Source of the DNA: an uncultured Prevotellaceae bacterium | GTDB taxonomy: Bacteria; Bacteroidota; Bacteroidia; Bacteroidales; Muribaculaceae | NCBI GenBank assembly: GCA_900318065.1 | Contig: ONIY01000002.1 | Span: 24,482-88,481 of the forward strand | Reading direction: 5' to 3' | DNA: 64,000 bases | The notes under the pieces: generated by a model | Told to the model about the DNA's origin: nothing | Seen by the model: the letters and a program-made list of their open reading frames with translations, nothing else | The model's database searches: none | In this document: one piece after another, positions 1 to 64,000 of the stretch | Layout: each line of letters begins with the position of its first letter | Numbering within the stretch: position 1 is the first letter of the stretch | Program-made: the position numbers and the translations under genes

Positions 1-680
1 CGGGCAAAGGTCAACGAGCTGGGCACGCAGTAGATGCAGTGATATGGGCAGTTGCGAGAGGTGAAGGCTGTGGTGTAGCCTTTGCGCTTGATCTTGGGGT
101 TGAAGTAGCGGCGGTTGGCAATGAAGTGTCGTGCCGGCAATGGCAGCGAGTCGAGGTCGCCTATCAGGGGGCGGAACCCGTTGTTTACAATATTGCCCTC
201 GCTGTTCATCCACGAGATGCCCAGTATGTTGTTGAGTGGCTTGTCCTCGTTGAGTGCGTGCAGCAGTTCCACGATTGTTGCCTCGGGCTCGCCGCGCACG
301 ATGACAATGCGCTTGTCTACGAGACATTTCTCGATAAAATAGGTGGGGCCAGGGCCCATCATTATGACTCTTGCCTGAGGCCTGATTCTAAATATCGAGT
401 CTATTGCCAGCATGTCGCTCTCTATCGAGAGGTTCACGGTCCAGATGCAGTAGATGTCGCTGTCGTCGGTGGCAAGGAACTGCAAGAAGTCTTCCTCTTT
501 CTTCTTGTAGAAGACAAAGTCCTCATAGGCTACTTCACCCATTTTGAGGTCTTCGACAACACCAATGACGGTGAGCTCATAGATGTTTGGCGCGAAATAT
601 ACCACCCTTGTGCACCCTGCCGAGCGCTCGGCAGGTCGCTGGCGGTCAAGGACTGGTGGCACCAAGAAAGTAATCTTCAT
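1..680 (-). CDS. B12-binding radical SAM protein, N-terminal part (cut by window edge)
   Basis: The gene reads leftwards and runs off the window, leaving about 226 N-terminal residues. Residues 1-160 look like the cobalamin-binding type domain of the BchE/HpnJ-like radical SAM proteins, including a MGPGPTYF stretch where family members have GGPHPT. The 4Fe-4S motif CPYHCIYC (CX3CX2C) lies near residue 210, at the expected start of the radical SAM barrel. Such enzymes use S-adenosylmethionine and a cobalamin for methylations or ring rearrangements; the substrate cannot be told from this fragment. The ATG at 680 is the first in frame. No partner gene for cofactor or substrate is visible. Confidence 0.8.
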   Translation of the reverse strand, partial: MKITFLVPPVLDRQRPAERSAGCTRVVYFAPNIYELTVIGVVEDLKMGEVAYEDFVFYKKKEEDFLQFLATDDSDIYCIWTVNLSIESDMLAIDSIFRIRPQARVIMMGPGPTYFIEKCLVDKRIVIVRGEPEATIVELLHALNEDKPLNNILGISWMNSEGNIVNNGFRPLIGDLDSLPLPARHFIANRRYFNPKIKRKGYTTAFTSRNCPYHCIYCVPSSLTFA

Positions 681-783
681 ATTTTATAGATACAGAATAT
701 CGTAAGGGTTATTTTATGCAATAGTTTTAAAACGCTCTATATACATAGAACGAAAATAATAACAATTTATTACAAAATGCGGG

Positions 784-1170
784 TTATAATATCTCGACAA
801 AATCTCGTGGCAAGATAATGTTCTCCACGTCGATGGCAGCCTTGAACAATGGAGCGATTTCCTCGACCCTGAAACCTGCGATGCCACAAGCGATGCGGGT
901 GACGAGAAACTTGTACTCGGGGTGTTGCCTGGCATAGGCAATGAAGTCGTCAACGTAGGGCTGAATCGTTTCCACGCCGCCTTGCATGGTGGGGATGGCA
1001 TAGCACTGACCCTGCATGCCCACTCCCTGGCCCCACACGGCGCCAAATTTGTCGACTGCCACTCTTGCGGCGCCACCAGCATGCATTCCCTTCAGGTTGC
1101 TGCCAAAGACGAATATCTCGTTTTCCTTCAGTTGGTTTATGAAATTGGGGGTGTATTCTCGGTTGTACAT
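784..1170 (-). CDS. A1S_2505-like (macro-domain-like) small protein
   Basis: 128 residues. The sequence has the pattern of the A1S_2505 phage non-structural protein family: EIFVFGSNLKGMHAGGAA near residues 15-32, then FGAVWGQGVGMQGQCYAIPT, and VTRIACGIAGF near the C-terminus. The glycine-rich loops recall macro domains that bind ADP-ribose-type ligands, but no activity is established. The ATG at 1170 was preferred because the longer frame upstream runs through the degenerate repeat at 1171-1206 and into the neighbouring kinase gene in the wrong frame. It is probably a stand-alone gene, since no phage gene surrounds it. Confidence 0.7.
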   Translation of the reverse strand: MYNREYTPNFINQLKENEIFVFGSNLKGMHAGGAARVAVDKFGAVWGQGVGMQGQCYAIPTMQGGVETIQPYVDDFIAYARQHPEYKFLVTRIACGIAGFRVEEIAPLFKAAIDVENIILPRDFVEIL

Positions 1171-1206
1171 AGTTGAGTAGTTGAGTAGTTGAATGGTGGA
1201 GTAGTG
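1171..1206. repeat. Degenerate 8-base tandem repeat (AGTTGAGT type)
   Basis: About three and a half units of AGTTGAGT and variants directly upstream of the start codon of the gene ending at 784. The same unit appears, inverted (ACTCAACT), near 12815 and 57680. It is one member of the 7/8-base repeat arrays found throughout the window. Confidence 0.6.
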
Positions 1207-1226
1207 GTGTTTATAATAACTTATGT

Positions 1227-2054
1227 TTAGTTCTGTTTCTCGAATGCCAGTGCTGCGCCCAGGGCGGTGCAGAACTCGGCATGGGCTGGAATGTGGAATG
1301 TCACGCCATAGATCTCCTCGATGCGCGGGAACACCACGGCGCACTGAGGCAGGCGCGTGAGGTTGCCAATGAGCACGAAGTCCTTGACACCGGTGTTGAG
1401 CTTCGACAGCACAGCGGCCGAGCCTATCGACTCGAGCACCATGCAGATGATGCCGAGTGCTACATCATGGTCGCTGGGGGTGATTTGGCGCACCTTGCCA
1501 AAGAGCGACGCGGTGGCGTGCAAAGGCAGTCCCTCGAGGTCGGTCTTGCAGATGTCCTTGATTTGCAGGTTGATGTGAGTGATGTCGCCAGTGCTGGCTA
1601 GTTCTATCACGTCGCTCACGTGGTCGGTCTTGAGCAGCAGGTGAGCCAGGCCCATGAGAGTGCCTCCGCCAATTCCTATACCGCCCAGGTGGCTGATGTT
1701 GTCGCCATCCACGCTCACCAGCGTGGTGCCGGTGCCCATCGACACGACGGTGAGCTTGTCGAGGCCGCTGTCGAAGCGTGCCCCCAGGCCGTCGGCCTGA
1801 AACTCGTCGGCCTTGCTGGTGGGCAAGCCGTAGATGGGAGTTGTCACTCCCGAGCTGCCCACTCCTGTGAGCATCACGTGCTCAATGTCGTTGAGAGTGA
1901 TTCCGTTGTCGTAGATATACTTTCCAAACGCCCCAAAGAGCGATGTGATGGGGTCGGCTGCGGTGATAAACATGGGTGAGAGAATCTGCCCATTGTTGAG
2001 TCCCACTATCTTGGTGGTGCTTCCGCCCACATCAATTCCTATTACTAGTCCCAT
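1227..2054 (-). CDS. coaW: Type II pantothenate kinase
   Basis: 275 residues resembling the eukaryotic/staphylococcal type II pantothenate kinases (Fumble family, ASKHA fold), which phosphorylate pantothenate with ATP in the first step of coenzyme A synthesis. Visible motifs are the N-terminal phosphate-1 loop GIDVGGSTTKIV, the glycine-rich MGTGTT loop, and GGIGIGGGTLMGL in the middle of the protein. Length fits the 260-280 residues of this type. The ATG at 2054 precedes the ATP loop directly; earlier in-frame codons lie in the promoter region. Divergent from the acetyltransferase gene at 2167 with mirrored promoters between them. Confidence 0.85.
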   Translation of the reverse strand: MGLVIGIDVGGSTTKIVGLNNGQILSPMFITAADPITSLFGAFGKYIYDNGITLNDIEHVMLTGVGSSGVTTPIYGLPTSKADEFQADGLGARFDSGLDKLTVVSMGTGTTLVSVDGDNISHLGGIGIGGGTLMGLAHLLLKTDHVSDVIELASTGDITHINLQIKDICKTDLEGLPLHATASLFGKVRQITPSDHDVALGIICMVLESIGSAAVLSKLNTGVKDFVLIGNLTRLPQCAVVFPRIEEIYGVTFHIPAHAEFCTALGAALAFEKQN

Positions 2055-2093
2055 GATATTTGTTTTTTTCGTTGTTTTATTGCAATAAGCTGC

Positions 2094-2143
2094 CAAATTT
2101 AGTGCAAAAATGTAATGTGACAAAATATTTATCACTAAATTTG
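2094..2143. promoter_or_regulatory. Divergent promoter pair inside a perfect inverted repeat
   Basis: CAAATTTAGTG at 2094-2104 is repeated inverted as CACTAAATTTG at 2133-2143. Each arm contains a Bacteroides -7 box TAAATTTG, one facing coaW (minus) and one facing the acetyltransferase gene (plus). The 28 bases between the arms are AT-rich. Confidence 0.6.
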
Positions 2144-2166
2144 CAAAGTTGAAAAAATAATAAGTC

Positions 2167-2691
2167 ATGAAAAAGATTATTTCTAACGACGTTGTGACGC
2201 TGCGGTCGCTCGAGGCTACCGACCTGGAGGTGCTCTACCGCTGGGAAAACGACTCCTGGCTGTGGACGGTGAGCAACATCATGGCACCGTCGCCCAAGAG
2301 CTACGTGTGGCAGTACCTGCAAAACTACGACAGCGACTTCTACAACACCCGCCAGCTACGGCTCATGATCACCTTGACCGAGACTGCCGAGGCGGTGGGC
2401 ACTGTCGACCTCACCAATTTTGACCCGTTCAACAACCGTGCCGAGCTGGGCATCATGATCGACAAGGCTCATCAGGGCAAGAGCCTGGGCGACGAGGCGC
2501 TGAGGCTTACCATTGGTTACGTGCGTGACTATTTGGGACTTTTCCAGCTCTATGCCCTTGTGCCAGTGGATAATACGGCATGCGCTTCGCTGCTCAAGAA
2601 GCATGGGTTCACCAGCGCGGGTCTTCTCAAGAAATGGATTAACCATGGCACCGAGGTGCACGATGTAGAAATAATGCAACTAGTGTTTTAG
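2167..2691 (+). CDS. GNAT family N-acetyltransferase
   Basis: 174 residues with the layout of SpeG/RimJ-type GNAT enzymes that move an acetyl group from acetyl-CoA to an amine. Residues 8-25 (VTLRSLEATDLEVLYRWEN) match the family start. ELGIMIDKAHQGKSLGDEAL in the middle corresponds to the acetyl-CoA pyrophosphate-binding turn, although the usual Q/RxxGxG/A is modified to HQGKSLG. The C-terminal VPVDNTACASLLKKHGF matches the conserved NxxxxxxxxKxGF segment. The start at 2167 follows the TAAATTTG box by 23 bases. The substrate is not evident. Confidence 0.85.
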   Translation: MKKIISNDVVTLRSLEATDLEVLYRWENDSWLWTVSNIMAPSPKSYVWQYLQNYDSDFYNTRQLRLMITLTETAEAVGTVDLTNFDPFNNRAELGIMIDKAHQGKSLGDEALRLTIGYVRDYLGLFQLYALVPVDNTACASLLKKHGFTSAGLLKKWINHGTEVHDVEIMQLVF

Positions 2692-2716
2692 AGAAGGAAT
2701 TATAAGGTCTTTTGAG

Positions 2717-3232
2717 ATGGGAGTACAGGATAAGCAAGAAGAGAATAATAAGCTGAATGTCACCAAGCTGCGCTCTTTTACTGCCAGTCGATGGCAAGCA
2801 GGACGCGCTCATGGAGTGGAGCACTGGGACCGGGTTGCTAGATTTGGCTATTTGCTGTGGGAAGAAGGCGCCGACCTGGATGTGATAATGGCTTTTGCCT
2901 ATCTTCATGACGCAGAGAGGGATGGTGATGGCGATGATTACCTCCATGGTCCCAAGGCCTCAAAATTGGTTGATGCCATTCGCGACACCTTGCTCAAAGC
3001 GTTGACCGATGAGCAAATCGGGAAACTCAAGCAGGCGTGTGAGCAACACACAATAGCGCACCGCACGGGCGACATCACCATTGACACATGCTTTGATGCC
3101 GACAGGATGGACCTCCCTAGAGTGGGCATCATGCCGCTACCCGACAAGATGGCGACCAAGAAAGGCGCACAATTAGTAGGCATACCTGACTATGCCGACT
3201 TCTATGCTAAGTTTAAAAAGGGAGAAGTGTGA
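2717..3232 (+). CDS. HD-domain phosphohydrolase-like protein
   Basis: 171 residues. HGVEHWDRVARFGYLL near residue 33, AYLHDAERDGDG near residue 65 and a later DADRMDL supply the H, HD and D ligands of an HD-type metal-dependent phosphohydrolase. The substrate is unknown; small HD proteins of this size often act on nucleotides or signalling phosphates. The gene lies 25 bases after the acetyltransferase gene on the same strand and may be cotranscribed. It is convergent with the YqgE gene. Confidence 0.75.
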   Translation: MGVQDKQEENNKLNVTKLRSFTASRWQAGRAHGVEHWDRVARFGYLLWEEGADLDVIMAFAYLHDAERDGDGDDYLHGPKASKLVDAIRDTLLKALTDEQIGKLKQACEQHTIAHRTGDITIDTCFDADRMDLPRVGIMPLPDKMATKKGAQLVGIPDYADFYAKFKKGEV

Positions 3233-3256
3233 GATAAGACAAGTGTTGCATGAAGG

Positions 3257-3862
3257 TCAGTTCATGCTCACGTCATCGGGCCAGGCATCCCACAGGCGGT
3301 ACTGGTCGCCAAAGCGTGCCACGGCGTTGCGCCACATGTCTTCGTTAGCGTCGCTCATCACCAGTGCTGCGACATCGCCTTTGAGCACTGCCCAGTCGTG
3401 GCGGCTCACCTCGTTGTCGAGTTGACCCTTGGTCCACCCGCTGTAGCCCACCATGAACTTCACCTTCTGGTTCACGTTCTCGCCGTTGGCAAGAAAAAGT
3501 TTCATCAACTCAAAGTCGCCACCAAAGTACAGTCCTGGCGCCACTTGCTCGCTGCCAGGGATGGCGTCTTTTCCCAGCGAGTGCACAAAGAACAGCATGT
3601 TGGTACCCACTGGCCCTCCCAGGTAGAGTGGGATAGTCTCGTTGCACACCACCTCGGGCACCAGTTCGTTGAGGGTGAACCGGGTGGGCTTGTTGACGAT
3701 GACTCCCATCGAACCATCCACATCGTCGTGGTCGACGAGCACCGTGACGCTGCGTTTGAAGCACAGGTCCTCCACCGTGGGCTTTGCCACAAGCAGGGTG
3801 CCGCGTGCCGGTTGGGGCTGCGTGTCGAGCAGGTTGAATATGTCAAGGTCGAGATTTTCCAT
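3257..3862 (-). CDS. YqgE/AlgH family protein
   Basis: 201 residues. The family signatures are present: ARGTLLVAKPTVEDLCFKRS near the start, VGVIVNKPT-like MGVIVNKPTRFTLNEL, LYLGGPVG, and VGYSGWTKGQLDNEV near the C-terminal third. YqgE/AlgH proteins form a compact cytoplasmic fold of uncertain biochemical role. The ATG at 3862 is chosen over two upstream in-frame ATGs because a TATTTTTG promoter box lies at 3870-3877, leaving almost no leader; the upstream ATGs would lie before the transcription start. Confidence 0.88.
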   Translation of the reverse strand: MENLDLDIFNLLDTQPQPARGTLLVAKPTVEDLCFKRSVTVLVDHDDVDGSMGVIVNKPTRFTLNELVPEVVCNETIPLYLGGPVGTNMLFFVHSLGKDAIPGSEQVAPGLYFGGDFELMKLFLANGENVNQKVKFMVGYSGWTKGQLDNEVSRHDWAVLKGDVAALVMSDANEDMWRNAVARFGDQYRLWDAWPDDVSMN

Positions 3863-3869
3863 TGTGGTG

Positions 3870-3877
3870 CAAAAATA
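3870..3877 (-). promoter_or_regulatory. Bacteroides -7 promoter box for the YqgE gene
   Basis: Reads TATTTTTG on the minus strand, matching TAnnTTTG, with its last base 8 bases before the ATG at 3862. This implies a leaderless or nearly leaderless transcript. Confidence 0.6.
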
Positions 3878-4060
3878 GTGAATATTAGCCATTCTCGCAA
3901 ATGAAAATTTCAAAAAAATAGCGCCAGCAGCGCCAATTGTGGCGCATCAATTTCTATAGAAATGTGACATTAACTTTAGGAATGTTAAATGTGGCAATAT
4001 TTTAACATTTATAACTCAAAAATATTATTAATTAACGCGCTTTTTATACTGCAGTATTGA

Positions 4061-4078
4061 GCAAAATGATAATTTTGC
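4061..4078 (+). promoter_or_regulatory. -7 box of the moxR-bat operon within a palindrome
   Basis: TAATTTTG at 4070-4077 matches the Bacteroides -7 box. It is covered by a perfect inverted repeat, GCAAAAT-GATA-ATTTTGC, at 4061-4078, which could be an operator. The start codon of the MoxR gene is 47 bases downstream. The upstream 150 bases are very AT-rich. Confidence 0.5.
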
Positions 4079-4123
4079 AAATAAAAAAATAACATCTATA
4101 CATATACACACATAGACCCTATT

Positions 4124-5119
4124 ATGAGTGAAACAGTAAATATTCGAGAGTTAAACGACATCATTGCCACTAAGAGCAGTTTTGTCAACACTATCACACA
4201 GGGAATGAATCAAACCATCGTTGGCCAAAAGCATCTCATCGACTCGTTGCTTATTGCATTGCTGGCCAACGGACATGTGCTCCTTGAGGGCGTGCCAGGT
4301 CTGGCTAAGACGCTCGCCATCAAGACGCTGTCGCAATTAATCGATGCCAAGTACAGCCGCATCCAGTTCACCCCCGACCTGCTGCCTGCCGACGTCATTG
4401 GCACCATGGTCTACAGTATCCAGAAGGAGAAGTTTGAGGTGAAGCGGGGACCAGTCTTTGCCAACTTCGTTCTCGCCGACGAGATTAACCGTGCTCCTGC
4501 CAAGGTGCAGAGCGCGCTGCTCGAGGCGATGCAGGAGCGTCAGGTCACCATTGGCGACAACACCTTCCAGCTCGACGAGCCATTCCTGGTAATGGCAACC
4601 CAAAACCCCATTGAGCAAGAGGGCACCTATCCCTTGCCCGAGGCACAAGTCGACCGTTTCTTGATGAAGGTGGTGATAGGCTACCCCAACCGTCAGGAGG
4701 AGAAAGACATCATCAGGATGAACATTGGCGCAAGCCAGCCACACATAACACCACTTGTAAGCCCTGCCGACATCGTTGACGTGCGCAACGTGGTGAAGCA
4801 AATCTACATCGACGAGAAGATCGAACGCTACATCGTCGACATCGTCTTTGCCACCCGTTTCCCCGACGAGTATGGCCTCAACGACCTCAAGAGCATCATC
4901 TCCTTTGGTTCTTCGCCACGTGCCTCTATCAGCATGGCACTGGCAGCGAGAGCCTATGCTTTCTTGCGTGGTCGTGGATATGTGATCCCCGAGGACGTGC
5001 GCGCTGTGTGTCACGACGTGATGCGCCACCGCCTGGGATTGAGCTATGAGGCCGAGGCCAACAATATTACCGCCGACGAGATTATTAGCAACATCCTCGA
5101 CAAGATTGCAGTGCCATAG
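4124..5119 (+). CDS. MoxR family AAA+ ATPase
   Basis: 331 residues, the usual size of MoxR ATPases. Walker A is GVPGLAKT at residues 56-63, Walker B is VLADE at 116-120 followed by INRAP, and MATQNP is sensor 1. MoxR ATPases act as chaperone-like remodellers for VWA-domain partners, here the Bat proteins encoded downstream. First gene of the operon moxR - DUF58 - membrane gene - batA - batB - batC - batDE, which in Bacteroides fragilis is linked to aerotolerance. A degenerate heptad array separates it from the next gene. Confidence 0.93.
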   Translation: MSETVNIRELNDIIATKSSFVNTITQGMNQTIVGQKHLIDSLLIALLANGHVLLEGVPGLAKTLAIKTLSQLIDAKYSRIQFTPDLLPADVIGTMVYSIQKEKFEVKRGPVFANFVLADEINRAPAKVQSALLEAMQERQVTIGDNTFQLDEPFLVMATQNPIEQEGTYPLPEAQVDRFLMKVVIGYPNRQEEKDIIRMNIGASQPHITPLVSPADIVDVRNVVKQIYIDEKIERYIVDIVFATRFPDEYGLNDLKSIISFGSSPRASISMALAARAYAFLRGRGYVIPEDVRAVCHDVMRHRLGLSYEAEANNITADEIISNILDKIAVP

Positions 5120-5215
5120 TGGTTGTCAGTAATCAGTTGTCAGTAATCAGTAATCAGTTTTCAGTTTTAGTGACAGTGATTGGTGATTAGTTTTCGGTCA
5201 ACTGTTTTTGGTCTG
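5120..5215. repeat. Degenerate heptad array (TNNTCAG type) inside the bat operon
   Basis: Six adjoining heptads read TTGTCAG, TAATCAG, TTGTCAG, TAATCAG, TAATCAG and TTTTCAG, followed by decayed copies up to about 5215. The reverse complement CTGACAA/CTGATAA builds arrays near 12850, 44600 and 57720. The array sits between the stop of moxR and the start of the DUF58 gene. Confidence 0.75.
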
Positions 5216-5232
5216 ATTCATCTATCAAGACG

Positions 5233-6102
5233 ATGGAACGAAGTGAATTGTTAAAGAAGGTACGCAAGATTGAGATAAAGGCCAAGGGACTGTCTCAAAA
5301 CATCTTTGCTGGAGAGTACCACACCGCTTTCAAGGGGCGTGGCATGACCTTCAGCGAGGTGCGCGAGTATCAGTATGGCGACGATGTGCGCGACATCGAC
5401 TGGAACGTCACCGCTCGTCAAAACAGGCCCTATGTCAAGGTCTATGAAGAGGAACGCGAACTCACCGTGATGCTCGTTGTGGACGTGAGCGGCAGCAAGA
5501 ACTTTGGTGCCGTGGGCGAGTCGAAGCAGGACGTGATGACCGAGATTGCCGCCACACTGGCGTTCTCGGCTATCGAGAACAACGACAAGGTGGGAGTGCT
5601 GCTCTTTAGCGACAAGATAGAGAAATTCATCCCGCCTCAAAAGGGGCGCAAGCACATCCTGCGCGTCATCAGCGAGTTGCTCAACTTCAAGGCCGAGAAT
5701 CGTGGCACCAACCTCAACCTCGCGCTGGAGTACCTCACCAGTGGCATCAAGAAGCGCTGCACGGCGTTTGTCATCAGCGACTTCCTCGACTCTCAGGACT
5801 ATTATAAGAGCATGTCGATAGCCAACCACAAGCACGATGTGATTGCCTTGCAGGTCTACGACAAGCGCGAGGCGCACTTGCCCAATGTGGGGCTCGTCAA
5901 GGTGCAGGATGCCGAGCGCGACACCGAGCGCTGGATCGACACCAGCAGCCGGCGCGTGCGTCAGGCCTACGACCGCTGGTGGTATGAGCGCCAGCAGGCG
6001 ATGAGCGACATCCTCACTCGCAGCAATATCGACCTCGCCCAGGTGGCTACCGACGAGGACTATGTGAAATCGCTCATGGCGCTGTTCAAGAAGCGCGGAT
6101 GA
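5233..6102 (+). CDS. DUF58 domain protein of the Bat operon
   Basis: 289 residues. The DUF58 signature REYQYGDDVRDIDWNVTAR lies near residues 44-62. It is followed by a VWA-like domain with VVDVSGSKN near residue 85, a degenerate MIDAS metal site. DUF58 proteins are encoded between moxR and the VWA genes in Bat-type operons and are thought to link the ATPase to membrane VWA proteins. No transmembrane segment is visible, so it is probably cytoplasmic. The ATG at 5233 follows the repeat array directly. Confidence 0.9.
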   Translation: MERSELLKKVRKIEIKAKGLSQNIFAGEYHTAFKGRGMTFSEVREYQYGDDVRDIDWNVTARQNRPYVKVYEEERELTVMLVVDVSGSKNFGAVGESKQDVMTEIAATLAFSAIENNDKVGVLLFSDKIEKFIPPQKGRKHILRVISELLNFKAENRGTNLNLALEYLTSGIKKRCTAFVISDFLDSQDYYKSMSIANHKHDVIALQVYDKREAHLPNVGLVKVQDAERDTERWIDTSSRRVRQAYDRWWYERQQAMSDILTRSNIDLAQVATDEDYVKSLMALFKKRG

Positions 6103-6130
6103 GGTGACTTTTTCAGTTTCAAGATTATCT

Positions 6131-7099
6131 ATGAAGTGTTTTAAACGATATATAATAAGCATAATACTGCTGCTGGTGGCGATGGTCACCGCCCATGCAG
6201 GCAACACCTCGGTCTCGGTAAAACTCGACTCGGCAAGGGTGGTGATGGGAAAGACCACCACTATGCACATCGAGATTGTTCAAGACAAGGAGGTGAATGG
6301 CTTGCTGCTCACCTTGCTTGGCGACACGCTCAACTCCAAGGTGGAGATTGCCGACAAGGGCCGTGCCGACACTGCCATGCTCGACAACAACCGAGTGCAA
6401 ATCAAGCGCGACATTGCCTTGCAGGCTTTTGACCCGGGAGTGTATCAGCTGCCGCCATTGCTGTATGTGACCGGTCGCGACACCATCAAGAGCCAGTCGC
6501 TCACGCTCGCCGTCGACTCCATCAAGGTTGACCCCAACGGCAGCATCAAGGATTTCAAGCCCATCGCTACTGTGCCATTCAAGCTGCTTGACTGGGTGCC
6601 TGATTTCATTAGCGACTACTGGTGGGCATGGCTCGCTGGGCTGGTGCTCATTGCCTTTGGCATCTTTGCCTACTACCACTGGTACAAGAAGGGCATCAAC
6701 CCGTTGAAACCCGTCAAGAAGCGCTTGCCGCCCTATGAGGAGGCAATGCTTGCCCTCACCACTCTCAAGAGCCGCAACCTGTGGCAAAATGGGCAGGAGA
6801 AGGAGTATTTCACTGGCTTGACCGACATCTTGCGCGTCTACATCGACCGCCGCTTTGGCATCAACGCCGTGGAGATGACTTCGAGCCAGATTATGGATAA
6901 AATAAAGCAGAACAAGGAGGCGCATATCGCCAACGACCAGCTCAAGGATGTGCTCGAGATTGCCGACTTTGTGAAGTTTGCCAAGATGCACACTCTTGCC
7001 GACGACAACGAGATTGCCTACCAGCGGGCCGTGAACTTCGTTGAGGCGACTAAACCGGTGCCTCAGGTTGACGAGACAGGAAAGGAGGCAGAGCAATGA
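6131..7099 (+). CDS. Membrane protein of the Bat operon, BatD/DUF4381-like
   Basis: 322 residues. A signal peptide (about residues 1-23) is followed by a beta-rich extracytoplasmic region of roughly 140 residues, one transmembrane helix (WWAWLAGLVLIAFGIFAYY, near residues 165-185) and a cytoplasmic helical tail with a LPPYEEAMLAL motif, as in DUF4381 and BatD C-termini. The ATG at 6131 is used because it opens the signal peptide; an in-frame ATG at 6104 would add nine residues with no signal character. The last four bases overlap batA (ATGA), indicating translational coupling. Its own function is not known. Confidence 0.8.
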   Translation: MKCFKRYIISIILLLVAMVTAHAGNTSVSVKLDSARVVMGKTTTMHIEIVQDKEVNGLLLTLLGDTLNSKVEIADKGRADTAMLDNNRVQIKRDIALQAFDPGVYQLPPLLYVTGRDTIKSQSLTLAVDSIKVDPNGSIKDFKPIATVPFKLLDWVPDFISDYWWAWLAGLVLIAFGIFAYYHWYKKGINPLKPVKKRLPPYEEAMLALTTLKSRNLWQNGQEKEYFTGLTDILRVYIDRRFGINAVEMTSSQIMDKIKQNKEAHIANDQLKDVLEIADFVKFAKMHTLADDNEIAYQRAVNFVEATKPVPQVDETGKEAEQ

Positions 7100-8094
7100 T
7101 AAGCGACATGCATTTCATGCACCCTGGACTGTTGTGGCTCTTGCTGCTCATCGTGCCACTCACGGTGTGGCATGTGCTCAAGGACCGCAAGAGCGACCCC
7201 ACACTGCGCCTGCCCACCACTCAGGCCTTCGACAACATGGGCCACAGCTGGAGGGAGTGGATGCGTCATGTGCTCTTCGCCCTCGAGATGCTGGCTCTCG
7301 CATGCCTGGTGATTATCCTGTGCCGCCCGCAGTCGAGCAACAGTTGGTCAAAGACCAATATCGAGGGAACCGACATCGTGCTCTCGCTCGACGTGAGCGG
7401 CAGTATGCTCGCACGCGACTTCAGCCCTAACCGCCTGGAGGCTGCCAAGGACGTGGCAAGCAAGTTTGTGAGCAACCGCACCAGCGACAACATCGGTCTT
7501 GTGGTGTTTGCCGGCGAGGCTTTCACTCAAGTGCCTATGACCAACGATATCGCCACACTGGTCAACAACATAGGCGAGTTGCAGATTGGCATGCTTGAAG
7601 ACGGTACCGCCGTGGGCGACGGCATTGCCACCGCCATCAACCGCATCAAGGACGGCAAGGCGGTGTCGAAGAGCATCATCCTGCTCACCGACGGCAGCAA
7701 CAACACCGGCGTGGTGGGACCATTGACGGCGGCCAAGATAGCCTTGAAATATGGCATCAAGATTTATGCCATTGGCGTGGGAACGATGGGCATGGCGCCT
7801 TATCCCACCATGAGCATTGGCGGCACTATAACCTACACACAGCAGCGTGTGGAGATTGACGAGAAGTCGCTCCAGGAGATTGCCCGCATCACTGGCGGCA
7901 AGTACTTCCGCGCCACCAGCAAGCGGGTGCTCAAGGACATCTTTGCCGAGATTGACAAACTAGAGAAGACACGCATGGACGTGCAGCAGCACAGCCAGAT
8001 GGACGATAACTACCAGCCCTGGGCTCTTGCCTTGCTGCTGTTGCTCACGCTGTGCGCTATTATTAGATACACCGTGCTCAGGTCCATTCCTTAG
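7096..8094 (+). CDS. batA: BatA, VWA-domain inner membrane protein
   Basis: 332 residues. Two N-terminal hydrophobic helices (about 11-28 and 57-76) precede a VWA domain with an intact MIDAS motif DVSGS at residues 99-103, then a C-terminal helix (WALALLLLLTLCAIIRYTVL). This is the BatA/BatB topology, with the VWA domain between membrane anchors. The gene overlaps the stop of the preceding gene by four bases and lies 25 bases before batB. Bat proteins are linked to oxygen or oxidative stress tolerance in Bacteroides, but the mechanism is unsettled. Confidence 0.92.
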   Translation: MISDMHFMHPGLLWLLLLIVPLTVWHVLKDRKSDPTLRLPTTQAFDNMGHSWREWMRHVLFALEMLALACLVIILCRPQSSNSWSKTNIEGTDIVLSLDVSGSMLARDFSPNRLEAAKDVASKFVSNRTSDNIGLVVFAGEAFTQVPMTNDIATLVNNIGELQIGMLEDGTAVGDGIATAINRIKDGKAVSKSIILLTDGSNNTGVVGPLTAAKIALKYGIKIYAIGVGTMGMAPYPTMSIGGTITYTQQRVEIDEKSLQEIARITGGKYFRATSKRVLKDIFAEIDKLEKTRMDVQQHSQMDDNYQPWALALLLLLTLCAIIRYTVLRSIP

Positions 8095-8119
8095 CACTAG
8101 TAAAAATAGGAGAACACTA

Positions 8120-9178
8120 ATGTTTAGTTTTGCAAATCCTGAATTTCTTTATCTGCTGGTAATCCTGCCAGTGGTGGCGGGATTGTACCTGCTTGAGCGG
8201 TGGTCGCGCAAGCGCAAACTCGCCGCCTTTGGACGGGAGGAGCAGGTGAGACAACTCATGCCCACTGTGTCGTCGCGCAAGCACATTGTGCGGCTCACGA
8301 TAATACTGCTGCTGCTTGCTATGGCGGTAATCATTCTTGCCAGGCCACGTGCCGGCGCCGCCAGAAAGAGCACCGGCAACGTCAACGGTATTGAGGTGGT
8401 GATTGCCATGGACGTGTCTAACTCGATGAACGCCAGCAGCACCAGCGATCCGCAGGGAATGTCGCGACTGCAACGCTCCAAGATGATAATGGAAAAACTC
8501 ATCGACCGCTTGCGCAGCGACAAGGTGGCGCTGGTGGTATTTGCTGGAAAGTCCTATATGCAGATGCCCATGACCATCGACGGCCAGAGCGCCAAGATGT
8601 TCTTGAACGGCATCAAGACGAGCATGGTGCCATTGCAGGGAACAGCCATTGGCTCGGCAATCGACCTGTCGATGACAGCGTTCTCTAAGGACAGCAAGGC
8701 GTCTAAGGCGATTATCATTATCACCGATGCCGAGAACTATGAGGACGATGCCGTGGAGGCTGCCAAGCGGGCGCAGAGCAACGACATCCAGGTGAATGTG
8801 ATAGGCATCGGAACATGTGAGGGCGCGCCCATCCCCACTGGCGACGGCAGTTTTATGGTCGCCGACGACGGCACGCAGGTGATATCGCGACTCGAAGAGG
8901 GTAAGGCACAAGAGATTGCGCGGGCTGGCAAGGGCACCTACATTCAGGGCAACGCCACCGACGCCGTCGAGGTGCTCGACGACACACTCAAGAAACTGGC
9001 GAGCACCAGCCTCTCGCAAGTGACTTTCACCAAGAACGATGAGCAGTTCCCGGTTTTTGCATGGATAGCACTTGTGCTGCTCATTGCCAATGTGCTCTTG
9101 TTTAACCGCAAGAACCCATGGCTGGCTAAACATGACTTTTTTAAATTCAAGGAAACGAAAAATGCTAACGTCGAGTAA
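8120..9178 (+). CDS. batB: BatB, VWA-domain inner membrane protein
   Basis: 352 residues. The order is an N-terminal helix (about 8-25), a second helix (55-74), a VWA domain with the MIDAS variant DVSNS at 98-102, and a C-terminal helix (FAWIALVLLIANVLLF). The start at 8120 is preferred over an upstream in-frame codon inside batA because the product then begins like BatA (NPEFLYLL...). The end overlaps the start of batC by 17 bases. It probably pairs with BatA in a membrane complex served by the MoxR ATPase. Confidence 0.92.
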   Translation: MFSFANPEFLYLLVILPVVAGLYLLERWSRKRKLAAFGREEQVRQLMPTVSSRKHIVRLTIILLLLAMAVIILARPRAGAARKSTGNVNGIEVVIAMDVSNSMNASSTSDPQGMSRLQRSKMIMEKLIDRLRSDKVALVVFAGKSYMQMPMTIDGQSAKMFLNGIKTSMVPLQGTAIGSAIDLSMTAFSKDSKASKAIIIITDAENYEDDAVEAAKRAQSNDIQVNVIGIGTCEGAPIPTGDGSFMVADDGTQVISRLEEGKAQEIARAGKGTYIQGNATDAVEVLDDTLKKLASTSLSQVTFTKNDEQFPVFAWIALVLLIANVLLFNRKNPWLAKHDFFKFKETKNANVE

Positions 9179-10040
9179 AAACATATTTCTGATTTTTCTG
9201 GTCTTAATGGCATGTGTTGTGGCAAGTTGTGGCGATGACAAGGACACACCGCTGCAGCCCGAGTCAAACAAGGCTGAGCGCAACTTCATTCGTCAGGGCA
9301 ACAAGCTTTTTGCCGATGAGAACTATGCCGATGCCGAGGTAGAATACAGCAAGGCGCTGCAAGCCAATCCTGGCTCGGCAGTCGCTGCCTATAACATGGG
9401 GCTTGCCATCGCCAAGCAGGCGGCTGCCGGCGACTCCACCGGGGCCCTACAGCGCGCCGACTCGCTCTTTTCCTATGCTGCGTCGATCACTCCAAGCAAG
9501 CAGCTGAAGATGATGGCTCACTACAATAAGGGCAATCTTGCCTATAACGCCCAGCAATATGACCGCGCTATCGAGGATTACAAGAACGCGCTCAGGGCAG
9601 TGCCCACCGACGAGGACTCGCGCTACAACCTGCGCATGGCACAACTCAAGAAGCAGGAACAACAGCAACAGCAGCAGGACAAGAACAACCAAGACCAAAA
9701 CGAGAACCAGGATAAAGACAAGCAAAACCAAGACCAGAACAATCAAGACAATCAAGATAAGAACCAGCAGGACAAGAACGACCAGCAGCAAGGCCAGGAC
9801 CAGCAAGGGCAAAACCAGCAGGGCAACCAGGACAAGGCCAATCCCGAGCAGGGCAAGCAAGACCAGCAGCAGGGAGGACAGGGCAACCAGCAGGGACAAC
9901 CCATCAACATGGACGAGCGCAGCGTGCAGCAGGTTCTCAAGGCTATGCAGGACAAGGAGAAGCAAACTCAGCAGCGCATCTACCAGATGGGAGAGCGGCA
10001 GCGTGAGAGTGAGCGCCGGGCAACGCGCAACAAGTGGTAA
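9162..10040 (+). CDS. batC: BatC, TPR lipoprotein with Q/N/D-rich tail
   Basis: 292 residues. A lipoprotein signal ends in VASC with the acylated cysteine at residue 23. Two or three tetratricopeptide repeats follow (about residues 35-165). Then comes a low-complexity segment of about 100 residues made of Q, N, D, K and G (9650-9915), and a short charged helix at the end. The ATG at 9162 lies inside batB and opens the lipoprotein signal. The tail composition is usual for BatC homologs, though its length varies. Likely an envelope scaffold for the Bat complex. Confidence 0.88.
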   Translation: MLTSSKNIFLIFLVLMACVVASCGDDKDTPLQPESNKAERNFIRQGNKLFADENYADAEVEYSKALQANPGSAVAAYNMGLAIAKQAAAGDSTGALQRADSLFSYAASITPSKQLKMMAHYNKGNLAYNAQQYDRAIEDYKNALRAVPTDEDSRYNLRMAQLKKQEQQQQQQDKNNQDQNENQDKDKQNQDQNNQDNQDKNQQDKNDQQQGQDQQGQNQQGNQDKANPEQGKQDQQQGGQGNQQGQPINMDERSVQQVLKAMQDKEKQTQQRIYQMGERQRESERRATRNKW

Positions 10041-10083
10041 TGCCATTTCCTTTTCTTGCAGGCAAATTATTAATCTATAGGTT

Positions 10084-12729
10084 ATGAATTTTAGACGAGA
10101 AATAATATCGGTACTGTTTATAATGCTTGTTGCAATGGCTGCCAGCGCGGCATCGTTCAGGGTGCAGGCGCCCAGCCAGGTGGCGGCAGGTGGCGTGTTC
10201 AGGGTGGAGTTTGTGCTCGACGGAGCCGACGGCTCGAGTCTCTCGCTGCCCGATTTTGAGGGGATGCAACTGCTTTACGGGCCTGAGGTGTCGACGAGCA
10301 TGAGCATGTCGAGCATCAACGGCAGCATGTCGAGCAGCTACTCGCAGGTGATTACCATGACTTACAGGGCAGAGAAACCAGGACGGCACACGCTGGGCTC
10401 GGCATCGATTGTTGCCAATGGCAAGCGCCTCACTACCAGGCCTGTGACCATCGAGGTGCTCTCGGCAGGAAGCACGCCCTCACAATCGATGCAGCAGTCA
10501 TCGCCAGCACAGCAAGCGCCACAACCATCGTCGCCAAGCAATGCCCCCGACTTTACCGACCCCATGAAGCAGACGGCAGGCTCGGGTGTCGACCCCAACG
10601 ACTTCTTCGTCAGGATAAGCATGTCGAAGGATGTGGTCTACGAGCAGGAGGCGGTGGTGTGCACCATCAAGTTGTACACTCGCTACAACGTGTCGGGGTT
10701 CCGTTGCACACAGCAACCATCGTTCAATGGTTTCCTTATCGAGGAACTGCAGGTGAGCAACAACTACCAGCAGGTGGAGATGATCAACGGCAAGCGATAT
10801 GCCACTGCCGAACTCAAGAAGTGCATCCTCTACCCGCAGGAGTCGGGAACATTGACCATCACGTCGGGTGACTTCGATGTGCAGCTGGTGCAGTATGACG
10901 TCTACAGCACACCAATTGGCAGCATCTCTAAGCCTGTGCCCATCAACATCAAGGTGTCGAGCAACTCGGCGAGCGTCAACATCAGGCCGCTGCCCGAGCC
11001 CAAGCCAGCCAACTTCAGCGGTGCCGTGGGCACTTTCTCGGTCGACTCTCGCATCAATCCCACGAGTTTCAAGACCTATGCCCCTGCCACCTATAGCATC
11101 ATCGTTAATGGCACGGGCAACCTCAAGTATATCCAGAATCCTGTGGTCGACATGCCCAAGGAGTTTGACACCTACGACCCGCAGAACACCATCAACATGT
11201 CGCCATCGGGCGGCAACGTGAGTGGCTCGGTAACGTTTGACTACATGTTCATCCCGCAGTTTGTGGGCGACTTCAAGATTCCCGACAGCTATTTCGTCTA
11301 TTTCAATACCGAGACGCAGCAGTACGACAGTCTGCGCATCGAGGGCTACAACTTAAAGGTGGCTAAGGGCGAGGGTAAGCCCTCGGCTCACTACAAGCTG
11401 CGCAACATGGACATCCGCGACATCGACAAGGGCAGCCAGGCGCTCAGCAAGTCGCAGTCGTTCTTCATCACCAGCTGGACCTACTGGCTCCTGGCGCTGC
11501 TCGCAATCCTGGCGGCGGTGGCTGGACTCATCGCGTTTGGCAAGATGGAGAAGACGCGTGCCAACACCTCGCTCATGCGCAAGCGGCGCGCCAGCAAACT
11601 CGCGCAGCGACGTCTCAAGAACGCCCAAGCTCTCATGCTGCGCAACGACCGCAACGGCTTCTACACCGAGACGCTCACCGCACTGTGGGGCTATTTGGGC
11701 GACAAACTCAGTATTCCAGTCTCTGAGCTCAGCAAGGACAATATCGCCAGCGAGATGGAGCGATTTGGATTCGCCGAGCAGCACATTGGCGACACCATGC
11801 GCATGCTCGAGACGTGCGAGTTTGCTCAATATGCCCCCGACCTGGAGTCGAGCAACATGTCGCAGGTCTACGACGACTGCGCTATGCTCATCGACAATCT
11901 CGAGAAAGTGAAACGTGCTAAAAACGATAACTCAACCACTACTATGCGAGCTATTACTCTAATCGCCGCTGTGACAATGGCACTGGGCGCGATGGCGGCA
12001 GGAAACAGCCTTGTGGAGCAGGGAAACAAGGCCTATGAGGCCAAGCAGTACAAGAAGGCTGTGGAGTTGTATCACAAGGCGATGAGCGACGGCGCATCGG
12101 CACAGCTGTTCTACAACATGGGCAACGCCTACTACCGCCTCAACGACCGCGCTGGAGCCATTCTCTATTATGAGAAAGCCCTAAAGCTCGATCCAGGCAA
12201 CGCCGACGCGCGATTCAACGTGCAGTTTGTCAGGGAGAAGGCACAGCTCGTCGACGATAATGGCGCCAACTACTTCTCGTCGCTCCTGGGCGACTGGGTG
12301 AGCCGAGCCTCGAGCAACGCCTGGGCAGTGACGGCTTTCATTGCGCTGCTGCTCGCGCTCGCTGGCATCGCCTGCTACCGCATTGTCGACAACGTGACAT
12401 TGCGCAAGGTGGGGTTCTTTGGTGCCATCGCTATGGCTGCCATTATGATTCTCGCACTGGTGTGTTCCATCTACATGCACAACCGCTGTACAGGCACCCA
12501 CTATGCCATCATCATGACCGACAAGGCGCCTGCCCTCAAGACCCCACCCATCCACAACATCAACAACAAGGAGGAGGCTGTCGCATTCACGTTGCGCGAG
12601 GGCACCAAGGTAGAGATTGTCGATTCCATCCTGCTCAAGGGCAGCAACCCAGTGTGGTACAAAATCGAGGCCCCCGACGGCAAGCAAGGCTGGATGAGCA
12701 AGTCAAGCAAAGACAAAGAAACAATATAA
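10084..12729 (+). CDS. batD: BatD-BatE fusion protein
   Basis: 881 residues. Residues 1-22 are a signal peptide; about 25-460 are the extracytoplasmic BatD domain; a helix follows at about 465-487 and a cytoplasmic helical region to about 615. From residue 621 (ATG at 11944) the sequence restarts like a separate BatE: a signal-peptide-like segment MRAITLIAAVTMALGAMAAG, two TPR units (YNMGNAYYRLNDRAGAILYY and neighbours), two more helices near 747-768 and 776-798, and a C-terminal SH3-like domain. The junction NDNSTTT is encoded by what looks like former intergenic sequence. A separate internal start for BatE at 11944 is possible. Last gene of the Bat operon. Confidence 0.85.
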   Translation: MNFRREIISVLFIMLVAMAASAASFRVQAPSQVAAGGVFRVEFVLDGADGSSLSLPDFEGMQLLYGPEVSTSMSMSSINGSMSSSYSQVITMTYRAEKPGRHTLGSASIVANGKRLTTRPVTIEVLSAGSTPSQSMQQSSPAQQAPQPSSPSNAPDFTDPMKQTAGSGVDPNDFFVRISMSKDVVYEQEAVVCTIKLYTRYNVSGFRCTQQPSFNGFLIEELQVSNNYQQVEMINGKRYATAELKKCILYPQESGTLTITSGDFDVQLVQYDVYSTPIGSISKPVPINIKVSSNSASVNIRPLPEPKPANFSGAVGTFSVDSRINPTSFKTYAPATYSIIVNGTGNLKYIQNPVVDMPKEFDTYDPQNTINMSPSGGNVSGSVTFDYMFIPQFVGDFKIPDSYFVYFNTETQQYDSLRIEGYNLKVAKGEGKPSAHYKLRNMDIRDIDKGSQALSKSQSFFITSWTYWLLALLAILAAVAGLIAFGKMEKTRANTSLMRKRRASKLAQRRLKNAQALMLRNDRNGFYTETLTALWGYLGDKLSIPVSELSKDNIASEMERFGFAEQHIGDTMRMLETCEFAQYAPDLESSNMSQVYDDCAMLIDNLEKVKRAKNDNSTTTMRAITLIAAVTMALGAMAAGNSLVEQGNKAYEAKQYKKAVELYHKAMSDGASAQLFYNMGNAYYRLNDRAGAILYYEKALKLDPGNADARFNVQFVREKAQLVDDNGANYFSSLLGDWVSRASSNAWAVTAFIALLLALAGIACYRIVDNVTLRKVGFFGAIAMAAIMILALVCSIYMHNRCTGTHYAIIMTDKAPALKTPPIHNINNKEEAVAFTLREGTKVEIVDSILLKGSNPVWYKIEAPDGKQGWMSKSSKDKETI

Positions 12730-12734
12730 TTTAG

Positions 12735-12900
12735 TTTATGGTTGATAGTTTATAGTTTATGGAAGATTGTGGCGAGACTAGGTGAGAGGTGAGAGGGAAG
12801 AGTTCTCAACTGCTCTACTACTCAACTATTCAACTATTTTACTAAAAAACTGACAACTGACAACTAATTACTGATAACTGACAACTGACAACTGACACCC
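12735..12900. repeat. Mixed 7/8-base degenerate repeat array
   Basis: Consecutive blocks: GTTTATG/GTTGATA/GTTTATA heptads (12737-12763), GTGAGAG heptads (12781-12796), ACTCAACT/ATTCAACT octads (12806-12845), and CTGACAA/CTGATAA heptads up to the next start codon at 12902. Each block type recurs at other sites in the window. Confidence 0.75.
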
Positions 12901-12901
12901 A

Positions 12902-13570
12902 ATGGATGCACTACAACAATTTGATGCCGGCATTTTCTCGGCAATAAACGGGTGGCATGCCGCCTATTTCGACAGCTTCATGTGGCTCGTGACTAAGATA
13001 GCGACGTGGATTCCCATGATTCTCATGTTGCTCTACCTCCTTTATTTCAAGAAAGGATGGAGGAAGACAGTTGCTGTGGTGCTCGCCATTGCGCTGGTAA
13101 TCCTTATCGCCGACCAGGTGTCGGCATCCATCATCAAGCCACTGGTGGAGAGGGCAAGACCATCGCACAACGAGAGCCTGCAGTCAACAATCCACATCGT
13201 GAACGGATATCGCGGCGGGCCCTTTGGATTCGTCTCAAGCCATGCCGCCAACTGCTTTGGCATCGCCCTGCTGCTGGCAATGATCTTCAAGAACAGGCTT
13301 TTCACTTGGACAATGGTGGTGTGGGCTACGCTCATGTGCTACAGCCGCATCTATCTGGGCGTGCACTACCCGGGCGACATCGTGTGCGGTGCCATACTGG
13401 GATTTCTCGCAGCCTGGCTGGTCTATCGCATCTTCGTGTGGTTTGGCAAGAAACACCCCGAGTGGGGCAGTGTCTCATTCTCCTACAACGAGTCCCGGCA
13501 GTTGATCTATGCCGCCGTCATCAACATCACAATCCTTGCCGTTTGGGCTGTTTTCATAACCACTACTTAG
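12902..13570 (+). CDS. PAP2 family phosphatase, membrane-bound
   Basis: 222 residues with five or six hydrophobic helices. The three phosphatase motifs are present: KPLVERARP near residues 79-87 (KX6RP), SSHAAN near 112 (in place of the usual PSGH) and SRIYLGVHYPGD near 147-158 (SRX5HX3D). Members remove phosphate from lipid phosphates such as undecaprenyl or phosphatidylglycerol phosphate, on the outer face of the inner membrane; the substrate here is open. The start at 12902 immediately follows a repeat array with no clear ribosome-binding site. Confidence 0.9.
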   Translation: MDALQQFDAGIFSAINGWHAAYFDSFMWLVTKIATWIPMILMLLYLLYFKKGWRKTVAVVLAIALVILIADQVSASIIKPLVERARPSHNESLQSTIHIVNGYRGGPFGFVSSHAANCFGIALLLAMIFKNRLFTWTMVVWATLMCYSRIYLGVHYPGDIVCGAILGFLAAWLVYRIFVWFGKKHPEWGSVSFSYNESRQLIYAAVINITILAVWAVFITTT

Positions 13571-13604
13571 GCGGTAGACTAACTATAAATCAAAAAAAAT
13601 CATG

Positions 13605-13641
13605 TTTTTTGTCGTCAATTGACAAAAAAGTACTACCTTTA
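13605..13641 (+). promoter_or_regulatory. Inverted repeat and -7 box upstream of the 88-residue gene
   Basis: TTTTTTGTC (13605-13613) and GACAAAAAA (13621-13629) form a perfect 9-base inverted repeat around GTCAATT. A near-consensus -7 box TACCTTTA lies at 13634-13641. The repeat could be the terminator of the PAP2 gene or an operator overlapping the -33 region of the next gene. Confidence 0.45.
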
Positions 13642-13694
13642 TAGCACATTTTCAAAACAACACAGTTTTCTGAATAATAAAAATCAATACTATT

Positions 13695-13961
13695 ATGCCC
13701 AAAACCATTACTTTCAATGAGCTTCGTCGCATCAAGGCCAGTCTGCCCGAAGGCTCTACCCACGTGATTGCCGAGAAGTTGAACCTCAGCGTTCAAACAG
13801 TAAGAAACTACTTTGGCGGGTCAAACTATGACTTTGGCATCCACATGGGAGTGCACATCGAGCCAGGACCCGATGGAGGCATCGTTGTCCTAGACGACCC
13901 CACAATCCTTGACATGGCACTCGACATCCTCGAGAAGAACAAGAAAAAGGACGAAGTCTAA
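13695..13961 (+). CDS. Small DNA-binding (HTH-like) protein
   Basis: 88 residues. Residues 5-40 (FNELRRIKASLPEGSTHVIAEKLNLSVQTVRNYF) read as a helix-turn-helix, with VIAEKLNLSVQTVRNYF as turn and recognition helix. The rest is a short acidic tail ending in a lysine-rich stretch. Similar small proteins are widespread in Bacteroidetes, but the DNA target is not known. The gene is monocistronic: its own promoter lies upstream and a clear terminator follows. The inverted repeat at 13605-13629 is a candidate site for autoregulation (inference). Confidence 0.8.
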   Translation: MPKTITFNELRRIKASLPEGSTHVIAEKLNLSVQTVRNYFGGSNYDFGIHMGVHIEPGPDGGIVVLDDPTILDMALDILEKNKKKDEV

Positions 13962-13989
13962 AAAAAGACACTCTGGAACAGGGTAAAAC

Positions 13990-14034
13990 AACATGGAATC
14001 CCCACCGCAACAAGTGAAGGTTCCATGTTTTTTT
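13990..14034 (+). terminator. Intrinsic terminator after the 88-residue gene
   Basis: AACATGGAA (13990-13998) pairs with TTCCATGTT (14021-14029) and is followed by seven T residues. Confidence 0.75.
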
Positions 14035-14041
14035 GCGCCCG

Positions 14042-14094
14042 CGAAACGTGGAAGGTGGAACGAAGAAGGTGGAAAGTGGAACGAGGCACGAGGA
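14042..14094. repeat. Degenerate heptad array (ACGTGGA type)
   Basis: Heptads ACGTGGA, AGGTGGA, ACGAAGA, AGGTGGA, AAGTGGA, ACGAGGC and ACGAGGA follow one another. The reverse complement of the same type occurs at about 37185-37217. Confidence 0.7.
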
Positions 14095-14152
14095 AATCAC
14101 GCAATTATTGAATTAGTTGTTCACAAAAAATAGAAAACTGAAAAGTATTTAG

Positions 14153-14160
14153 TAACTTTG
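14153..14160 (+). promoter_or_regulatory. Bacteroides -7 box for the glycosyltransferase gene
   Basis: TAACTTTG, an exact match to TAnnTTTG, 47 bases before the ATG at 14208. Confidence 0.6.
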
Positions 14161-14207
14161 CAGCGAAATTTTTAAGAAATCACTTTTAGAGTAGATAGAA
14201 AGGGTAA

Positions 14208-15395
14208 ATGACATTTTCGCTTGATATACATTATATAATATTGTCGCTGCTGGGTGTGGCGCTGGTGTTGTCGCTGGTGTGGGTGGTGTGGTATAACCGC
14301 CGCAGCATGAGGCTGTTGAAGTTCATGAAATATGAGGAACGCACACGCCGCTACCTTGCGCCCGACGACCTGCCCGCGGTGTCGATCCTCGTCTTTGCCA
14401 ACGATGACGAGAAATGGCTCAACAAGTTCCTGCCCACCATCATGCGGCAGAAGTATCCCGCACCCTATGAGGTAATCGTCGTGGACGATGCCTCGGTCGA
14501 CGGCACCAAGGACCTGGTGGGCGACATGATGGTATACTTCGACAATCTGGATGTGACTACCGTCCCCGACAATACCCGCAACATCTCACGCAAGAAGCTG
14601 GGGGTGATGCAAGGCATCAAGAAGGCTAAGAATGAGGTGATTCTCACCATTAATGCCAACTGCCAGATTCATAGCGACCGGTGGCTCATGGCGATGATGC
14701 GCAACTTTGGCCCTGGGGTCGACGTGGTGCTCGGCTACTCTCATTTCGACTACAGCAACGACCGCGGGCCAGGGAAGAACTTCCGCGTCTTCGACGAGAT
14801 GATGACATCGATGCAATGGCTCGTGAGCGCCATCAATGGCAGGGTGTACCGTGGCACCAGCGACAACCTCGCCTATCGCAAGGAAGCGTTCTTCGCCAAC
14901 AAGGGCTTCTCTCAGTCGCAAGACAAGAAATGGGGCGACGACGACATCTTCGTGAGCGAGATAAGCAATGGCAGGAACACCAGGCTAGAACTGCTGCCAC
15001 CTAGTTTTGCCACAGCGCATTTCGACGATGTTCCACATGCTCACAGCATCCTCAAGTCGCGCCGCGACTTCACCTCTCGTCATGTGAAATACAAGTCGCA
15101 GTTCCGCACCCAGGCTCTCATGTCGGTGCTCTACTACCTGCGTCTGGCTGCCCTGGCAACAAGCATTGCCATGGCATACACCAATCTGGCGGTTGTCGCT
15201 GCTGCCGCCTTCATCTTCCTGCTCACTTGGCTGCCAACGATGCTCACCACCTTCAGGAACTGCTACCTGCTGCGCTTGCCGCTGCTGTTCTTCTCCACAC
15301 CGCTCTTCATCGTGTGGCGCCCCATCGTCAATGTCGCTTACTGGATTAAGGGCCTCTTTACCTACAAGAACAACTACACATCTTTATTAAATTAG
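14208..15395 (+). CDS. Family 2 glycosyltransferase, membrane-associated
   Basis: 395 residues. An N-terminal helix (about 8-28) precedes a GT-A domain: VSILVFANDDEKWLNKFL near residue 62, VIVVDDASVDGTKDLV near 90, and a later GDDDIFVSE that matches the acceptor-site aspartates. Two or three C-terminal helices (about 305-380) anchor the enzyme. The product could be a polysaccharide or lipid-linked sugar; the following acyltransferase gene (20 bases downstream) suggests that both modify the same surface glycan (inference). It has its own -7 box. Confidence 0.87.
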   Translation: MTFSLDIHYIILSLLGVALVLSLVWVVWYNRRSMRLLKFMKYEERTRRYLAPDDLPAVSILVFANDDEKWLNKFLPTIMRQKYPAPYEVIVVDDASVDGTKDLVGDMMVYFDNLDVTTVPDNTRNISRKKLGVMQGIKKAKNEVILTINANCQIHSDRWLMAMMRNFGPGVDVVLGYSHFDYSNDRGPGKNFRVFDEMMTSMQWLVSAINGRVYRGTSDNLAYRKEAFFANKGFSQSQDKKWGDDDIFVSEISNGRNTRLELLPPSFATAHFDDVPHAHSILKSRRDFTSRHVKYKSQFRTQALMSVLYYLRLAALATSIAMAYTNLAVVAAAAFIFLLTWLPTMLTTFRNCYLLRLPLLFFSTPLFIVWRPIVNVAYWIKGLFTYKNNYTSLLN

Positions 15396-15414
15396 CCCAA
15401 GCAGCCTTCTCGCT

Positions 15415-16461
15415 ATGTCGATTATCAAGCCCATCAACTCTTGCCGTGGCATCTTTGCCCTGTGCATCGTGTGCTTCCACTTTGGCCATCACGAGTTTCA
15501 TGAGATGACCCTGCTGGGCATCTCTTTCTTCTTGATGGTGAGCGGATTCCTTGTGGGGCTCAAGCAAGACGAGATAACCCAGGTGGCGAGCTACTACCGC
15601 AATCGCCTGTGGCGCATCTTCTCGCTGGTGTGGCTCTCTCTTGCCTGCCTGGTGGTCATCGACCTGGTGATGATGCACAAGTTCAACTACTCATGGCAAT
15701 TCCCCGTGCACCTGCTGCTGCTGCAGTCGTGGTTCCCCAGCGAGAGCGTGTACTACAATTTCAACCCTCACGCATGGTTCATGAGCACCTTGCTCACCGC
15801 CACCATCTTCACCCCGTGGCTGCTGCGATGGATGAGCCGCGGGTCGCTCAAGGTGGTGTGGACGGTGCTGGCTGTGGCATGTGTGGCAGTGACGGCACTG
15901 GAATGCTGCGCCAGCGAGACGGTGCGCGACTACACCTATGTGTGCCCACTCACCCGCCTGGTCGACTACTCGCTGGGAATGGCGCTGGGCATAACCCTGA
16001 GGCGGCTCAACACAAGAGAGAAGCTGAAGAACATCTCGCTTGCCAACGCCTCGCTGCTGGAGCTCGCCGCCATTGCCGTGGTGGCAGCCTTCATTGCATG
16101 GCACGCCAGTGGCGACATCGCTAGCCTCAAGCTCGAGAACGCCCCACTATGGTGGATTCCAGCCTTGCTCTTCCTCACAACAAGCTACTCGCTCAGCGGC
16201 CATGAGGGACTGCTGGGCAAGTTGCTGAGCATCAAGCCGCTGGTGTGGCTCGGAACCATCAGTTTCGAGATGTACATCCTCCAGAAGGTGGTCAACAACG
16301 CCTTTTGCTACGTCATCGCACCATTCTTTGGCCACTATGGCATCATGATATATGACTACAGCTTCGTCACTCACATTCCCATGCTCATTGTGCTGGCGGC
16401 TGCAGTGCATTATTGGTACACTAAACCCATGCTCAGGCTGGCGTCGGGCGCCAAAAAATAA
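15415..16461 (+). CDS. Acyltransferase family 3 membrane protein
   Basis: 348 residues, mostly hydrophobic, with about ten predicted helices. The start, IKPINSCRGIFALCIVCFHFGHH, holds the R and the histidines typical of acyltransferase 3 (OafA/NodX-type) enzymes, followed by FFLMVSGFLVGLK. These integral membrane enzymes O-acetylate sugars of surface polysaccharides. The gene begins 20 bases after the glycosyltransferase gene and is probably cotranscribed with it. A second, unrelated-looking member of the family lies at 46984. Confidence 0.85.
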   Translation: MSIIKPINSCRGIFALCIVCFHFGHHEFHEMTLLGISFFLMVSGFLVGLKQDEITQVASYYRNRLWRIFSLVWLSLACLVVIDLVMMHKFNYSWQFPVHLLLLQSWFPSESVYYNFNPHAWFMSTLLTATIFTPWLLRWMSRGSLKVVWTVLAVACVAVTALECCASETVRDYTYVCPLTRLVDYSLGMALGITLRRLNTREKLKNISLANASLLELAAIAVVAAFIAWHASGDIASLKLENAPLWWIPALLFLTTSYSLSGHEGLLGKLLSIKPLVWLGTISFEMYILQKVVNNAFCYVIAPFFGHYGIMIYDYSFVTHIPMLIVLAAAVHYWYTKPMLRLASGAKK

Positions 16462-16529
16462 AGTCTCACCTATCGATTTGTTACAACAATTTGCAATAAG
16501 AGCACAAAAAATGCGTTATAATAGTTAAG

Positions 16530-17273
16530 ATGAAAACTCTCAACTACCGACATATCGCTATTATTGCTCTGCTTTTCATGGCACTGACGGCTCTTGCTCA
16601 AGACAACGACAAGATCTTGAACCGCCAGTATGCCGACATGAAGAAGGTGCACTATGGCTTCTCGGTGGGAGCCAATTTCCAAGACTTGAAAATCACCAAC
16701 AACGGCTTCATCAGCGAGGACGGGCAGTCATGGTTTGCCGATGTCCCTAACCATTCGCCAGGCTTCTGCGTGAATGTGCTTGCCGACATCAGGCTTTCCA
16801 ACCACTTCAACCTGCGATTCTCGCCAGGCATGTACTTTGGCAACAAAGTGGTGAAATATTTCAACGCCTTTGCCCCCGAGGAAGCCTTGGAGCCCACTAT
16901 CAGGAAACAGAGCCAGAACGTGAAGGCTACCTACATTGTGGTGCCCGTCGACATCAAGTTCTCGGCTAAGCGGTATCACAACATACGACCCTATTTCACC
17001 GGTGGCGCCATGGCAGTCTATGACTTGAGCAAGGAGCGCCCTGAGCAGATGCGCCTCAAGGACTTTGACGTGATGCTCACCGTGGGCATGGGATGCGACT
17101 TTTACCTGCCGTTCTTCAAGCTGTGCCCCGAGGTGAAGTTCTGCTTTGGACTCAAGAACCTGCTCGAGACCAATCGTCCCGACCTGCAGGACAACCCCGC
17201 CATGGAGGTCTTCACCAAGAGCATGAGCAAGGTGAAGAACAGCATGGTGGTGCTCACGTTCTATTTTGAATAA
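16530..17273 (+). CDS. porT: PorT-like outer membrane beta-barrel protein of type IX secretion
   Basis: 247 residues with a signal peptide cleaved after ALAQ (about residue 24). The body matches the PorT/SprT pattern: NRQYADMKKVHYGFSVGANF near residue 31, LRFSPGMYFG, TYIVVPVDIKFSAKRY, RPYFTGGAMAVYDLSK, GCDFYLPFFKLCPEVKFCFG and a C-terminal VVLTFYFE ending in an aromatic-rich strand. PorT is required for type IX secretion. It leads directly into porP (9 bases) and the gldKLMN genes, so the cluster seems to be one transcription unit. Confidence 0.85.
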   Translation: MKTLNYRHIAIIALLFMALTALAQDNDKILNRQYADMKKVHYGFSVGANFQDLKITNNGFISEDGQSWFADVPNHSPGFCVNVLADIRLSNHFNLRFSPGMYFGNKVVKYFNAFAPEEALEPTIRKQSQNVKATYIVVPVDIKFSAKRYHNIRPYFTGGAMAVYDLSKERPEQMRLKDFDVMLTVGMGCDFYLPFFKLCPEVKFCFGLKNLLETNRPDLQDNPAMEVFTKSMSKVKNSMVVLTFYFE

Positions 17274-17282
17274 AACAACGCA

Positions 17283-18272
17283 ATGCTAATAAAGAAATCT
17301 CACATATCGACTCTTGTGCTGGCGGTGACGCTGCTGCTGAGTGCTGGGCATTTCAAGGCGGCGGCGCAAATCGACGCACAGCTCACGCAGTACTGGGCGC
17401 TGCCATCCTACTATAACCCATCGTCGATAGGCAATGTCGACTTCATCCACATCACTGCCGGCAGCAAGCTGCAGTGGCTGGGGGTGAAGCACGCTCCCAT
17501 GGACTTCTTTGCCCTTGCCGACATGCCCTTCAAGTTCCTGGGCAAGCGATGGGGCACAGGACTGCTGCTGCAACAGGAGAGCGTGGGATTGTTCAGCTCG
17601 CAGACCATTGCCGCACAGCTGGCATGGAAGAAGAAAATGCTGGGCGGAACGCTGAGCGTGGGAGTCCAGCTGGGATTGATCAATCAGGTCTTCAAGGGCG
17701 ACTCCATTAGGATTCCCGAGAACAACAATTATCACACCAGCGTCGACGATGCCATTCCCAAGGGCGTGGTCGATGGCCGTGCACTTGATGTGGCTGCCGG
17801 CGTGTCGTTTGTCCACAAGTGGTTCTGGGTAGCCGCCTCGGCCACCCACGTCACCGCTCCCACCATCACCCTCAAGGCGGGAGAGAACGAGGAGGATTTA
17901 TATGAGTTTGACACCGGCCGCTTCTTTTATTTAATGGCAGGTAGCAATATTCCCATAAAAAATACGTTATTTGAAATACAGCCCTCAATTCTTGTCAAGA
18001 CCGACACCAAGTTTTGGCAAGCCGAGGCAACAGCACGCTTCCGCTACAACAAGTTCCTGAGCGCGGGAGTGGGCTATAGGCATAAAGATGCCGTGAGTGC
18101 TATGATTGGCGCCGAGTTCAAGAATTTCTTTGTGGGCTATGCCTACGATTTTCCCATCTCGTCGATGAACAAAGCCACTCATGGCAGTCATGAATTGATA
18201 TTGAACTATAACGTCAAGCTCAACATGGGCGAGGTGAACAAGAACAAGCACCGCAGCATTCGCATCATGTGA
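17283..18272 (+). CDS. porP: PorP/SprF family type IX secretion membrane protein
   Basis: 329 residues. A signal peptide ends near residue 27 (AAAQIDAQ). DAQLTQYWALPSYYNPSSIG is the family hallmark, and the rest alternates as outer membrane beta strands. PorP/SprF proteins belong to the outer membrane part of the type IX secretion system and are normally encoded next to gldK/porK, as here, with 55 bases before gldK. Confidence 0.9.
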   Translation: MLIKKSHISTLVLAVTLLLSAGHFKAAAQIDAQLTQYWALPSYYNPSSIGNVDFIHITAGSKLQWLGVKHAPMDFFALADMPFKFLGKRWGTGLLLQQESVGLFSSQTIAAQLAWKKKMLGGTLSVGVQLGLINQVFKGDSIRIPENNNYHTSVDDAIPKGVVDGRALDVAAGVSFVHKWFWVAASATHVTAPTITLKAGENEEDLYEFDTGRFFYLMAGSNIPIKNTLFEIQPSILVKTDTKFWQAEATARFRYNKFLSAGVGYRHKDAVSAMIGAEFKNFFVGYAYDFPISSMNKATHGSHELILNYNVKLNMGEVNKNKHRSIRIM

Positions 18273-18327
18273 TGCTCACACAAACTGGTAAACAACAGAA
18301 CAAGAAAACATATACACAAAAAATATA

Positions 18328-19773
18328 ATGAAAAAGTTATTGATTTTTCTTTTAGCGATAATCGCATTAGCCTCTTGCAGTGGAATTCGCAAGTCGATTA
18401 ACAGTGGAGGTGGCGAAGTGACTGGAGTGGGAGCCGTTACCTATTCGGAGCCAACGCCCTATGGCATGGTGCTCGTGGAATGCGGCTCGATGAAAGAAGG
18501 ACCATCGCAGCGCGACTCGCTGTGGGGAATCGACTCCACAGCACGTGGCGTGAGCGTCGACGCCTTCTGGATGGACGAGAACGAGGTCACCAACAGCAAG
18601 TACAAGCAGTTTGTGTACTGGGTGCGCGACTCTATCATCCGCGAGCGACTCGCCGACCCTGCCTACGGCGGCAACGAGGAGTTTAAAATCGAGGAGGACA
18701 AGGAAGGCAACCCCATCACTCCACACCTGAACTGGAGCCGAAACATCCCCTGGAAGAACCCCAGCGAGGATGAGGAGAGGGCTATCGAGAGTGTGTATCG
18801 CATCAACCCCATCACTGGCAAGAAGGAACTTGACCCACGCCAGATGAACTACCGCTACGAGGTTTACAACCTCACCGAGGCCGCCAAGCGTCGCAACCGC
18901 TTCGACCCCACACAGCGCGACTATAACACCGACCATGCAGTGCCCACCACTAATCCCACCATCAGCAAGGACACCGCCTACATCGACGACGACGGGCGCA
19001 TCATCCGCCAGACTATCACTCGCACCCTGCAGAGCGATTACGACTTCGTCAACACCTATATCGTGAACATCTTCCCCGATACCACTTGCTGGATCAACGA
19101 CTTTGAGAACAGCTACAACGAGCCCTACGTGCGACTGTATTTTGCCAACGGCAACTACAACAGCCATCCCGTGGTGGGAGTGAGCTGGGAGCAGGCCAAC
19201 GCCTTCTGCCACTGGCGCACCGAGTTCCTCAAGAAGTCGCTGGGCAAGGAAGGCGTCTACATCGAGCCTTTCCGCCTGCCCACCGAGGCCGAGTGGGAAT
19301 ATGCCGCACGCGCTGGCAAGAACGAGAACATCTACCCATGGGACGGCGCCTTGCCTCTCACCGAGGACGAAGGCTGCTTCTATGCCAACTTCAAGCCTAA
19401 CGAGGGCAACTACGTGAGGGATGGAAGCATCATCACCTCGCCGGTGGGTACCTATGAGCCTAATGACAACGGCCTCTTCGACATGGCGGGTAACGTGAGC
19501 GAGTGGACCTCGACCAGCTACACCGAGAGCATCGACCTGATGACCAACGACCTCAACCCCGAGTATCGCTACAACGTGGCACGCGAAGACCCCTACAAGA
19601 TGTCGCGCAAGATCGTGAGAGGCGGTTCCTGGAAAGACGTTGCACACAACATTCGCAGCGACATTCGCATGTGGGAGTATCAGAACGAGCAGCGTTCCTA
19701 CATAGGCTTCCGTTGCGTGCGCACCAAGGTGGGCTTCACCAAGTCGAAACGTAAAAACAACTGCTGCGACTAA
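18328..19773 (+). CDS. gldK: GldK/PorK type IX secretion lipoprotein
   Basis: 481 residues. The lipoprotein signal ends in LASC (cysteine at about residue 18). The body is a formylglycine-generating-enzyme (SUMF1) fold: MVLVECGSM near residue 49, FWMDENEVTNSKYKQFVYW, RLPTEAEWEYAARAG, GNVSEWTS and RGGSWKDVAHNIRSDIR. In GldK this fold is structural: PorK and PorN form the periplasmic ring of the type IX machine. First of the gldKLMN genes. Confidence 0.94.
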   Translation: MKKLLIFLLAIIALASCSGIRKSINSGGGEVTGVGAVTYSEPTPYGMVLVECGSMKEGPSQRDSLWGIDSTARGVSVDAFWMDENEVTNSKYKQFVYWVRDSIIRERLADPAYGGNEEFKIEEDKEGNPITPHLNWSRNIPWKNPSEDEERAIESVYRINPITGKKELDPRQMNYRYEVYNLTEAAKRRNRFDPTQRDYNTDHAVPTTNPTISKDTAYIDDDGRIIRQTITRTLQSDYDFVNTYIVNIFPDTTCWINDFENSYNEPYVRLYFANGNYNSHPVVGVSWEQANAFCHWRTEFLKKSLGKEGVYIEPFRLPTEAEWEYAARAGKNENIYPWDGALPLTEDEGCFYANFKPNEGNYVRDGSIITSPVGTYEPNDNGLFDMAGNVSEWTSTSYTESIDLMTNDLNPEYRYNVAREDPYKMSRKIVRGGSWKDVAHNIRSDIRMWEYQNEQRSYIGFRCVRTKVGFTKSKRKNNCCD

Positions 19774-19840
19774 TCTCGCGATAAAACCATAAATCTCGCA
19801 TAACACACACACACTTTTTTCAACTTAACATATCAATACA

Positions 19841-20992
19841 ATGGTTACGGAGAAAAATAAAGTTAGAACTCAGCGCAAGAGAAAAAGGCAAATGGTTACT
19901 CAACGCTTTTTCAACTTTGCCTACAGTATAGGTGCCGCTATCGTTATCTGGGGTGCATTGTTCAAGATCTTGCACCTTCCCATGGGTAACTTGCTGCTCA
20001 CCATTGGTATGGGTACCGAGGTGCTCATGTTTATCATCACTGCATTTGAGCGTCCCGAGAAAGAATACCACTGGGAAGATGTGTTCCCAATTCTCGACAC
20101 CGGCGACCCCGACGACCGTCCTCCCTTCTCGGGAGGTAGCAGTGTCACCATCAATGGCGACATCACTGGCGACGGCACAGTAGCTGGCGAGGAAGGCGCT
20201 ATGCCTCCCGAGGTGCCACAAGATGGCGAGGCACAGCCTGCCGCTCATCAAGGACCCATCACACTGCCAGCAGCAGTGGGGGGCGCTACCGTGGTGGCAA
20301 GCCCCGAGGTGGCAGCTACCATCGCCGCTATGAGCGCACAGGAGGTGAAGTCGGTAATGGGACTGCCAGGAAGCACTCCTCTGAGCGAGGAGCAGACGCA
20401 GTCGCTGAGCGACAGCATCGCCAAGATGAACAACGCCAGCGACCAGCTCTCGCGCATGGCCGACCTCACCGAGGCCACACAGCACTATCTGGAGCAGATG
20501 GCTGCCATCAGCGAGCAGATGCAGCGCCTGAGCGAGACTACCAATGCCCTGAACAATGTTCAGCAAACGCTGCTCTCGAGCTACCAGAGCATTACCAGCA
20601 ACAGCGAGAACATCACTCAAAACACCAACGGATACATCGAGCAGATGGAGTCGCTCAACCGCAATGTGGGCGGCTTGAACACCATCTACGAGATTCAGCT
20701 CAAGAGCATCTCGTCGCAGCTTGAGAGTATCGACCGCGTGAACCGTGGACTGAAGGACATTCGCGACATGTATGAGAAATCGGCTGCCGAGAGCGCACGC
20801 TACTGCGACGAGACCGAGAAGATGGCTCGCTACATGAAGCAGCTCAACAGTGTGTATGAGAAGATGATCAAGGCGATGACCGTCAACATGTACAACCCCA
20901 TGGCTGGCAACATGATGGCTGGCATGGGCAACAATGCTCCCGCCGAGGACTCCTACGACGAATACAACACTGGCAATAATATTGACGAATAA
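19841..20992 (+). CDS. gldL: GldL/PorL inner membrane motor protein
   Basis: 383 residues. A basic N-terminus is followed by two transmembrane helices (about 24-46 and 51-68) and by RPEKEYHWEDVFPIL, a conserved GldL segment. The long C-terminal part is cytoplasmic, with coiled-coil heptads around residues 190-330. GldL with GldM forms the proton-driven motor of type IX secretion. The family length is usually near 220-310, so this copy has a longer low-complexity linker (about 95-170) rich in A, P, G and E. Confidence 0.93.
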   Translation: MVTEKNKVRTQRKRKRQMVTQRFFNFAYSIGAAIVIWGALFKILHLPMGNLLLTIGMGTEVLMFIITAFERPEKEYHWEDVFPILDTGDPDDRPPFSGGSSVTINGDITGDGTVAGEEGAMPPEVPQDGEAQPAAHQGPITLPAAVGGATVVASPEVAATIAAMSAQEVKSVMGLPGSTPLSEEQTQSLSDSIAKMNNASDQLSRMADLTEATQHYLEQMAAISEQMQRLSETTNALNNVQQTLLSSYQSITSNSENITQNTNGYIEQMESLNRNVGGLNTIYEIQLKSISSQLESIDRVNRGLKDIRDMYEKSAAESARYCDETEKMARYMKQLNSVYEKMIKAMTVNMYNPMAGNMMAGMGNNAPAEDSYDEYNTGNNIDE

Positions 20993-21019
20993 CGAACTAA
21001 TCACACAACACTATAAGTA

Positions 21020-22609
21020 ATGGCAACTGGAAGAAATCAGTCACTGGCGAAGATGTCGCCACGTCAGAAGATGATAAACCTCATGTATATCGTCTTGACG
21101 GCCATGCTTGCGCTCAATGTCTCGAACGATGTGCTCAACGGTTTCAGCCAGGTGGAGGAAGGTCTCAAGCGCTCTAACCGTACCATCACCGCACGAAACC
21201 TGCAGATGATGAACAATCTGCAGACTTTCTATGACGAGAATCCCGAGAAGGGCCTGGAACTGCTCAACTCGGGAAATGATGTGAGAAACACCACCGACGA
21301 GCTCTACAACTACATCGACAGCCTAAAACTCATGATAGTGCATGAGGCCGATGGGCCAAAAGCCACACTCGACAACTTCGAGAACCGTGACAACCTCGAC
21401 GCTGTGAGCACTGTACTGCTCTCGCCCACCACAAGGCGAGGAATGGAACTGAGAATGCGACTCAACCGCTATCGTGACTATGTGCTGCGATATATCAACG
21501 ACCCTAACCGCAGCCACAACATCAGCCAGGCGCTATCCACCGAGCCTTTCAACACTAAAGGCGACATTGGCAACAAGACCTGGGAAGAGTCGCTCTTTGA
21601 GAACATGCCCGCGGTGGCTGCCATCTCGCTGCTGAGCAAGATTCAGAACGACGTGCGATATGCCGAGGGTGAGGTGCTTCATCACCTGCTCGTGCTCACC
21701 AACGATAAAGACCTTATCAACAGCATCGACATGCCACAGGGCATGCAAGTGAACTGGGTTAACGCATTTGTCATTCCACAGTCAAGAGTGGTGATGAGAG
21801 GCACTAGATACAAGGCGCAAATTGTGATGGCGGCTATCGACTCCACCAAGCGCCCGGCTATCTATGTGAACGGCGCAAGGCTCAACAGTAACGGAACCTA
21901 TGAGGTGGGTACCAGCCAGTCGGGAACGTTCAACTTCTCGGGTTATGCCGAGATGGTGGGACCCGATGGACAGGTCTACAAGCGCGACTTCAAGTCGAGC
22001 TACACCGTTATCGACCCTGTTGCCACCGTGAGCGCAACAATGATGAACGTGTTCTACACCGGTATCGACAACCCCGTCTCGATTGCTGTGCCAGGACTGG
22101 GAGAGGGCACTCTCTCGGCTTCGATGACCAACGGCACGCTCACCAGGAGCGGCAACGGCTGGATTGCTCGTCCGGCACAGGTGGGAGCCGAGTGTGTGAT
22201 CACGGTGTCGGTTGAGATTGATGGCGTGAGAACCAATGTGGGCTCCACCACTTTCAAGGCACGCAAACTGCCCGACCCAACGCCCTATATCGCCCTGGGT
22301 GGCGACAACCGCTTCAAGGGAGGCCGTCTTGCCAAGGGCACGCTGCTTAGTGCACCTGGATTGCATGCCGCCATCGACGATGGTCTGCTCGACATTGAGT
22401 TCAAGGTGGTTAGTTTCGAGACTATCTCCATTGGCTCGATGGGTGAGGCAATCCCCGAAATCTCGGCTGGCAGCAGCTTCTCCGAGCGCCAGAAGGCTAG
22501 CTTCAAGCGCATGAAGCGCGGCACCCGCTTCTTCATCTCGAGAGTGAAGGCGGTGGGTCCCGATGGTGTCACTCGCGACATCTCGCCCATGGATATCATT
22601 GTGAACTAA
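21020..22609 (+). CDS. gldM: GldM/PorM type IX secretion motor shaft protein
   Basis: 529 residues. One N-terminal helix (MINLMYIVLTAMLALNVSNDVLNGF, about 14-38) anchors a large periplasmic region of four domains, as in known GldM/PorM structures. GldM joins the GldL motor in the inner membrane to the GldKN ring. The gene lies 27 bases after gldL. Confidence 0.94.
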   Translation: MATGRNQSLAKMSPRQKMINLMYIVLTAMLALNVSNDVLNGFSQVEEGLKRSNRTITARNLQMMNNLQTFYDENPEKGLELLNSGNDVRNTTDELYNYIDSLKLMIVHEADGPKATLDNFENRDNLDAVSTVLLSPTTRRGMELRMRLNRYRDYVLRYINDPNRSHNISQALSTEPFNTKGDIGNKTWEESLFENMPAVAAISLLSKIQNDVRYAEGEVLHHLLVLTNDKDLINSIDMPQGMQVNWVNAFVIPQSRVVMRGTRYKAQIVMAAIDSTKRPAIYVNGARLNSNGTYEVGTSQSGTFNFSGYAEMVGPDGQVYKRDFKSSYTVIDPVATVSATMMNVFYTGIDNPVSIAVPGLGEGTLSASMTNGTLTRSGNGWIARPAQVGAECVITVSVEIDGVRTNVGSTTFKARKLPDPTPYIALGGDNRFKGGRLAKGTLLSAPGLHAAIDDGLLDIEFKVVSFETISIGSMGEAIPEISAGSSFSERQKASFKRMKRGTRFFISRVKAVGPDGVTRDISPMDIIVN

Positions 22610-22659
22610 TGCTTGATTATAATAATAACAGTTTTGTCAATACACATAAACTCAATAGA

Positions 22660-23778
22660 ATGAAATATTTAAAGATAATAGCTTTGGGACTGGTTATCGC
22701 CTTTGCTGCTGGAGCAAGTGCACAGGTGGTGAAGAAAGACGGCCAGGATCGTCGAGACAAGAAAAACGACAGCTCGGTGAAGGTGTCGGGAAGGTCACAG
22801 GCTTTCTATGAGCAGCGTGAGCCCAGCGATGCCGACAAGCAGTGGGAGAAAGTGGTCTATCGCGTGCTTGACCTCACCAAGGACAAGAATGCGGCTCTTT
22901 ACTATCCCGAGGAACCCAACCAGGACGGACAGAGCATGTTCTACATCATCATGCGCCTGCTTGCCAACGACCAGGTGTCGGCCTATGAGTATCTCGACGG
23001 ACGAGAGATGTTTACCGACGAGTATCGCATCAAGGTGAAAGAGATGCTCGACCGCTTCCACATCCTCTACACCGAGGCTAAGGGAAGCAACGAGAAGCAC
23101 CCCATCTTCACCATCGAGGATGCCGACATTCCAGGCAACGAGATCCTGAGCTACTACATCATCGAGAAGTGGTGGTTCGACACTCGCAGCAACCGCATGC
23201 AGTCGCATGTGGATGCCGTGTGCCCAGTGCTTCACCGTGAGGATGACTATGGTGGCGTGCTCAAGTTCCCAATGTTCTGGGTGAAACTCAACGAGATTCG
23301 TCCCTACATTGCTCAGCAATATGTCTTTACCGACGATGACAACAACCTCATGCGATACAATCTTGACGACTTCTTCAAGCTCAAGATGTACAAGGGCGAC
23401 ATCTACAAGGTGAAGAACCTGCGCAACCTCTCGCTCATGCAGATGTACCCCGACTCGGCTAAGCTGGCACACGCACGCGACTCTATTGAGCAGCGTCTGC
23501 ACCGCTTCGACAAGAACCTGTGGGCGCCATCGCGTCAGGAACTGCAGGCGCAGGTAGAGGCAAAGCGCAAACTTGAGGCTGAGAAGAACGGTGAGACTCT
23601 CGACGAGGAAGGCAACGCTACCGAGGCCAAGGAAGAGAAGAGCGTGAAGCGCACCACCAAGCGCGGCAGCTCAAGCGACAAGAAGGACAACAAGAAGTCG
23701 AAGAGAAAGGTTCAGAAACCCAAGGAGACAAAGAGCAACCAGGGCGCCACACGCTCGGTAAGAAACCGCAAGAGGTAA
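22660..23778 (+). CDS. gldN: GldN/PorN type IX secretion protein
   Basis: 372 residues. The ATG at 22660 opens a clear signal peptide (KYLKIIALGLVIAFAAGASAQ); a possible earlier ATG at 22609 overlaps the stop of gldM but would put 17 polar residues before the signal. The middle contains the GldN pattern (YYIIEKWWFDTRSNRMQ; GGVLKFPMFWVKLNEIRPY). The last 70 residues are a lysine- and serine-rich tail that is poorly conserved in the family. GldN forms the ring complex with GldK. A strong terminator follows. Confidence 0.93.
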   Translation: MKYLKIIALGLVIAFAAGASAQVVKKDGQDRRDKKNDSSVKVSGRSQAFYEQREPSDADKQWEKVVYRVLDLTKDKNAALYYPEEPNQDGQSMFYIIMRLLANDQVSAYEYLDGREMFTDEYRIKVKEMLDRFHILYTEAKGSNEKHPIFTIEDADIPGNEILSYYIIEKWWFDTRSNRMQSHVDAVCPVLHREDDYGGVLKFPMFWVKLNEIRPYIAQQYVFTDDDNNLMRYNLDDFFKLKMYKGDIYKVKNLRNLSLMQMYPDSAKLAHARDSIEQRLHRFDKNLWAPSRQELQAQVEAKRKLEAEKNGETLDEEGNATEAKEEKSVKRTTKRGSSSDKKDNKKSKRKVQKPKETKSNQGATRSVRNRKR

Positions 23779-23806
23779 CACCTCCAGGTCCATTCTAGTA
23801 GAAAAA

Positions 23807-23863
23807 CTGGATGGTCTAGAATCTCTAGAAACACTAGGGATTTTAGACCATCCAGAGTTTTTT
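23807..23863 (+). terminator. Intrinsic terminator of the porT-gldN cluster
   Basis: CTGGATGGTCTA (23807-23818) pairs with TAGACCATCCAG (23844-23855), with additional internal pairing, followed by GAGTTTTTT. Confidence 0.8.
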
Positions 23864-23883
23864 ATGGGGTATATCTTGGAAAC

Positions 23884-24777
23884 CTAGAATATAAACGCCA
23901 GCAGCATCAGGAAGGTGAAGATGAGCATGTTGCGGGCTGTCTCGCCCAGCAGGGGGTTGAGGGCGGTGCCTGTGCGGCGGTTGAGCTTTATCCAGGTGCT
24001 CACGTGCATCACCAGGTAGAGGGCAGGCACTACATAGGTCCACAGCGACATGGTGCCGTTGAGGTAGATGAGCAGCCACAGTGGCGAGAGCATGGCGATT
24101 GCCATGAAGCCGTTGAAGAGATAGGCAGCAGCAGCCAGCTTGCGCCCAAAGATAACCACAGCCGTGCGCTTGCCGGCGTCAATGTCGTCTTCCATGTCGC
24201 GGTAGTTGTTGATGAGCAGCACATTCACGCCCATGAACCCAATGGTGATGCCCCCCAGCACTGCCAGGGCTTCCCAGCGACCGGCTATCACATAGTAGCT
24301 GAAAATCACGGGCACCAGGCCATAGAAGATGAACACTGTGAGTTCGCCCAGGCCATGATAGGAGAGGGGGTAGGGTCCAGTGCTGTAGGCAAGGGCAAAG
24401 GCTGCGATGGCAATGCCCACGGGAATCATCTGCCATCCGCCGTAGGGAATCAGGCCGCAGCCCACGAGGCATGCCACAGCAAGGGTGATGTAGGTGACGT
24501 TGCGCAGCGTCTTGGGCTTGATGTCGCCCTCGGTGACACCGCGTCGAGGCCCCACGCGGCCTTTCTTGTCGGCTCCCCGCAGGTAGTCATAGTATTCGTT
24601 GGCAAAGTTTGACACCACTTGTGCCAGAACGGCAAAAACGAGGCACAGCACTGCGGGAATCCACTTGAAGTGGTTTTGCCACACGGCAATGCCTATCGCC
24701 ATCAGCACACCGCTCACCGACACTGGCAGCGAGCGCAGCCTGATGGCCTCTAACCAAATCTTGAAGTTCTTGTTCAT
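23884..24777 (-). CDS. menA: 1,4-dihydroxy-2-naphthoate polyprenyltransferase (MenA)
   Basis: 297 residues with eight or nine helices. The two aspartate-rich motifs of UbiA prenyltransferases are present: NEYYDYLRGADKKG near residue 60 (a variant NXXXD) and NNYRDMEDDIDAGKRT near residue 190. MenA attaches the polyprenyl chain to 1,4-dihydroxy-2-naphthoate in menaquinone synthesis at the inner membrane. The gene follows the SPOR lipoprotein gene by 21 bases. No other men gene is in the window. Confidence 0.92.
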   Translation of the reverse strand: MNKNFKIWLEAIRLRSLPVSVSGVLMAIGIAVWQNHFKWIPAVLCLVFAVLAQVVSNFANEYYDYLRGADKKGRVGPRRGVTEGDIKPKTLRNVTYITLAVACLVGCGLIPYGGWQMIPVGIAIAAFALAYSTGPYPLSYHGLGELTVFIFYGLVPVIFSYYVIAGRWEALAVLGGITIGFMGVNVLLINNYRDMEDDIDAGKRTAVVIFGRKLAAAAYLFNGFMAIAMLSPLWLLIYLNGTMSLWTYVVPALYLVMHVSTWIKLNRRTGTALNPLLGETARNMLIFTFLMLLAFIF

Positions 24778-24798
24778 TGTTGCTTGACTGTAGTCATG

Positions 24799-25290
24799 TC
24801 AAAATCTCGTCAGCACCCAGGCGCGGGGAACCAGCACCTTGATTTTCATGAATTTCTCGGGGGTCTGTACAAAGGTGGCGGCAACGCTCAGGTCGTCATA
24901 TCCCTCTACCACAACGCAGTAGAGCTTCTTCTCGCCAATGTACACGACATAGGACTTGTGTCCCTCCTTGCGCAGGCGGTCGCGATAGCTCAGCGCGTTG
25001 AACTTCTGCTGGAACTCGCCCACCACCACGTTGTATTTCTTTATAATGTCGTTCTGGTCCTCAACTATATTGAAGTGGTGATGCAAGAGCCTGATGCTGT
25101 CGCCGTCAATCACATAGTTGGTGGTCTTGCGCTTCTCCAGTTCCTGCTGATAAATCACGCCTCTCTCGCCAGTGCGGCTGGCTGCCACGGCCTTGTCGTA
25201 GCTTTCCTTATAATTGGCTTCGGTAGTGTGGCATGACCACAGGGTCACTGCCATCACTGCGATTAGGAATGTGTTTATAATCTTGTTCAT
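24799..25290 (-). CDS. SPOR-domain lipoprotein
   Basis: 163 residues. The lipoprotein signal ends LWSC (cysteine near residue 20). The C-terminal half (YNVVVGEFQQKFNALSYRDR to the end) matches a SPOR domain, a fold that binds peptidoglycan stripped of peptide stems, typically at division septa. The cargo and role are unknown. The REPIN-like palindrome lies in the 239 bases upstream of its start. Confidence 0.78.
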   Translation of the reverse strand: MNKIINTFLIAVMAVTLWSCHTTEANYKESYDKAVAASRTGERGVIYQQELEKRKTTNYVIDGDSIRLLHHHFNIVEDQNDIIKKYNVVVGEFQQKFNALSYRDRLRKEGHKSYVVYIGEKKLYCVVVEGYDDLSVAATFVQTPEKFMKIKVLVPRAWVLTRF

Positions 25291-25333
25291 AAGGGTGTCA
25301 ATATTATAATAATAATCTCAAGTTTCAGAAGTT

Positions 25334-25469
25334 AGTTCCCCCTCTAAGATAGAGGGGGTTAGGGGGAGTATGAACTCCAATGACACATCTAACGATGAGG
25401 GAAAATTCAACGAAATCATCATACTCCCCCCCGCCCCCTCTATCTTAGAGGGGGAGTTTGTCGCCTGAT
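25334..25469. repeat. REPIN-like double palindrome
   Basis: The left part (25334-25372) has a hairpin CCCCCTCTA-AGA-TAGAGGGGG followed by TTAGGGGGAGTATGA. The right part (25427-25469) is its near-perfect inverse, TCATACTCCCC... then CCCCCTCTA-TCT-TAGAGGGGG. Together they make an inverted repeat of about 38 bases around a 54-base centre. The hairpin core recurs alone at 48057-48085. It lies between ispG and the SPOR lipoprotein gene. Confidence 0.8.
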
Positions 25470-25529
25470 TGTTAGTGGTTTTGAATCTCATAATTACTTT
25501 AAAAACATGAATAATGATGTTTTTGTATT

Positions 25530-27341
25530 TTATGGCTCAATCCAGTCGCCGTTTTGCTTTATCAGCGCTATCAGGCGGGGGATGGCGTCGGCTTCGGGGA
25601 TGTTTTTCTCGATACATTCTTTGCCCTTATAGAGACTTATGCGTCCCACGGCGGCACCCACGTAGCCGTAGTCGGCATCGGCCATCTCGCCAGGGCCGTT
25701 CACCACGCATCCCATCACGCCTATCTTGAGGTGGGTGAGGTGCTGGGTGGCTTGCTGCACGCGGCGCACGGTGGTTTGAAGGTCAAACATCGTTCGCCCG
25801 CAGCTGGGGCACGAGATGAACTCGGTCTTGGTGGTGCGCAGCCTGGCTGCCTGAAGGATAGCGAAGGCATATCCCACCACTTCGTTCTGATTGCCGTAAC
25901 CAGGGGCGTCGAGCCAGATGCCGTCGCCCATGCCGTTGAGCAGCACTGCGCCCAGGTCGGCACCAGCCTTCACCTGCAGCCACTCGCTGTCGCTGTCGGG
26001 GTAGGTGTTGTGCAGGATAACTGGGCAATTGATGCCTGCATCGGCAAGGGAGTGGATGAGCGCCTGCTGGCAACCGCTGGTGTTGATATTGTCGGGCGTG
26101 ACAATCAATGCCACGTTGTCGCAGTCCTTGAGGAAGAGCAACTTGTTGATGGGCGTGCTTGCTGGCACTTCGAGCCACTTGAGGGGTGCGGCAGTCTTCT
26201 CGTCCCAGTTCTCAAGGGTGAATAGGGGAGAGGTGCTTGCCTCGCCGCTGTAGACGCTTGCCGGCACGATGAAACGGTCGGTGCCAGTGGTTGCGCCGGT
26301 GGCGCTGTAGAAGAAGTCGGGACGGCGGTTGCCCGTTACCTCTTGTGGCGTGCACGATGCAATGACGATGGGTTTCTTGCCGCCCACCATGCCCTCGATG
26401 CTGTTGCCCATGCGACGTTGGGGCAGCAGTGGGTCAAAGCCCTTGCAGTAGTGCCCCTCGATGTGGGGATGTCCTTCGCGGCTGGTGATGTAGTCAACGA
26501 GTTTGCGGGCAACAGGAACCTCAAGCTCGGGGTCTTCGCTGAGCGAGACACGAATGGTGTCGCCCAGGCCCTGACTCATGAGCGCGCCAATTCCCACGGC
26601 GCTCTTTATGCGGCCATCCTCGCCAAATCCTGCCTCGGTGACGCCCAGGTGCAACGGGAAGTGCATGTCCTCGGCATCCATGGCGGCAACGAGGCGACGC
26701 ACGGCTTCGACCATCACCACCACATTCGACGCTTTCATCGAGATTACAACATCGTTGAACTGCTGCTCGACAAACACCCTGAGGTATTCCATCACACTCT
26801 CAACCATGCCAGGGGCGGTGTTGCCATAGCGGCTCATGATGCGGTCGCTCAGCGAACCGTGGTTCACACCCAGTCGCACCGCTGTGCCGTGCTTGCGGCA
26901 CAAGTCGATGAAGGGCACCAGCGCGTCGTGGATGCGCTGCAACTCGGCCTGGTATTCCTCGTCGGTATAGGCAAGGCTCTTGAATTGCCGTGCCGGGTCA
27001 ACGAAGTTGCCTGGATTGATGCGCACCTTGTCGGTGACCTGTGCTGCTGCCAGGGCGGCACGGGGGTTGAAGTGGATGTCGGCAACCAGAGGCACGTGGC
27101 AGCCCTGGCGGTGCATCTCGCTGCGAATGATGCCCAGGTTCTGGGCTTCGCGCACTCCCTGGGTGGTGAGGCGCACATAGTGTGCTCCAGCGCTTGCAAT
27201 GCGCATGCACTGCTGCACGCTCGCCTCGATGTCGTTGGTCGACGTGTTGGTCATCGACTGCACCCTGATGGGGTAGTCGCTGCCCAGTGGCGTGTTGCCA
27301 ATGTTGACAGTTACTGTTTTGCGACGATGGTAGTTGAACAT
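25530..27341 (-). CDS. ispG: 4-hydroxy-3-methylbut-2-enyl diphosphate synthase (IspG), long type
   Basis: 603 residues, the long form of Bacteroidetes, with an insert absent from the 370-residue E. coli enzyme. The N-terminal TIM barrel begins VNIGNTPLGSDYPIRVQSMTNTST-like. The C-terminal domain holds the 4Fe-4S ligands in CPSCGRTMFDLQ and GVMGCVVNGPGE. IspG makes HMBPP in the methylerythritol phosphate route to isoprenoids, which also feeds the MenA reaction encoded nearby. It reads in the same direction as the membrane phosphatase and rpoN genes upstream, with a 46-base gap. Confidence 0.96.
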   Translation of the reverse strand: MFNYHRRKTVTVNIGNTPLGSDYPIRVQSMTNTSTNDIEASVQQCMRIASAGAHYVRLTTQGVREAQNLGIIRSEMHRQGCHVPLVADIHFNPRAALAAAQVTDKVRINPGNFVDPARQFKSLAYTDEEYQAELQRIHDALVPFIDLCRKHGTAVRLGVNHGSLSDRIMSRYGNTAPGMVESVMEYLRVFVEQQFNDVVISMKASNVVVMVEAVRRLVAAMDAEDMHFPLHLGVTEAGFGEDGRIKSAVGIGALMSQGLGDTIRVSLSEDPELEVPVARKLVDYITSREGHPHIEGHYCKGFDPLLPQRRMGNSIEGMVGGKKPIVIASCTPQEVTGNRRPDFFYSATGATTGTDRFIVPASVYSGEASTSPLFTLENWDEKTAAPLKWLEVPASTPINKLLFLKDCDNVALIVTPDNINTSGCQQALIHSLADAGINCPVILHNTYPDSDSEWLQVKAGADLGAVLLNGMGDGIWLDAPGYGNQNEVVGYAFAILQAARLRTTKTEFISCPSCGRTMFDLQTTVRRVQQATQHLTHLKIGVMGCVVNGPGEMADADYGYVGAAVGRISLYKGKECIEKNIPEADAIPRLIALIKQNGDWIEP

Positions 27342-27387
27342 ATTTTGGGTTTATATTGTTTTTGTTGGGAGAAATTCAGTGTTTTTG

Positions 27388-28038
27388 TTATCCAAAGAGG
27401 CGCATCATGAGCGACACGCACAGGAAGCCGTTGGCCCATCCTGCCACCACTTGCATGAAGGTGTGGCGCTTCAGGAGCATTCGTGCCGAGCCCAGCAGGC
27501 CGCACAGCCCTATCGCCACAATGATGTAGAACATCATCCAGGCGGGGCTCACCACCTCCAGGTCCATGGCGTCGAGCTGGCACAGCATTCCCAGCAAGCC
27601 GCCCATTCCCGCCATGTGAGCGCTGATTTTCCATTTCAGGTTCACTAGGGTAGAGATGAGGCAGGCAAGGGCTCCTCCAGCGGCAAACATCACCATCCAC
27701 TGTGGCTCGTGGGTATAGGCAAGATACCACACGGCACCCAGGTAGAACACTGTTGCGGCAATGTAGGGCAGCAGGCGCTCGTCGCGTTTTACCATGCGCT
27801 TGTCCTTGATGAACTTGAAGTTGTGCAGCAAGGCGATAGTGGCCATGGGCAGCACGCAGGTGATGCCCAGGATGATGATGAGCAGGTTGATGCGCGAGCC
27901 CACGCTGTCGAGCACCTTAGGCGAGATGCTCAATGCCATGAGCATTGCATAACTGGGCGTGAGCAGTGGGCTTAGCACCGTTGAGGTGAAGCGTGCCATC
28001 TCGTCGAGAAATCTTATTCTTGCTATTCGTGAAGTCAT
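27388..28038 (-). CDS. PAP2-like membrane protein
   Basis: 216 residues with six hydrophobic segments. KWKISAHMAGMGGL and SARMLLKRHTFMQVVAGWANG resemble motifs 2 and 3 of a PAP2-type phosphatase family found in Bacteroidetes, although the first lysine/arginine motif is only suggested by DKRMVKRDERLLPY. Likely a lipid phosphatase or a non-catalytic relative in the inner membrane. It lies between rpoN (17 bases) and ispG (46 bases), all minus strand. A shorter start at residue 14 is possible. Confidence 0.6.
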   Translation of the reverse strand: MTSRIARIRFLDEMARFTSTVLSPLLTPSYAMLMALSISPKVLDSVGSRINLLIIILGITCVLPMATIALLHNFKFIKDKRMVKRDERLLPYIAATVFYLGAVWYLAYTHEPQWMVMFAAGGALACLISTLVNLKWKISAHMAGMGGLLGMLCQLDAMDLEVVSPAWMMFYIIVAIGLCGLLGSARMLLKRHTFMQVVAGWANGFLCVSLMMRLFG

Positions 28039-28055
28039 GGCGGTGTGTGGAGGGT

Positions 28056-29579
28056 TTATAGGGTTTTGCGTTGCCGTGCAACAGGAATTCTCATGCTCTC
28101 TCGATATTTTGCCACGGTGCGGCGCTTGATGTCATAGCCTCGCTCTTGCAGGGTTGCACACAGGCGGTCGTCGGTGAGCGGTTTTGTCTTGTCCTCGCCG
28201 TCAATCATCTCCTTAATGATTTCCTTGATGGCTGTGGCCGAGGCGTCGTTGTCGTTGAGGCGCTTGACAAAGAAGTACTTGAGCGGGAAAATGCCCCAGT
28301 TGGTGTCGACATATTTGTTTTGCTGCGCACGCGAGATGGTCGAGGTGTCATAGCCTGTGGCCTCGGCAATGTCGTTGAGCACCATGGGCTTGAGCGACAT
28401 GGTGTCGCCAGTGATGAAGAACTCCTGCTGCTTGAGCATGATGAACTTCATGATCTTGTGGAGTTTTTCCTGGCGCATCTTGAGCAGCATGATGAAATTA
28501 GTGGCATTCTCATACTGCCGTTTGATGTTCACTGCTTCGTCGCTAAGGCTGGAGCTGTCGGCCTTGTTGCCGGCGATGTGCTTGTAGGCTATCTCGTAGC
28601 TCTCCGAGATTTGAAGCTCGGGGATGTCGTTCACCACGGTGAGGTGGAGCTTGTCGTTGTCGGCAGTGACTATAAAGTCGGGGGTGATGTGCGAGGCGTT
28701 GGCAAGTCGCTCACCGCTGTTGAAGATGTTGCCTGGGCGAGGATTGGTGCGCTTGATGATTTTGTCGGCTTGCTGGAATGCGGTCTCGCTGATGTTGAGC
28801 AAGTCGATAATCTTGTCGTAGTGGTGCTTCTCATAGGCGTCGAAGTGCTTGTCAACGATCTCGCGGGCAAGTCGTGCCGCGTCGATGTCAACGCCTTTCA
28901 TGTCGTCGATTTGCAGCAAGATGCACTCCCTGGTGCTGGTGGCGGCAATGCCGGCGGGCTCCAGGTCTTGTATCACCTCGAGCACTTCCTGGACCTCTTG
29001 AGGAGAGACAAAGATGTTCTCTTTAGAGATGATGTCGCCACAAATCGAGGGAATGGGACGGCGCAGCAGGCCATCGTCTTCTATCTCGCCAATGATATAC
29101 TCGGCAATGACGAGCTGATGCTCGTCGAGGTCGCGCTCGCGCACCTGGGTCATGAGGGTCTCATACATCGACGCCTCACTCACCACCGGTGGGCGGTACA
29201 CGTCGGGGTTATACTGGCGGCGCTTGGTCTGGATATATCCCAGCCCGTCGTCGTTTCGGTCGTCATAGTCTTCGTCGGTCACCGTGTAGGGCGACTCAAA
29301 GGGGTCCTCGTTGCTGTTGCCCAGTTCCTGACTGTCTTTATCGTCCTGGCTCTCGTCTTTCTCGTCGCTTGAGCCGTAGTCGTAGTCATCCTGATGGCTG
29401 TCGCTGGCCTCCTCAAGTGCAGGATTGTCGTTGAGTTCCACCTCGATGCGGTCTTTAATCTCCTCATCGTTCATCTCAATGAGTTGCCCCAGGAGCACTT
29501 GGTTCTGGGAGGCACGCTGAGTTTGGATTTGCTCAAGGCTCAGCTTCTGTATCTGTTGAAAGTCGTCTCTTTCGCTCAT
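28056..29579 (-). CDS. rpoN: RNA polymerase sigma-54 factor
   Basis: 507 residues. Region I is glutamine-rich (LSLEQIQTQRASQNQVLLGQ, residues 13-32). An acidic region II (about 60-110) is followed by the core-binding and HTH parts and by the RpoN box, RRTVAKYRESM, near the C-terminus. Sigma-54 directs polymerase to -24/-12 promoters and needs AAA+ activators; none is in the window. The start at 29579 opens region I; the open frame further upstream is only translated repeat sequence. Confidence 0.95.
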   Translation of the reverse strand: MSERDDFQQIQKLSLEQIQTQRASQNQVLLGQLIEMNDEEIKDRIEVELNDNPALEEASDSHQDDYDYGSSDEKDESQDDKDSQELGNSNEDPFESPYTVTDEDYDDRNDDGLGYIQTKRRQYNPDVYRPPVVSEASMYETLMTQVRERDLDEHQLVIAEYIIGEIEDDGLLRRPIPSICGDIISKENIFVSPQEVQEVLEVIQDLEPAGIAATSTRECILLQIDDMKGVDIDAARLAREIVDKHFDAYEKHHYDKIIDLLNISETAFQQADKIIKRTNPRPGNIFNSGERLANASHITPDFIVTADNDKLHLTVVNDIPELQISESYEIAYKHIAGNKADSSSLSDEAVNIKRQYENATNFIMLLKMRQEKLHKIMKFIMLKQQEFFITGDTMSLKPMVLNDIAEATGYDTSTISRAQQNKYVDTNWGIFPLKYFFVKRLNDNDASATAIKEIIKEMIDGEDKTKPLTDDRLCATLQERGYDIKRRTVAKYRESMRIPVARQRKTL

Positions 29580-29596
29580 AGTTCTCTGTTTTGTTA

Positions 29597-29775
29597 TGGT
29601 CGTGGATCGGAGGTCGGGAATGGGGGATCGGGGATTGTGGGTCGAGCAATCGAGCAGTCGAGCAATCGAACAATCGAACAATCGAACAATCGAACAATCG
29701 ATAGAAACCGATCCTCTATCCTCTATCCTCTATCCTCTATCCTCTATCCCCGATCCCCATCCTCCATCCCCCACA
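29597..29775. repeat. Mirrored heptad array with octad core
   Basis: Left: G-rich heptads around GGGGATCGGGGATTG. Centre: octads GTCGAGCA, ATCGAGCA, then four ATCGAACA copies. Right: CTCTATC heptads (five in a row at about 29712-29749) and CCCGATC/CCCCATC/CTCCATC variants. The right block is roughly the reverse complement of the left. It lies upstream of rpoN. No gene is seen in the 279 bases between rpoN and the next gene. Confidence 0.8.
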
Positions 29776-29858
29776 AAATTACTACTTAATTTTATTATAA
29801 CAAAAAACTTTCCACTATAAATGAGAAAAACAGTAAGAAAGCGGCTTGGCGTGGCGGT

Positions 29859-30947
29859 TTAGTTCTGGATTGTTGCCACGATATACTCCGAGCGGGTGCC
29901 TATGCGGTACTTGCCGCCCCAGATGCCTAGTCCCGACGACACATAGTACTGTGTGTCGCCTTTCTTGCAGTAGCCCCATGCGTTCTCATACATCTTGTGA
30001 ACCATCAGGCTCATGGGCCACACCTGGCCCTCGTGGGTGTGTCCGCTCAGCTGGAAGTCGATGCCTGCCTGCTGAGCCTCCTCGAGGTGGTAGGGCTGGT
30101 GGTCGAGAAGGATGGTGAACTTGCCCTTGTCGACGCCCGCAATGAGTTGCTTCACGCTCTTGCGCTTGAAATTGGAGCGGTCGTCACGCCCGGCTATCAC
30201 CAGGTCGCCCAGGGTGACAGTGCTGTCGCGCAGCAGGGTGATGCCCGCCTGCTTGTAAAAGTCGAGCGACTTGTCAATGCCTGTGATGTACTCGTGGTTG
30301 CCCAGGCAAGCCACCACCGGCGCGTTGAACTGGCGGAAGTCGGCAGCCATGTCTTCCTCAAGCAGGGGCCTCACATAGCCGTCGATGATATCGCCCGCCA
30401 CGAGAATCAGGTCGGGCTTCTCGGCGTTGATCATTTTCACCCAGCGTTGCCACTCTGCCTTGCGGTTGTGGTAGCCCAGGTGCAGGTCGCTGAGCATCAC
30501 CACCTTCACTGGCGACTGCAGCTGCTTGCCGGTGTGGATGGTGAGGGGTTCGCGCACCTTGTTGTGGTAGTGGATGTTGCCATAGATGAGCAGTCCTGCC
30601 ACCAGGGCGGTGATAGTGCCTGCAGTCCACGCGTTGCTGTGTAGCCACTCCCGGGGCACGAGGTGCACAAGCCTGCCCAGGTCGAGTACCAGGAAGGCGA
30701 TGAGCAGGTACAGGAACACGATGAGCCACGAGGTGCTGATGTCGTAGGTCGCCGAGGCGAGCCACAGCGGCATGCGGTCAAATGCGCCAAAGATGCCGGT
30801 GAACATCATCACCAGTGCTGCTGCCATGAGGACTACCACAGTCCACTTGCCCCAAGTGGGCAAGGGCAGCACTTGATAAACGTGCCACAGCACATAAACA
30901 TTGGCGGCAAGCGCAACGAGCAATACTATGATAAAACCTATTTTCAT
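29859..30947 (-). CDS. Membrane-anchored metallophosphoesterase
   Basis: 362 residues. Four N-terminal helices (about 2-22, 35-55, 70-90, 105-125) are followed by a calcineurin-like domain with its metal motifs in order: SDLHLGYHN near residue 153, GDIIDGY near 184, GNHEY near 217, and SGHTHEGQ near 302. This type is often annotated as a UDP-2,3-diacylglucosamine-like or general phosphodiesterase; the substrate is unknown. Its promoter box lies at 30973-30980. Confidence 0.9.
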   Translation of the reverse strand: MKIGFIIVLLVALAANVYVLWHVYQVLPLPTWGKWTVVVLMAAALVMMFTGIFGAFDRMPLWLASATYDISTSWLIVFLYLLIAFLVLDLGRLVHLVPREWLHSNAWTAGTITALVAGLLIYGNIHYHNKVREPLTIHTGKQLQSPVKVVMLSDLHLGYHNRKAEWQRWVKMINAEKPDLILVAGDIIDGYVRPLLEEDMAADFRQFNAPVVACLGNHEYITGIDKSLDFYKQAGITLLRDSTVTLGDLVIAGRDDRSNFKRKSVKQLIAGVDKGKFTILLDHQPYHLEEAQQAGIDFQLSGHTHEGQVWPMSLMVHKMYENAWGYCKKGDTQYYVSSGLGIWGGKYRIGTRSEYIVATIQN

Positions 30948-30972
30948 GTCTATAATATATTCGTTTTGTGTG

Positions 30973-30980
30973 CAAAATTA
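30973..30980 (-). promoter_or_regulatory. -7 box for the metallophosphoesterase gene
   Basis: TAATTTTG on the minus strand, ending 26 bases before the ATG at 30947. Confidence 0.6.
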
Positions 30981-31033
30981 GTCATTTTAATTTTTATTCA
31001 CGTCAGGATATCGGTTTTTTCAATTTAATTCAT

Positions 31034-31041
31034 TATTTTTG
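31034..31041 (+). promoter_or_regulatory. -7 box for the nitroreductase-like gene
   Basis: TATTTTTG followed 15 bases later by the first ATG (31056). It forms a divergent promoter region with the box at 30973-30980. Confidence 0.55.
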
Positions 31042-31055
31042 TCAAAATTTTTTTA

Positions 31056-31664
31056 ATGACTATGGCAAAATACAATTTACTGTTTTCAGCGATAATTATG
31101 CTTATGGCAAGTTTTTCAATCAATGCCGAGGTTCTTCCTGCTCCGCAAACCACTGGTGGCAAGCCACTTATGCAAGTGATGAGCGAGCGCAAGTCGAGCC
31201 GTGACTATAAGGAGAACCAGACGGTCACTAAGCAGGACCTGAGCAACATGCTATGGGCGGCGTGGGGAATAACTCACGATGGCAAGCGCACCGTGGCTAC
31301 CGCGATGAACCGCCAGGAACTGGTGCTTTATGTGGTAACACCCACCGAGGTGAGCCGCTATAACCCCGAGGCCAACACCCTCACCGTGGTCAACACTGGC
31401 GACTTCCGCAAGCTCTCTACCATGCAGGACTTTGCAGCCGTTGCGCCCATCAACATTGTGATGGTGGTCGACACCAGCAAGCAGGAGCGCCCCGAGTTCC
31501 AGGGCTACACCGCTGGCGCTGCATCACAAAATATCTACCTCTATTGCGCACAAGCAGGTCTTAAGAGCGTTGTGCGTGCTGGCTTCGACCGCGAGAAGTT
31601 GCCACAGGCTCTGAAACTGGGCGCCAACGAGCGCATCCTCTTTGTGCAGACGGTGGGTAAATAA
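31056..31664 (+). CDS. Secreted nitroreductase/SagB-type oxidoreductase
   Basis: 202 residues with a signal peptide (cleavage after INA, about residue 25). The rest matches the nitroreductase fold of the SagB/ThcOx group: MSERKSSRDYKENQTVTKQDLSNMLWAAWGI near residue 45, and AAGAASQNIYLYCAQAGLKSVVRAGFDR-like sequence near the end. Such enzymes bind FMN; the export signal is unusual for a flavoenzyme but common in this Bacteroidetes subgroup. ATG at 31062 is an alternative start. Substrate unknown. Confidence 0.82.
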   Translation: MTMAKYNLLFSAIIMLMASFSINAEVLPAPQTTGGKPLMQVMSERKSSRDYKENQTVTKQDLSNMLWAAWGITHDGKRTVATAMNRQELVLYVVTPTEVSRYNPEANTLTVVNTGDFRKLSTMQDFAAVAPINIVMVVDTSKQERPEFQGYTAGAASQNIYLYCAQAGLKSVVRAGFDREKLPQALKLGANERILFVQTVGK

Positions 31665-31681
31665 AGTGTTGAGACTAAGTC

Positions 31682-32446
31682 ATGTATCCTAAAAAATACA
31701 TCTTCATTGTTGCGATGGCTCTTGCTGTTGCGGCAGTGGTTATGCACTCTTGCAAGAAGGAGAAGCAATATCGCGACTACTTCGACAAGAGCCAGCTCAA
31801 GTATATCGAGAAACTGGGCAACAAGCCCAAGCTTGCCGACAAGCATCTCGAGGCCGACACTTCGTGGGTCGACAAGAACGGGTTGCACCGCCTCGACGTG
31901 ACGCCGCTGCCTGGTGCCTACGAGGACCTCTTTGTGGACTATAACGACGTGCAGATTCCTCATGCCAAGAAGAATGGCATCGAGTCCATCGACAATTTCC
32001 ATGATGCCTATCACCTGCGGCAACCGCTGGTGAAAATCGCCACCTGCGAGGCCTATTATCTCGACTCGCTCACTCACTCCATGCCCTACCTCGTGCCCAA
32101 GGCAGCACTGGTGCTCGAGGAGATAGGGTGCGCGTTTGCCGACTCGGTGAAGGCGCATGGTGGCAGTCCCTATCGCATTGTGGTGACCAGCTGCACGCGT
32201 TCGCAATACACTGTGGGCAAGCTTGTTAAGGTTAACCGTAACGCCTCGGCGCGCTCGTGCCACATGTTTGGCACCACGTTCGACCTCAGCTGGATGCATT
32301 TTGAACCCTACAACAACGACTATCTCATTAGCCCCGAGGACCTGAAGGCAATCCTGGGACATGTGCTGCTCGACTTCAAGAACAAGAAGCGCTGCACTGT
32401 GCTCTACGAGAGATGGCAGTGCTGCTTCCACATGACAGTGATTTAG
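31682..32446 (+). CDS. DUF5715-like lipoprotein, possible M15-type peptidase
   Basis: 254 residues. The lipoprotein signal ends VMHSC (cysteine near residue 24). TSCTRSQYTVGKL near residue 170 and SCHMFGTTFDLSW near 197 resemble the S-x-H-x-x-G-x-x-x-D zinc site of M15 D-Ala-D-Ala peptidases, and the C-terminal ERWQCCFHMTV supplies a further histidine. This would make it a periplasmic cell-wall hydrolase, an inference from motif spacing. It lies 17 bases after the nitroreductase gene. Confidence 0.65.
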   Translation: MYPKKYIFIVAMALAVAAVVMHSCKKEKQYRDYFDKSQLKYIEKLGNKPKLADKHLEADTSWVDKNGLHRLDVTPLPGAYEDLFVDYNDVQIPHAKKNGIESIDNFHDAYHLRQPLVKIATCEAYYLDSLTHSMPYLVPKAALVLEEIGCAFADSVKAHGGSPYRIVVTSCTRSQYTVGKLVKVNRNASARSCHMFGTTFDLSWMHFEPYNNDYLISPEDLKAILGHVLLDFKNKKRCTVLYERWQCCFHMTVI

Positions 32447-32491
32447 AAAAGTAACTTACATCCATCTAACATATTCAATATCAAAACAATA

Positions 32492-33229
32492 ATGAATGAA
32501 CAAAATGCTCTTGCCAACTATCTGAAATATACTGGCAAAAAATCTTTCAACTTCACAACCGCTCTCGTCGACATGGACGGAGTGCTCTTCGACTCAATGA
32601 AGAATCACACCCGCGCCTGGGTGAAACTGATGAAGAAGAACGGCATCAAGTGCACGCGCGATGAGTTCTACATGTATGAGGGAATGACTGGACGTGACAT
32701 CATCAAGATGAAGTTCAAGAACGGAGCCGGCAAGAATGTGACCGACGACGAGGCGCAGGCGCTCTACAAGGTGAAGACACGCTATTTCACCGAGCTTGGC
32801 GACGTGGAGACGGTGGAAGGGACTCTCGCTGTGCTGCAGGCGCTGAAACAGGCAGGCATCAAGTGTGTGCTGGTGACTGGTTCGGGCACGCAGTCGATGC
32901 TGGAGCGCATTGATACCGACTACCCCGACATCTTCGACGAGCAACGCGTTACTGCTGCCGATGTGAAGCGCGGCAAGCCCAACCCCGAGCCCTATCTCAA
33001 GGCGATGGCTAAGGTGGGCGTGCAGCCCAACGAATGTGTTGTCCTTGAGAATGCCCCTCTGGGCGTTCAGGCTGGGCACACGGCAGGATGCTTCACCGTG
33101 GGCGTGACCACGGGTCCTATTCCTGAGAAGGATATGTACAAGGCTGGAGCCGATGTGGTCTACAAAGACATGGCATCGCTGCTCGAGGCACTGCCAGCCC
33201 TGCAAGAGGCGTTTAAGCAGCAACAATGA
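32492..33229 (+). CDS. HAD superfamily hydrolase, beta-phosphoglucomutase-like
   Basis: 245 residues. HAD motif I is VDMDGVLFDS near residue 27, motif II is VTGSG near 131, motif III lysine is in RGKPNPEPY near 165, and motif IV appears around VVLENAPLGVQAG. The alpha-helical cap between motifs I and II is typical of subclass Ia (phosphoglucomutase/phosphatase). The physiological substrate is not evident. It ends 13 bases before aroB, suggesting cotranscription. Confidence 0.88.
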   Translation: MNEQNALANYLKYTGKKSFNFTTALVDMDGVLFDSMKNHTRAWVKLMKKNGIKCTRDEFYMYEGMTGRDIIKMKFKNGAGKNVTDDEAQALYKVKTRYFTELGDVETVEGTLAVLQALKQAGIKCVLVTGSGTQSMLERIDTDYPDIFDEQRVTAADVKRGKPNPEPYLKAMAKVGVQPNECVVLENAPLGVQAGHTAGCFTVGVTTGPIPEKDMYKAGADVVYKDMASLLEALPALQEAFKQQQ

Positions 33230-33242
33230 CGCTGGTGCAGCA

Positions 33243-34289
33243 ATGTCGCAAGAATTGATTTATACTAACAAAGTAGATGCCACCCTCAAGTCGATTATTG
33301 AGGGTGGCAATTACAATCGTGTGATGGTGCTCGTCGACAGCAACACCAGGCTGGTGGCGCTGCCGCAACTGCCTTGTCTGAGTGATGCCTGGGTCATTGA
33401 GTTTCCCGCTGGCGACGAGAATAAGAGCACTGCCACGCTCGCTGCCGTGTGGCGCGCTATGGAAGACGGCAAGGCTACTCGCCACTCGCTGCTGGTGAAC
33501 CTGGGTGGGGGAGTGGTGACCGACTTGGGCGGTCTCGCCGCTGCCACTTTCAAGCGCGGCATCCATTTCGTCAACGTTCCCACCACACTGCTGGCGGCTG
33601 TCGACGCTGCCGTGGGTGGCAAGACGGGGGTGAATTTCAACGGCCTGAAAAACGAGATAGGGGTGTTTGCGCCTGCTCAGGAGGTGATTGTGAGCACCTG
33701 CTTTTTCGCGACTCTGTCGCGAGAGGAGCTCAAGTCGGGCTTTGCCGAGATGCTCAAGCACGCGATGCTCGACTCGCACGACCATTTCGCGCGGCTGCTG
33801 CATTTCGACCTTCATGATATTGATTACGACAAGCTGCTCGAACTCTTGCCCGCTTCGTTGCAGGTGAAGCAGCGCATTGTGGAGCAAGACCCCACCGAGG
33901 CTGGTCTGCGCAAAGCGCTCAACCTGGGGCACACCGTGGGCCACGCCTTCGAGAGCAAGGCGATGAGCGACGGCAGACCGGTGCCGCATGGTTATGCTGT
34001 GGCATGGGGACTGGTGGCAGAGGCGGTGCTCTCGCACATGACGCTGGGCTTCCCAAGCAGCGACCTCTACAGCCTCGCCCGCTTTGTGAAGGAGAACTAT
34101 GGCATGTTTCACTTCACCTGCGACCATTACGACCAGTTGATCGACCTGATGCGCCACGACAAGAAGAGCCGCGATGGCGAGATAAACTGCACGCTGCTCA
34201 AGCAATGTGGCGACCCAAAGATTGACAACACTATCACAACCCACGACATCAAAGCCGCCCTCGATATCTACCGAGACTTGATGGAATAG
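33243..34289 (+). CDS. aroB: 3-dehydroquinate synthase
   Basis: 348 residues. The NAD-binding loop is NLGGGVVTDLGGLAAAT near residue 86, and the zinc ligands lie in KHAML and GHTVGHAFE, with HGYAVAWG after them. AroB converts DAHP to 3-dehydroquinate in the shikimate pathway. The ATG at 33243 is chosen over an upstream frame that lies within the HAD gene. It is convergent with the MATE gene across a repeat array. Confidence 0.95.
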   Translation: MSQELIYTNKVDATLKSIIEGGNYNRVMVLVDSNTRLVALPQLPCLSDAWVIEFPAGDENKSTATLAAVWRAMEDGKATRHSLLVNLGGGVVTDLGGLAAATFKRGIHFVNVPTTLLAAVDAAVGGKTGVNFNGLKNEIGVFAPAQEVIVSTCFFATLSREELKSGFAEMLKHAMLDSHDHFARLLHFDLHDIDYDKLLELLPASLQVKQRIVEQDPTEAGLRKALNLGHTVGHAFESKAMSDGRPVPHGYAVAWGLVAEAVLSHMTLGFPSSDLYSLARFVKENYGMFHFTCDHYDQLIDLMRHDKKSRDGEINCTLLKQCGDPKIDNTITTHDIKAALDIYRDLME

Positions 34290-34505
34290 GGGATCGGGGA
34301 TGGGGGATGGGAGATCGGTGTCCATCGAATGCTCGAATGCTCGATCGCTCGAAGACTCGACCGCTCGAATGCTCGACCGCTCGAATGCTCGACCGCTCGA
34401 ATGCTCGACCGCTCGAATGCTCGACCGCTCGAATGCTCGAATGCTCGAATGCTCGATCGCTCGACTTCCCATCCCCGATCCACTATCCTCGATCCCCCAT
34501 CCTTG
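34289..34505. repeat. Mirrored heptad array with octad core between convergent genes
   Basis: Left: GGGGATC/GGGGATG/GAGATCG heptads. Centre: about seventeen octads of the CTCGANNN type, mostly CTCGAATG alternating with CTCGACCG (34328-34465). Right: CCCATCC, CCGATCC, ACTATCC, TCGATCC, CCCATCC heptads. The right block holds the stop codon of the MATE gene (34483-34485). Confidence 0.85.
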
Positions 34506-35811
34506 ATTCCCGCACGAAGTGCTTTTGCCAGATGATGGTCTGCACTAGGCTGCGGGTGGTGAGGAATGCGACAAACGCTATCCACAGGGCGTGGTTGCCC
34601 AGCGACGCGGGCAGCGAGAAATAGAGTGCAAAGAACAGGGCGCACGCCGTTGCCACCGCAGCGAGCATGCCGCGTGTGGCAGTGACGCCAATGAACACGC
34701 CGTCCCACACAAAGGCTGCCATGCTCACCAGTGGCACCACCGAGCACCACCAGTGGTAACGCATCGCCTCGGCGACGACTTCGCCCTCATTGGTGAACAG
34801 CGAAAAGATGCTGTGGGGAAACACCGAGTAGGCGATGACAAACACCATGGTGAGCGACGTGCTCCACACGAAGAGCCAGCGCACGCAGCGATGCATGAGA
34901 CGATAGTTGCGCGCACCGTAATATTTTCCTGCCACAGCCTCGCCGGCAAAGGCGATGCCGTCCATGAAGTAGCTGTAGAGGTGGAACAGCTGCTGCATCA
35001 GGGTGTTAACAGCCAGCACGATGTCGCCACCCATGGCGCCAGCACGAATGAAGAAGAGATTCACCGCCAGCATGAACACGCAGCGCACGAAGATGTCGCT
35101 GCTCACCTTGAAGAAGCGGCCACTACCCTTGAAGTTGAAGGCACTGGCAAGGTGCAACTCGCGCACGATAGTGGCAAAGCGATGGCGCACGCGCCAGCAG
35201 GCGTAGGCCACGCCCACCCACACCGCCGTGAGAGTGCCCACGGCAATGCCCTTGAAGCCCATGTCGAGCACATAGACCGCCACCAGGCTCACCACCACGT
35301 TGAGCACGTTCACGCCTATGGAGATGAGCATAGGGCTGCGAGAGTCCTGCATGCCCAGCAGCCACCCTTTTATCGACATCGTCACGAGTACGGCGGGAGC
35401 GCCCCACACCACTATGCCAAAGTAGGTACCCGCGAGGGCAGCCACCTCGTCGCCTGGTGCCATTATCCACAGCAGCAGCCACTTGATGGGTGCTTGAAGC
35501 AGCACGATTACGGCACCGGCTATCAACGCAATGGCACACGAGCGCTGCAGCGTGTCGACCTGAGCGCTGTGCACGCCACTGCCATAGGCCTGTGCCGTGA
35601 GCCCCGACGTGCCCATGCGCAGGAACCCCAGGTTCCAGTACAGCACGTTCATCATCATCGCGCCCACTGCCACTGCGCCTATATACTGCGGCGCACCCAG
35701 GTGGCCAGCGATGCCCGTATCGAGCAGTCCCAGCAGCGGCTCGGCAATGTTGGCAATTATCGCCGGCAGCGATATCGCAATGATTTCTCTATTTATCTTT
35801 GATAGTCTCAT
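34483..35811 (-). CDS. MATE family efflux transporter
   Basis: 442 residues with twelve predicted helices. The start, INREIIAISLPAIIANIAEPLLGLLDTGIAGHLG, and the AQAYGSG motif near residue 76 fit the DinF/NorM branch of MATE transporters, which export organic cations or drugs using a sodium or proton gradient. The last residues (ESRMGDRG) are encoded by the flanking repeat array, so the true ancestral end was probably near HFVRE. Unrelated at the sequence level to the second MATE gene at 62018. Confidence 0.9.
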   Translation of the reverse strand: MRLSKINREIIAISLPAIIANIAEPLLGLLDTGIAGHLGAPQYIGAVAVGAMMMNVLYWNLGFLRMGTSGLTAQAYGSGVHSAQVDTLQRSCAIALIAGAVIVLLQAPIKWLLLWIMAPGDEVAALAGTYFGIVVWGAPAVLVTMSIKGWLLGMQDSRSPMLISIGVNVLNVVVSLVAVYVLDMGFKGIAVGTLTAVWVGVAYACWRVRHRFATIVRELHLASAFNFKGSGRFFKVSSDIFVRCVFMLAVNLFFIRAGAMGGDIVLAVNTLMQQLFHLYSYFMDGIAFAGEAVAGKYYGARNYRLMHRCVRWLFVWSTSLTMVFVIAYSVFPHSIFSLFTNEGEVVAEAMRYHWWCSVVPLVSMAAFVWDGVFIGVTATRGMLAAVATACALFFALYFSLPASLGNHALWIAFVAFLTTRSLVQTIIWQKHFVRESRMGDRG

Positions 35812-36117
35812 GTTAGGTGAATCGGGGATCGGGGATCGAGGATCGGCGCTGCAAAGGTAGTAAAAAGTTTTCAGTTGTCAGTTTTCGGCTTTTAGTAAAA
35901 TAGTTGAATAGTAGAGTAGTTTTTAGTTTAAAGATTGTTGAGTCTTAGAGTCTCTTCTCTGTCTTCCATAAACCATAAACTACAAACCATAAACAAAACT
36001 TGTCTTCCATAAACCATAAACCAATAAACCTATCCCCTATCCCCTATCCCCTATCCTCGATCCCCCATCCCCCATCCCCCATCCCCCATCCCCGAATAGT
36101 TAAACTTGCTTAATAGC
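35812..36117. repeat. Gene-free stretch filled with 7/8-base repeat blocks
   Basis: The 369 bases between the divergent MATE and lipoprotein genes hold no gene. In order: GGGATCG heptads, TTTTCAG/TTGTCAG heptads, TAGTTGAA/TAGTAGAG octads, CATAAAC heptads (35968-36022), and CCCTATC/CCCCATC heptads (36029-36094). Only the last 50 bases look like an ordinary promoter. Confidence 0.8.
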
Positions 36118-36149
36118 TTTGGGTGGTGTGGGTTTAGTTATTAACTTTG
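36118..36149 (+). promoter_or_regulatory. Complete Bacteroides promoter for the DUF4595-like gene
   Basis: TTTG at 36118-36121 (-33 box) and TAACTTTG at 36142-36149 (-7 box), separated by 20 bases. Confidence 0.7.
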
Positions 36150-36180
36150 CAAGCAGTAATAACAAAAAATGGTAACTATT

Positions 36181-37029
36181 ATGAAGTACATCAAATATCT
36201 GGCTATTGCCATGGTGCTGGTTGCGATGGTGGCTTGTGGTGACGATGAGCCACAGAGCACCTATCAGCGTGATTTCAACATGATTTACCCCGTGCTGCCC
36301 GCTGGGCACAAGTCTATCAGCAAGATAGAGCGCAAGTACGACCGTGGCAATACGACCGTGGCAACCGCCAGCTACGACGGCGACTACCTCAAGAGCATCA
36401 ATGTGGTGAACCGCGACGTCGATGGCAGCCTGCTCAACGAGGAGACTATCACCATCGACTACAAGAATGGCGCAATCATCTGCGACAAGAAAATCCAAGA
36501 TGTGACCTATGCCTTCGAGGTTAACAGCTACGGCGCTTTCACCAAGTTCAGCAATGTGTCGACGGGTCGCACCTCGTCGGCGATGACCTACGACGGCTCG
36601 GGACACCTCGAGATAGCACAGGTGGTAACTCCCACCACCACTGGTACCACAGTGGTGAACTGGATGGACGGAAACCTCACGCAGTGGGTGAGCCGCGACG
36701 TCAACAAACTCGACAGCGTGGTATATGAGTATGGCACTAACGCTATCCCCAACAAGGGCAACATCGATGTGGCTGGCAACGAGTCGTTCACCTTCACCAC
36801 CTTTGTGTGCGCGATTATGCGCAACGCGGGCCTCTTTGGCACCACCAGCGCCAAACTCCCCACGGTAATCAAGAAGGGCTATGACTACTCTGCTGTCGAC
36901 GCTTCTAATCCTGATGCCGTAGAACTCAAGCGCTACAACATCACCTACACCCTCGACGCACAGGGCTACGTGACAAGCTACACCACCAACGAGACACCAC
37001 GATACACGGTTACCTACACCTATAGGTAA
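36181..37029 (+). CDS. DUF4595-like lipoprotein
   Basis: 282 residues. The lipoprotein signal ends VAC (cysteine near residue 18). The body is built of repeated beta hairpins with YDGDYLKSINVV, YDGSGHLEIAQVV and YTLDAQGYVTSYTTN, as in DUF4595 and related Rhs-like beta sheets of Bacteroidetes surface proteins. No catalytic site is visible. Start at 36181 (MKYIKYL) opens the signal directly; 36169 is possible. It ends at the left edge of a repeat array. Confidence 0.65.
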   Translation: MKYIKYLAIAMVLVAMVACGDDEPQSTYQRDFNMIYPVLPAGHKSISKIERKYDRGNTTVATASYDGDYLKSINVVNRDVDGSLLNEETITIDYKNGAIICDKKIQDVTYAFEVNSYGAFTKFSNVSTGRTSSAMTYDGSGHLEIAQVVTPTTTGTTVVNWMDGNLTQWVSRDVNKLDSVVYEYGTNAIPNKGNIDVAGNESFTFTTFVCAIMRNAGLFGTTSAKLPTVIKKGYDYSAVDASNPDAVELKRYNITYTLDAQGYVTSYTTNETPRYTVTYTYR

Positions 37030-37262
37030 GGGTTAAGTCATAAGTCATAAGTGTTAAGTGTTAAGTGTTAAGTGTTAAGTGTTAAGTATTCGAGCGATCG
37101 AGCAGTCGAGTATTCGAGTATTCGAGCAGTCGAGCGATCGAGCAGTCGAGCAGTCGAGCAGTCGAGGGACTACTACCGTCTATCGTTCCACGTTCTTCGT
37201 TCCACGTTCCACGTGCCGCAGGCGCAACTTAACACTTAACACTTAACACTTAACACTTATAA
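37030..37262. repeat. Mirrored heptad array with octad core between convergent genes
   Basis: TTAAGTG heptads (37055-37089) are followed by NNTCGAGN octads (37088-37168), then CGTTCCA/CGTTCTT heptads (37185-37217), and CACTTAA heptads (37227-37261). The last block is the exact inverse of the first, so the flanks could pair over about 30 bases. Confidence 0.85.
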
Positions 37263-37263
37263 C

Positions 37264-38454
37264 TTAATCCCCCACTGCTTTAGGCAAGGTGATAAGTTCC
37301 GGGGCGAGATCTATGCGATAGGTCTCGCCTCGTTTGCCTGTAATGCAGTAGTGATCAGCGAGTTTATTGTTTAAGATGCACGACTTGAAGCAGCGGTTAA
37401 TCTTGGAGATGTACTCGTTGAGAGTGTTGCTCATGGGGTCGAGCAGGTTGTCGATGCTTTCCTTGGTCTTCTCCTCGCTGCGGCCAGGCTTGACAACGGA
37501 GTAGATGCTCTCCAGGTCGGCGCGGTGCCCGGCGATGTCGCGTAGTGCGATGCCCTCGGGGTGCTTGAGGAAAAGGATGTAGATGGTGCGGCACATGGCA
37601 GGCATCTTCACCTCCACCTCGTTATAGTTGGGCAGCACTATCTTGAGGTCGTTATTCACCACGAGCTTGCTCAGCTGGTCCTTTTGCCCGAGCACTATCT
37701 TTCCCTCAAGCATTGTGTTCAGCAGTTGCGTGGGGTCGTCATGATAAGTTGTCACATATTCTAAGATCTTTGCCTGAATGTCTCTCAATGCCTGCTCTTT
37801 CTGTTGCTCGATGGTGAGGATTTCCTGTTCTTCCTCTTGCTCTTCCTTGTCTATGGCGGGAAGTGATGGGCTGCTCTTTTCTACTGAGAATTTCAGGCTG
37901 TTACTGAGGTCGGCCTCTTCAAAAAAATCGATATATTGTTCAAGACTCTCCTTATTAAGGCGGCGACAGGCTCTGGCCTCACTTACTGGCTTAGGAATAT
38001 CCTCGCCGGGGAATTCTTCGTAGTCATAACAATTATTAATACCGCTGGCAGCAAACACTTCTAATTCATCGGGGTTTTCCTCATGAATGTTTATCTTGGC
38101 GGTGAGCACCTGGTCGCCCTCGTCGGTGCCTACCACATCAATAGCACTCTCGGCAAATCGCACGATGTCGCTAAAGGAATCGGTATTGAGATCCATTCGC
38201 ACCACCGCATCCTTGCCGGCGTTGCCCACATTGAATCGTCGAGACATGAGAGTAGTGCCCGTGTCCATCATCATGTCATGGGGCGCTTCTTTAAACTCAA
38301 TTTTAAATCCTGTGATTTTTTCCAGTAAGTGCAGCAGTCGTGGCGAAAGTCGGTTGAACTCCGCATTACTTTTTCTCGATGGTGTGAACACATAAATCAC
38401 ACCATAGCGCAAGTTTTTCTTAAGTCGTGAGAAATAATCAGTAAAGAGCATCAT
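37264..38454 (-). CDS. Unknown protein with Bacteroidetes-type C-terminal module
   Basis: 396 residues, no signal peptide. Residues 1-60 are basic and aromatic; the middle (about 150-250) is acidic with E/Q-rich coiled-coil character. The last 110 residues (MCRTIYILFLKHPEGIALRDIAGHRADLESIY..., then SNTLNEYISKINRCF and HYCITGKRGETYRIDL) form a module I associate with uncharacterised Bacteroidetes proteins, possibly a winged helix. I do not recognise a function. The start at 38454 is used because a terminator hairpin lies at 38505-38536. It follows the VWA gene, but the terminator suggests separate transcription. Confidence 0.75.
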   Translation of the reverse strand: MMLFTDYFSRLKKNLRYGVIYVFTPSRKSNAEFNRLSPRLLHLLEKITGFKIEFKEAPHDMMMDTGTTLMSRRFNVGNAGKDAVVRMDLNTDSFSDIVRFAESAIDVVGTDEGDQVLTAKINIHEENPDELEVFAASGINNCYDYEEFPGEDIPKPVSEARACRRLNKESLEQYIDFFEEADLSNSLKFSVEKSSPSLPAIDKEEQEEEQEILTIEQQKEQALRDIQAKILEYVTTYHDDPTQLLNTMLEGKIVLGQKDQLSKLVVNNDLKIVLPNYNEVEVKMPAMCRTIYILFLKHPEGIALRDIAGHRADLESIYSVVKPGRSEEKTKESIDNLLDPMSNTLNEYISKINRCFKSCILNNKLADHYCITGKRGETYRIDLAPELITLPKAVGD

Positions 38455-38504
38455 AGTGGTGAAGTTTTTTGCAATAGTGTAATGGTATAATGTTTCGTAT
38501 AATG

Positions 38505-38536
38505 CAAAAAGTGTGCCATGATTTTGCATGGCACAC
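38505..38536 (-). terminator. Intrinsic terminator of the VWA gene
   Basis: GTGTGCCATG (38511-38520) and CATGGCACAC (38527-38536) form a perfect 10-base stem with a 6-base loop. On the minus strand it is followed by TTTTT. Confidence 0.8.
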
Positions 38537-38556
38537 TCTGGCAAGGATTCACCCAA

Positions 38557-39237
38557 TTACATGTTGAAGAAATTGCGTGAGCGCTTGCGCAATACTTCCT
38601 TTTTCTTGTCTGCGTCGAGTTCTTCACTGGCCATGATTGGCGCCACTTCGTCAACATAGTCGCTCCAGTTGTCTTGCAGGCGGCTGAACATGGTGTGAGT
38701 GCCTTCCTGCGTCTTGTCGAAGGCGAGATGGTTGTCGATCGACAGCCTGAAGGCAACGGCTTCCACATCATGGTCGGCACCAATGTAGGCAAAGAGCCAG
38801 CCCTCGCTCTTGTAGGCCTCGATAAGGCTCTTGATGGCAGTGTGGGAGAACTCCTTGGAGTCGTTCTCGTAGCCGTCGGTGATGATGGTCACGCTGGCAA
38901 TGGCATTGCTGTCGCCCTCCATCATGTGGTGCACGCTGGTGATGGTGTTGCCTATGGCATCATAGAGCGGGGTCATGCAGCAGGGACGATAATCGGCGCT
39001 GGTGATGGGGCGAACCTCCCCAACTGGCGCTTGCTCATAGATTTTCCTGATCTCGCAGCCGCAGAAGGCGACAAGCGTGATTCGATTGTCTCGCTCAGGG
39101 TGTTTTTCCTGGTTGTGCTTGATAGAAGCGATGGTCTCATTCACTCCGTCGATGGCTTGCTTGGCGATGCTGCTCATCGATCCACTCTTGTCAAGGATGA
39201 TGACGTTGTACACTTTGATGCGGTTTTCTGTTTCCAT
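38557..39237 (-). CDS. Cytoplasmic VWA-domain protein
   Basis: 226 residues consisting of one VWA domain with the MIDAS motif DKSGS at residues 16-20, a T at the expected second position (CCMTPLYDAI near 85) and a D in TIITDGYENDS near 118. There is no signal or helix, so it is cytoplasmic, unlike BatA/BatB. Such small VWA proteins usually serve as metal-dependent adaptors. The neighbour downstream is the unknown gene at 37264; whether they act together is open. Confidence 0.82.
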   Translation of the reverse strand: METENRIKVYNVIILDKSGSMSSIAKQAIDGVNETIASIKHNQEKHPERDNRITLVAFCGCEIRKIYEQAPVGEVRPITSADYRPCCMTPLYDAIGNTITSVHHMMEGDSNAIASVTIITDGYENDSKEFSHTAIKSLIEAYKSEGWLFAYIGADHDVEAVAFRLSIDNHLAFDKTQEGTHTMFSRLQDNWSDYVDEVAPIMASEELDADKKKEVLRKRSRNFFNM

Positions 39238-39286
39238 AATAATGCGTGTTTAAAAAGAATAATGCGGTCGTTTTTGTTTCACACCA

Positions 39287-39294
39287 CAAAATTA
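39287..39294 (-). promoter_or_regulatory. -7 box for the VWA gene
   Basis: TAATTTTG on the minus strand, 49 bases before the ATG at 39237. Confidence 0.55.
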
Positions 39295-39315
39295 CAATCA
39301 AACAACGTGGTATTA

Positions 39316-39356
39316 GAAAAACGGCAACCTTGCAGTTGAAATTTGCAAGGTTGCCG
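39316..39356 (-). terminator. Intrinsic terminator of the dockerin protein gene
   Basis: CGGCAACCTTGCA (39322-39334) pairs with TGCAAGGTTGCCG (39344-39356); on the minus strand a T-run follows. Confidence 0.8.
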
Positions 39357-39391
39357 AAAGTGTATTGTGGTTATAACTATCTGTGGGTCTG

Positions 39392-41722
39392 TTAGTTCAT
39401 GGAGGTCTCTAAGAATATGCCGTTAATGGTGAAGTTGGGGAATTCTCCCAGGTTTATCTCGGTGCAGGTGTTGTTGAGCACTTGGCTGAGAGTGCCAAAG
39501 AAGAAGTAGTGAATATATATTCCCGACTCCTTCACACGTCGCAAGCCATAGACATATCCGTTCTTGTATCCAACGTCGTAGATATACTTCTTGTTGGTGG
39601 TTGTAGTGTTTACGGTATTGCCCACTGTGGTAGTGAACTTGCCATTCACATAATCAGAGACACAGAACAGCGTGGTGCCGTCATAGAACATTTTGCCCTG
39701 GAAGCCGTCCTTGCTGAAGGTGGGCGATGACAACTGAGTGCCAGTGGAGTTGTAGGTGTAGACATTGTAGTAGTCGGTATATATCATCTCATTGTCGTTT
39801 TGGCCAAATTGGGTTATTTGGCGGTGCACTCTAAGGATCAGGCGGTTGCTGCCCAGGGCATAATCATAGGCGTAGGTAACTCTCTCGCCTGTGCTGGTGC
39901 CATTAGGGCCCCAGTGCAGGTTGTTATAGCCAGTATTGCTTGTCACTAAACCCGTGCCCACGATGTAAAGCTGGGTAGTGTAATTATAATTGCTCACGCA
40001 TGCTATCTGGCCAGTGGTGTAGTCAACTTTGAAGTCTCCAAACGGGCGGTCTGCGCTAGAACTGGTAAGCATTGTTGTGTTGTTCTTCATGACATAATGA
40101 TACTCTCCCGACTGTGACGCCTTGCTGTAATAAATGTTCTCGTCAGGATCCATATATACCCATCTCTGGTAAGGCGATCCAATGTCGTAGCGCTCAGTAT
40201 AGCTGCCGTAGTTGTAGGGTGAGTAAGAGTTCTTGAACACTTTGCTGGTGCTGGAGCCCTTGACAATGGCTGCCGCATGGCCTTTGCTCATTGAGAATGC
40301 ACTGATTTCTTGATTGCCAGTGTCATCGCTGATTTTAGGAGCCGAAGTGCTTTTCTTGTTATAATAGATTGCGGGCACTATTTTGTTTTGGCTTGTAGTA
40401 GTATATCCATAAAGCCAAATGGAGGGATACACCGTGACTTTTATTGAGTAGGTGAAGGTGTCGCCATAGGGTGTAGTGTATTTGAAATAGACATAGGCAG
40501 TTCCTGTTTCCTTGGCACTGATGGCTGGTGTGCCAAAGGTGCTATTGTAGGTGTTCACGCATGTGGTGTTGGAAACCTGCAGGTTTTGTACTGTGCCGTT
40601 ATATATCGTGGCGCCGCCCTCCATAGGCACGAGATTCACATCGGTACCCACAGGAATTGTCATCTGGTTGGTTGTGCCGTTGGTAGTAAGTTTTATAAGG
40701 CCAGAGCTGCTGTTGTAGGACCAGTCATAGTATCCCATCACAAAGTCGCGAGTCCATTCAGTGCTAGTGCCAGGATTCATAAGGGTGTAGACTTGCCCTG
40801 GCTTAAATTCGAAGTTGGCGGTATACTTGAAGCTGCGGCTGTCGGGCAACGTCACATGGAACACGGTGTTCCCAGCGCTGTTCACGTCGTTGTGTCGAGC
40901 AAAAATCACATATTGACCGTTAATCAGCTGTGCCTTAGGTGTGGAGGTGGCATATTCGCTCTCACCACCAGTGCCATTGATGAAATTGTTGATGCTGTTC
41001 AGGCTCAAGATGTGTCGGCAATAAGTCATGCCAGTGGATGTGTTGACATTTGTTCCACCAAGGATGATTTTGCTCTCATACAGCTCAAGTGTCAAGTTGA
41101 TGCTTACCGTATTGCCGCTGCAGGTGTAGGTGCCGGAGCCAAAGGCGCAGTCTTTAGGGATGTTGAGGCTGCCCACTTGGTCGGTCGACCAGCTGGCGCT
41201 GCGTGCCCACATGGCATTGATTGTTCCGCTGGCCTTAAATCCCGCCTTGTTGCTGCCGGTGATGTCCTTGAGGGTCCACTTGCCGCCGCTGCGCACGAGC
41301 ACATACATGTTTTGGTCCACCCCGTCGAGTGTGATGTAGATCACATCTTCGGTGTTTTGCCACGTGTGCTGGATTTGTGCATTGGGTGTAGTGGCGCTCA
41401 CATATTCATTCATCTTGATAGATGTCACTGCAGTGGATGAGCCGCCGCTGTTGAGCAGCACGTTGTAAACGGCTGTCACGTCCGATGATGTCACCGCCCC
41501 GTCGTTGTTCACGTCGCTGGTGTTGTAGTAGTAGGTGCTGCCGTTGAGAATGTAGTCATAGATTGCTGTGACATCGGCACTTGTCACCGCCTGGTCTTGG
41601 TTCACGTCGCCCACGAGCGCTGTGGCCTCGGGAGCGAGGGTGTAGTAGCTGGCAGGATAGGTCGCCGCAGTGGCAATCGCTGCAGCCAGCACACACAGCA
41701 TGAGTAGTAAAGATTTCTTCAT
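39392..41722 (-). CDS. Large secreted protein with N-terminal dockerin repeats
   Basis: 776 residues. The signal peptide (MKKSLLLMLCVLAAAIATAA) is followed by two dockerin type I-like calcium loops, GDVNQDQAVTSADVTAIYDYIL and SDVNNDGAVTSSDVTAVYNVLL (about residues 37-95). The remaining 680 residues are beta-rich, with many Y, T, S and N, and resemble a repeat of short beta segments (a possible propeller in the second half). No T9SS C-terminal sorting domain is seen. Function unknown. Start at 41722 opens the signal peptide and lies 38 bases after a -7 box. Confidence 0.82.
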   Translation of the reverse strand: MKKSLLLMLCVLAAAIATAATYPASYYTLAPEATALVGDVNQDQAVTSADVTAIYDYILNGSTYYYNTSDVNNDGAVTSSDVTAVYNVLLNSGGSSTAVTSIKMNEYVSATTPNAQIQHTWQNTEDVIYITLDGVDQNMYVLVRSGGKWTLKDITGSNKAGFKASGTINAMWARSASWSTDQVGSLNIPKDCAFGSGTYTCSGNTVSINLTLELYESKIILGGTNVNTSTGMTYCRHILSLNSINNFINGTGGESEYATSTPKAQLINGQYVIFARHNDVNSAGNTVFHVTLPDSRSFKYTANFEFKPGQVYTLMNPGTSTEWTRDFVMGYYDWSYNSSSGLIKLTTNGTTNQMTIPVGTDVNLVPMEGGATIYNGTVQNLQVSNTTCVNTYNSTFGTPAISAKETGTAYVYFKYTTPYGDTFTYSIKVTVYPSIWLYGYTTTSQNKIVPAIYYNKKSTSAPKISDDTGNQEISAFSMSKGHAAAIVKGSSTSKVFKNSYSPYNYGSYTERYDIGSPYQRWVYMDPDENIYYSKASQSGEYHYVMKNNTTMLTSSSADRPFGDFKVDYTTGQIACVSNYNYTTQLYIVGTGLVTSNTGYNNLHWGPNGTSTGERVTYAYDYALGSNRLILRVHRQITQFGQNDNEMIYTDYYNVYTYNSTGTQLSSPTFSKDGFQGKMFYDGTTLFCVSDYVNGKFTTTVGNTVNTTTTNKKYIYDVGYKNGYVYGLRRVKESGIYIHYFFFGTLSQVLNNTCTEINLGEFPNFTINGIFLETSMN

Positions 41723-41759
41723 AACAGTATAGTTTTTTGGTATAATAATCAATTTCTCG

Positions 41760-41767
41760 CAAATTTA
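41760..41767 (-). promoter_or_regulatory. -7 box for the dockerin protein gene
   Basis: TAAATTTG on the minus strand. Confidence 0.55.
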
Positions 41768-41853
41768 GAATAAATATCGCAATTTTCAAAATGCTAAAGG
41801 GCGAATTTGCCCATAATTTCACTTGCAGTGGGCATTTTCTTGTTTTTTTGTTG

Positions 41854-41861
41854 TAATTTTG
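41854..41861 (+). promoter_or_regulatory. -7 box for dusB
   Basis: TAATTTTG, 12 bases before the ATG at 41874, implying a very short leader. Confidence 0.6.
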
Positions 41862-41873
41862 CGGTCTAAAAAC

Positions 41874-42887
41874 ATGCAAAGAATGAAGATAGGAAATATA
41901 GACTTAGGGCCACGCCCTGTGATGCTGGCGCCCATGGAGGACGTGACCGACGTGTCGTTCCGCCAGATTTGCCGCGAGCAGGGCGCCGACATGGTGTATA
42001 CCGAGTTTGTGAGCGCCGACGCCGTGATTCGCAGCATCGACAGCACCTTGCGCAAGATGGTCATCAACCCTGGCGAGCGCCCGGCGGCTATACAGATTTA
42101 TGGCCGTGAGGTGGGACCCATGGTCGAGGCTGCAAGGATAGCGCAGGAGGCTCACCCCGATGTGATAGACCTCAACTTTGGCTGCCCGGTGAAGAAGGTC
42201 GCCCACAAGGGCGCCGGCGCCGGCATGCTGCGCAACGTGCCTCTCATGCTCGAGATCACCCGCGAGGTGGTGCGTGCGGTCGACGTTCCCGTCACTGCCA
42301 AGACTCGCTTGGGATGGGATTGCAACAACAAGATTATCGTTGAGCTCGCCGAGCAGTTGCAGGACTGCGGCATCCAGGCGTTGACCATTCACGGCCGCAC
42401 GCGTTCGCAGATGTATAACGGTGAGGCCGACTGGACTCTCATTGGCGAGGTGAAGAACAATCAGCGCATGACAATACCCATCATTGGCAACGGCGACATC
42501 ACCAGCGCCCCGAAGCTTGCCGAGTACTACGACCGCTATGGCGTGGACGGCATCATGGTGGGACGCGCGTCGATAGGCGCTCCCTGGATTTTCAGGGAAA
42601 TGAAGCAATACTTGCATGACGGCACCATGCCCGAGATTAGCGTGCATGAGAAGATGTCGCTGCTGCGCCGGCAAATTGACGAGAGCATCTCTCGCATCGA
42701 CGAGTATCGCGGCATCCTGCACATTCGCCGTCATCTTGCCGCCACACCGCTGTTCAAGGGCATCCGCAACTTCCGCGAGACGCGCATCGCCATGCTCCGC
42801 GCCAATACCAAGGTAGAGTTGATGCAAATCCTCGACTACGTTGAGAACGAAGTGTTTGGCAGCGACAATTTGCAGCTCCAAGTGTGA
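41874..42887 (+). CDS. dusB: tRNA-dihydrouridine synthase B
   Basis: 337 residues. The FMN-dependent TIM barrel shows the Dus markers: LAPMEDVTD near residue 18, MVYTEFVSADA, LNFGCPVKKV with the catalytic cysteine near residue 103, KTRLGWD, HGRTRSQMY and NGDI. DusB reduces uridine in the D-loop of tRNA. The start could also be at 41883 (MKIGNIDLG), nine bases on; the promoter position allows both. Confidence 0.94.
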   Translation: MQRMKIGNIDLGPRPVMLAPMEDVTDVSFRQICREQGADMVYTEFVSADAVIRSIDSTLRKMVINPGERPAAIQIYGREVGPMVEAARIAQEAHPDVIDLNFGCPVKKVAHKGAGAGMLRNVPLMLEITREVVRAVDVPVTAKTRLGWDCNNKIIVELAEQLQDCGIQALTIHGRTRSQMYNGEADWTLIGEVKNNQRMTIPIIGNGDITSAPKLAEYYDRYGVDGIMVGRASIGAPWIFREMKQYLHDGTMPEISVHEKMSLLRRQIDESISRIDEYRGILHIRRHLAATPLFKGIRNFRETRIAMLRANTKVELMQILDYVENEVFGSDNLQLQV

Positions 42888-42959
42888 GCCAGGCGCAATC
42901 GGTCACAGGTGTGTTGAAAAAAACTGACGACCGATACCCAAAAACTAAAAACTATTCAC

Positions 42960-42967
42960 TATCTTTG
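42960..42967 (+). promoter_or_regulatory. -7 box for the DUF4199 gene
   Basis: TATCTTTG, 29 bases before the ATG at 42997. Confidence 0.6.
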
Positions 42968-42996
42968 CAGTTTGTAATAACAATACTTGAAATCCA

Positions 42997-43527
42997 ATGG
43001 GCAAGAATAAAGACGTTTTCATCAGTAGTGCCGAGTGGGGCGTTCCTTTTGGGGGATTGCTCACCATGGCTTCGGCGTCGATGCTCTTTGCCGACAAGGT
43101 GTCGCTGCTCATGCTCGTTGTGATTTTCATTGCTCTGCTGGCGCCGGTGATAATTTTCTACCTGCAGCGCAAGCGCTTTGTGCGCAGCGACGGATTTGCC
43201 ACCTATAGCGAGCTGTGGGTGCTGGGAATCTTCACTACCATGTGTGGAGCGTTCCTGTGTGGACTGGTGACCTACGGGCTGATAACCCTGCTGCGACCCG
43301 ATGTGGTGTATGAGCAGATGCAGATGGTTGCCGATGCCTACAAGCAGATGCCACAGCCCGAGGCGCAGGAGATGGCGCGGGTGGTGAACAAGGCGATAGA
43401 GGCCAACATGGTTCCCTCGCCCATCGACTTCTGCCTGCAGATGTTTTGGCTCACGGCGAGCCTGGGATGCGTGGGCGGAGCGTTGACAGCACTGCTGGCA
43501 AGCAAGATGCCGTTGAAAAAACAATAA
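42997..43527 (+). CDS. DUF4199 membrane protein
   Basis: 176 residues with four hydrophobic segments (about 14-30, 35-53, 68-95 and 145-165) and a soluble loop (YEQMQMVADAYKQMPQPEAQEMARVV) between the third and fourth. This is the DUF4199 layout, found beside a family 2 glycosyltransferase in many Bacteroidetes. It lies 18 bases before such a gene here and probably assists it in the membrane (inference from context). Confidence 0.82.
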   Translation: MGKNKDVFISSAEWGVPFGGLLTMASASMLFADKVSLLMLVVIFIALLAPVIIFYLQRKRFVRSDGFATYSELWVLGIFTTMCGAFLCGLVTYGLITLLRPDVVYEQMQMVADAYKQMPQPEAQEMARVVNKAIEANMVPSPIDFCLQMFWLTASLGCVGGALTALLASKMPLKKQ

Positions 43528-43545
43528 TAGACTAAATAAAGATAT

Positions 43546-44502
43546 ATGGACATTTCGGTTGTAGTGCCACTATTTAACGAGGCGGAGTCGCTGCCTGAGC
43601 TGGCGGCGTGGATTGAACGTGTGATGAATGAGCACAACTTCACCTACGAGGTGCTGATGATTAACGACGGCAGCACCGACGACTCATGGCGGGTAATAAA
43701 AGAACTGAGCGAGAAGAACCCTTGCATCAAGGGGGTGAGCTTCCGTCGCAACTACGGCAAGTCGCCTGCGCTGTTCACTGGATTTGAGCGCGTGCAGGGC
43801 GATGTTGTCATCACCATGGATGCCGACCTCCAGGACTCGCCCGACGAGATTCCCGAGCTCTACCGCATGATCACCGAGGACGGCTACGACCTGGTGAGCG
43901 GATGGAAGCAGAAGCGCTACGACCCGCTGTCGAAGACCTTGCCCACCAAGCTCTTCAACGCCACCGCACGCAAGGTGAGCGGCATCAAGAACCTGCACGA
44001 CTTCAACTGCGGTCTCAAGGCCTATCGCCGCGAGGTGGTAAAGCACATCGAGGTCTATGGCGACATGCACCGCTACATCCCTTATCTTGCCAAGAACGCC
44101 GGTTTCAACAAGATAGGCGAGAAGGTGGTGCACCATCAGGCACGCAAGTATGGCAAGTCGAAGTTTGGGCTCGACCGCTTTGTCAATGGCTATCTTGACC
44201 TGATGACGCTGTGGTTCCAGTCAAAGTTTGGCGTCAAGCCCATGCACTTCTTTGGCCTGCTGGGAAGCCTCATGTTCTTCATTGGTTTGATAGCGGTGAT
44301 TGCCGTGGGAGCGATAAAACTCTATAACATGCACGCTGGCAACCACTATATCCTGGTTACCGACTCGCCCTATTTCTACCTCGCCCTCACATGCATGATT
44401 CTGGGCACCCAACTGTTCCTGACGGGATTCCTGGGCGAACTCATAGCCCGCAACTCCTCAGGCCGCAACCACTACGAGATAGAGGAGGAAATAAAGGGGT
44501 AA
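43546..44502 (+). CDS. Family 2 glycosyltransferase, DPM1/GtrB type
   Basis: 318 residues. The GT-A domain begins ISVVVPLFNEAESLPEL, with MINDGSTDDSW near residue 34 and MDADLQDSPDEIP near 90 (the DXD metal site). Two C-terminal helices (about 230-255 and 272-295) anchor it. Proteins of this size transfer a sugar from a nucleotide donor to polyprenyl phosphate (as DPM1 and GtrB do). Operon partner: the DUF4199 gene upstream. The end is followed by a heptad array. Confidence 0.9.
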   Translation: MDISVVVPLFNEAESLPELAAWIERVMNEHNFTYEVLMINDGSTDDSWRVIKELSEKNPCIKGVSFRRNYGKSPALFTGFERVQGDVVITMDADLQDSPDEIPELYRMITEDGYDLVSGWKQKRYDPLSKTLPTKLFNATARKVSGIKNLHDFNCGLKAYRREVVKHIEVYGDMHRYIPYLAKNAGFNKIGEKVVHHQARKYGKSKFGLDRFVNGYLDLMTLWFQSKFGVKPMHFFGLLGSLMFFIGLIAVIAVGAIKLYNMHAGNHYILVTDSPYFYLALTCMILGTQLFLTGFLGELIARNSSGRNHYEIEEEIKG

Positions 44503-44632
44503 GTGTTAAGTGTTAAGTGTTAAGTGTTAAGGGTTAAGGGTTAAGTGTTAAGGGTAAAGTGGCCCGGAAAATCCGGAAAATCCGGAACTTCCGGGAAAAA
44601 CTGACAACTGACAACTGACAACTGATAACTGA
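44500..44632. repeat. Heptad array (TTAAGTG then CTGACAA types)
   Basis: Seven or eight TTAAGTG/TTAAGGG heptads (44502-44557), a GGAAAATCC/GGAACTTCC stretch, then four CTGACAA/CTGATAA heptads ending directly before the ATG at 44633. Confidence 0.75.
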
Positions 44633-45109
44633 ATGAGGCGACTGATATACATATTTCTAATGCTAGTTGTGGGGTGTTTCCTGGCAACGGGCATTGTCGC
44701 GTGCAGTAACGACAACTGCATGGGCAACAGCAATGGCATTCCACTGGCGGCTTTCTATGAGGGCAACAATGCTGTTACACTTCCTAGCCTAACGGTGTAT
44801 GGCATAGGCGCTCCTAACGACAGCGCCATCATCAGGAATTCCAGTGCCAGCCAGGTGTACCTGCCACTGCGCATCACTGCCACTACTTGCGAGTATGTGC
44901 TGGACTATAACGGCACCGAAATCGATAACGACACCCTAACGCTCAATTATGACATCATTCCCTATTTTGAGTCGCGCGAGTGTGGGGCGATGTATAACTT
45001 CGACATCAAGTCGTGGGAGTTCACGTGCCATGCCATCGACTCGGTGGCAATCCCCGATACACGTATCACCAATGCCGACGTAGTAACCATCAAGATTTTT
45101 ATGCAATGA
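44633..45109 (+). CDS. DUF6452 family lipoprotein
   Basis: 158 residues. A lipoprotein signal ends IVAC (cysteine near residue 24). The sequence SNDNCMGNSNGIPLAAFYE..., the LTVYGIGAPNDSAI stretch and the paired cysteines (C...C near residues 85 and 116) match the pattern I know from DUF6452, a Bacteroidetes lipoprotein encoded next to a DUF6048 gene. Function unknown. Its stop overlaps the start of the DUF6048 gene (AATGA), so the two are coupled. Confidence 0.75.
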   Translation: MRRLIYIFLMLVVGCFLATGIVACSNDNCMGNSNGIPLAAFYEGNNAVTLPSLTVYGIGAPNDSAIIRNSSASQVYLPLRITATTCEYVLDYNGTEIDNDTLTLNYDIIPYFESRECGAMYNFDIKSWEFTCHAIDSVAIPDTRITNADVVTIKIFMQ

Positions 45110-45972
45110 CACTCAAGAAGTTATATCTTTTGGCGATTGCCATGATGGTTGCAGTGCTGCTCATGCCGCTTGGCGCTCAAGAGCAGCAGCGCAAGGTCAC
45201 TCCGGTGAAACCCAGCACCAACAAAGTGCTCACCCCACCCAAGGGCACCGACGAGAAGACCATTGAGCGATACCTCACTGGCGACACCACCTCGCTTCGT
45301 GCACAGGAGATAAAGGACTCTCTCGCAAGGATTTATCCGCATTATCCTGCTCTCACCGAGATGTGGCTGGGAGTGAACTTTGCCGACGGGTTGCTCAAGG
45401 TCTTTGGGCAGAAGTATGCCTCCTTCGACTTTCATGCAACGTTCAACATGTGGAACCGCCTGCAGCCTGTGGTGGTGGCAGGTCTGGGAGTGGCAAAGGA
45501 CACGCCCGACGACATGAACTTCACCTATCGCGGCAAACTCTCGCCATATTTCAAACTTGGAGCAAACTACAACTTCCTTTACAAGAAAGAACCTCAATAT
45601 CAGCTCTATGCTGGTGTGCGACTGGGCTTCAGCACGTTTAAGTATGACATCACCGATGCCACTGTCCAGAATCCCTATTGGGGCGAGGCTAACGACAACT
45701 TTGAGTTGAAGGGCAATAGCGGCAACGCGCTGTGGGGCGAAATGCTCGTGGGCCTCAAGGTGGGCATTGCCAGCAACTGGGCACTGGGATGGGAGGCTAA
45801 GTTCCACGGCATGTTCAAGGAGAAGAAGAGTGACCATGGCATGCCATGGTTCATTCCGGGATTTGGTACCCGCGGCGGCAAGTGGGCGTTTGGACTGTCG
45901 CTCTATTACACCATCCCCATGAACCGCGACCGCTGGCCAGCAAAGGATGAAGAGAAGAAAAAGTTGCGCTAA
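45106..45972 (+). CDS. DUF6048 outer membrane beta-barrel-like protein
   Basis: 288 residues. A signal peptide ends LGAQ (about residue 24). After a 70-residue linker come beta strands such as MWLGVNFADGLLKVFGQKYASFD, YFKLGANYNFLY, YAGVRLGFSTFKYDI and a C-terminal FGLSLYYTIPM. This alternation of polar and aromatic residues, ending with an aromatic strand, suggests an outer membrane barrel. The pair with DUF6452 is conserved in Bacteroidetes. Confidence 0.78.
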   Translation: MTLKKLYLLAIAMMVAVLLMPLGAQEQQRKVTPVKPSTNKVLTPPKGTDEKTIERYLTGDTTSLRAQEIKDSLARIYPHYPALTEMWLGVNFADGLLKVFGQKYASFDFHATFNMWNRLQPVVVAGLGVAKDTPDDMNFTYRGKLSPYFKLGANYNFLYKKEPQYQLYAGVRLGFSTFKYDITDATVQNPYWGEANDNFELKGNSGNALWGEMLVGLKVGIASNWALGWEAKFHGMFKEKKSDHGMPWFIPGFGTRGGKWAFGLSLYYTIPMNRDRWPAKDEEKKKLR

Positions 45973-46011
45973 ATGCGTGATTAGTCAACCGAAAAACTGA
46001 ATAACAATAAT

Positions 46012-46953
46012 ATGGAAAGTAGAATAAGCAAGCTTTTTGGAATCAAGTATCCCATCATTGCCGGTGGCATGGTGTGGTGTAGTGGATGGCGACTGGCAGC
46101 TGCTGTGAGCAACGCTGGCGGACTGGGACTGATAGGTGCCGGGTCGATGACACCCGAGGTGCTGCGAGAGCACATCGTCAAGTGCAGGCAGGCTACCGAT
46201 AAACCCTTTGGCGTGAACGTGCCACTCATGAAACCCAATAGTGCCGAGATGATGGAAGTGATAGCCCAGGAGCATGTCCCCGTGGTCTTCACCAGTGCCG
46301 GCAGCCCCAAGAAGTGGACTGCCTGGCTGCATGAGCGCGGTATCAAGGTGGCCCACGTGGTGGCGTCGTCTACGTTTGCTCGCAAGTGTGAGGACGCTGG
46401 GGTCGACGCGGTGGTCGCCGAGGGATTTGAGGCGGGAGGCCACAACGGCAAGGAGGAGACCACCACACTGTGCCTTGTTCCCGCAGCCCGACGTGCCACT
46501 TCGCTGCCACTGATTGCCGCTGGAGGCATTACAAGCGGTGACGCTATTCTTGCCACACAAGTGCTTGGTGCCGAGGGTGTGCAGATAGGCACTCTCTTCG
46601 CTCTCACTCAGGAGAGTGGTGCTCACGAGGCGTTCAAGCGTCGCTGCCTCGACCTTAACGAGGGCGACACGCGGTTGCTGCTGCGCAAACTTTCTCCCAC
46701 CCGTCTGGTGAAAGGTGGATTCTATAATGCCATCGAGGAGGCCGAGAACCGCGGTGCCACCAGCGAGGAGTTGCTCGAGATAATAGGCATTGGCAAGACC
46801 AAGGTGGGCATCTTTGACGGTGACATTGAGAATGGCGAACTCGAGATAGGGCAGGGCGCATCGCTGCTCAAGGGCCACGACATCGAGCCAGTGGCAACGG
46901 TGATGCAACGCTTGGTTGATGAGTATAATCAAGCCCGCAAAAGAATGTCATAA
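46012..46953 (+). CDS. fabK: Enoyl-ACP reductase FabK-like / nitronate monooxygenase family
   Basis: 313 residues. FMN-dependent TIM barrel: YPIIAGGMVWCSGWRLAAAVSNAGGLGLIG near residues 13-42, AEGFEAGGHNG near 140 with the histidine typical of FabK and nitronate monooxygenases, and GGITSGDAILA near 175. FabK catalyses the last reduction in fatty acid elongation. The alternative name, nitronate monooxygenase (2-nitropropane dioxygenase), cannot be excluded from sequence alone, though Bacteroidetes homologs of this length usually act as FabK. Confidence 0.82.
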   Translation: MESRISKLFGIKYPIIAGGMVWCSGWRLAAAVSNAGGLGLIGAGSMTPEVLREHIVKCRQATDKPFGVNVPLMKPNSAEMMEVIAQEHVPVVFTSAGSPKKWTAWLHERGIKVAHVVASSTFARKCEDAGVDAVVAEGFEAGGHNGKEETTTLCLVPAARRATSLPLIAAGGITSGDAILATQVLGAEGVQIGTLFALTQESGAHEAFKRRCLDLNEGDTRLLLRKLSPTRLVKGGFYNAIEEAENRGATSEELLEIIGIGKTKVGIFDGDIENGELEIGQGASLLKGHDIEPVATVMQRLVDEYNQARKRMS

Positions 46954-46983
46954 CGGCCGTTGTCACTCTGCTGGTTGCACTAA

Positions 46984-48003
46984 ATGACTGAACTCGACCC
47001 AAACAGGCTTTACTGGATTGACGCGATACGCTCGTTTGCTTGCGTGTGCGTGTTGCTCTCGCATGCCTTCGACCCGGTGGGCGCCGCTCAGGTTGCCGCT
47101 CTCGAGCCCATCCGCTATCTTATCGTGGCAGGTGCCTCGGTGCTGTTCTTCATGATCTCAGGCGCACTGGTGTTCTACAAGCCCAAACCCCTGATACCCT
47201 TCATGAAGCGCCGCTTGGTCAAGATTGCGTTGCCCATGGTGATATGGACCATCGTGGCGCTGCTCATCGAGTGCCTGTGTCACGACATGGAGTGGTCGCA
47301 GTTGCCTCACAAGCTCATGCTCATCCCGTTCACACAGCAGTTTGGCACCTTCTGGTTCATCTATGTGATTTTTGGCATCTACCTGCTCACGCCCATGATA
47401 GCCACATGGCTTGAGCGCTGCTCGCGCGCCGAGGTGCGGTTGCTGCTCATCGTGAGTTGTGTGGCAATGGCAATTCCTTACCTCAGGATTGTGGACAAGG
47501 AATTTCCCAAGGCATTGTTTACCGACACCGGTTCGTTCTACTATTTCGCTGGATACCTGTGGATTTGCCTCATGGGCTATTACATCAGGCGATACATCAA
47601 CATCGAGCGTTACAAGTGGTGGCACTATGCCATCCTGGTGGCAATACTGCTCATGCCCGTGGTGCTGCTATGGCTGGGCGAGCCTGCCGCCGTGGTGAAG
47701 CGACGCACTAATCTCAGCGTTGTGCTGCTGTGTGCCTGCTATTTTGTGATTTTGAAGCACCTCAGGCTTAGCGACCGCATGAAGCGCGTGGTCTACGACT
47801 TTGCCCAGCACAGTTTCGGCATCTATCTGGTGCACAACCATATATACAATTTTATCCTCGCTCCCATCTTTGCCCAACTGGGGCTGCATTACTCGGTGGC
47901 AGTGCCGCTGGCGTTCCTGCTGTGCCTGGTGCTGAGCTACGCAGTGGTGCACCTCATCTCAAAACTCTCGATAGGCGACTATCTTGTTGCCTACAATTCT
48001 TGA
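46984..48003 (+). CDS. Acyltransferase family membrane protein
   Basis: 339 residues with about ten helices. RLYWIDAIRSFACVCVLLSHAFDPVG holds the arginine and histidine of acyltransferase 3 / WecH-like enzymes; FFMISGALVFYK follows. Later, HSFGIYLVHNHIYNFIL resembles the C-terminal conserved helix. Likely O-acetylation of a cell-surface glycan; acceptor unknown. It begins 30 bases after fabK and may be cotranscribed. Confidence 0.85.
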   Translation: MTELDPNRLYWIDAIRSFACVCVLLSHAFDPVGAAQVAALEPIRYLIVAGASVLFFMISGALVFYKPKPLIPFMKRRLVKIALPMVIWTIVALLIECLCHDMEWSQLPHKLMLIPFTQQFGTFWFIYVIFGIYLLTPMIATWLERCSRAEVRLLLIVSCVAMAIPYLRIVDKEFPKALFTDTGSFYYFAGYLWICLMGYYIRRYINIERYKWWHYAILVAILLMPVVLLWLGEPAAVVKRRTNLSVVLLCACYFVILKHLRLSDRMKRVVYDFAQHSFGIYLVHNHIYNFILAPIFAQLGLHYSVAVPLAFLLCLVLSYAVVHLISKLSIGDYLVAYNS

Positions 48004-48056
48004 CTCAAGCTTTTAGAGTGATTGTGTATGCTCAAATTGCTAAATATCAAGCGAAA

Positions 48057-48085
48057 AACTCCCCCTCTAAGATAGAGGGGGAGTT
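48057..48085. repeat. Single palindrome related to the REPIN-like element
   Basis: AACTCCCCCTCTA - AGA - TAGAGGGGGAGTT, a perfect 13-base stem with a 3-base loop. The core equals the arms at 25334-25372 and 25444-25467. It may also act as a transcription terminator for the acyltransferase gene, though no T-run follows. Confidence 0.75.
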
Positions 48086-48194
48086 GACACACAGCAGTTT
48101 AACTATTATCCTCGTGACAATAGAAACTACAATTCTTGACATCGCTCTAACTAAACTTGCATTTTATTAATAACGTATTAGATTATAAGAACAA

Positions 48195-49556
48195 ATGAAA
48201 TGGTCTAAAATGATTAAATTCTGCGTGCGGCTGGTGCAGCGGTGGTTGCCCGAGCCGTTCATCTTTGCCATCCTGCTCACTTTTGTGGCAGCGGTGGTGG
48301 CGATGCCAGTGTGTCACCAATCACCTCTCGAGGTGGTTGAGCACTGGGGCGACGGAGTGTGGAATTTGCTGGAGTTTGCAATGCAAATGGCGCTGGTGCT
48401 GGTGTGTGGCTCCACGCTGGCGGCAGCACCGGTGATCAAGCGTGGCATCGATGCCATGGCGCGACTGCCCAAGAGTGCTCCAGCGGCAATAGCGCTGGTG
48501 ACAGTGGTGTCGGCAGTGGCTTGCTGCATCAACTGGGGATTTGGACTGATAGTGGGCGTGGTGTTTGCCAAGGCAATAGCGCGCAAGCGTGGCGATGTTG
48601 ACTATCGCCTTCTCATCGCCTCGGCCTACAGTGGCTTCGTTGTGTGGCATGCCAGCATCTCGGGCTCAATACCCCTCACCATGGCCACTCCTGGCGAGTC
48701 GCTGGCAATGGCTACCAATGGCGCTCTCACCGAGCCTGTGCCCTTGACACACACAATCTTCGACTGGCACAACCTGGTGACGGTGCTGGTGGTGATAATA
48801 GGCATCACCGTTGCCAACACCCTGATGCATCCCAAGCAGGGCGTCCTCACCATCGACCCCGCGCTCCTCAAGGACGATGACACTGCCGCGGCCAGCAGTC
48901 AATCCACAACCAAGACTCCTGCCCAGCGCCTTGAGCGCAGCAGGGTGCTCTCGTGGCTCGTGGCGCTGATGCTCGTGGCTTATCTCGTGATTCATCTCTT
49001 TGTGAAAGACGCCAGTGTAGACCTGGGTGTGGTAATCATGATATTCCTAGCGCTGGGACTCATGCTGCATTCCACACCAGTCGACTATGTGCGTGCTTTT
49101 GGAAAAGCAACAAGCGGTGCTGCGGGAATCATCTTGCAGTTCCCATTCTATGCCGGAATCATGGGAATTGTGACGGGTGTAGGACTCAGTGGCATCAGTC
49201 TGGGAGGTGTGCTGGCACAGGCGTGCATCAGCATCAGCAATCCGGTCACCTATCCGTTGCTCACCTTCCTGTGTGCTGCTGTGCTCAACCTCTTTGTGCC
49301 TAGTGGCGGAGGACACTGGGCTGTGCAGGCACCAGTGATGTTTACCGCAGGCGCCAACCTCGCCGTCGACCCTGGCTTGACAGGAATGGCGATTGCATGG
49401 GGTGACGCTTGGACCAATCTCATTCAGCCCTTCTGGGCGCTCCCGGCACTAGCAATAGCGCGCCTCGACGCTAAGGACATCATGGGATACTGCCTCATCG
49501 ACCTCCTCGTCACCGGCGTGATCATCGCAGCCGGCCTGCTCTTCTGGGCAATGTAA
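48195..49556 (+). CDS. atoE: Short-chain fatty acid transporter (AtoE type)
   Basis: 453 residues with about twelve helices. WLPEPFIFAILLTFVAAV near residue 15, CCINWGFGLIVG near 113, and VPSGGGHWAVQAPVM near 372 are characteristic of the AtoE family, which takes up acetoacetate or short-chain fatty acids. The gene has its own upstream gap of about 190 bases and a clear terminator downstream. Confidence 0.9.
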   Translation: MKWSKMIKFCVRLVQRWLPEPFIFAILLTFVAAVVAMPVCHQSPLEVVEHWGDGVWNLLEFAMQMALVLVCGSTLAAAPVIKRGIDAMARLPKSAPAAIALVTVVSAVACCINWGFGLIVGVVFAKAIARKRGDVDYRLLIASAYSGFVVWHASISGSIPLTMATPGESLAMATNGALTEPVPLTHTIFDWHNLVTVLVVIIGITVANTLMHPKQGVLTIDPALLKDDDTAAASSQSTTKTPAQRLERSRVLSWLVALMLVAYLVIHLFVKDASVDLGVVIMIFLALGLMLHSTPVDYVRAFGKATSGAAGIILQFPFYAGIMGIVTGVGLSGISLGGVLAQACISISNPVTYPLLTFLCAAVLNLFVPSGGGHWAVQAPVMFTAGANLAVDPGLTGMAIAWGDAWTNLIQPFWALPALAIARLDAKDIMGYCLIDLLVTGVIIAAGLLFWAM

Positions 49557-49579
49557 AACTCCCAGAATGTCATCAAAAT

Positions 49580-49618
49580 ATCCTCGCAAGGTTACCGCCC
49601 TTGTGAGGACATTTTTTT
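49580..49618 (+). terminator. Intrinsic terminator of atoE
   Basis: TCCTCGCAAGG (49581-49591) and CCTTGTGAGGA (49599-49609) form a stem with one G-T pair, followed by CATTTTTTT. Confidence 0.8.
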
Positions 49619-49648
49619 CTTTTGCCAGATTGAAAAAAGTTGGAAAAG

Positions 49649-49700
49649 TTTGATTGTTTTTGGGAATGTGTATCTTTGTGTCCTATAAAGACTTATAGGA
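49649..49700 (+). promoter_or_regulatory. Promoter with palindrome at the transcription start
   Basis: TTTG (49649-49652) and TATCTTTG (49671-49678) are separated by 18 bases. Directly after the -7 box TCCTATAA-AGAC-TTATAGGA (49681-49700) is a perfect inverted repeat located over the expected start site, suggesting an operator or a 5-prime hairpin. Confidence 0.6.
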
Positions 49701-49718
49701 ACCTAAAAAAGAAATAAT

Positions 49719-49886
49719 ATGAAAACTAAACTTCTACTTCTCTTGGTTGTCCTGGCTTGCTCTGGCGTGATGAATGCTGCCACGAGCTACGGCCAGCAAT
49801 TGCCAGAAGATGCCGTCAACTGCCATGTCGCCAGCAGCCGACACTGGATACATTCCCATGCATCCAGCCACATGGCCCATTTGTAA
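49719..49886 (+). CDS. Small secreted protein, possibly truncated
   Basis: 55 residues. The first 25 form a signal peptide (MKTKLLLLLVVLACSGVMNA), and the following 30 are polar with five histidines and a single cysteine pair-breaking pattern. A promoter and an AT-rich leader precede it, so it looks expressed. The short mature part with no recognisable fold may be a small secreted peptide or the remnant of a longer exported protein that met an early stop. I cannot assign a function. Confidence 0.5.
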   Translation: MKTKLLLLLVVLACSGVMNAATSYGQQLPEDAVNCHVASSRHWIHSHASSHMAHL

Positions 49887-49937
49887 TTTTCTGAAATTTG
49901 CCATGATAAATATTCTTTTGTATTAAACAATGTGAGG

Positions 49938-49964
49938 TGTCGCGTGAGAAACTCACACGCGACA
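49938..49964. other. Hairpin in the gap between convergent genes
   Basis: TGTCGCGTG (49938-49946) pairs with CACGCGACA (49956-49964). No T-run follows on either strand. It lies between the small secreted ORF (plus) and the secreted protein gene at 50025 (minus), so it may help end transcription. Confidence 0.4.
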
Positions 49965-50024
49965 AAATGGCCGTGTGAGCGACACGGCTTAAACGCTGAA
50001 TGATAGATCAATACACGCTGTTGT

Positions 50025-50441
50025 CTAACACAAAAGTCGGCAAAGTGTGATTACATAGTAATTGACAGCTCTCGGTTCTCGCAGGGGAGTAGTGAGGCGC
50101 TCAACAGTGAATTGTCCAGTGGATGAGAGTGGCGCATAAATGTTGTCCAGCAGGCGGTTCACTGAGCGACGCAGCATGTTTGTGCGCATCAATGTTGTGC
50201 GATACTTTAATGGCGTTAGCAGTCGCGAATTTTGCGACGGTGTCACGGCTGGAATTTGAGCCGGTGCGCTCAGCATCTGGCATCCATCATGTGTGAATGG
50301 GGTGGACTCGCTGTTGGACGTTAACTCGCCCTGTGGTATGTCAGGATAAGGCACAGTCTCATGCTGTGTCGCAGCAATGCTGGTGGCACTCATCAATGCC
50401 ATCATCACCATCAAGGCCCATATCCTAAAACTATTCTTCAT
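50025..50441 (-). CDS. Hypothetical secreted protein
   Basis: 138 residues. A signal peptide (MKNSFRIWALMVMMALMSATSIA) is followed by a polar, serine/threonine/proline-rich part and an arginine-rich C-terminus with two late cysteines. No known domain was recognised. The ATG at 50441 is chosen because a -7 box lies at 50467-50474, downstream of the earlier in-frame ATG at 50519. Possibly a recently evolved or degrading gene. Confidence 0.55.
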   Translation of the reverse strand: MKNSFRIWALMVMMALMSATSIAATQHETVPYPDIPQGELTSNSESTPFTHDGCQMLSAPAQIPAVTPSQNSRLLTPLKYRTTLMRTNMLRRSVNRLLDNIYAPLSSTGQFTVERLTTPLREPRAVNYYVITLCRLLC

Positions 50442-50466
50442 AACGATGTCACAAGGAATCGAAGTG

Positions 50467-50474
50467 CAAAAGTA
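50467..50474 (-). promoter_or_regulatory. -7 box for the secreted protein at 50025
   Basis: TACTTTTG on the minus strand, with a TTTG about 20 bases upstream as -33 box. Confidence 0.6.
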
Positions 50475-50577
50475 CAATGATTGGCCAACACTACCAAATT
50501 TAGAGACTAATTTTATCAAAAATGTTTGTTTAACTTTATTTCAATTTGGTGGGAAAGATTTTGGCACAATAGCACCA

Positions 50578-50585
50578 TACCTTTG
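50578..50585 (+). promoter_or_regulatory. -7 box for the 97-residue gene
   Basis: TACCTTTG, 111 bases upstream of the ATG at 50697, leaving a leader of about 105 bases. The leader ends in GCGGAGGAC about 8 bases before the start codon, an unusually good Shine-Dalgarno site for this phylum. Confidence 0.55.
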
Positions 50586-50696
50586 CAGTGTAAATCAATC
50601 GCAGGTGGTTGATGAAGCCCCCCAGAAGTAGTCGCTAATGACCTGTTTAGGGGTTAACGAAAAAAGTAATAACAAAACATTGCGGAGGACATTACT

Positions 50697-50990
50697 ATGA
50701 ACACAATTGCAACAACATTGACAAGTAGCGATCAGGTTTTTGCCACCCTCGAAGTGGGAGGCAAGGTTTTGGCGAGCGTTTGCAAGAGCAACTTCTCGAC
50801 AGTCGACGACATTGTGAGGTTTGTTTGCTCAATGGCAGGACGTTTTATGGGGCTTGCGCGCCTCAGCATCCGTAACAAGACCCAGGGCTGGAGCATGAAC
50901 ATGGCTCTGGCATCGCGCCAGCAGGTGGCAAGACCCGCCTATCACGCCGCCACCCCCAGCCAGTATTTCCAGGCATCGCTTTTTAATTGA
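50697..50990 (+). CDS. Small conserved-looking protein of unknown function
   Basis: 97 residues, no signal peptide or helix-turn-helix. The core (FATLEVGGKVLASVCKSNFS, then FVCSMAGRFMGLARLSIRNK) alternates hydrophobic and polar residues like a small alpha/beta fold, with TQGWSMNMAL near residue 63. Similar roughly 100-residue proteins with an R-N-K-T-Q-G-W motif seem familiar from other Bacteroidales, but I cannot name the family. It has its own promoter, a strong ribosome-binding site and a strong terminator, so it is a well-kept single gene. Confidence 0.65.
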   Translation: MNTIATTLTSSDQVFATLEVGGKVLASVCKSNFSTVDDIVRFVCSMAGRFMGLARLSIRNKTQGWSMNMALASRQQVARPAYHAATPSQYFQASLFN

Positions 50991-51081
50991 ATGACAATAG
51001 AATACAACTTAAATCTAAACCATGTGACAAACTGATAATTTCATCTCGTTTTTTTTGTTTGACTTCATTTGAATTTGTTTG

Positions 51082-51123
51082 ACACAAAAAAATCCCCCAT
51101 GTGAATGGCGGATTTTTTTGTGT
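51082..51123. terminator. Bidirectional terminator
   Basis: ACACAAAAAAATCCCCC and GGCGGATTTTTTTGTGT form a long stem with A and T tracts on both sides. It serves the 97-residue gene (plus) and the convergent DUF4251 gene (minus). Confidence 0.8.
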
Positions 51124-51157
51124 TATATATATCGTGTTATGTTTCTTCTCAAGTCCA

Positions 51158-51772
51158 TTAAGGCGTGATAGTGATTTTGTCGTTGGTGTAGGGGACGAGG
51201 CGTCCACGCAGCGTGAAGCGGCCGTTACCCATTGTGGGGAAGACGTCGGCGATAGCCTGGTCGCTGTCGCTGTACACGGTGATGGTCACGCTGGCGTGCA
51301 TGTTCCTGCCCACCATGTCGAATGAGGCCACTACGTTGCCCTTCTTGTCTTGTGTGATGTTTTTCTTGTTGATGCGGCCGTGCAATGTCACACCACCTAA
51401 GCCGTTGGCGCCAGGATTAGGGGTGTCGAAGGCAACCTGGAAGATTCCCTTGTCGCCCTGAGCGAGCAGGAAGTTGGTGTTGTCGTTAAGACCCAGTGAG
51501 TAGGCTCCGCGTGAGCCTCTCACCTCGGTGGCTTGCAGCACAAAATAACCGTCTTGCAAAGCCTTCACAGCCTTGAGGTTGAAGATTGAGTCCACAATCT
51601 GGTGGTCTTTCTTGATGCGTTCTTTGCGCTCTTTCTTGGTCTCGTTGGCAGGGATGTCGCCAGTTTTCTCAATCACATAGATGTCGTCGTCATAGCTCTG
51701 TGCCTGAGCCACTTGTGGCATGGCGATGATGGCCGCCATTGTCATTGATAGAATAAAAGTTATCTTCTTCAT
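51158..51772 (-). CDS. DUF4251 exported protein
   Basis: 204 residues. A signal peptide ends AQA (about residue 25). The region from KDHQIVDSIFNLKAVKALQDGYFVLQA to the C-terminal RGRLVPY matches DUF4251, a Bacteroidetes family of exported beta-sheet proteins of unknown role, with GSRGAYSLGLNDNTNFLL and AIADVFPTMGNGRFTLRG as typical segments. The ATG at 51772 opens the signal peptide and lies 27 bases after a -7 box; it is divergent from the CPBP gene. Confidence 0.82.
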   Translation of the reverse strand: MKKITFILSMTMAAIIAMPQVAQAQSYDDDIYVIEKTGDIPANETKKERKERIKKDHQIVDSIFNLKAVKALQDGYFVLQATEVRGSRGAYSLGLNDNTNFLLAQGDKGIFQVAFDTPNPGANGLGGVTLHGRINKKNITQDKKGNVVASFDMVGRNMHASVTITVYSDSDQAIADVFPTMGNGRFTLRGRLVPYTNDKITITP

Positions 51773-51798
51773 AGCCTTGAGTTTTTTGATAGTTGTTG

Positions 51799-51806
51799 CA
51801 AAATTA
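51799..51806 (-). promoter_or_regulatory. -7 box for the DUF4251 gene
   Basis: TAATTTTG on the minus strand. Confidence 0.6.
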
Positions 51807-51862
51807 CACACTATAAACACACAAACCATCATTTTACTGCATCAAATTTTGAACTTTTTTTG

Positions 51863-51870
51863 TATTTTTG
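51863..51870 (+). promoter_or_regulatory. -7 box for the CPBP protease gene
   Basis: TATTTTTG, 17 bases before the ATG at 51888. Confidence 0.6.
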
Positions 51871-51887
51871 CACAAAATAATTGTTTT

Positions 51888-52799
51888 ATGGAGCAAAATA
51901 GTAAACGCCCGTCATGGTTTATGAATCTTGTCCTGCTGTGTTGCGGGGCAATGGTGGCGCTCTTTGTGGTGTCGGTGATAATTTTTGTGTGCTTTGGGCC
52001 AAACGTCACCAGTGTGGGGCTCGGCCCGCAACTTACCGCAGTGGTGCTGCAAAACATCGTGGTGTTTATCTTGCCGGTGGTGCTGTTGGCATTGATCAAC
52101 AAGAGTGTGGAGCACCGCAAAATGGAGTCGTCGCTATGGACGGAGCATGGGCCCACGCTACGGTCGATAGCGCTGGTTGTGCTTGTCTACATCGTGGCGC
52201 TGCCTGCCATGAACTATATAGTGGACTGGAACCAGAACCTGCACCTGCCACATGCTCTTAACGGGCTGGAGAAAACGATGCGCGCGATGGAAGACGGCGC
52301 TCAGGCCGTCACCGAGCAGCTGCTCAATACCGAGTCGTGGGCGATGATGCTGATGACGGTGCTGCTGGTGGGTGTGCTCACCGGCATGGGCGAGGAAGCG
52401 TTTTTCAGGGCTGGTATGCTGGGCTCTATGAGGCATGGAGGCGTCAACCGCCATGTGGCAGTATGGACTGCCGCAATAGTGTTCAGCGCCATCCACTTGC
52501 AGTTCTACGGCTTCGTGCCGCGCATGCTGCTGGGGGCGTGGTTTGGATATGTGATGCTGTGGAGCGGCGAGGTGTGGACTCCCATCATAGCCCACGCGCT
52601 CAACAACAGTGCTGTGGTGGTGTGCACCTTCCTGGCTCACAATAAATACATCTCTGGCAATTTCCTCGAGACCCTGGGCGTGCCACAGCAGGGCGAAAAG
52701 CCATTTCTGGCAATCGCCAGCGCCATCGCAACGGCACTGGTGATATGGGCTTTCATGAGAAAAAGAGGTGAGAGGGAAGAGGTGAGAGGGAAGAGGTGA
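51888..52799 (+). CDS. CPBP family intramembrane protease
   Basis: 303 residues with eight helices. The metal and catalytic motifs are GMGEEAFFRAGMLG near residues 165-178 (EEXXXR) and FSAIHLQFYGFVPRMLLG near 204. CPBP (Abi) proteins are glutamic-type intramembrane proteases, the relatives of Rce1. The substrate is unknown. The last eleven residues (RGEREEVRGKR) are encoded by GTGAGAG/GAAGAG heptads of the adjoining repeat array, so the C-terminus changes with array length. ATG at 51888 follows the -7 box. Confidence 0.9.
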   Translation: MEQNSKRPSWFMNLVLLCCGAMVALFVVSVIIFVCFGPNVTSVGLGPQLTAVVLQNIVVFILPVVLLALINKSVEHRKMESSLWTEHGPTLRSIALVVLVYIVALPAMNYIVDWNQNLHLPHALNGLEKTMRAMEDGAQAVTEQLLNTESWAMMLMTVLLVGVLTGMGEEAFFRAGMLGSMRHGGVNRHVAVWTAAIVFSAIHLQFYGFVPRMLLGAWFGYVMLWSGEVWTPIIAHALNNSAVVVCTFLAHNKYISGNFLETLGVPQQGEKPFLAIASAIATALVIWAFMRKRGEREEVRGKR

Positions 52800-52886
52800 G
52801 AGGTGAGAGGTGAGACTGCTCGACTGCTTGACTGCTCGACCGCTCGATTTTCCATCCCCGATCCCCGATCTCCCATCCCCGATAAA
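52765..52886. repeat. Heptad/octad array overlapping the end of the CPBP gene
   Basis: AGAGGTG/AGAGGGA heptads (52765-52814), then octads CTGCTCGA, CTGCTTGA, CTGCTCGA, CCGCTCGA (52816-52847), then CCATCCC/CGATCCC/CGATCTC heptads (52850-52883). This is the same block order as at 29597 and 34289. Confidence 0.8.
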
Positions 52887-52908
52887 CAATAAACAAAAAA
52901 ATATCATC

Positions 52909-53658
52909 ATGAGAAAATTCTTATTTATTATAGCCGTTTTAGGCTCGCTTGTGGCAAACGCTCAAGAGGTGATTTGTCACCGTGGATATTGGGATGCCGA
53001 GGGCTCGGCACAGAACTCCATTAGCTCGCTTGTCAAGGCCGACTCGATAGGGGCGTGGGGCTCGGAGTTTGACGTGTGGATGACTGCCGACGGTGTGCTG
53101 GTGGTCAACCACGACGAGGCCTACGGCGGTGTGTTAATCGAGACTGCCAAGTGGAAGCAACTCAAGAACATGCGCCTCAAGAATGGCGAGAAACTGCCCA
53201 CTCTGGAGCAGATGCTCAAGTGTGGCAAGAAGCTCACCACCAAGCTCATCGTGGAGATGAAGCCTCACAACAGCAAGGCCCAGGAGCAGGAGGCGGCGAG
53301 GAAGATTGTGGCTCTTGTCAAGAAACTGAAACTGGAGGATAGGGTAGAGTATATCACCTTCTCCTATCAGGGAATGATTTGGCTCAAGGAACTTGCGCCA
53401 CAAGGCACGCCGGTCTATTATCTTAACGGCGAACTCTCTCCATCGAAGCTGGCGCCACTGGGAATGGCGGGCATCGACTACAACATAGGTGTCATGCGCG
53501 AGCACCCGCAGTGGATTGACGAGGCGCACTCGCTGGGCATGAAGGTGAACGTGTGGACCGTCAACAGCGACCGCGACATGCAGTGGTGCATCAACTACGG
53601 CGTCGACTTCATCACCACCAATGCCCCCGAGCGCCTGCAACAACTGCTGGCACCATGA
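52909..53658 (+). CDS. Exported glycerophosphodiester phosphodiesterase
   Basis: 249 residues. A signal peptide ends ANAQ (about residue 19). The GDPD TIM barrel starts with ICHRGYWDAEGSAQNSI near 22-38 and continues with EFDVWMTADGVLVVNHDE near 55-72, which together give the H, E, D and H catalytic and calcium-binding residues. Such exported enzymes release glycerol phosphate from deacylated phospholipids. The frame upstream of 52909 is translated repeat array and is excluded. Confidence 0.9.
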   Translation: MRKFLFIIAVLGSLVANAQEVICHRGYWDAEGSAQNSISSLVKADSIGAWGSEFDVWMTADGVLVVNHDEAYGGVLIETAKWKQLKNMRLKNGEKLPTLEQMLKCGKKLTTKLIVEMKPHNSKAQEQEAARKIVALVKKLKLEDRVEYITFSYQGMIWLKELAPQGTPVYYLNGELSPSKLAPLGMAGIDYNIGVMREHPQWIDEAHSLGMKVNVWTVNSDRDMQWCINYGVDFITTNAPERLQQLLAP

Positions 53659-53705
53659 CTCATTAAAAAACTTGCCAAATACCAAAAAAACTAAAAACAT
53701 TTTGT

Positions 53706-53713
53706 TACCTTTG
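53706..53713 (+). promoter_or_regulatory. -7 box of the mla operon
   Basis: TACCTTTG, 39 bases before the ATG of mlaE. Confidence 0.6.
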
Positions 53714-53752
53714 CACTTTAATAACAAAGTATAGAGGTTTATAAGATAATAT

Positions 53753-54502
53753 ATGGTACTCTTTAATTCGTTAGAGAAATTAGGTTCTTATTGCGCGCTG
53801 ATGTGGCGTAGCATTGGCGTCCCCGACAAGTGGCGGGAGTTTTTCAAGCGCTATATGGCCGAGATTTATAAACTGGGCATCGACTCTATTCCCTTGATTT
53901 TGATTGTGTCGCTGTTCATCGGCGCGCTGTGTACGCTGCTCATCAAGCTCAACATCAGCAACCCGCTGCTGCCACGATACACCGTGGGACTCACCACGCG
54001 TGAGATTATCCTGCTGGAGTTCTCGTCGTCGATCCTGTGCTTGATTCTCTCGGGAAAGATAGGCAGTAACATTGCCAGCGAGATTGGCACAATGCGCGTG
54101 ACTGAGCAAATCGACGCTCTCGACATCATGGGAATCAACAGCGCCAACTACCTGATAATGCCCAAGATAACAGGCTTGGTGACCATCATGCCGTTCCTGG
54201 TAATCATCTGTATGGTGACGAGCCTCTTTGGTGGCTTCTTGATTTGCGTGATAACGGGAATCATCGACACCGACACCTACATATACGGCATCCAGACGCT
54301 CTTCATTGAGTGGTATGTGTGGTTTGCTTTGATAAAATCTCTGTTCTTCGCCTTCATCATCGCGAGCATCTCGTCCTACTACGGCTACACCGTCAAGGGC
54401 GGCTCCATCGAGGTGGGCAAGGCAAGTACCGACGCCGTGGTGATGAGCAACATCATGATTCTCCTGGTTGACGTGCTCTTGACAAAACTGCTCATGATGT
54501 AA
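53753..54502 (+). CDS. mlaE: MlaE-like ABC transporter permease
   Basis: 249 residues with five or six helices. The central YTVGLTTREIILLEFSSSILCLILSGKIGSNIASEIGTM-type region and MRVTEQIDALDIMGINSANYLIMPKI match the MlaE/YrbE permeases. With an ATPase (MlaF, 952 bases downstream) they move phospholipids between membranes. Here the ATPase gene is separated by three small AT-rich genes, and no MCE-domain (MlaD) gene follows in the window. Confidence 0.92.
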   Translation: MVLFNSLEKLGSYCALMWRSIGVPDKWREFFKRYMAEIYKLGIDSIPLILIVSLFIGALCTLLIKLNISNPLLPRYTVGLTTREIILLEFSSSILCLILSGKIGSNIASEIGTMRVTEQIDALDIMGINSANYLIMPKITGLVTIMPFLVIICMVTSLFGGFLICVITGIIDTDTYIYGIQTLFIEWYVWFALIKSLFFAFIIASISSYYGYTVKGGSIEVGKASTDAVVMSNIMILLVDVLLTKLLMM

Positions 54503-54519
54503 ATTTATTTCATTTATTT

Positions 54520-54750
54520 ATGGACAAAAAGACACAAGATATTGCTTATTTCATTTCTTTCTGCATTGAGCAGTATAAGAATGAACATGCCATGACAGGC
54601 ACTCAGGCAATGCGTTGCTTTGATGAGTATGGTGTCTTGGAATATTTGTCAATGAATTATGAAACAATGCACACCCAGAGCCGACAATGGATCCTGGAAG
54701 ATTTAAATGATTTCATTAAATCAAGAAGAAAGGAGGAGTCTGGAACATGA
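54520..54750 (+). CDS. DUF3791 protein, antitoxin-like partner of DUF3990
   Basis: 76 residues, mostly helical. QDIAYFISFCIEQYKNEHAMTG near residue 6, the YGVLEYLSMNYETMHTQSRQWILED stretch and the end KSRRKE match DUF3791. DUF3791 genes usually precede DUF3990 genes; a role as antitoxin is an inference from this pairing. The gene overlaps the next by four bases (ATGA). G+C content is low compared with mlaE. Confidence 0.85.
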   Translation: MDKKTQDIAYFISFCIEQYKNEHAMTGTQAMRCFDEYGVLEYLSMNYETMHTQSRQWILEDLNDFIKSRRKEESGT

Positions 54751-55232
54751 AATTATATCATGGAAGTTTGGTCATCGTTGATGCACCACTAATCCTTGAG
54801 TCAAGAAGAACTCTTGATTATGGAAAAGGTTTTTACACAACTACATCAAGAAAACAAGCCGAGGATTGGGTTAAGCGTCGACTGAACAGTGAAGAAAAAG
54901 AGTGTGGTTTTGTTAATGTATATGAGTTTGATAAAGAATTAGCGTCAACACTAAATGTGCTGATATTTGACTCTCCAACCGAGGCGTGGGTTGATTTTGT
55001 GATGCAAAACCGTACTATTAAAGATTTTACCCATGACTATGATATAGTTTATGGACCTGTAGCAAACGATAGGGTTTATGCTGCGTTTGCTCTCTTTGAG
55101 GGAGGTTTCTTGAATAAGCAAGAATTGATTTCTGAGCTCAAAACTTATAAGTTGGTTGATCAGTATTTGTTTCACACCGATAGGTCATTAACAACTCTAT
55201 CGTTTATTGAGGCCAAGGAGATAAGATTATGA
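54747..55232 (+). CDS. DUF3990 protein, predicted ADP-ribosyltransferase-fold toxin
   Basis: 161 residues. LYHGSLVIVDAP near residue 3, TLDYGKGFYTTTSRKQAEDW near 22-41 and NDRVYAAFALFEGG near 105-120 match DUF3990. The H-G and G-F-Y-T-T arrangement is what is seen in ADP-ribosyltransferase-fold proteins. No signal peptide, so cytoplasmic action is likely. Overlaps the previous gene and the next by four bases each, so the three are tightly coupled. In 54781-54840 the G+C is 35%, against 53% in 54061-54120 of mlaE. Confidence 0.85.
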   Translation: MKLYHGSLVIVDAPLILESRRTLDYGKGFYTTTSRKQAEDWVKRRLNSEEKECGFVNVYEFDKELASTLNVLIFDSPTEAWVDFVMQNRTIKDFTHDYDIVYGPVANDRVYAAFALFEGGFLNKQELISELKTYKLVDQYLFHTDRSLTTLSFIEAKEIRL

Positions 55233-55453
55233 ATTTAAATGTCAATCAAGAAAATCTATACTTGCTGTTGCCTTCAAAGGTGGCATGGATAGCAAGCATG
55301 ATAACCGAAGACAAGGGCATAAGCATTGTTGATGCGATAAAAGAAATATATCAGTCGCCAACGTATAGCATGCTAGAAAAAGAAGATACAAAAATGTGGC
55401 ATTTGGGTCCAGTGGCTTTGTATCAAGATATTCAACAAGATTTAAGTCGATAA
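55229..55453 (+). CDS. Small helical third gene of the DUF3791/DUF3990 cassette
   Basis: 74 residues. PSKVAWIASMITEDKGISIVDAIKEIYQSPTYSMLEKEDTKMWHLGP has the look of the companion ORF seen in other DUF3990 loci (ending in ...EETKLW-SP...). It could be a second antitoxin or a structural partner. Its stop lies one base before the mlaF start, so mlaF translation may depend on it. AT-rich like the two genes before it. Confidence 0.7.
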   Translation: MNLNVNQENLYLLLPSKVAWIASMITEDKGISIVDAIKEIYQSPTYSMLEKEDTKMWHLGPVALYQDIQQDLSR

Positions 55454-55454
55454 A

Positions 55455-56261
55455 ATGATAGAAGTAAAAAACGTTGAGAAGTCGTTCGACGAGGAGGGCG
55501 GTAAGCGCCAGGTGCTCTTTGGCATCAATGCCAAGTTCTATGATGGCAAGGTGAACTTGATTATAGGCCAGAGTGGGTCGGGAAAGACCGTGCTGGTGAA
55601 GAACCTTGTGGGGTTGTTTAAGCCCGACAAGGGGGAGATTCTCTACGACGGTCGCGACATCACCAAGCTCGAGGACAAGGAAATGAAAGAGCTGCGCAAG
55701 GAGATAGGAATGCTGTTCCAGGGCTCGGCACTCTTCGACAGCGAGACGGTGATGGGCAACGTGATGTTCCCCTTGAAGATGTTCTCCAAGATGAGCGCTG
55801 CCGAGCAGCGAGAGCGCGCACAGTTCTGTATCGACCGTGTGAACCTCACCGGCAGCGAGAACAAGTATCCCAGCGAGCTGAGTGGTGGCATGCAGAAGCG
55901 TTGCGCCATTGCACGAGCCATTGCCCTGAACCCAAAGTACCTCTTCTGTGATGAGCCCAACTCGGGCCTCGACCCCAAGACCTCGATCGTGATTGATGAA
56001 CTGCTCTATGACATCACCCACGAGTTTGGCATCACCACCATCATCAACACCCACGACATGAACTCGGTGATGGGAATAGGCGAGAACATCGTCTTTATCT
56101 TCAAGGGCCACGTGGGATGGGTGGGCAACAAAGACGAGATTTACAACGTCGACAACGACGACTTGAACAACTTCGTCTACGCCACCGACCTCTTTGCCGA
56201 CGTGCGCAAGTACCGACTGAAGCATGGCTACAAGCGCACCCGCATGACTCAGACAAAATGA
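55455..56261 (+). CDS. mlaF: MlaF-like ABC transporter ATPase
   Basis: 268 residues. Walker A GQSGSGKT near residues 37-44, the Q-loop in LFQGSALFDSETV, signature LSGGMQKRCAIARA near 140, and Walker B YLFCDEPNSGLD near 160, followed by a switch histidine in INTHDMNS. The SALFDSxTV motif after the Q-loop is typical of MlaF. It works with the MlaE permease in phospholipid transport. Translation begins two bases after the stop of the cassette gene. Confidence 0.92.
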   Translation: MIEVKNVEKSFDEEGGKRQVLFGINAKFYDGKVNLIIGQSGSGKTVLVKNLVGLFKPDKGEILYDGRDITKLEDKEMKELRKEIGMLFQGSALFDSETVMGNVMFPLKMFSKMSAAEQRERAQFCIDRVNLTGSENKYPSELSGGMQKRCAIARAIALNPKYLFCDEPNSGLDPKTSIVIDELLYDITHEFGITTIINTHDMNSVMGIGENIVFIFKGHVGWVGNKDEIYNVDNDDLNNFVYATDLFADVRKYRLKHGYKRTRMTQTK

Positions 56262-56346
56262 GAATTGCCAAATTAAACCTTAAGAGCACGGATTCATCTA
56301 ATATCTTGAGGATTATTCTATATTAACAATTTATTTTTTAGGTTTT

Positions 56347-56865
56347 ATGAAAAAAACACTCTTTACGTTGATGCTGATGATTGCATCGGCATTTGCGATT
56401 AATGCACAGAGCTTAACTGGCAAAGAATGGTGCACCATGATTCCTGATGAGGATGGTAATCAAATTGCACTTGAGATGACTTTTAAAGACAACGGTTCGT
56501 GTGAAATAGAACTCGTTGCTGTCGAGGAAATGAAAGAAAGTGGTGCGAAGCTAATTATTGAGGTGGAAATTGATATTCCTGGCACTTACACCCTCAAAGA
56601 GGATAATCTTAATGTTACCTTAATTAAAGAAAAAGCCAAAGTTGATTTCGATGTAGATATTGAGGGCGTGGATGCTCAAACTAAGGCTTTGATGAAGCAG
56701 ATGATAAAACCAGAGCTTGAGAAAAACAAAGAAGAGGTTATAAATGAGTCGTTAAAGTCTCTTCCTGCTCTGGGTGAGATGAAGGTTGTTTCGCTCGATA
56801 ACAACAGGCTCGTTCTTACCGACGCAAGTGGCACCAAGATGGATTTCTATGCAAAGAAGGATTAA
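56347..56865 (+). CDS. Exported protein of unknown function, AT-rich
   Basis: 172 residues. A signal peptide ends INAQ (about residue 20). SLTGKEWCTMIPDEDGNQIALEMTFKDNGSCEIE suggests a lipocalin-like or DUF4923-like beta barrel at the start, followed by an acidic and lysine-rich part. No clear domain can be assigned. G+C in 56581-56640 is 33%, well below most neighbours, so it may have been acquired with or after the cassette upstream. A strong terminator follows. Confidence 0.65.
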   Translation: MKKTLFTLMLMIASAFAINAQSLTGKEWCTMIPDEDGNQIALEMTFKDNGSCEIELVAVEEMKESGAKLIIEVEIDIPGTYTLKEDNLNVTLIKEKAKVDFDVDIEGVDAQTKALMKQMIKPELEKNKEEVINESLKSLPALGEMKVVSLDNNRLVLTDASGTKMDFYAKKD

Positions 56866-56891
56866 TCGCTCCTGAAGCAACACACATACAC

Positions 56892-56930
56892 AGAGCGCGA
56901 GGGCAAAGCTGTCCAGCGCTCTTTTTTTTT
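56892..56930 (+). terminator. Intrinsic terminator
   Basis: AGAGCGC (56892-56898) and GCGCTCT (56916-56922) with a 17-base loop, then a run of nine T residues. Confidence 0.7.
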
Positions 56931-56995
56931 CGCCTGGCAAGAAAAATGGTTAATAAAAAAATATGTTTTCGTTAGGAAGGTTCCTAAGAAATTTG

Positions 56996-57003
56996 TATTT
57001 TTG
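56996..57003 (+). promoter_or_regulatory. -7 box for the deoxynucleoside kinase pseudogene
   Basis: TATTTTTG, 36 bases before the ATG at 57040. An intact promoter in front of a broken gene. Confidence 0.55.
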
Positions 57004-57039
57004 CCGTCGAGAAAACAAAACTCTTTTTCTCCTGCTCAC

Positions 57040-57635
57040 ATGCACATTGTCATAGCCGGAAATATAGGTTCAGGAAAGTCGACGCTCACGCGGTTGCTGG
57101 CGCAGCATTATGGGTGGACACCACGCTATGAGAGTGTCGCCCACAACCCCTATCTCGAAGACTATTACCACGACATCCAGCGATGGTCGTTCAACCTTGA
57201 GGTTTATTTCCTCAAGGAGCGATTTCGCGACCTGCTCGCAATATCGCATGCTCAAGACGTGTTTATGTCTTTGTGGCCAACAACCGCGCCATGGGCAACA
57301 TCTCGGAACGAGACTTCGAGACCTATATGGAACTCTTTGAGCAGATGCTCACTGTGGTGAAACTGCCCGACCTGATGATTTACCTGCGCTCCTCGGTAGA
57401 GCACCTGGTATCCAACATCCAGAAGCGTGGCCGCGACTATGAGCAGACCATGCAGATTGAATATCTCGACAACCTAAACCGCCGCTACGAGGACTTCATC
57501 AACAACCACTACAAGGGACGCGTGATGATTGTCGAAAAGGACAACCTCGACTTCGAGAACCGGCCCGAAGACTTCGTGGGAATCACTAACCGCATCGACT
57601 CGCTGCTCTACGGCTTGTTCCCAATAAACAGGTGA
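57040..57635 (+). pseudogene. Deoxynucleoside kinase, broken by a small internal deletion
   Basis: Codons 1-74 (57040-57261) give a normal kinase start with the P-loop GNIGSGKST, equal in layout to the intact paralog at 57787. After AQDV the reading frame is lost; from 57261 on another frame continues VYVFVANNRAMGNISERDFETY and runs normally to the stop at 57635. Aligned to the paralog, ten codons plus one base (31 nucleotides) are missing, including the conserved QDR(S/T) motif that carries the catalytic arginine. The remaining C-terminal part has the LID motif (QKRGRDYEQT). No functional kinase can be made. Loss looks recent since both halves are still well conserved. Confidence 0.85.
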
Positions 57636-57780
57636 GAGGTGAGAGGTGAGAGGTGAGAGGTGAGAGGGAAGAGTTCTCTACTACTCAACTATTTTACTAA
57701 AAAACTGAGAACTGATGACTGAGAACTGAAAACTGATAACTGATAACTTAAAACTTAAAACTTAACACTTAACACTTAAT
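57636..57780. repeat. Heptad arrays between the kinase pseudogene and its paralog
   Basis: Five GTGAGAG heptads (57633-57668), then ACTCAACT octads, then CTGAGAA/CTGAAAA/CTGATAA heptads, then CTTAAAA/CTTAACA heptads up to 57778. The same four types as at 12735 and 37030. Confidence 0.75.
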
Positions 57781-57786
57781 ATCGTT

Positions 57787-58407
57787 ATGCACATAGCAAT
57801 ATCAGGAAACATAGGTTGTGGCAAGACCACGTTGACACGCATGCTCGCCGAGCATTACGGGTGGGAGCCACGCTTTGAGTCGGTGACCAATAACCCCTAT
57901 CTTGCCGACTTCTACGACGACATGGAGCGCTGGTCGTTCAATCTGCAGATCTACTTCCTCAACAAGCGATTCAAGGATGTGGTGGAGATCTCCAAGAGCG
58001 ACAGCGTCATCATTCAGGACCGCACAATCTTTGAGGATGCTTGCATCTTTGCCCCTAACCTCCACAATCAGGGCAAGATGAGTGACCGAGACTTCGAGAC
58101 CTATCAAGACCTGTTCCAGCTCATGATGTCGCTCGTGGAGAAACCCGACTTGATGATCTACATCCGCTCAAGCATCTCAACGCTTGTGGGACAAATCCAG
58201 AAACGTGGACGCGAGTACGAGCAGACCATTCGCCTCGACTACCTCCAGGGTCTGGAACGACTCTACGAGAAATGGATAGAAGGCTACGAGGGCAAGCTCA
58301 TCATCATCGACGGCGACAACTGCAAGTTTGGCGACCGACCCGAAGACTTCGCCAAGGTAACAGAGCGAATCGACGGATTGCTCTACGGCCTCTTCCCAAT
58401 CATGTGA
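57787..58407 (+). CDS. Deoxynucleoside kinase
   Basis: 206 residues. P-loop GNIGCGKT at residues 8-15, QDRT (DRS-type catalytic motif) at 77-80, and LID QKRGREYEQT near 147. This matches the dAdo/dGuo kinase family that phosphorylates deoxynucleosides for salvage. The full-length paralog of the pseudogene at 57040. Which nucleoside is used cannot be told from sequence. Starts directly after the repeat array. Confidence 0.9.
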   Translation: MHIAISGNIGCGKTTLTRMLAEHYGWEPRFESVTNNPYLADFYDDMERWSFNLQIYFLNKRFKDVVEISKSDSVIIQDRTIFEDACIFAPNLHNQGKMSDRDFETYQDLFQLMMSLVEKPDLMIYIRSSISTLVGQIQKRGREYEQTIRLDYLQGLERLYEKWIEGYEGKLIIIDGDNCKFGDRPEDFAKVTERIDGLLYGLFPIM

Positions 58408-58426
58408 CCTGTGTAATTGATATGAC

Positions 58427-58488
58427 CCCCATCGGGGCGACAGATGATAAGTTGATAATTTATCCTGTCGCCCCGATGGGGTTGCTTT
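58427..58488 (+). terminator. Terminator with a perfect 17-base stem
   Basis: CCCCATCGGGGCGACAG (58427-58443) and CTGTCGCCCCGATGGGG (58465-58481), then TTGCTTTTTG. Likely terminator for the kinase gene and perhaps for both strands. Confidence 0.75.
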
Positions 58489-58510
58489 TTGTGTGGGGTG
58501 GTATAGTAAA

Positions 58511-58541
58511 CAGGGGTTTCGTGCTTCGCACTCCACCCCTG
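58511..58541. other. Hairpin before the cupin gene end
   Basis: CAGGGGT (58511-58517) and ACCCCTG (58535-58541) flank a second small stem GTGC-TTC-GCAC. It may end transcription of the minus-strand cupin gene, which stops at 58577. Confidence 0.4.
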
Positions 58542-58576
58542 CCTAAACTCTTGCTCTATTTATCGTGCTATTGAGA

Positions 58577-59032
58577 TTACCACTTTAATGGCTCTTGGAG
58601 GATGTTGCCGTCTACCATTGGGCTGTCGTCTTGGGTGAAGGGGGTGCCGTTGTACTGCACGCAGAGCATGGTCAAGTTCTCGGTGCCGGTGTTCTTGAGG
58701 GCGCGCTTGCCATTGGGCGACACACGCACCACGCTGCCTTCGGTCACAGGGAAGATCTCGCCGTCAACCTGGTACTGGCCCTCGCCGCGCAGGATGAAGT
58801 AGAGCTCCTCGTGAGTCTTGTGGGTGTGCAGGAAACCGCTGTCCTGGCCAGGAACGAGAGTCTGGAACGAGAACTCGGCAGCGGCAGCGCCCACGGCCTG
58901 TCCTCCAAACACCTTGCCCTGGATAGTGATGTCGGGACCCATTGGCAACTCATGTTCAATAATCTCGTTGATTTTGCCAAAGCTGGCAGCGGCAAAGTTT
59001 GCTCCTTGTGCGATAGTTTCAATCTGTTTCAT
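58577..59032 (-). CDS. Cupin domain protein
   Basis: 151 residues. The cupin motif HTHKTHEELYFILRGEGQYQVDGEIFPV lies near residues 67-95, with two histidines and a glutamate as metal ligands, and the second motif SVVRVSPNGKRALKNTGTENL follows. The activity is unknown; single-domain cupins near HxlR regulators often act on quinones or reactive small molecules. It lies 21 bases after the HxlR gene and is probably its regulated target. Confidence 0.87.
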   Translation of the reverse strand: MKQIETIAQGANFAAASFGKINEIIEHELPMGPDITIQGKVFGGQAVGAAAAEFSFQTLVPGQDSGFLHTHKTHEELYFILRGEGQYQVDGEIFPVTEGSVVRVSPNGKRALKNTGTENLTMLCVQYNGTPFTQDDSPMVDGNILQEPLKW

Positions 59033-59053
59033 TGTGATAAAATTTTAAAGTGA

Positions 59054-59425
59054 TTATTTTGTGTTATATTTCTTGCGATCGTTCATGATGGCAGCAAGAT
59101 TGCTCAATGCCCAGTCAATCAGGCTGTTGATGTGAGGCATGAGCGACTTGCCACGCTCGGTGATGCTGTACTCCACGCGTGGTGGAATCTCGGCGAATGC
59201 CTCGCGGCGCACCAGTCCATCGGCCTCGAGGTTCTTCAAGGTTACCGTGAGCATCTTCTGTGAGATGTCGGGGATGGCAGCCTGAATCTCGGAGTAGCGC
59301 ATCGCCTCCTGCTTTCCGCTCAGGGTATACATCACTAGCATCGACCATCGGTCGCTGATGCGCGCCAGGATGTTGCGGATAGGGCAGTCGGGGTAATGCG
59401 GATCTACAATAATGTCTCGAAACAT
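59054..59425 (-). CDS. HxlR family transcriptional regulator
   Basis: 123 residues. The family core is present: YPDCPIRNILARISDRWSMLVMYTLSG with the conserved cysteine near residue 14, then the winged helix RYSEIQAAIPDISQKMLTVTLKNLEADGLVRRE and YSITERGKSL. HxlR regulators respond to aldehydes, disulfide stress or quinones through the N-terminal cysteine. The upstream region holds repeated GTTACNAAC-like sequences around the -7 box at 59475-59482, possible operator sites. Likely controls itself and the cupin gene. Confidence 0.9.
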   Translation of the reverse strand: MFRDIIVDPHYPDCPIRNILARISDRWSMLVMYTLSGKQEAMRYSEIQAAIPDISQKMLTVTLKNLEADGLVRREAFAEIPPRVEYSITERGKSLMPHINSLIDWALSNLAAIMNDRKKYNTK

Positions 59426-59474
59426 AATAATCTTACCGTTTTTATTGTTACTAACTTTTCGTTTGTTTCGGTTG

Positions 59475-59482
59475 CAAAGTTA
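59475..59482 (-). promoter_or_regulatory. -7 box for hxlR
   Basis: TAACTTTG on the minus strand, 49 bases before the ATG at 59425. Confidence 0.55.
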
Positions 59483-59647
59483 CAAACAATGCAACAATCC
59501 ACCAAGAACGTTACAAAACCCGCGTAACGCACTTTCATGTTAGTATTTAGAGAAACAGATAGTTACAAAACCAACTTTTATGCTTTGTTAAGGATTTATC
59601 TTTATTAAGAGGCGGCTTTTCAAAATACTTTAAAAGGAACTCTTCAC

Positions 59648-59707
59648 TTAGCGAACAATGACCTTGCGGCCTTCATGGATGTAAATGCCTGTGGTCGTTG
59701 GACGGCT
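59648..59707 (-). pseudogene. Remnant of a secreted protein C-terminus (T9SS sorting-tail like)
   Basis: On the minus strand the last codons before a stop at 59648-59650 read RPTTTGIYIHEGRKVIVR, the pattern of C-terminal sorting tails of type IX secretion cargo. No protein frame continues upstream: the same DNA from about 59706 becomes a tannase-like fragment on the plus strand. Only the end of the original gene is left. Confidence 0.5.
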
Positions 59708-59987
59708 GAAAAACGGCGTCACGCTCACCGATGATATAAGAAAAAACGTAAGACTGCTAAATCCCATGAATTATATTGATGATGCTCAAGCCACGGTGGC
59801 TCCACACTGGTATATTCGCCACGGAGCACGCGACCGCGACACATCATTCCCTGTGCCGGTGAATTTTGCCTTAAAGCTCCAAAGCGCTGGCAAGGACGTG
59901 AACTTCCTCCTCGCCTGGAACCGCCCCCACAGCGGCGACTACGCCCTCGACGAACTCTTCCAGTGGATCAATTCCATCACTAGATAA
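59685..59987 (+). pseudogene. C-terminal fragment of a tannase-like alpha/beta hydrolase
   Basis: About 90 residues from 59706 on match the C-terminal part of subtype B tannases and related esterases: NPMNYIDDAQATVAPHWYIRHGARDRDTSF, with the catalytic aspartate region, and WNRPHSGDYALDELFQW with the catalytic histidine. The nucleophile half is missing. The ATG at 59685 lies in the sorting-tail remnant of the other strand, so it is not a true start. A decayed gene. Confidence 0.65.
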
Positions 59988-60001
59988 AATGCCTGTTTTA
60001 C

Positions 60002-60041
60002 AAAAAAATGCTCGCCAAAGTGTGATGGTGAGCATTTTTTT
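60002..60041. terminator. Bidirectional terminator
   Basis: AAAAAAATGCTCGCCA and TGGTGAGCATTTTTTT form a stem with one G-T pair and A and T tracts on either side. It faces the minus-strand AlkZ-related gene and the plus-strand remnant. Confidence 0.7.
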
Positions 60042-60055
60042 GTTGCAGGTGCTTA

Positions 60056-60763
60056 TTATTTCAACAGTTTGAGCAGTTGCTTCTCGGTGGCGGTGGGGAG
60101 GAGCTGGGTGAGGTGGTTGAGCATGAGCTGGTGTGACTCCTGGGGTGTGCTGTCGCACTCGCTTGCTTCGTGACCGAAGATGTGCTCGGGGGTGGTGAGC
60201 AGCGACCAGCCGAAGCCGTACTCGCGGCCGTGCTTGTCGCGCGGATAGACGAAGTCCTCAGTGACGATGCGGCACGCCATCTGCAAGCGGGTAATGTAGC
60301 TGTCGAAGCGCGAACGCATCTTGGGGCCAGTGAAGCCACAGGCGGCGCGCAGCTCGCGCGCTATCATGCTGCCGTTGCTGCGTAACATAGACAGGATAGC
60401 ATCCTCTATAGAGCCCTCTTCGGGCAAGGGGTGCTGGCTGCGGCGCCAGTTGCAGAAGTGGGGCCACCAGTCGCGGCTGATGAAGCCTGCCTTGCCGGCG
60501 AAGAACTTGCCATAAACGCAGTCGCTCTCGGTGACGATGGCGCTCTTCCACTGCCATAAGGGCCACTCCCAGGTGCCGTCGTCAAACTGCACAAAGCGGC
60601 ACTCCTCGGCAAGCACGCCCTCGGCGCTGTAGCCATAGATGCCACTGTCGAGCAATGGCAGGAATCCCACCTCCTGTATGAAAGCCATCATCTCATGGCA
60701 GGAATGAATCTGCTCATTGCCACGCCCAAGCCTGCCACTGAAATATTCAAAAAAAGCACTCAT
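60056..60763 (-). CDS. AlkZ-related winged-helix protein
   Basis: 235 residues. AFIQEVGFLPLL near the start, SRDWWPHFCNWRRSQHPLPEEGSIEDAILSML near 95-127 and GSMIARELRAACGF..., DSYITRLQMACRIVTEDFVYPRDKHGREYG match a Bacteroidetes group named AlkZ-related by similarity to the winged-helix repeats of AlkZ/YcaQ DNA glycosylases. The true AlkZ catalytic QxQ motif is not visible, so glycosylase activity is doubtful. It seems monocistronic. Confidence 0.6.
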   Translation of the reverse strand: MSAFFEYFSGRLGRGNEQIHSCHEMMAFIQEVGFLPLLDSGIYGYSAEGVLAEECRFVQFDDGTWEWPLWQWKSAIVTESDCVYGKFFAGKAGFISRDWWPHFCNWRRSQHPLPEEGSIEDAILSMLRSNGSMIARELRAACGFTGPKMRSRFDSYITRLQMACRIVTEDFVYPRDKHGREYGFGWSLLTTPEHIFGHEASECDSTPQESHQLMLNHLTQLLPTATEKQLLKLLK

Positions 60764-60780
60764 GCTACCGGCGAAAAACT

Positions 60781-61812
60781 CTACTCAACATCCAAGGCGA
60801 GACGGAAACCACGTGTGTTGCCGCGAGCGTCTGGGTTCTGCGGCTGGCGGTAATACACTTTCATACTATAGTCGTATTTGTTGGTACAAGTGCCACCACG
60901 CTTAGCGCGTTGAGTTCCTGTCTCTGGTCCTGTGGGGTTGGTGAGTGGCTCTGCGGTAGAACTATAGGCGGCAAACCAGTCATAGCACCATTCCTCAACG
61001 TTGCCACTCATATCATAGATTCCAAGTTCGTTTGGTGCCTTAGTTGCCACGGTCTGAGTGCCCCAACCATCAGTCCACAGTGTGGATGAAGGAAGAGTCT
61101 CTTTCCACCAAGCCACATCATTGACGTTCTCACTGCCAGCATACTCATAACCATGAGTCAGGTTTCCACCGCGTGCGGCAAACTCCCATTCGGCCTCGGT
61201 AGGGATGCGGAAGTTCAAGCCTGTCATCTCATTGAGTTTTGCACAAAATTCCAGGCAGTCGCCATAATTCACATAGTCAACAGGGCGCTGCAGATTGATG
61301 CCTGCGTCCCATGAAGCATGATTAGAGTGCAAATCGGCATTTCCATATTCATTAAAATAGCTTGGATTTGACCCCATCACAGCCACCCACAACTCCTGAG
61401 TGACCTCGGTTTGACCAATGCTATAGGTGCTAAGCGTTACCTCGTGGGCTGGATAAGCGTATCCCACTTGCTGGTCAACTCCCATCATGAAAGTGCCACC
61501 TTCCACTTCCACCATTTTGAATGTCACTCCATTAACGGTGTACTCGGTTACTGGTGCAGGTGGGTTCACTGGCTCACCCCCTCCCAGGATGATGTTGTAG
61601 ATAATGGTAATGTCAACGCTGGTGATAGAGCCATCGCTGTTAACATCGGCTGTAGCGAGATAAGTCTCATCGCCATTGAGAAGGTAGTTGTAGACAGCGG
61701 TAACATCTACTGCGGTTACCTGTCCGTCGCCATTCACGTCGCCATAGACCTGGGCATTGGCTGCCACGCTGCAGGCGAACATCGCTAAAAGAATAAGTAA
61801 TGATTTCTTCAT
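60781..61812 (-). CDS. Secreted SUMF1-domain protein with N-terminal dockerin
   Basis: 343 residues. A signal peptide (cleaved after NAQ, about residue 21) is followed by two dockerin loops, GDVNGDGQVTAVDVTAVYNYLL and ADVNSDGSITSVDITIIYNIIL (24-80), a proline linker, and a SUMF1/FGE-type domain: VEGGTFMMGVDQQ, IGQTEVTQELWVAVMG, RIPTEAEWEFAARGG, GNVEEWCYDW and RGGTCTN. The catalytic cysteine pair of true formylglycine-generating enzymes is not clear, so it may be a structural lectin-like version, as in GldK. The dockerin matches that at 41722 in layout. Confidence 0.88.
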   Translation of the reverse strand: MKKSLLILLAMFACSVAANAQVYGDVNGDGQVTAVDVTAVYNYLLNGDETYLATADVNSDGSITSVDITIIYNIILGGGEPVNPPAPVTEYTVNGVTFKMVEVEGGTFMMGVDQQVGYAYPAHEVTLSTYSIGQTEVTQELWVAVMGSNPSYFNEYGNADLHSNHASWDAGINLQRPVDYVNYGDCLEFCAKLNEMTGLNFRIPTEAEWEFAARGGNLTHGYEYAGSENVNDVAWWKETLPSSTLWTDGWGTQTVATKAPNELGIYDMSGNVEEWCYDWFAAYSSTAEPLTNPTGPETGTQRAKRGGTCTNKYDYSMKVYYRQPQNPDARGNTRGFRLALDVE

Positions 61813-61865
61813 AATGTTGTTAGTTTGATATTGTGTTAGGTTATTCTGGTTTCATTTCAGCACCG

Positions 61866-61873
61866 CAAAGTTA
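61866..61873 (-). promoter_or_regulatory. -7 box for the dockerin-SUMF1 gene
   Basis: TAACTTTG on the minus strand. Confidence 0.55.
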
Positions 61874-61989
61874 ATCACTTTTTTATGATTATAGTATTTT
61901 CTGTGTAAGGAATTGTTATATAATGTGTGTTTTTTCTAAGGTTTCTAAGGTTGTTTTTTCATTTTTTTGCTAATCTCGCGATAAATTAG

Positions 61990-61997
61990 TTACTTTG
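61990..61997 (+). promoter_or_regulatory. Near-consensus -7 box for the second MATE gene
   Basis: TTACTTTG, 20 bases before the ATG at 62018. Confidence 0.45.
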
Positions 61998-62017
61998 CAC
62001 AAAGCATTTAAGAATAA

Positions 62018-63343
62018 ATGAGCGAGAAAAGCATACACAAGCAATTCTATGGCTACCTGTGGGCCTATATTCTGGTGGCGCTCTCGGGGTGCCTGGGAAA
62101 TGTGGTGGACGGTATCATCGTGGGAAACCTCATCAGCGAGGACGGCGTGAGCGCTATTGCGCTGTCGAAACCCATCAACCAGTTTATCTTCACTCTACAC
62201 CTGCTCATCAACGCCGGTGCAGGAATGCTTGTGGCCTATGCCCTGGGCAAGAACAACACAGGCGAAGCACGGCAACACTTCACGCGTGCTCTCACCTTGA
62301 GCACTGGACTGGGAGTGTTGCTCGCCATCGTGGGCGGACTGCTGCTGCCCACTGCCACGGCGCGGATGCTGTGCGACAACGAGCACCTCTTGCCGCTGGC
62401 ACAAGACTACATGCAGGTGCTGCTCATTGGCAACCCGGCGTTCATCATGATGTGGGGACTCTCGACGATGGTGGGCGTGAACGGCAGTCCCAAACTGGTG
62501 TCGCTGGCAGTGATTATCGACAATGTGGTGAACCTTCTGCTCGACATTGTGTTTATCAAGTATTTCGACTGGGGAATCACCGGCTCGAGCGCAGCAACCG
62601 TTGTGGGACACCTGGTGGGCATCGCTATCTTGCTCACTCACTGGCTCAAACCCGAGAACAGGCGGCTCAGGCTACAGTTTGGCGGTGGCGGACTAATGGC
62701 CTCGTGGCATCGCATCATCTCGCAGGGGGCACCGCTGGCTCTGGCATCTATCTGCTTGACACTGCTGCTGTTTAGCGCCAACAAAATCGTGCTCTCCACC
62801 ACTGGCCGTGTGGGTATGTTTGTCTTCGCGCTATGCATGAACCTGCTGCAGGTCTACAACCTCTTCATCTCGGGCACTTGCCAAACGCTGCAGTCGCTGG
62901 GTGCCATCCACGTGGGCAAGGGCGACGCTGGTGGCGTAAAAACCGTTGTCGACAAGGGCCTGCGCTTCATCACTGTGGCAGTGGTGGTGACCTGCGCGCT
63001 TGTGTGGATATGGCCTCAAGGCATTGCCGAGGTCTTTGGCTGCAACGAGCCCGAGATGCTGAGCGAGAGCGTTCCTGCGCTGCGGGTGTTTGCCTTGAGT
63101 TTCATCCCCTTCTGCTACATCTATGTTCTGATGATAATCTACAAGCTCTATAGCCACCACCGCATGGCGCTGTTCATCTCCTTTGCCCTGTCGCTCACGG
63201 TGATTCCCGTGCTGTGGATTATGTCGAAAGTGGCACCCGGCGCCATCTGGTACAGCTACCTTATTGCCTATGTCATCGAAGCCATAGCCATCTACATCCT
63301 GCACCGCAGCCAGCACATCAAGTTTGAACTGAAGGCGAAATAA
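62018..63343 (+). CDS. MATE family transporter (MepA-like)
   Basis: 441 residues with twelve helices. The start, SIHKQFYGYLWAYILVALSGCLGNVVDGIIVGNLI, and the later GLSTMVGVNGSPKLVSLAVIIDNVVNLLLD are typical of the MepA branch, distinct from the DinF-like MATE protein at 34483. Exports drugs or dyes by ion exchange; the substrate is unknown. It has a near-consensus promoter box and no linked regulator gene. Confidence 0.9.
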   Translation: MSEKSIHKQFYGYLWAYILVALSGCLGNVVDGIIVGNLISEDGVSAIALSKPINQFIFTLHLLINAGAGMLVAYALGKNNTGEARQHFTRALTLSTGLGVLLAIVGGLLLPTATARMLCDNEHLLPLAQDYMQVLLIGNPAFIMMWGLSTMVGVNGSPKLVSLAVIIDNVVNLLLDIVFIKYFDWGITGSSAATVVGHLVGIAILLTHWLKPENRRLRLQFGGGGLMASWHRIISQGAPLALASICLTLLLFSANKIVLSTTGRVGMFVFALCMNLLQVYNLFISGTCQTLQSLGAIHVGKGDAGGVKTVVDKGLRFITVAVVVTCALVWIWPQGIAEVFGCNEPEMLSESVPALRVFALSFIPFCYIYVLMIIYKLYSHHRMALFISFALSLTVIPVLWIMSKVAPGAIWYSYLIAYVIEAIAIYILHRSQHIKFELKAK

Positions 63344-63361
63344 TCCTGTGCAATTGTGGCA

Positions 63362-63667
63362 CTAACTGTTGCGTAACATGGTGCTCACGATTTCGAGCAT
63401 CTGGCAGTTGAGTTCACGGCTGGTGTCTACCACGTTCCAGATGCCGTCTTCGCTCAGCACTCCGCACTTGAGGTCCTTGGGCAGTCGCCCTGCCTCGCTG
63501 TCGTCGAAGTCTTGTTGCCACTCGTCGCTCACGAGATAATCATCAATAGTTTCAATCGACTCCATCGCCTCGGTGTAGAGGTCGAGGGCATCGCTCAACG
63601 CCTTTACTGCAGCCTCAGCCTTGTTGAGGTGCTCTTCCATTGTCTTGATTCTTTCAATCTGTTCCAT
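63362..63667 (-). CDS. DUF4298 protein
   Basis: 101 residues. ERIKTMEEHLNKAEAAVKALSDALDLYTEAMESIETIDDYLVSDEWQQDFDDSEAGRLPKDLKCGVLSEDGIW follows the DUF4298 pattern: a coiled-coil-like N-terminus and a conserved Y-L-x-S-x-E-W segment. Cytoplasmic; function unknown. Its start lies next to a heptad array that separates it from the gene upstream. Confidence 0.85.
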   Translation of the reverse strand: MEQIERIKTMEEHLNKAEAAVKALSDALDLYTEAMESIETIDDYLVSDEWQQDFDDSEAGRLPKDLKCGVLSEDGIWNVVDTSRELNCQMLEIVSTMLRNS

Positions 63668-63726
63668 TTGTTAGTTATCAGTTAACAGTAGTCAGTTATC
63701 AGTAGTCAGTATTCAGTTATCAGTAG
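63668..63726. repeat. Degenerate heptad array (GTTATCA type)
   Basis: Eight consecutive heptads: GTTATCA, GTTAACA, GTAGTCA, GTTATCA, GTAGTCA, GTATTCA, GTTATCA, GTAGTTC. The array overlaps the stop codon of the gene ending at 63720. Confidence 0.75.
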
Positions 63727-64000
63727 TTCGGTATCGCAAGGCGGTGCCTTGCGAAGTCGAGGCGCAGTACTGTGGCTGGGGTGCCGGCTTGTGGCTGAGG
63801 GAGATTCAGCTGCTTGAGTCGCTGCTTGAGTTGCTGGCGTGAGGCACTCTCGTGGAATGCCTTCTCAATGATGTGGATGTCGCTTGTGGCGGCGACGCAC
63901 AGCGGTTGTGGCACATAAACTGTGTTGCCCAGCTCGCGGTCGAAAGGAAGGATGGAGATGAGAGTGCCATCGTCGCCCACTGTGGTGATGTGGTTGACAA
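63720..64000 (-). CDS. C-terminal part of an unidentified protein (cut by window edge)
   Basis: The frame is open to the window end, giving about 92 C-terminal residues. VNHITTVGDDGTLISILPFDRELGNTVYVPQPLCVAAT reads as beta strands with a G-D-D-G turn, and a helical end with QQLKQRLKQLNLPQ follows. I do not recognise the family. The stop codon lies in the heptad array, so the last residues may vary. Confidence 0.6.
   Translation of the reverse strand, partial: VNHITTVGDDGTLISILPFDRELGNTVYVPQPLCVAATSDIHIIEKAFHESASRQQLKQRLKQLNLPQPQAGTPATVLRLDFARHRLAIPNY

Follow-up and report, generated by a model that had tools for sequence, protein, structure and literature searches.

What are the short-unit tandem arrays that fill gaps between genes in this MAG of a gut bacterium, probably a Sodaliphilus-like member of the Muribaculaceae, and what puts them there? 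The original prediction was that at least twelve intergenic sites of the window, the whole stretch of 64,000 nucleotides that was analysed, carry arrays with a strict period of 7 or 8. The 12 sites were checked by TRF, a lag scan and a base-level map; all 12 bear period-7 and/or period-8 arrays, but a period-9 class is present as well. The features are as follows.

1165–1211, no strand: period-8 array of the TAGTTGAG type, octads without TCGA
5121–5171, plus strand: TCAGTTN heptads (class Q), G-rich strand on plus, directly past the stop codon of ORF 4124–5119
12734–12900, plus strand: M-R-octad-q cassette, in the order GTTTATG heptads, linker, AGGTGAG heptads, CTACT/CAACT octads, AACTGAN heptads, ending right before the PAP2 gene start (12902)
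14040–14098, plus strand: ACGTGGA heptads (class V)
29605–29773, no strand: composite of GGGGATC-type heptads, TCGANNNN octads (29638–29709) and inverse ATCCTCT/ATCCCCG heptads (29703–29773)
34279–34324, plus strand: GGGGATC heptads at the aroB stop codon (aroB 33153–34289)
34323–34471, no strand: core of TCGANNNN octads, about 17.5 copies, partly as 16-bp double units
34468–34513, minus strand: heptads in inverse orientation (CCATCCC/CGATCCC) that overlap the MatE ORF (34483–35811, minus) at its 3′ end
35811–36103, no strand: long composite that starts with GGGGATC heptads (35811–35851), followed by TCAGTTN heptads and AGTTG/AGTAG octads, and in its right part by CATAAAC heptads (35966–36030) and CCCTATC/CCCCATC heptads (36019–36103); 35866–35993 within it is a minus-strand cassette copy
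37024–37096, plus strand: TTAAGTG heptads at the stop codon of the DUF4595 gene (36169–37029)
37085–37173, no strand: core of TCGANNNN octads (GCAGTCGA/GCGATCGA/GTATTCGA)
37182–37272, minus strand: CACGTTC heptads, hairpin-like linker GCCGCAGGCGC, CACTTAA heptads
44489–44639, no strand: TTAAGTG heptads, period-9 CCGG core (44560–44601), and AACTGAC heptads (44591–44639) that end at the DUF6452 gene start (44633)
52756–52900, no strand: AGGTGAG heptads, TCGA-type octads (52809–52851), ATCCCCG then AATAAAC heptads
57620–57786, no strand: R-octad-q composite and partial cassette match (AGGTGAG heptads, a short octad block, AACTGAN and AACTTAA heptads), right before the dNK gene start (57787)
63665–63736, plus strand: TCAGTTN/TCAGTAG heptads (class Q)

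The lag scan of the window assigned 954 bp to period-7, 447 bp to period-8 and 42 bp to period-9 arrays (44560–44601), with 0 bp at periods 3–6 and 10–13; 20 Markov shuffles of the window gave 0 bp at periods 4–8 and 10–14 and a mean of 1.85 bp at period 9. An 857-kb sample of the same genome, a non-random draw of 41 stretches from long contigs that includes the window, holds 138 period-7, 22 period-8 and 13 period-9 arrays and at most 5 at any other period between 4 and 13. The period-9 units consist of CCGG or CTAG plus five bases and occupy the octad position. Roughly eight types of heptad recur through the genome, which bears out the expectation of a shared set of units, and the arrays are neither absent elsewhere in the genome nor unique to a locus. 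Two consecutive TTAAGTG units, for instance, give 70 (overlapping) whole-genome matches versus 1 for the reversed pattern. The arrays lie mainly outside genes: 78 of 102 arrays of periods 7 to 9 in 463 kb, where crude gene calls leave 10.9% of the DNA intergenic (the longest ORFs of at least 80 aa, minus ORFs mainly within arrays, which makes edge distances and start codons approximate). Cyanobacterial STRRs are heptanucleotide tandem repeats, and the arrays resemble bacterial repeats of this STRR/LSSR kind in having 7-bp tandem units far above chance and a mostly intergenic location. A search of the window against Rfam returned no matches at gathering scores.

The recurring heptad types follow a common grammar, in which G-rich heptads lead into an octad or nonad core and then into C-rich heptads. 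Among the 35 gaps of the 857-kb sample with at least two heptad arrays, 27 run from G to C, none from C to G, and 8 keep to one strand. Control gaps of 80–800 bp without arrays (n = 237) split into 51 G-to-C and 48 C-to-G, which rejects a general compositional bias at intergenic edges as the cause. Among heptad arrays, those closer to the left gene number 52 G>C and 9 C>G, and those closer to the right gene 15 and 53, respectively (Fisher p 2.6e-13), while the octad and nonad cores are flanked on the left by 22 G and 4 C arrays and on the right by 1 G and 17 C arrays. Expressed relative to the genes, 57 arrays at start edges are C-rich in sense versus 11, and 59 at stop edges are G-rich in sense versus 28. 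Convergent gaps, in which both neighbours present stop codons, keep the polarity too (left 7:0, right 16 C versus 7 G), so start-codon selection cannot be its whole cause. Token labelling, using 10-base labels with up to three mismatches, gave 100 forward versus 62 backward flips over 1519 runs, a noisy count as tokens fire inside genes too, and the equally noisy count of cores between two heptad tokens gave 20 forward, 7 same and 0 backward; its adjacency counts were left unused, and the polarity counts rest on called arrays. Four gaps with at least two heptad arrays were counted in G133, whose genome belongs to another family; one runs from G to C and three are same-strand (20 stretches, 5 of them picked at known hits).

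The two arms had been expected to mirror each other around TCGA octads, so that their flanks could fold into large hairpins. The same unit indeed stands on both sides at the sites near 29597, 34289 and 37030, but arms are usually of different types in the 857-kb sample, with the same class on both arms in 2 of 27 G-to-C gaps versus 4.4 expected by shuffling. When six composites from the 12 sites were folded as RNA, four beat their shuffles (z −3.1 to −11.3) and two did not (−0.4 and −0.6). We reject large hairpins as a general principle because the arms mostly differ in class and two of the six composites do not outdo their shuffles. Polarity is conserved and reverse complementarity is not.

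Counting its own site, the cassette of 12734–12900 occurs nearly whole at no fewer than 20 genomic places and in part at no fewer than 20 others. Its BLAST search gave at least 50 rows at at least 40 distinct places, at least 20 of which align over 100 or more bases of the 131-base query (query included); these counts are a lower bound, with 40 of 146 first-look candidates scored. Inspected copies end within arrays of variable length, with no fixed ends apparent; a target-site duplication of the kind left by a MITE-type transposon would be masked there. Anchors parsed 7 of 30 loci, and in all 7 copies the blocks vary by whole units, with lengths of 4 mod 7 for the AGGTGAG block (11–130 bp) and 1 mod 8 for the octads (9–73 bp). 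Copy number in these parsed copies thus shifts in whole units, as slippage (one of the originally conceived routes) or unequal exchange would give. Similarity between neighbouring units in 50 single-class arrays, to which the test was limited (a set with two-class arrays had looked stronger), is marked at lag 2 (0 of 1000 permutations as low), weaker at lag 1 (57 of 1000) and without effect at lag 3.

At the orthologous batD–pap2 junction, the cassette is absent from all 15 congeners found. The spacer measures −7 to 56 bp in 14 of them versus 172 bp in the window, and 160 bp with other repeats in the fifteenth (L351); the flanking genes are intact and orthologous. The cassette is dispersed in this genome, and at the one junction tested 14 of 15 congeners have a short spacer.

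The explanation that we favour, at about an even chance, is that the arrays are slippage-driven modules from a family of dispersed intergenic repeats peculiar to this lineage, copied between sites and filtered by selection, that is, selfish or tolerated mosaic repeats. Each module is a short-unit array (units of 7 bp in arms and of 8 or 9 bp in cores), whose unit-by-unit length changes, seen in the parsed cassette copies, would come from replication slippage or unequal exchange, and conserved linkers join such modules into cassettes. Cassettes may then reach new sites by the copying of an existing array, most likely through template switching or break repair seeded by a short stretch of the same heptads; neither an enzyme nor an intermediate was found for this copying step. 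The arms are polarised: the strand that leads away from a gene edge in the 5′-to-3′ direction is G-rich, and the sense is reversed at the octad or nonad core, as the gap counts show. Purifying selection would partly account for this polarity, with G-poor units such as AACTGAN being tolerated right upstream of starts and G-rich units right after stops. The marginal lag-1 similarity (below the prediction of simple one-unit slippage), the convergent-gap polarity, the G133 gaps and the backward flips in the token labelling were counted against this explanation.

Most unit classes have several positions that are at least 97% fixed and others that are open, as in TTNTCAG and GTTTATD (units more than three changes from the type were excluded from this count). 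Slippage and random mutation alone do not predict such a pattern, which protein recognition does. A protein, either a nucleoid protein or one of the Csp, S1 or Rho type, could accordingly recognise each unit, with the arrays acting at gene edges as insulators, terminators or translation leaders, a joint reading that we regard as unlikely. It agrees with the four composites that fold better than shuffles and with the placement of class Q: AACTGAN lies in sense directly upstream of start codons in 21 of 27 arrays (no more than 30 bp away in 18 of the 21), and elsewhere all 22 arrays nearest a start are in sense. The latter set holds 37 counted arrays, 2 of this genome, from 49 loci, 12 of which were dropped (same array repeated, or no called array); intended as DNA of other genomes, it contained four own loci (L238, L241, L242 and L271). 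Functional arrays of this kind are however at odds with a patchy distribution: the AACTGAN triple is missing from 42 of 81 genus genomes, and G084, a congener in one contig, shows no period-7 arrays in 400 kb. The units at the aroB end also vary from species to species, and the batD–pap2 junction lacks the cassette in every congener found.

Counted in favour of the preferred explanation, the linker GCGCCTGCGGCGC has 82 exact copies in this genome and 0–5 in each of 80 congeners, and lies within 30 bp of an array in 24 of 28 sampled copies. The dispersed intergenic mosaic of palindromic linkers and modules, together with six Y1_Tnp matches in this genome, recalls REP/BIME-like elements mobilised by a Y1 (RAYT) transposase, here acting on this linker. 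We consider this improbable and RAYT unsupported as the mover: Y1 and array counts correlate weakly (Spearman 0.20, p 0.07, 81 genomes), at the two best of the six Y1 genes, the surrounding 2.0 and 3.3 kb bear neither array nor linker, and the inspected M-R-octad-q cassette copies are without GCGCCTGCGGCGC.

The polarity also has the form of a head-to-head telomere fusion, kept with different units on the arms (27:0) and alike at start and stop edges. Telomerase-like or otherwise templated end extension would add G-rich repeats to the 3′ ends leaving gene edges at breaks, which would then be joined midway, and the bacterial reverse transcriptase DRT10 is described as adding 9-nt repeats to DNA (PMC12632851). 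Yet the RVT_1 search did not reveal the dependence on a reverse transcriptase expected of a telomerase-like or DRT10 product: array counts do not follow those of RVT_1 (Spearman 0.09, n 23), and the array-bearing genomes G009 (the richest in AACTGAN, with 223 matches), G011 and G015 have no RVT_1 hit, although divergent enzymes or assembly gaps could hide one. The stronger of the two RVT_1 hits in this genome scores best with the PADLOC model RT-Protease_XI, which we take to be retron-type. The shared linkers and whole-cassette copies, moreover, require the copying of existing arrays. A reverse transcriptase is thus unsupported as the writer, and end extension is very unlikely. We give similarly little credence to a general end-extension or DNA-copying activity in Bacteroidota that writes G-rich repeats on 3′ ends meeting at the octad or nonad core; if it existed, the arrays would be interstitial marks shaped like telomere fusions, and the polarity rule of Bacteroidota, together with the one published for Xanthomonas, Nostoc and Beggiatoaceae, would reflect a single common process acting with different units.

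The genome comes as a draft assembly of 97 contigs, and an artefact of assembly had been named as a possible refutation. An assembly or binning artefact is scarcely credible because G133, from another family, carries like arrays on one contig of 2.59 Mb, nearly the whole genome of about 2.6 Mb; many separate assemblies contain arrays of these kinds, and the batD–pap2 junction has intact, orthologous genes on its flanks. Among the nearest relatives found, all of other species, strain-level changes in copy number are not visible.

Heptads and polarity are already known for the single units GGGNATC and TAACTGA (2015), of which the arrays described here are a richer version. The original prediction knew of no description for Bacteroidales, but the available text of MacGregor 2015 (PMC4679880) reports TAACTGA direct repeats from Beggiatoaceae, Cyanobacteria and five Bacteroidetes including Paludibacter, one of the five with bigger heptamer-repeat assemblages. 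That unit is part of class Q, to which the match in position is confined, and in both cases the repeats are mostly forward and right upstream of starts; other heptamers accompany them in some Bacteroidetes, and the repeat-free intergenic regions of relatives are shorter, as here. Related heptamers are described as rarely repeated in the Beggiatoaceae genome (PMC4679880), whereas here the seventh base is open and the array is an arm of a composite. Mrazek 2007, as cited in PMC4679880, found heptanucleotides to be the commonest class of long simple sequence repeats and proposed polymerase slippage; the description as cited there includes no composite grammar, core or polarity. BIMEs and REP elements, as described in the accessible literature, are likewise a dispersed intergenic mosaic of short palindromes and linkers, REP elements being tagged palindromes of 20–40 bp that go with a RAYT, but the sequence here is mostly short tandem repeat and no RAYT link was found at the two Y1 loci inspected. 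DRT10 likewise makes short-unit tandem DNA, of 9 nt (PMC12632851, available text), but there is no evidence for reverse transcriptase involvement here. A literature search, limited for subscription journals, found no multi-class 7/8/9 composites and nothing on intergenic tandem repeats of Muribaculaceae. In the accessible sources, heptads are taken one unit at a time, with slippage or regulatory roles proposed without a demonstrated mechanism. Here many unit types obey one grammar, with unit length dependent on position (7 in arms, 8 or 9 in the core), linkers fixed and polarity fixed relative to gene edges for any unit or gene orientation. Why 7, and why this strand, become questions that can be put to the test in a single organism and compared between phyla, and such arrays can spread as cassettes, remodelling an operon junction inside one genus.

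The cyanobacterial parallel drawn originally finds a counterpart in Nostoc, which shares with Xanthomonas the GGGNATC repeats, intergenic heptads of one unit family (Rehm et al. 2015, PMC4692102, available text). Their G-rich strand is in sense past stops and antisense before starts, and they lie nearer the 5′ neighbour regardless of gene orientation. The arrays here are likewise intergenic heptads and follow the same rule of position and strand, but differ from the GGGNATC repeats, as far as these are described there, in their roughly eight unit types, octad or nonad cores with a polarity flip, linkers and dispersed cassettes; most of their unit types, judged by eye, are also without the G-runs required for a G-quadruplex. 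The class G unit GGGGATC is nearly GGGNATC itself: the class is mostly G(G/A)GGAT(C/G), of which GGGGATC fits GGGNATC and the common GAGGATC does not.

The original prediction placed tandem arrays with a period of 7 or 8 at twelve or more intergenic sites, and we detected arrays at all 12 named places in the window. A lag scan assigned 954 bp of the window to period 7, 447 bp to period 8 and 42 bp to period 9, with 0 bp at periods 3–6 and 10–13; 20 shuffles of the window yielded 0 bp at periods 4–8 and 10–14 and a mean of 1.85 bp at period 9. The source genome (G000; 2.985 Mb, 97 contigs) appears from sequence comparison to be Sodaliphilus-like. Among named records, its aroB is matched best by MAGs that carry Muribaculaceae, Prevotellaceae or Porphyromonadaceae labels, several of them rumen-derived and 'Candidatus Sodaliphilus limicaballi' among them. 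An 857-kb sample of this genome (41 stretches on long contigs, window included, not a random draw) contains 138 period-7, 22 period-8 and 13 period-9 arrays, alongside three arrays of period 6, four of period 10, one of period 11 and five of period 12. At a laxer score cut-off, arrays occupy 9.6% of all intergenic sequence, and 97 of the 561 gaps include array bases.

Eight heptad types (TTAAGTG, GGGGATC, ACGTGGA, AGGTGAG, TTGTCAG with its complement AACTGAN, GTTTATG, AAAGGAC and TTGTGCA) account for 129 of the 138 period-7 arrays of the sample. In most of them several positions are fixed and one or two are open: the third base of TTNTCAG is A in 42%, G in 29% and T in 26%, percentages that exclude units more than three changes away from the type, and further open positions occur in AGG(T/G)(G/A)AG and GTTTAT(G/A/T). 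Octads are mostly of TCGANNNN or CTACT/CAACT types, and most nonads comprise CTAG or CCGG plus five bases. TCGA-based arrays of period 9 and period 10 in L152, a locus on a more distant Bacteroidales contig, show that other spacings are possible on the palindrome core. In the congener G009 (loci L299–L304) TTTAGGC/TTTAGGT heptads, which resemble plant-type telomere repeats, serve as G-rich arms, and at 2468–2640 of L303 they stand opposite CCTAAAG arms.

The heptad arrays share one polarity. In the 857-kb sample, those closer to the left flanking gene comprise 52 G-rich, 9 C-rich and 3 neutral arrays, and those closer to the right gene 15, 53 and 1, respectively (Fisher p = 2.6 × 10^-13). The flip occurs at the core: across 29 gaps with an octad or nonad core, heptad arrays to its left are G-rich in 22 cases and C-rich in 4, those to its right in 1 and 17, with two more lying between cores and two neutral. 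With strand taken from unit type, the 35 gaps holding at least two heptad arrays divide into 27 G-to-C, 0 C-to-G and 8 same-strand arrangements. As a control, 237 gaps without arrays gave 51 G-to-C versus 48 C-to-G.

The polarity was observed between tandem (left 35:6 G:C, right 28:6 C:G), divergent (10:3 and 9:2) and convergent neighbours (7:0 and 16:7). Start edges are C-rich in sense in 57 cases versus 11 and stop edges G-rich in sense in 59 versus 28. The nearest edge is a start codon, in sense, for 21 of 27 AACTGAN arrays (median 7 bp) and a stop, in G-rich sense, for 13 of 28 TTAAGTG arrays (median -3 bp). Because the polarity also occurs at stop–stop gaps, protection of start codons is not its sole cause.

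Mirrored flanks had been proposed to form large hairpins. RNA folding of six window composites (z = -3.8, -11.3, -0.4, -0.6, -3.6 and -3.1) indicates strong folding at some sites, but inverted arms of one class occur in 2 of the 27 G-to-C gaps, with 4.4 expected, so that hairpins do not define the family.

In Xanthomonas and Nostoc, GGGNATC-type repeats obey the same position rule according to Rehm et al. 2015 (PMC4692102), and MacGregor 2015 (PMC4679880) describes TAACTGA ahead of start codons, with other heptamers beside it in some Bacteroidetes. As far as our searches show, the multi-class vocabulary with one polarity, its flip at the octad or nonad core, the linkers and a dispersed cassette are new relative to the literature searched.

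Composite cassette of the window
12734–12900: GTTTATG heptads, linker GGAAGACAGTGGCGAGATTAGG, AGGTGAG heptads, linker GAAGAGTTCTC, octads, AACTGAN heptads

A 131-base BLAST query recovered this cassette in at least 50 rows at no fewer than 40 distinct places in G000, lower bounds from the 40 scored of 146 first-look candidates; at least 20 rows, the 12734–12900 copy counted, span at least 100 bases and the remainder are partial. Anchors resolved seven copies out of 30 fetched loci, in which the AGGTGAG block measures 11, 18, 18, 18, 25, 32 or 130 bp, always 4 mod 7, and the octad block 9, 33 (five copies) or 73 bp, always 1 mod 8. A search of 2.17 Mb of locus sequence, almost entirely from genomes other than G000, gave long matches in L271 alone, a G000 locus, and the remaining matches were fragments of 26–44 bp. 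A further linker, GCGCCTGCGGCGC, occurs in 82 exact copies in G000 versus 0–5 per genome in 80 congeners; of the 28 copies listed in the 857-kb sample, 24 are no more than 30 bp away from a called array, and by eye the linker often lies between TTAAGTG and GGGGATC or ACGTGGA arms. At about 3388–3514 of locus L209, a block of TTAAGTG tail, GCGCCTGCGGCGC linker (three copies) and GTGGAAC units is repeated in tandem at 57-bp spacing.

The cassette fills almost all of the 172-bp batD–pap2 junction of the window. We searched 16 congeners for this junction and matched 15, of which 14 have spacers of -7 to 56 bp and the fifteenth (L351) has 160 bp with different repeats. The junction of the congener G011 (L342) carries a short ATAACTGATAACT, almost two AACTGAN units. 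Comparison by eye of the aroB 3' end in 11 named congeners gave no clear repeats in seven and different units in the others, so one junction can hold different units in different species.

Repeats at the aroB 3' end, by congener locus
L091: octads of TCGAATGC type
L089: TTAAGTG/CACTTAA inverted pair, two units
L093: TCAGANN, then CTCNCAA heptads
L095: TACTTNN heptads

Likeness between units was reached in 0 of 1,000 permutations at lag 2 and in 57 of 1,000 at lag 1, with no effect at lag 3. Together with the whole-unit length changes, the lag-2 likeness points to slippage or unequal exchange, often involving two units at a time. The conservation of linkers alongside variable blocks, and the empty orthologous junction, argue for copying of whole cassettes between sites, by a route that we infer. 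Neither reverse transcriptase nor Y1 transposase numbers follow array numbers. Locus L238 of G000 encodes a reverse transcriptase of 520 aa, for which RT-Protease_XI is the best-scoring PADLOC model.

Of the 81 genus genomes, 39 (G000 counted) carry AACTGAN triples, with 0 to 223 overlapping matches per genome across the genus, and none of the 81 matched a backwards control; at phylum level, 17 of 198 genomes (G000 counted) carry them, with the control found in 4. Period-7 arrays are absent from 400 kb of G084, a congener in one contig. In stretches of other congeners, heptads again predominate and the polarity is weaker (left 20:8, right 6:15 G:C; p = 0.004; G009 alone, 6:5 and 2:6). G133, from another family of the same class (contig C1, 2.59 Mb of ~2.6 Mb), has 16 period-7 and 8 period-8 arrays in 400 kb (20 stretches, five picked at known matches), with polarity of 7:2 on the left and 2:9 on the right (G:C); its four gaps with at least two heptad arrays are G-to-C in one case and same-strand in three. 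The nearest edge of 37 AACTGAN arrays out of 49 loci (2 from G000, 35 from other genomes) is a start in sense for 22 and in antisense for 0, and a stop in antisense for 10 and in sense for 5.

Other palindromes are also dispersed in G000. A separate palindrome, GGACAAGGC(G/A)(C/T)GCCTTGTCC, often with GTAG outside, is matched 20 times in the 857 kb, and its sister form, GGACAACGC..GCGTTGTCC, 13 times; both occur at loci L039–L058 and L209–L228, with none in the window. The CCCTCTAAGATAGAGGG type lies at 25340, 25436 and 48063 of the window and gave 53 pattern matches in 857 kb, some places being counted twice as both strands were searched. A hairpin, TCGCAAGGC..GCCTTGCGA, adjoins a heptad array at 63734 of the window and has six matches in 857 kb.
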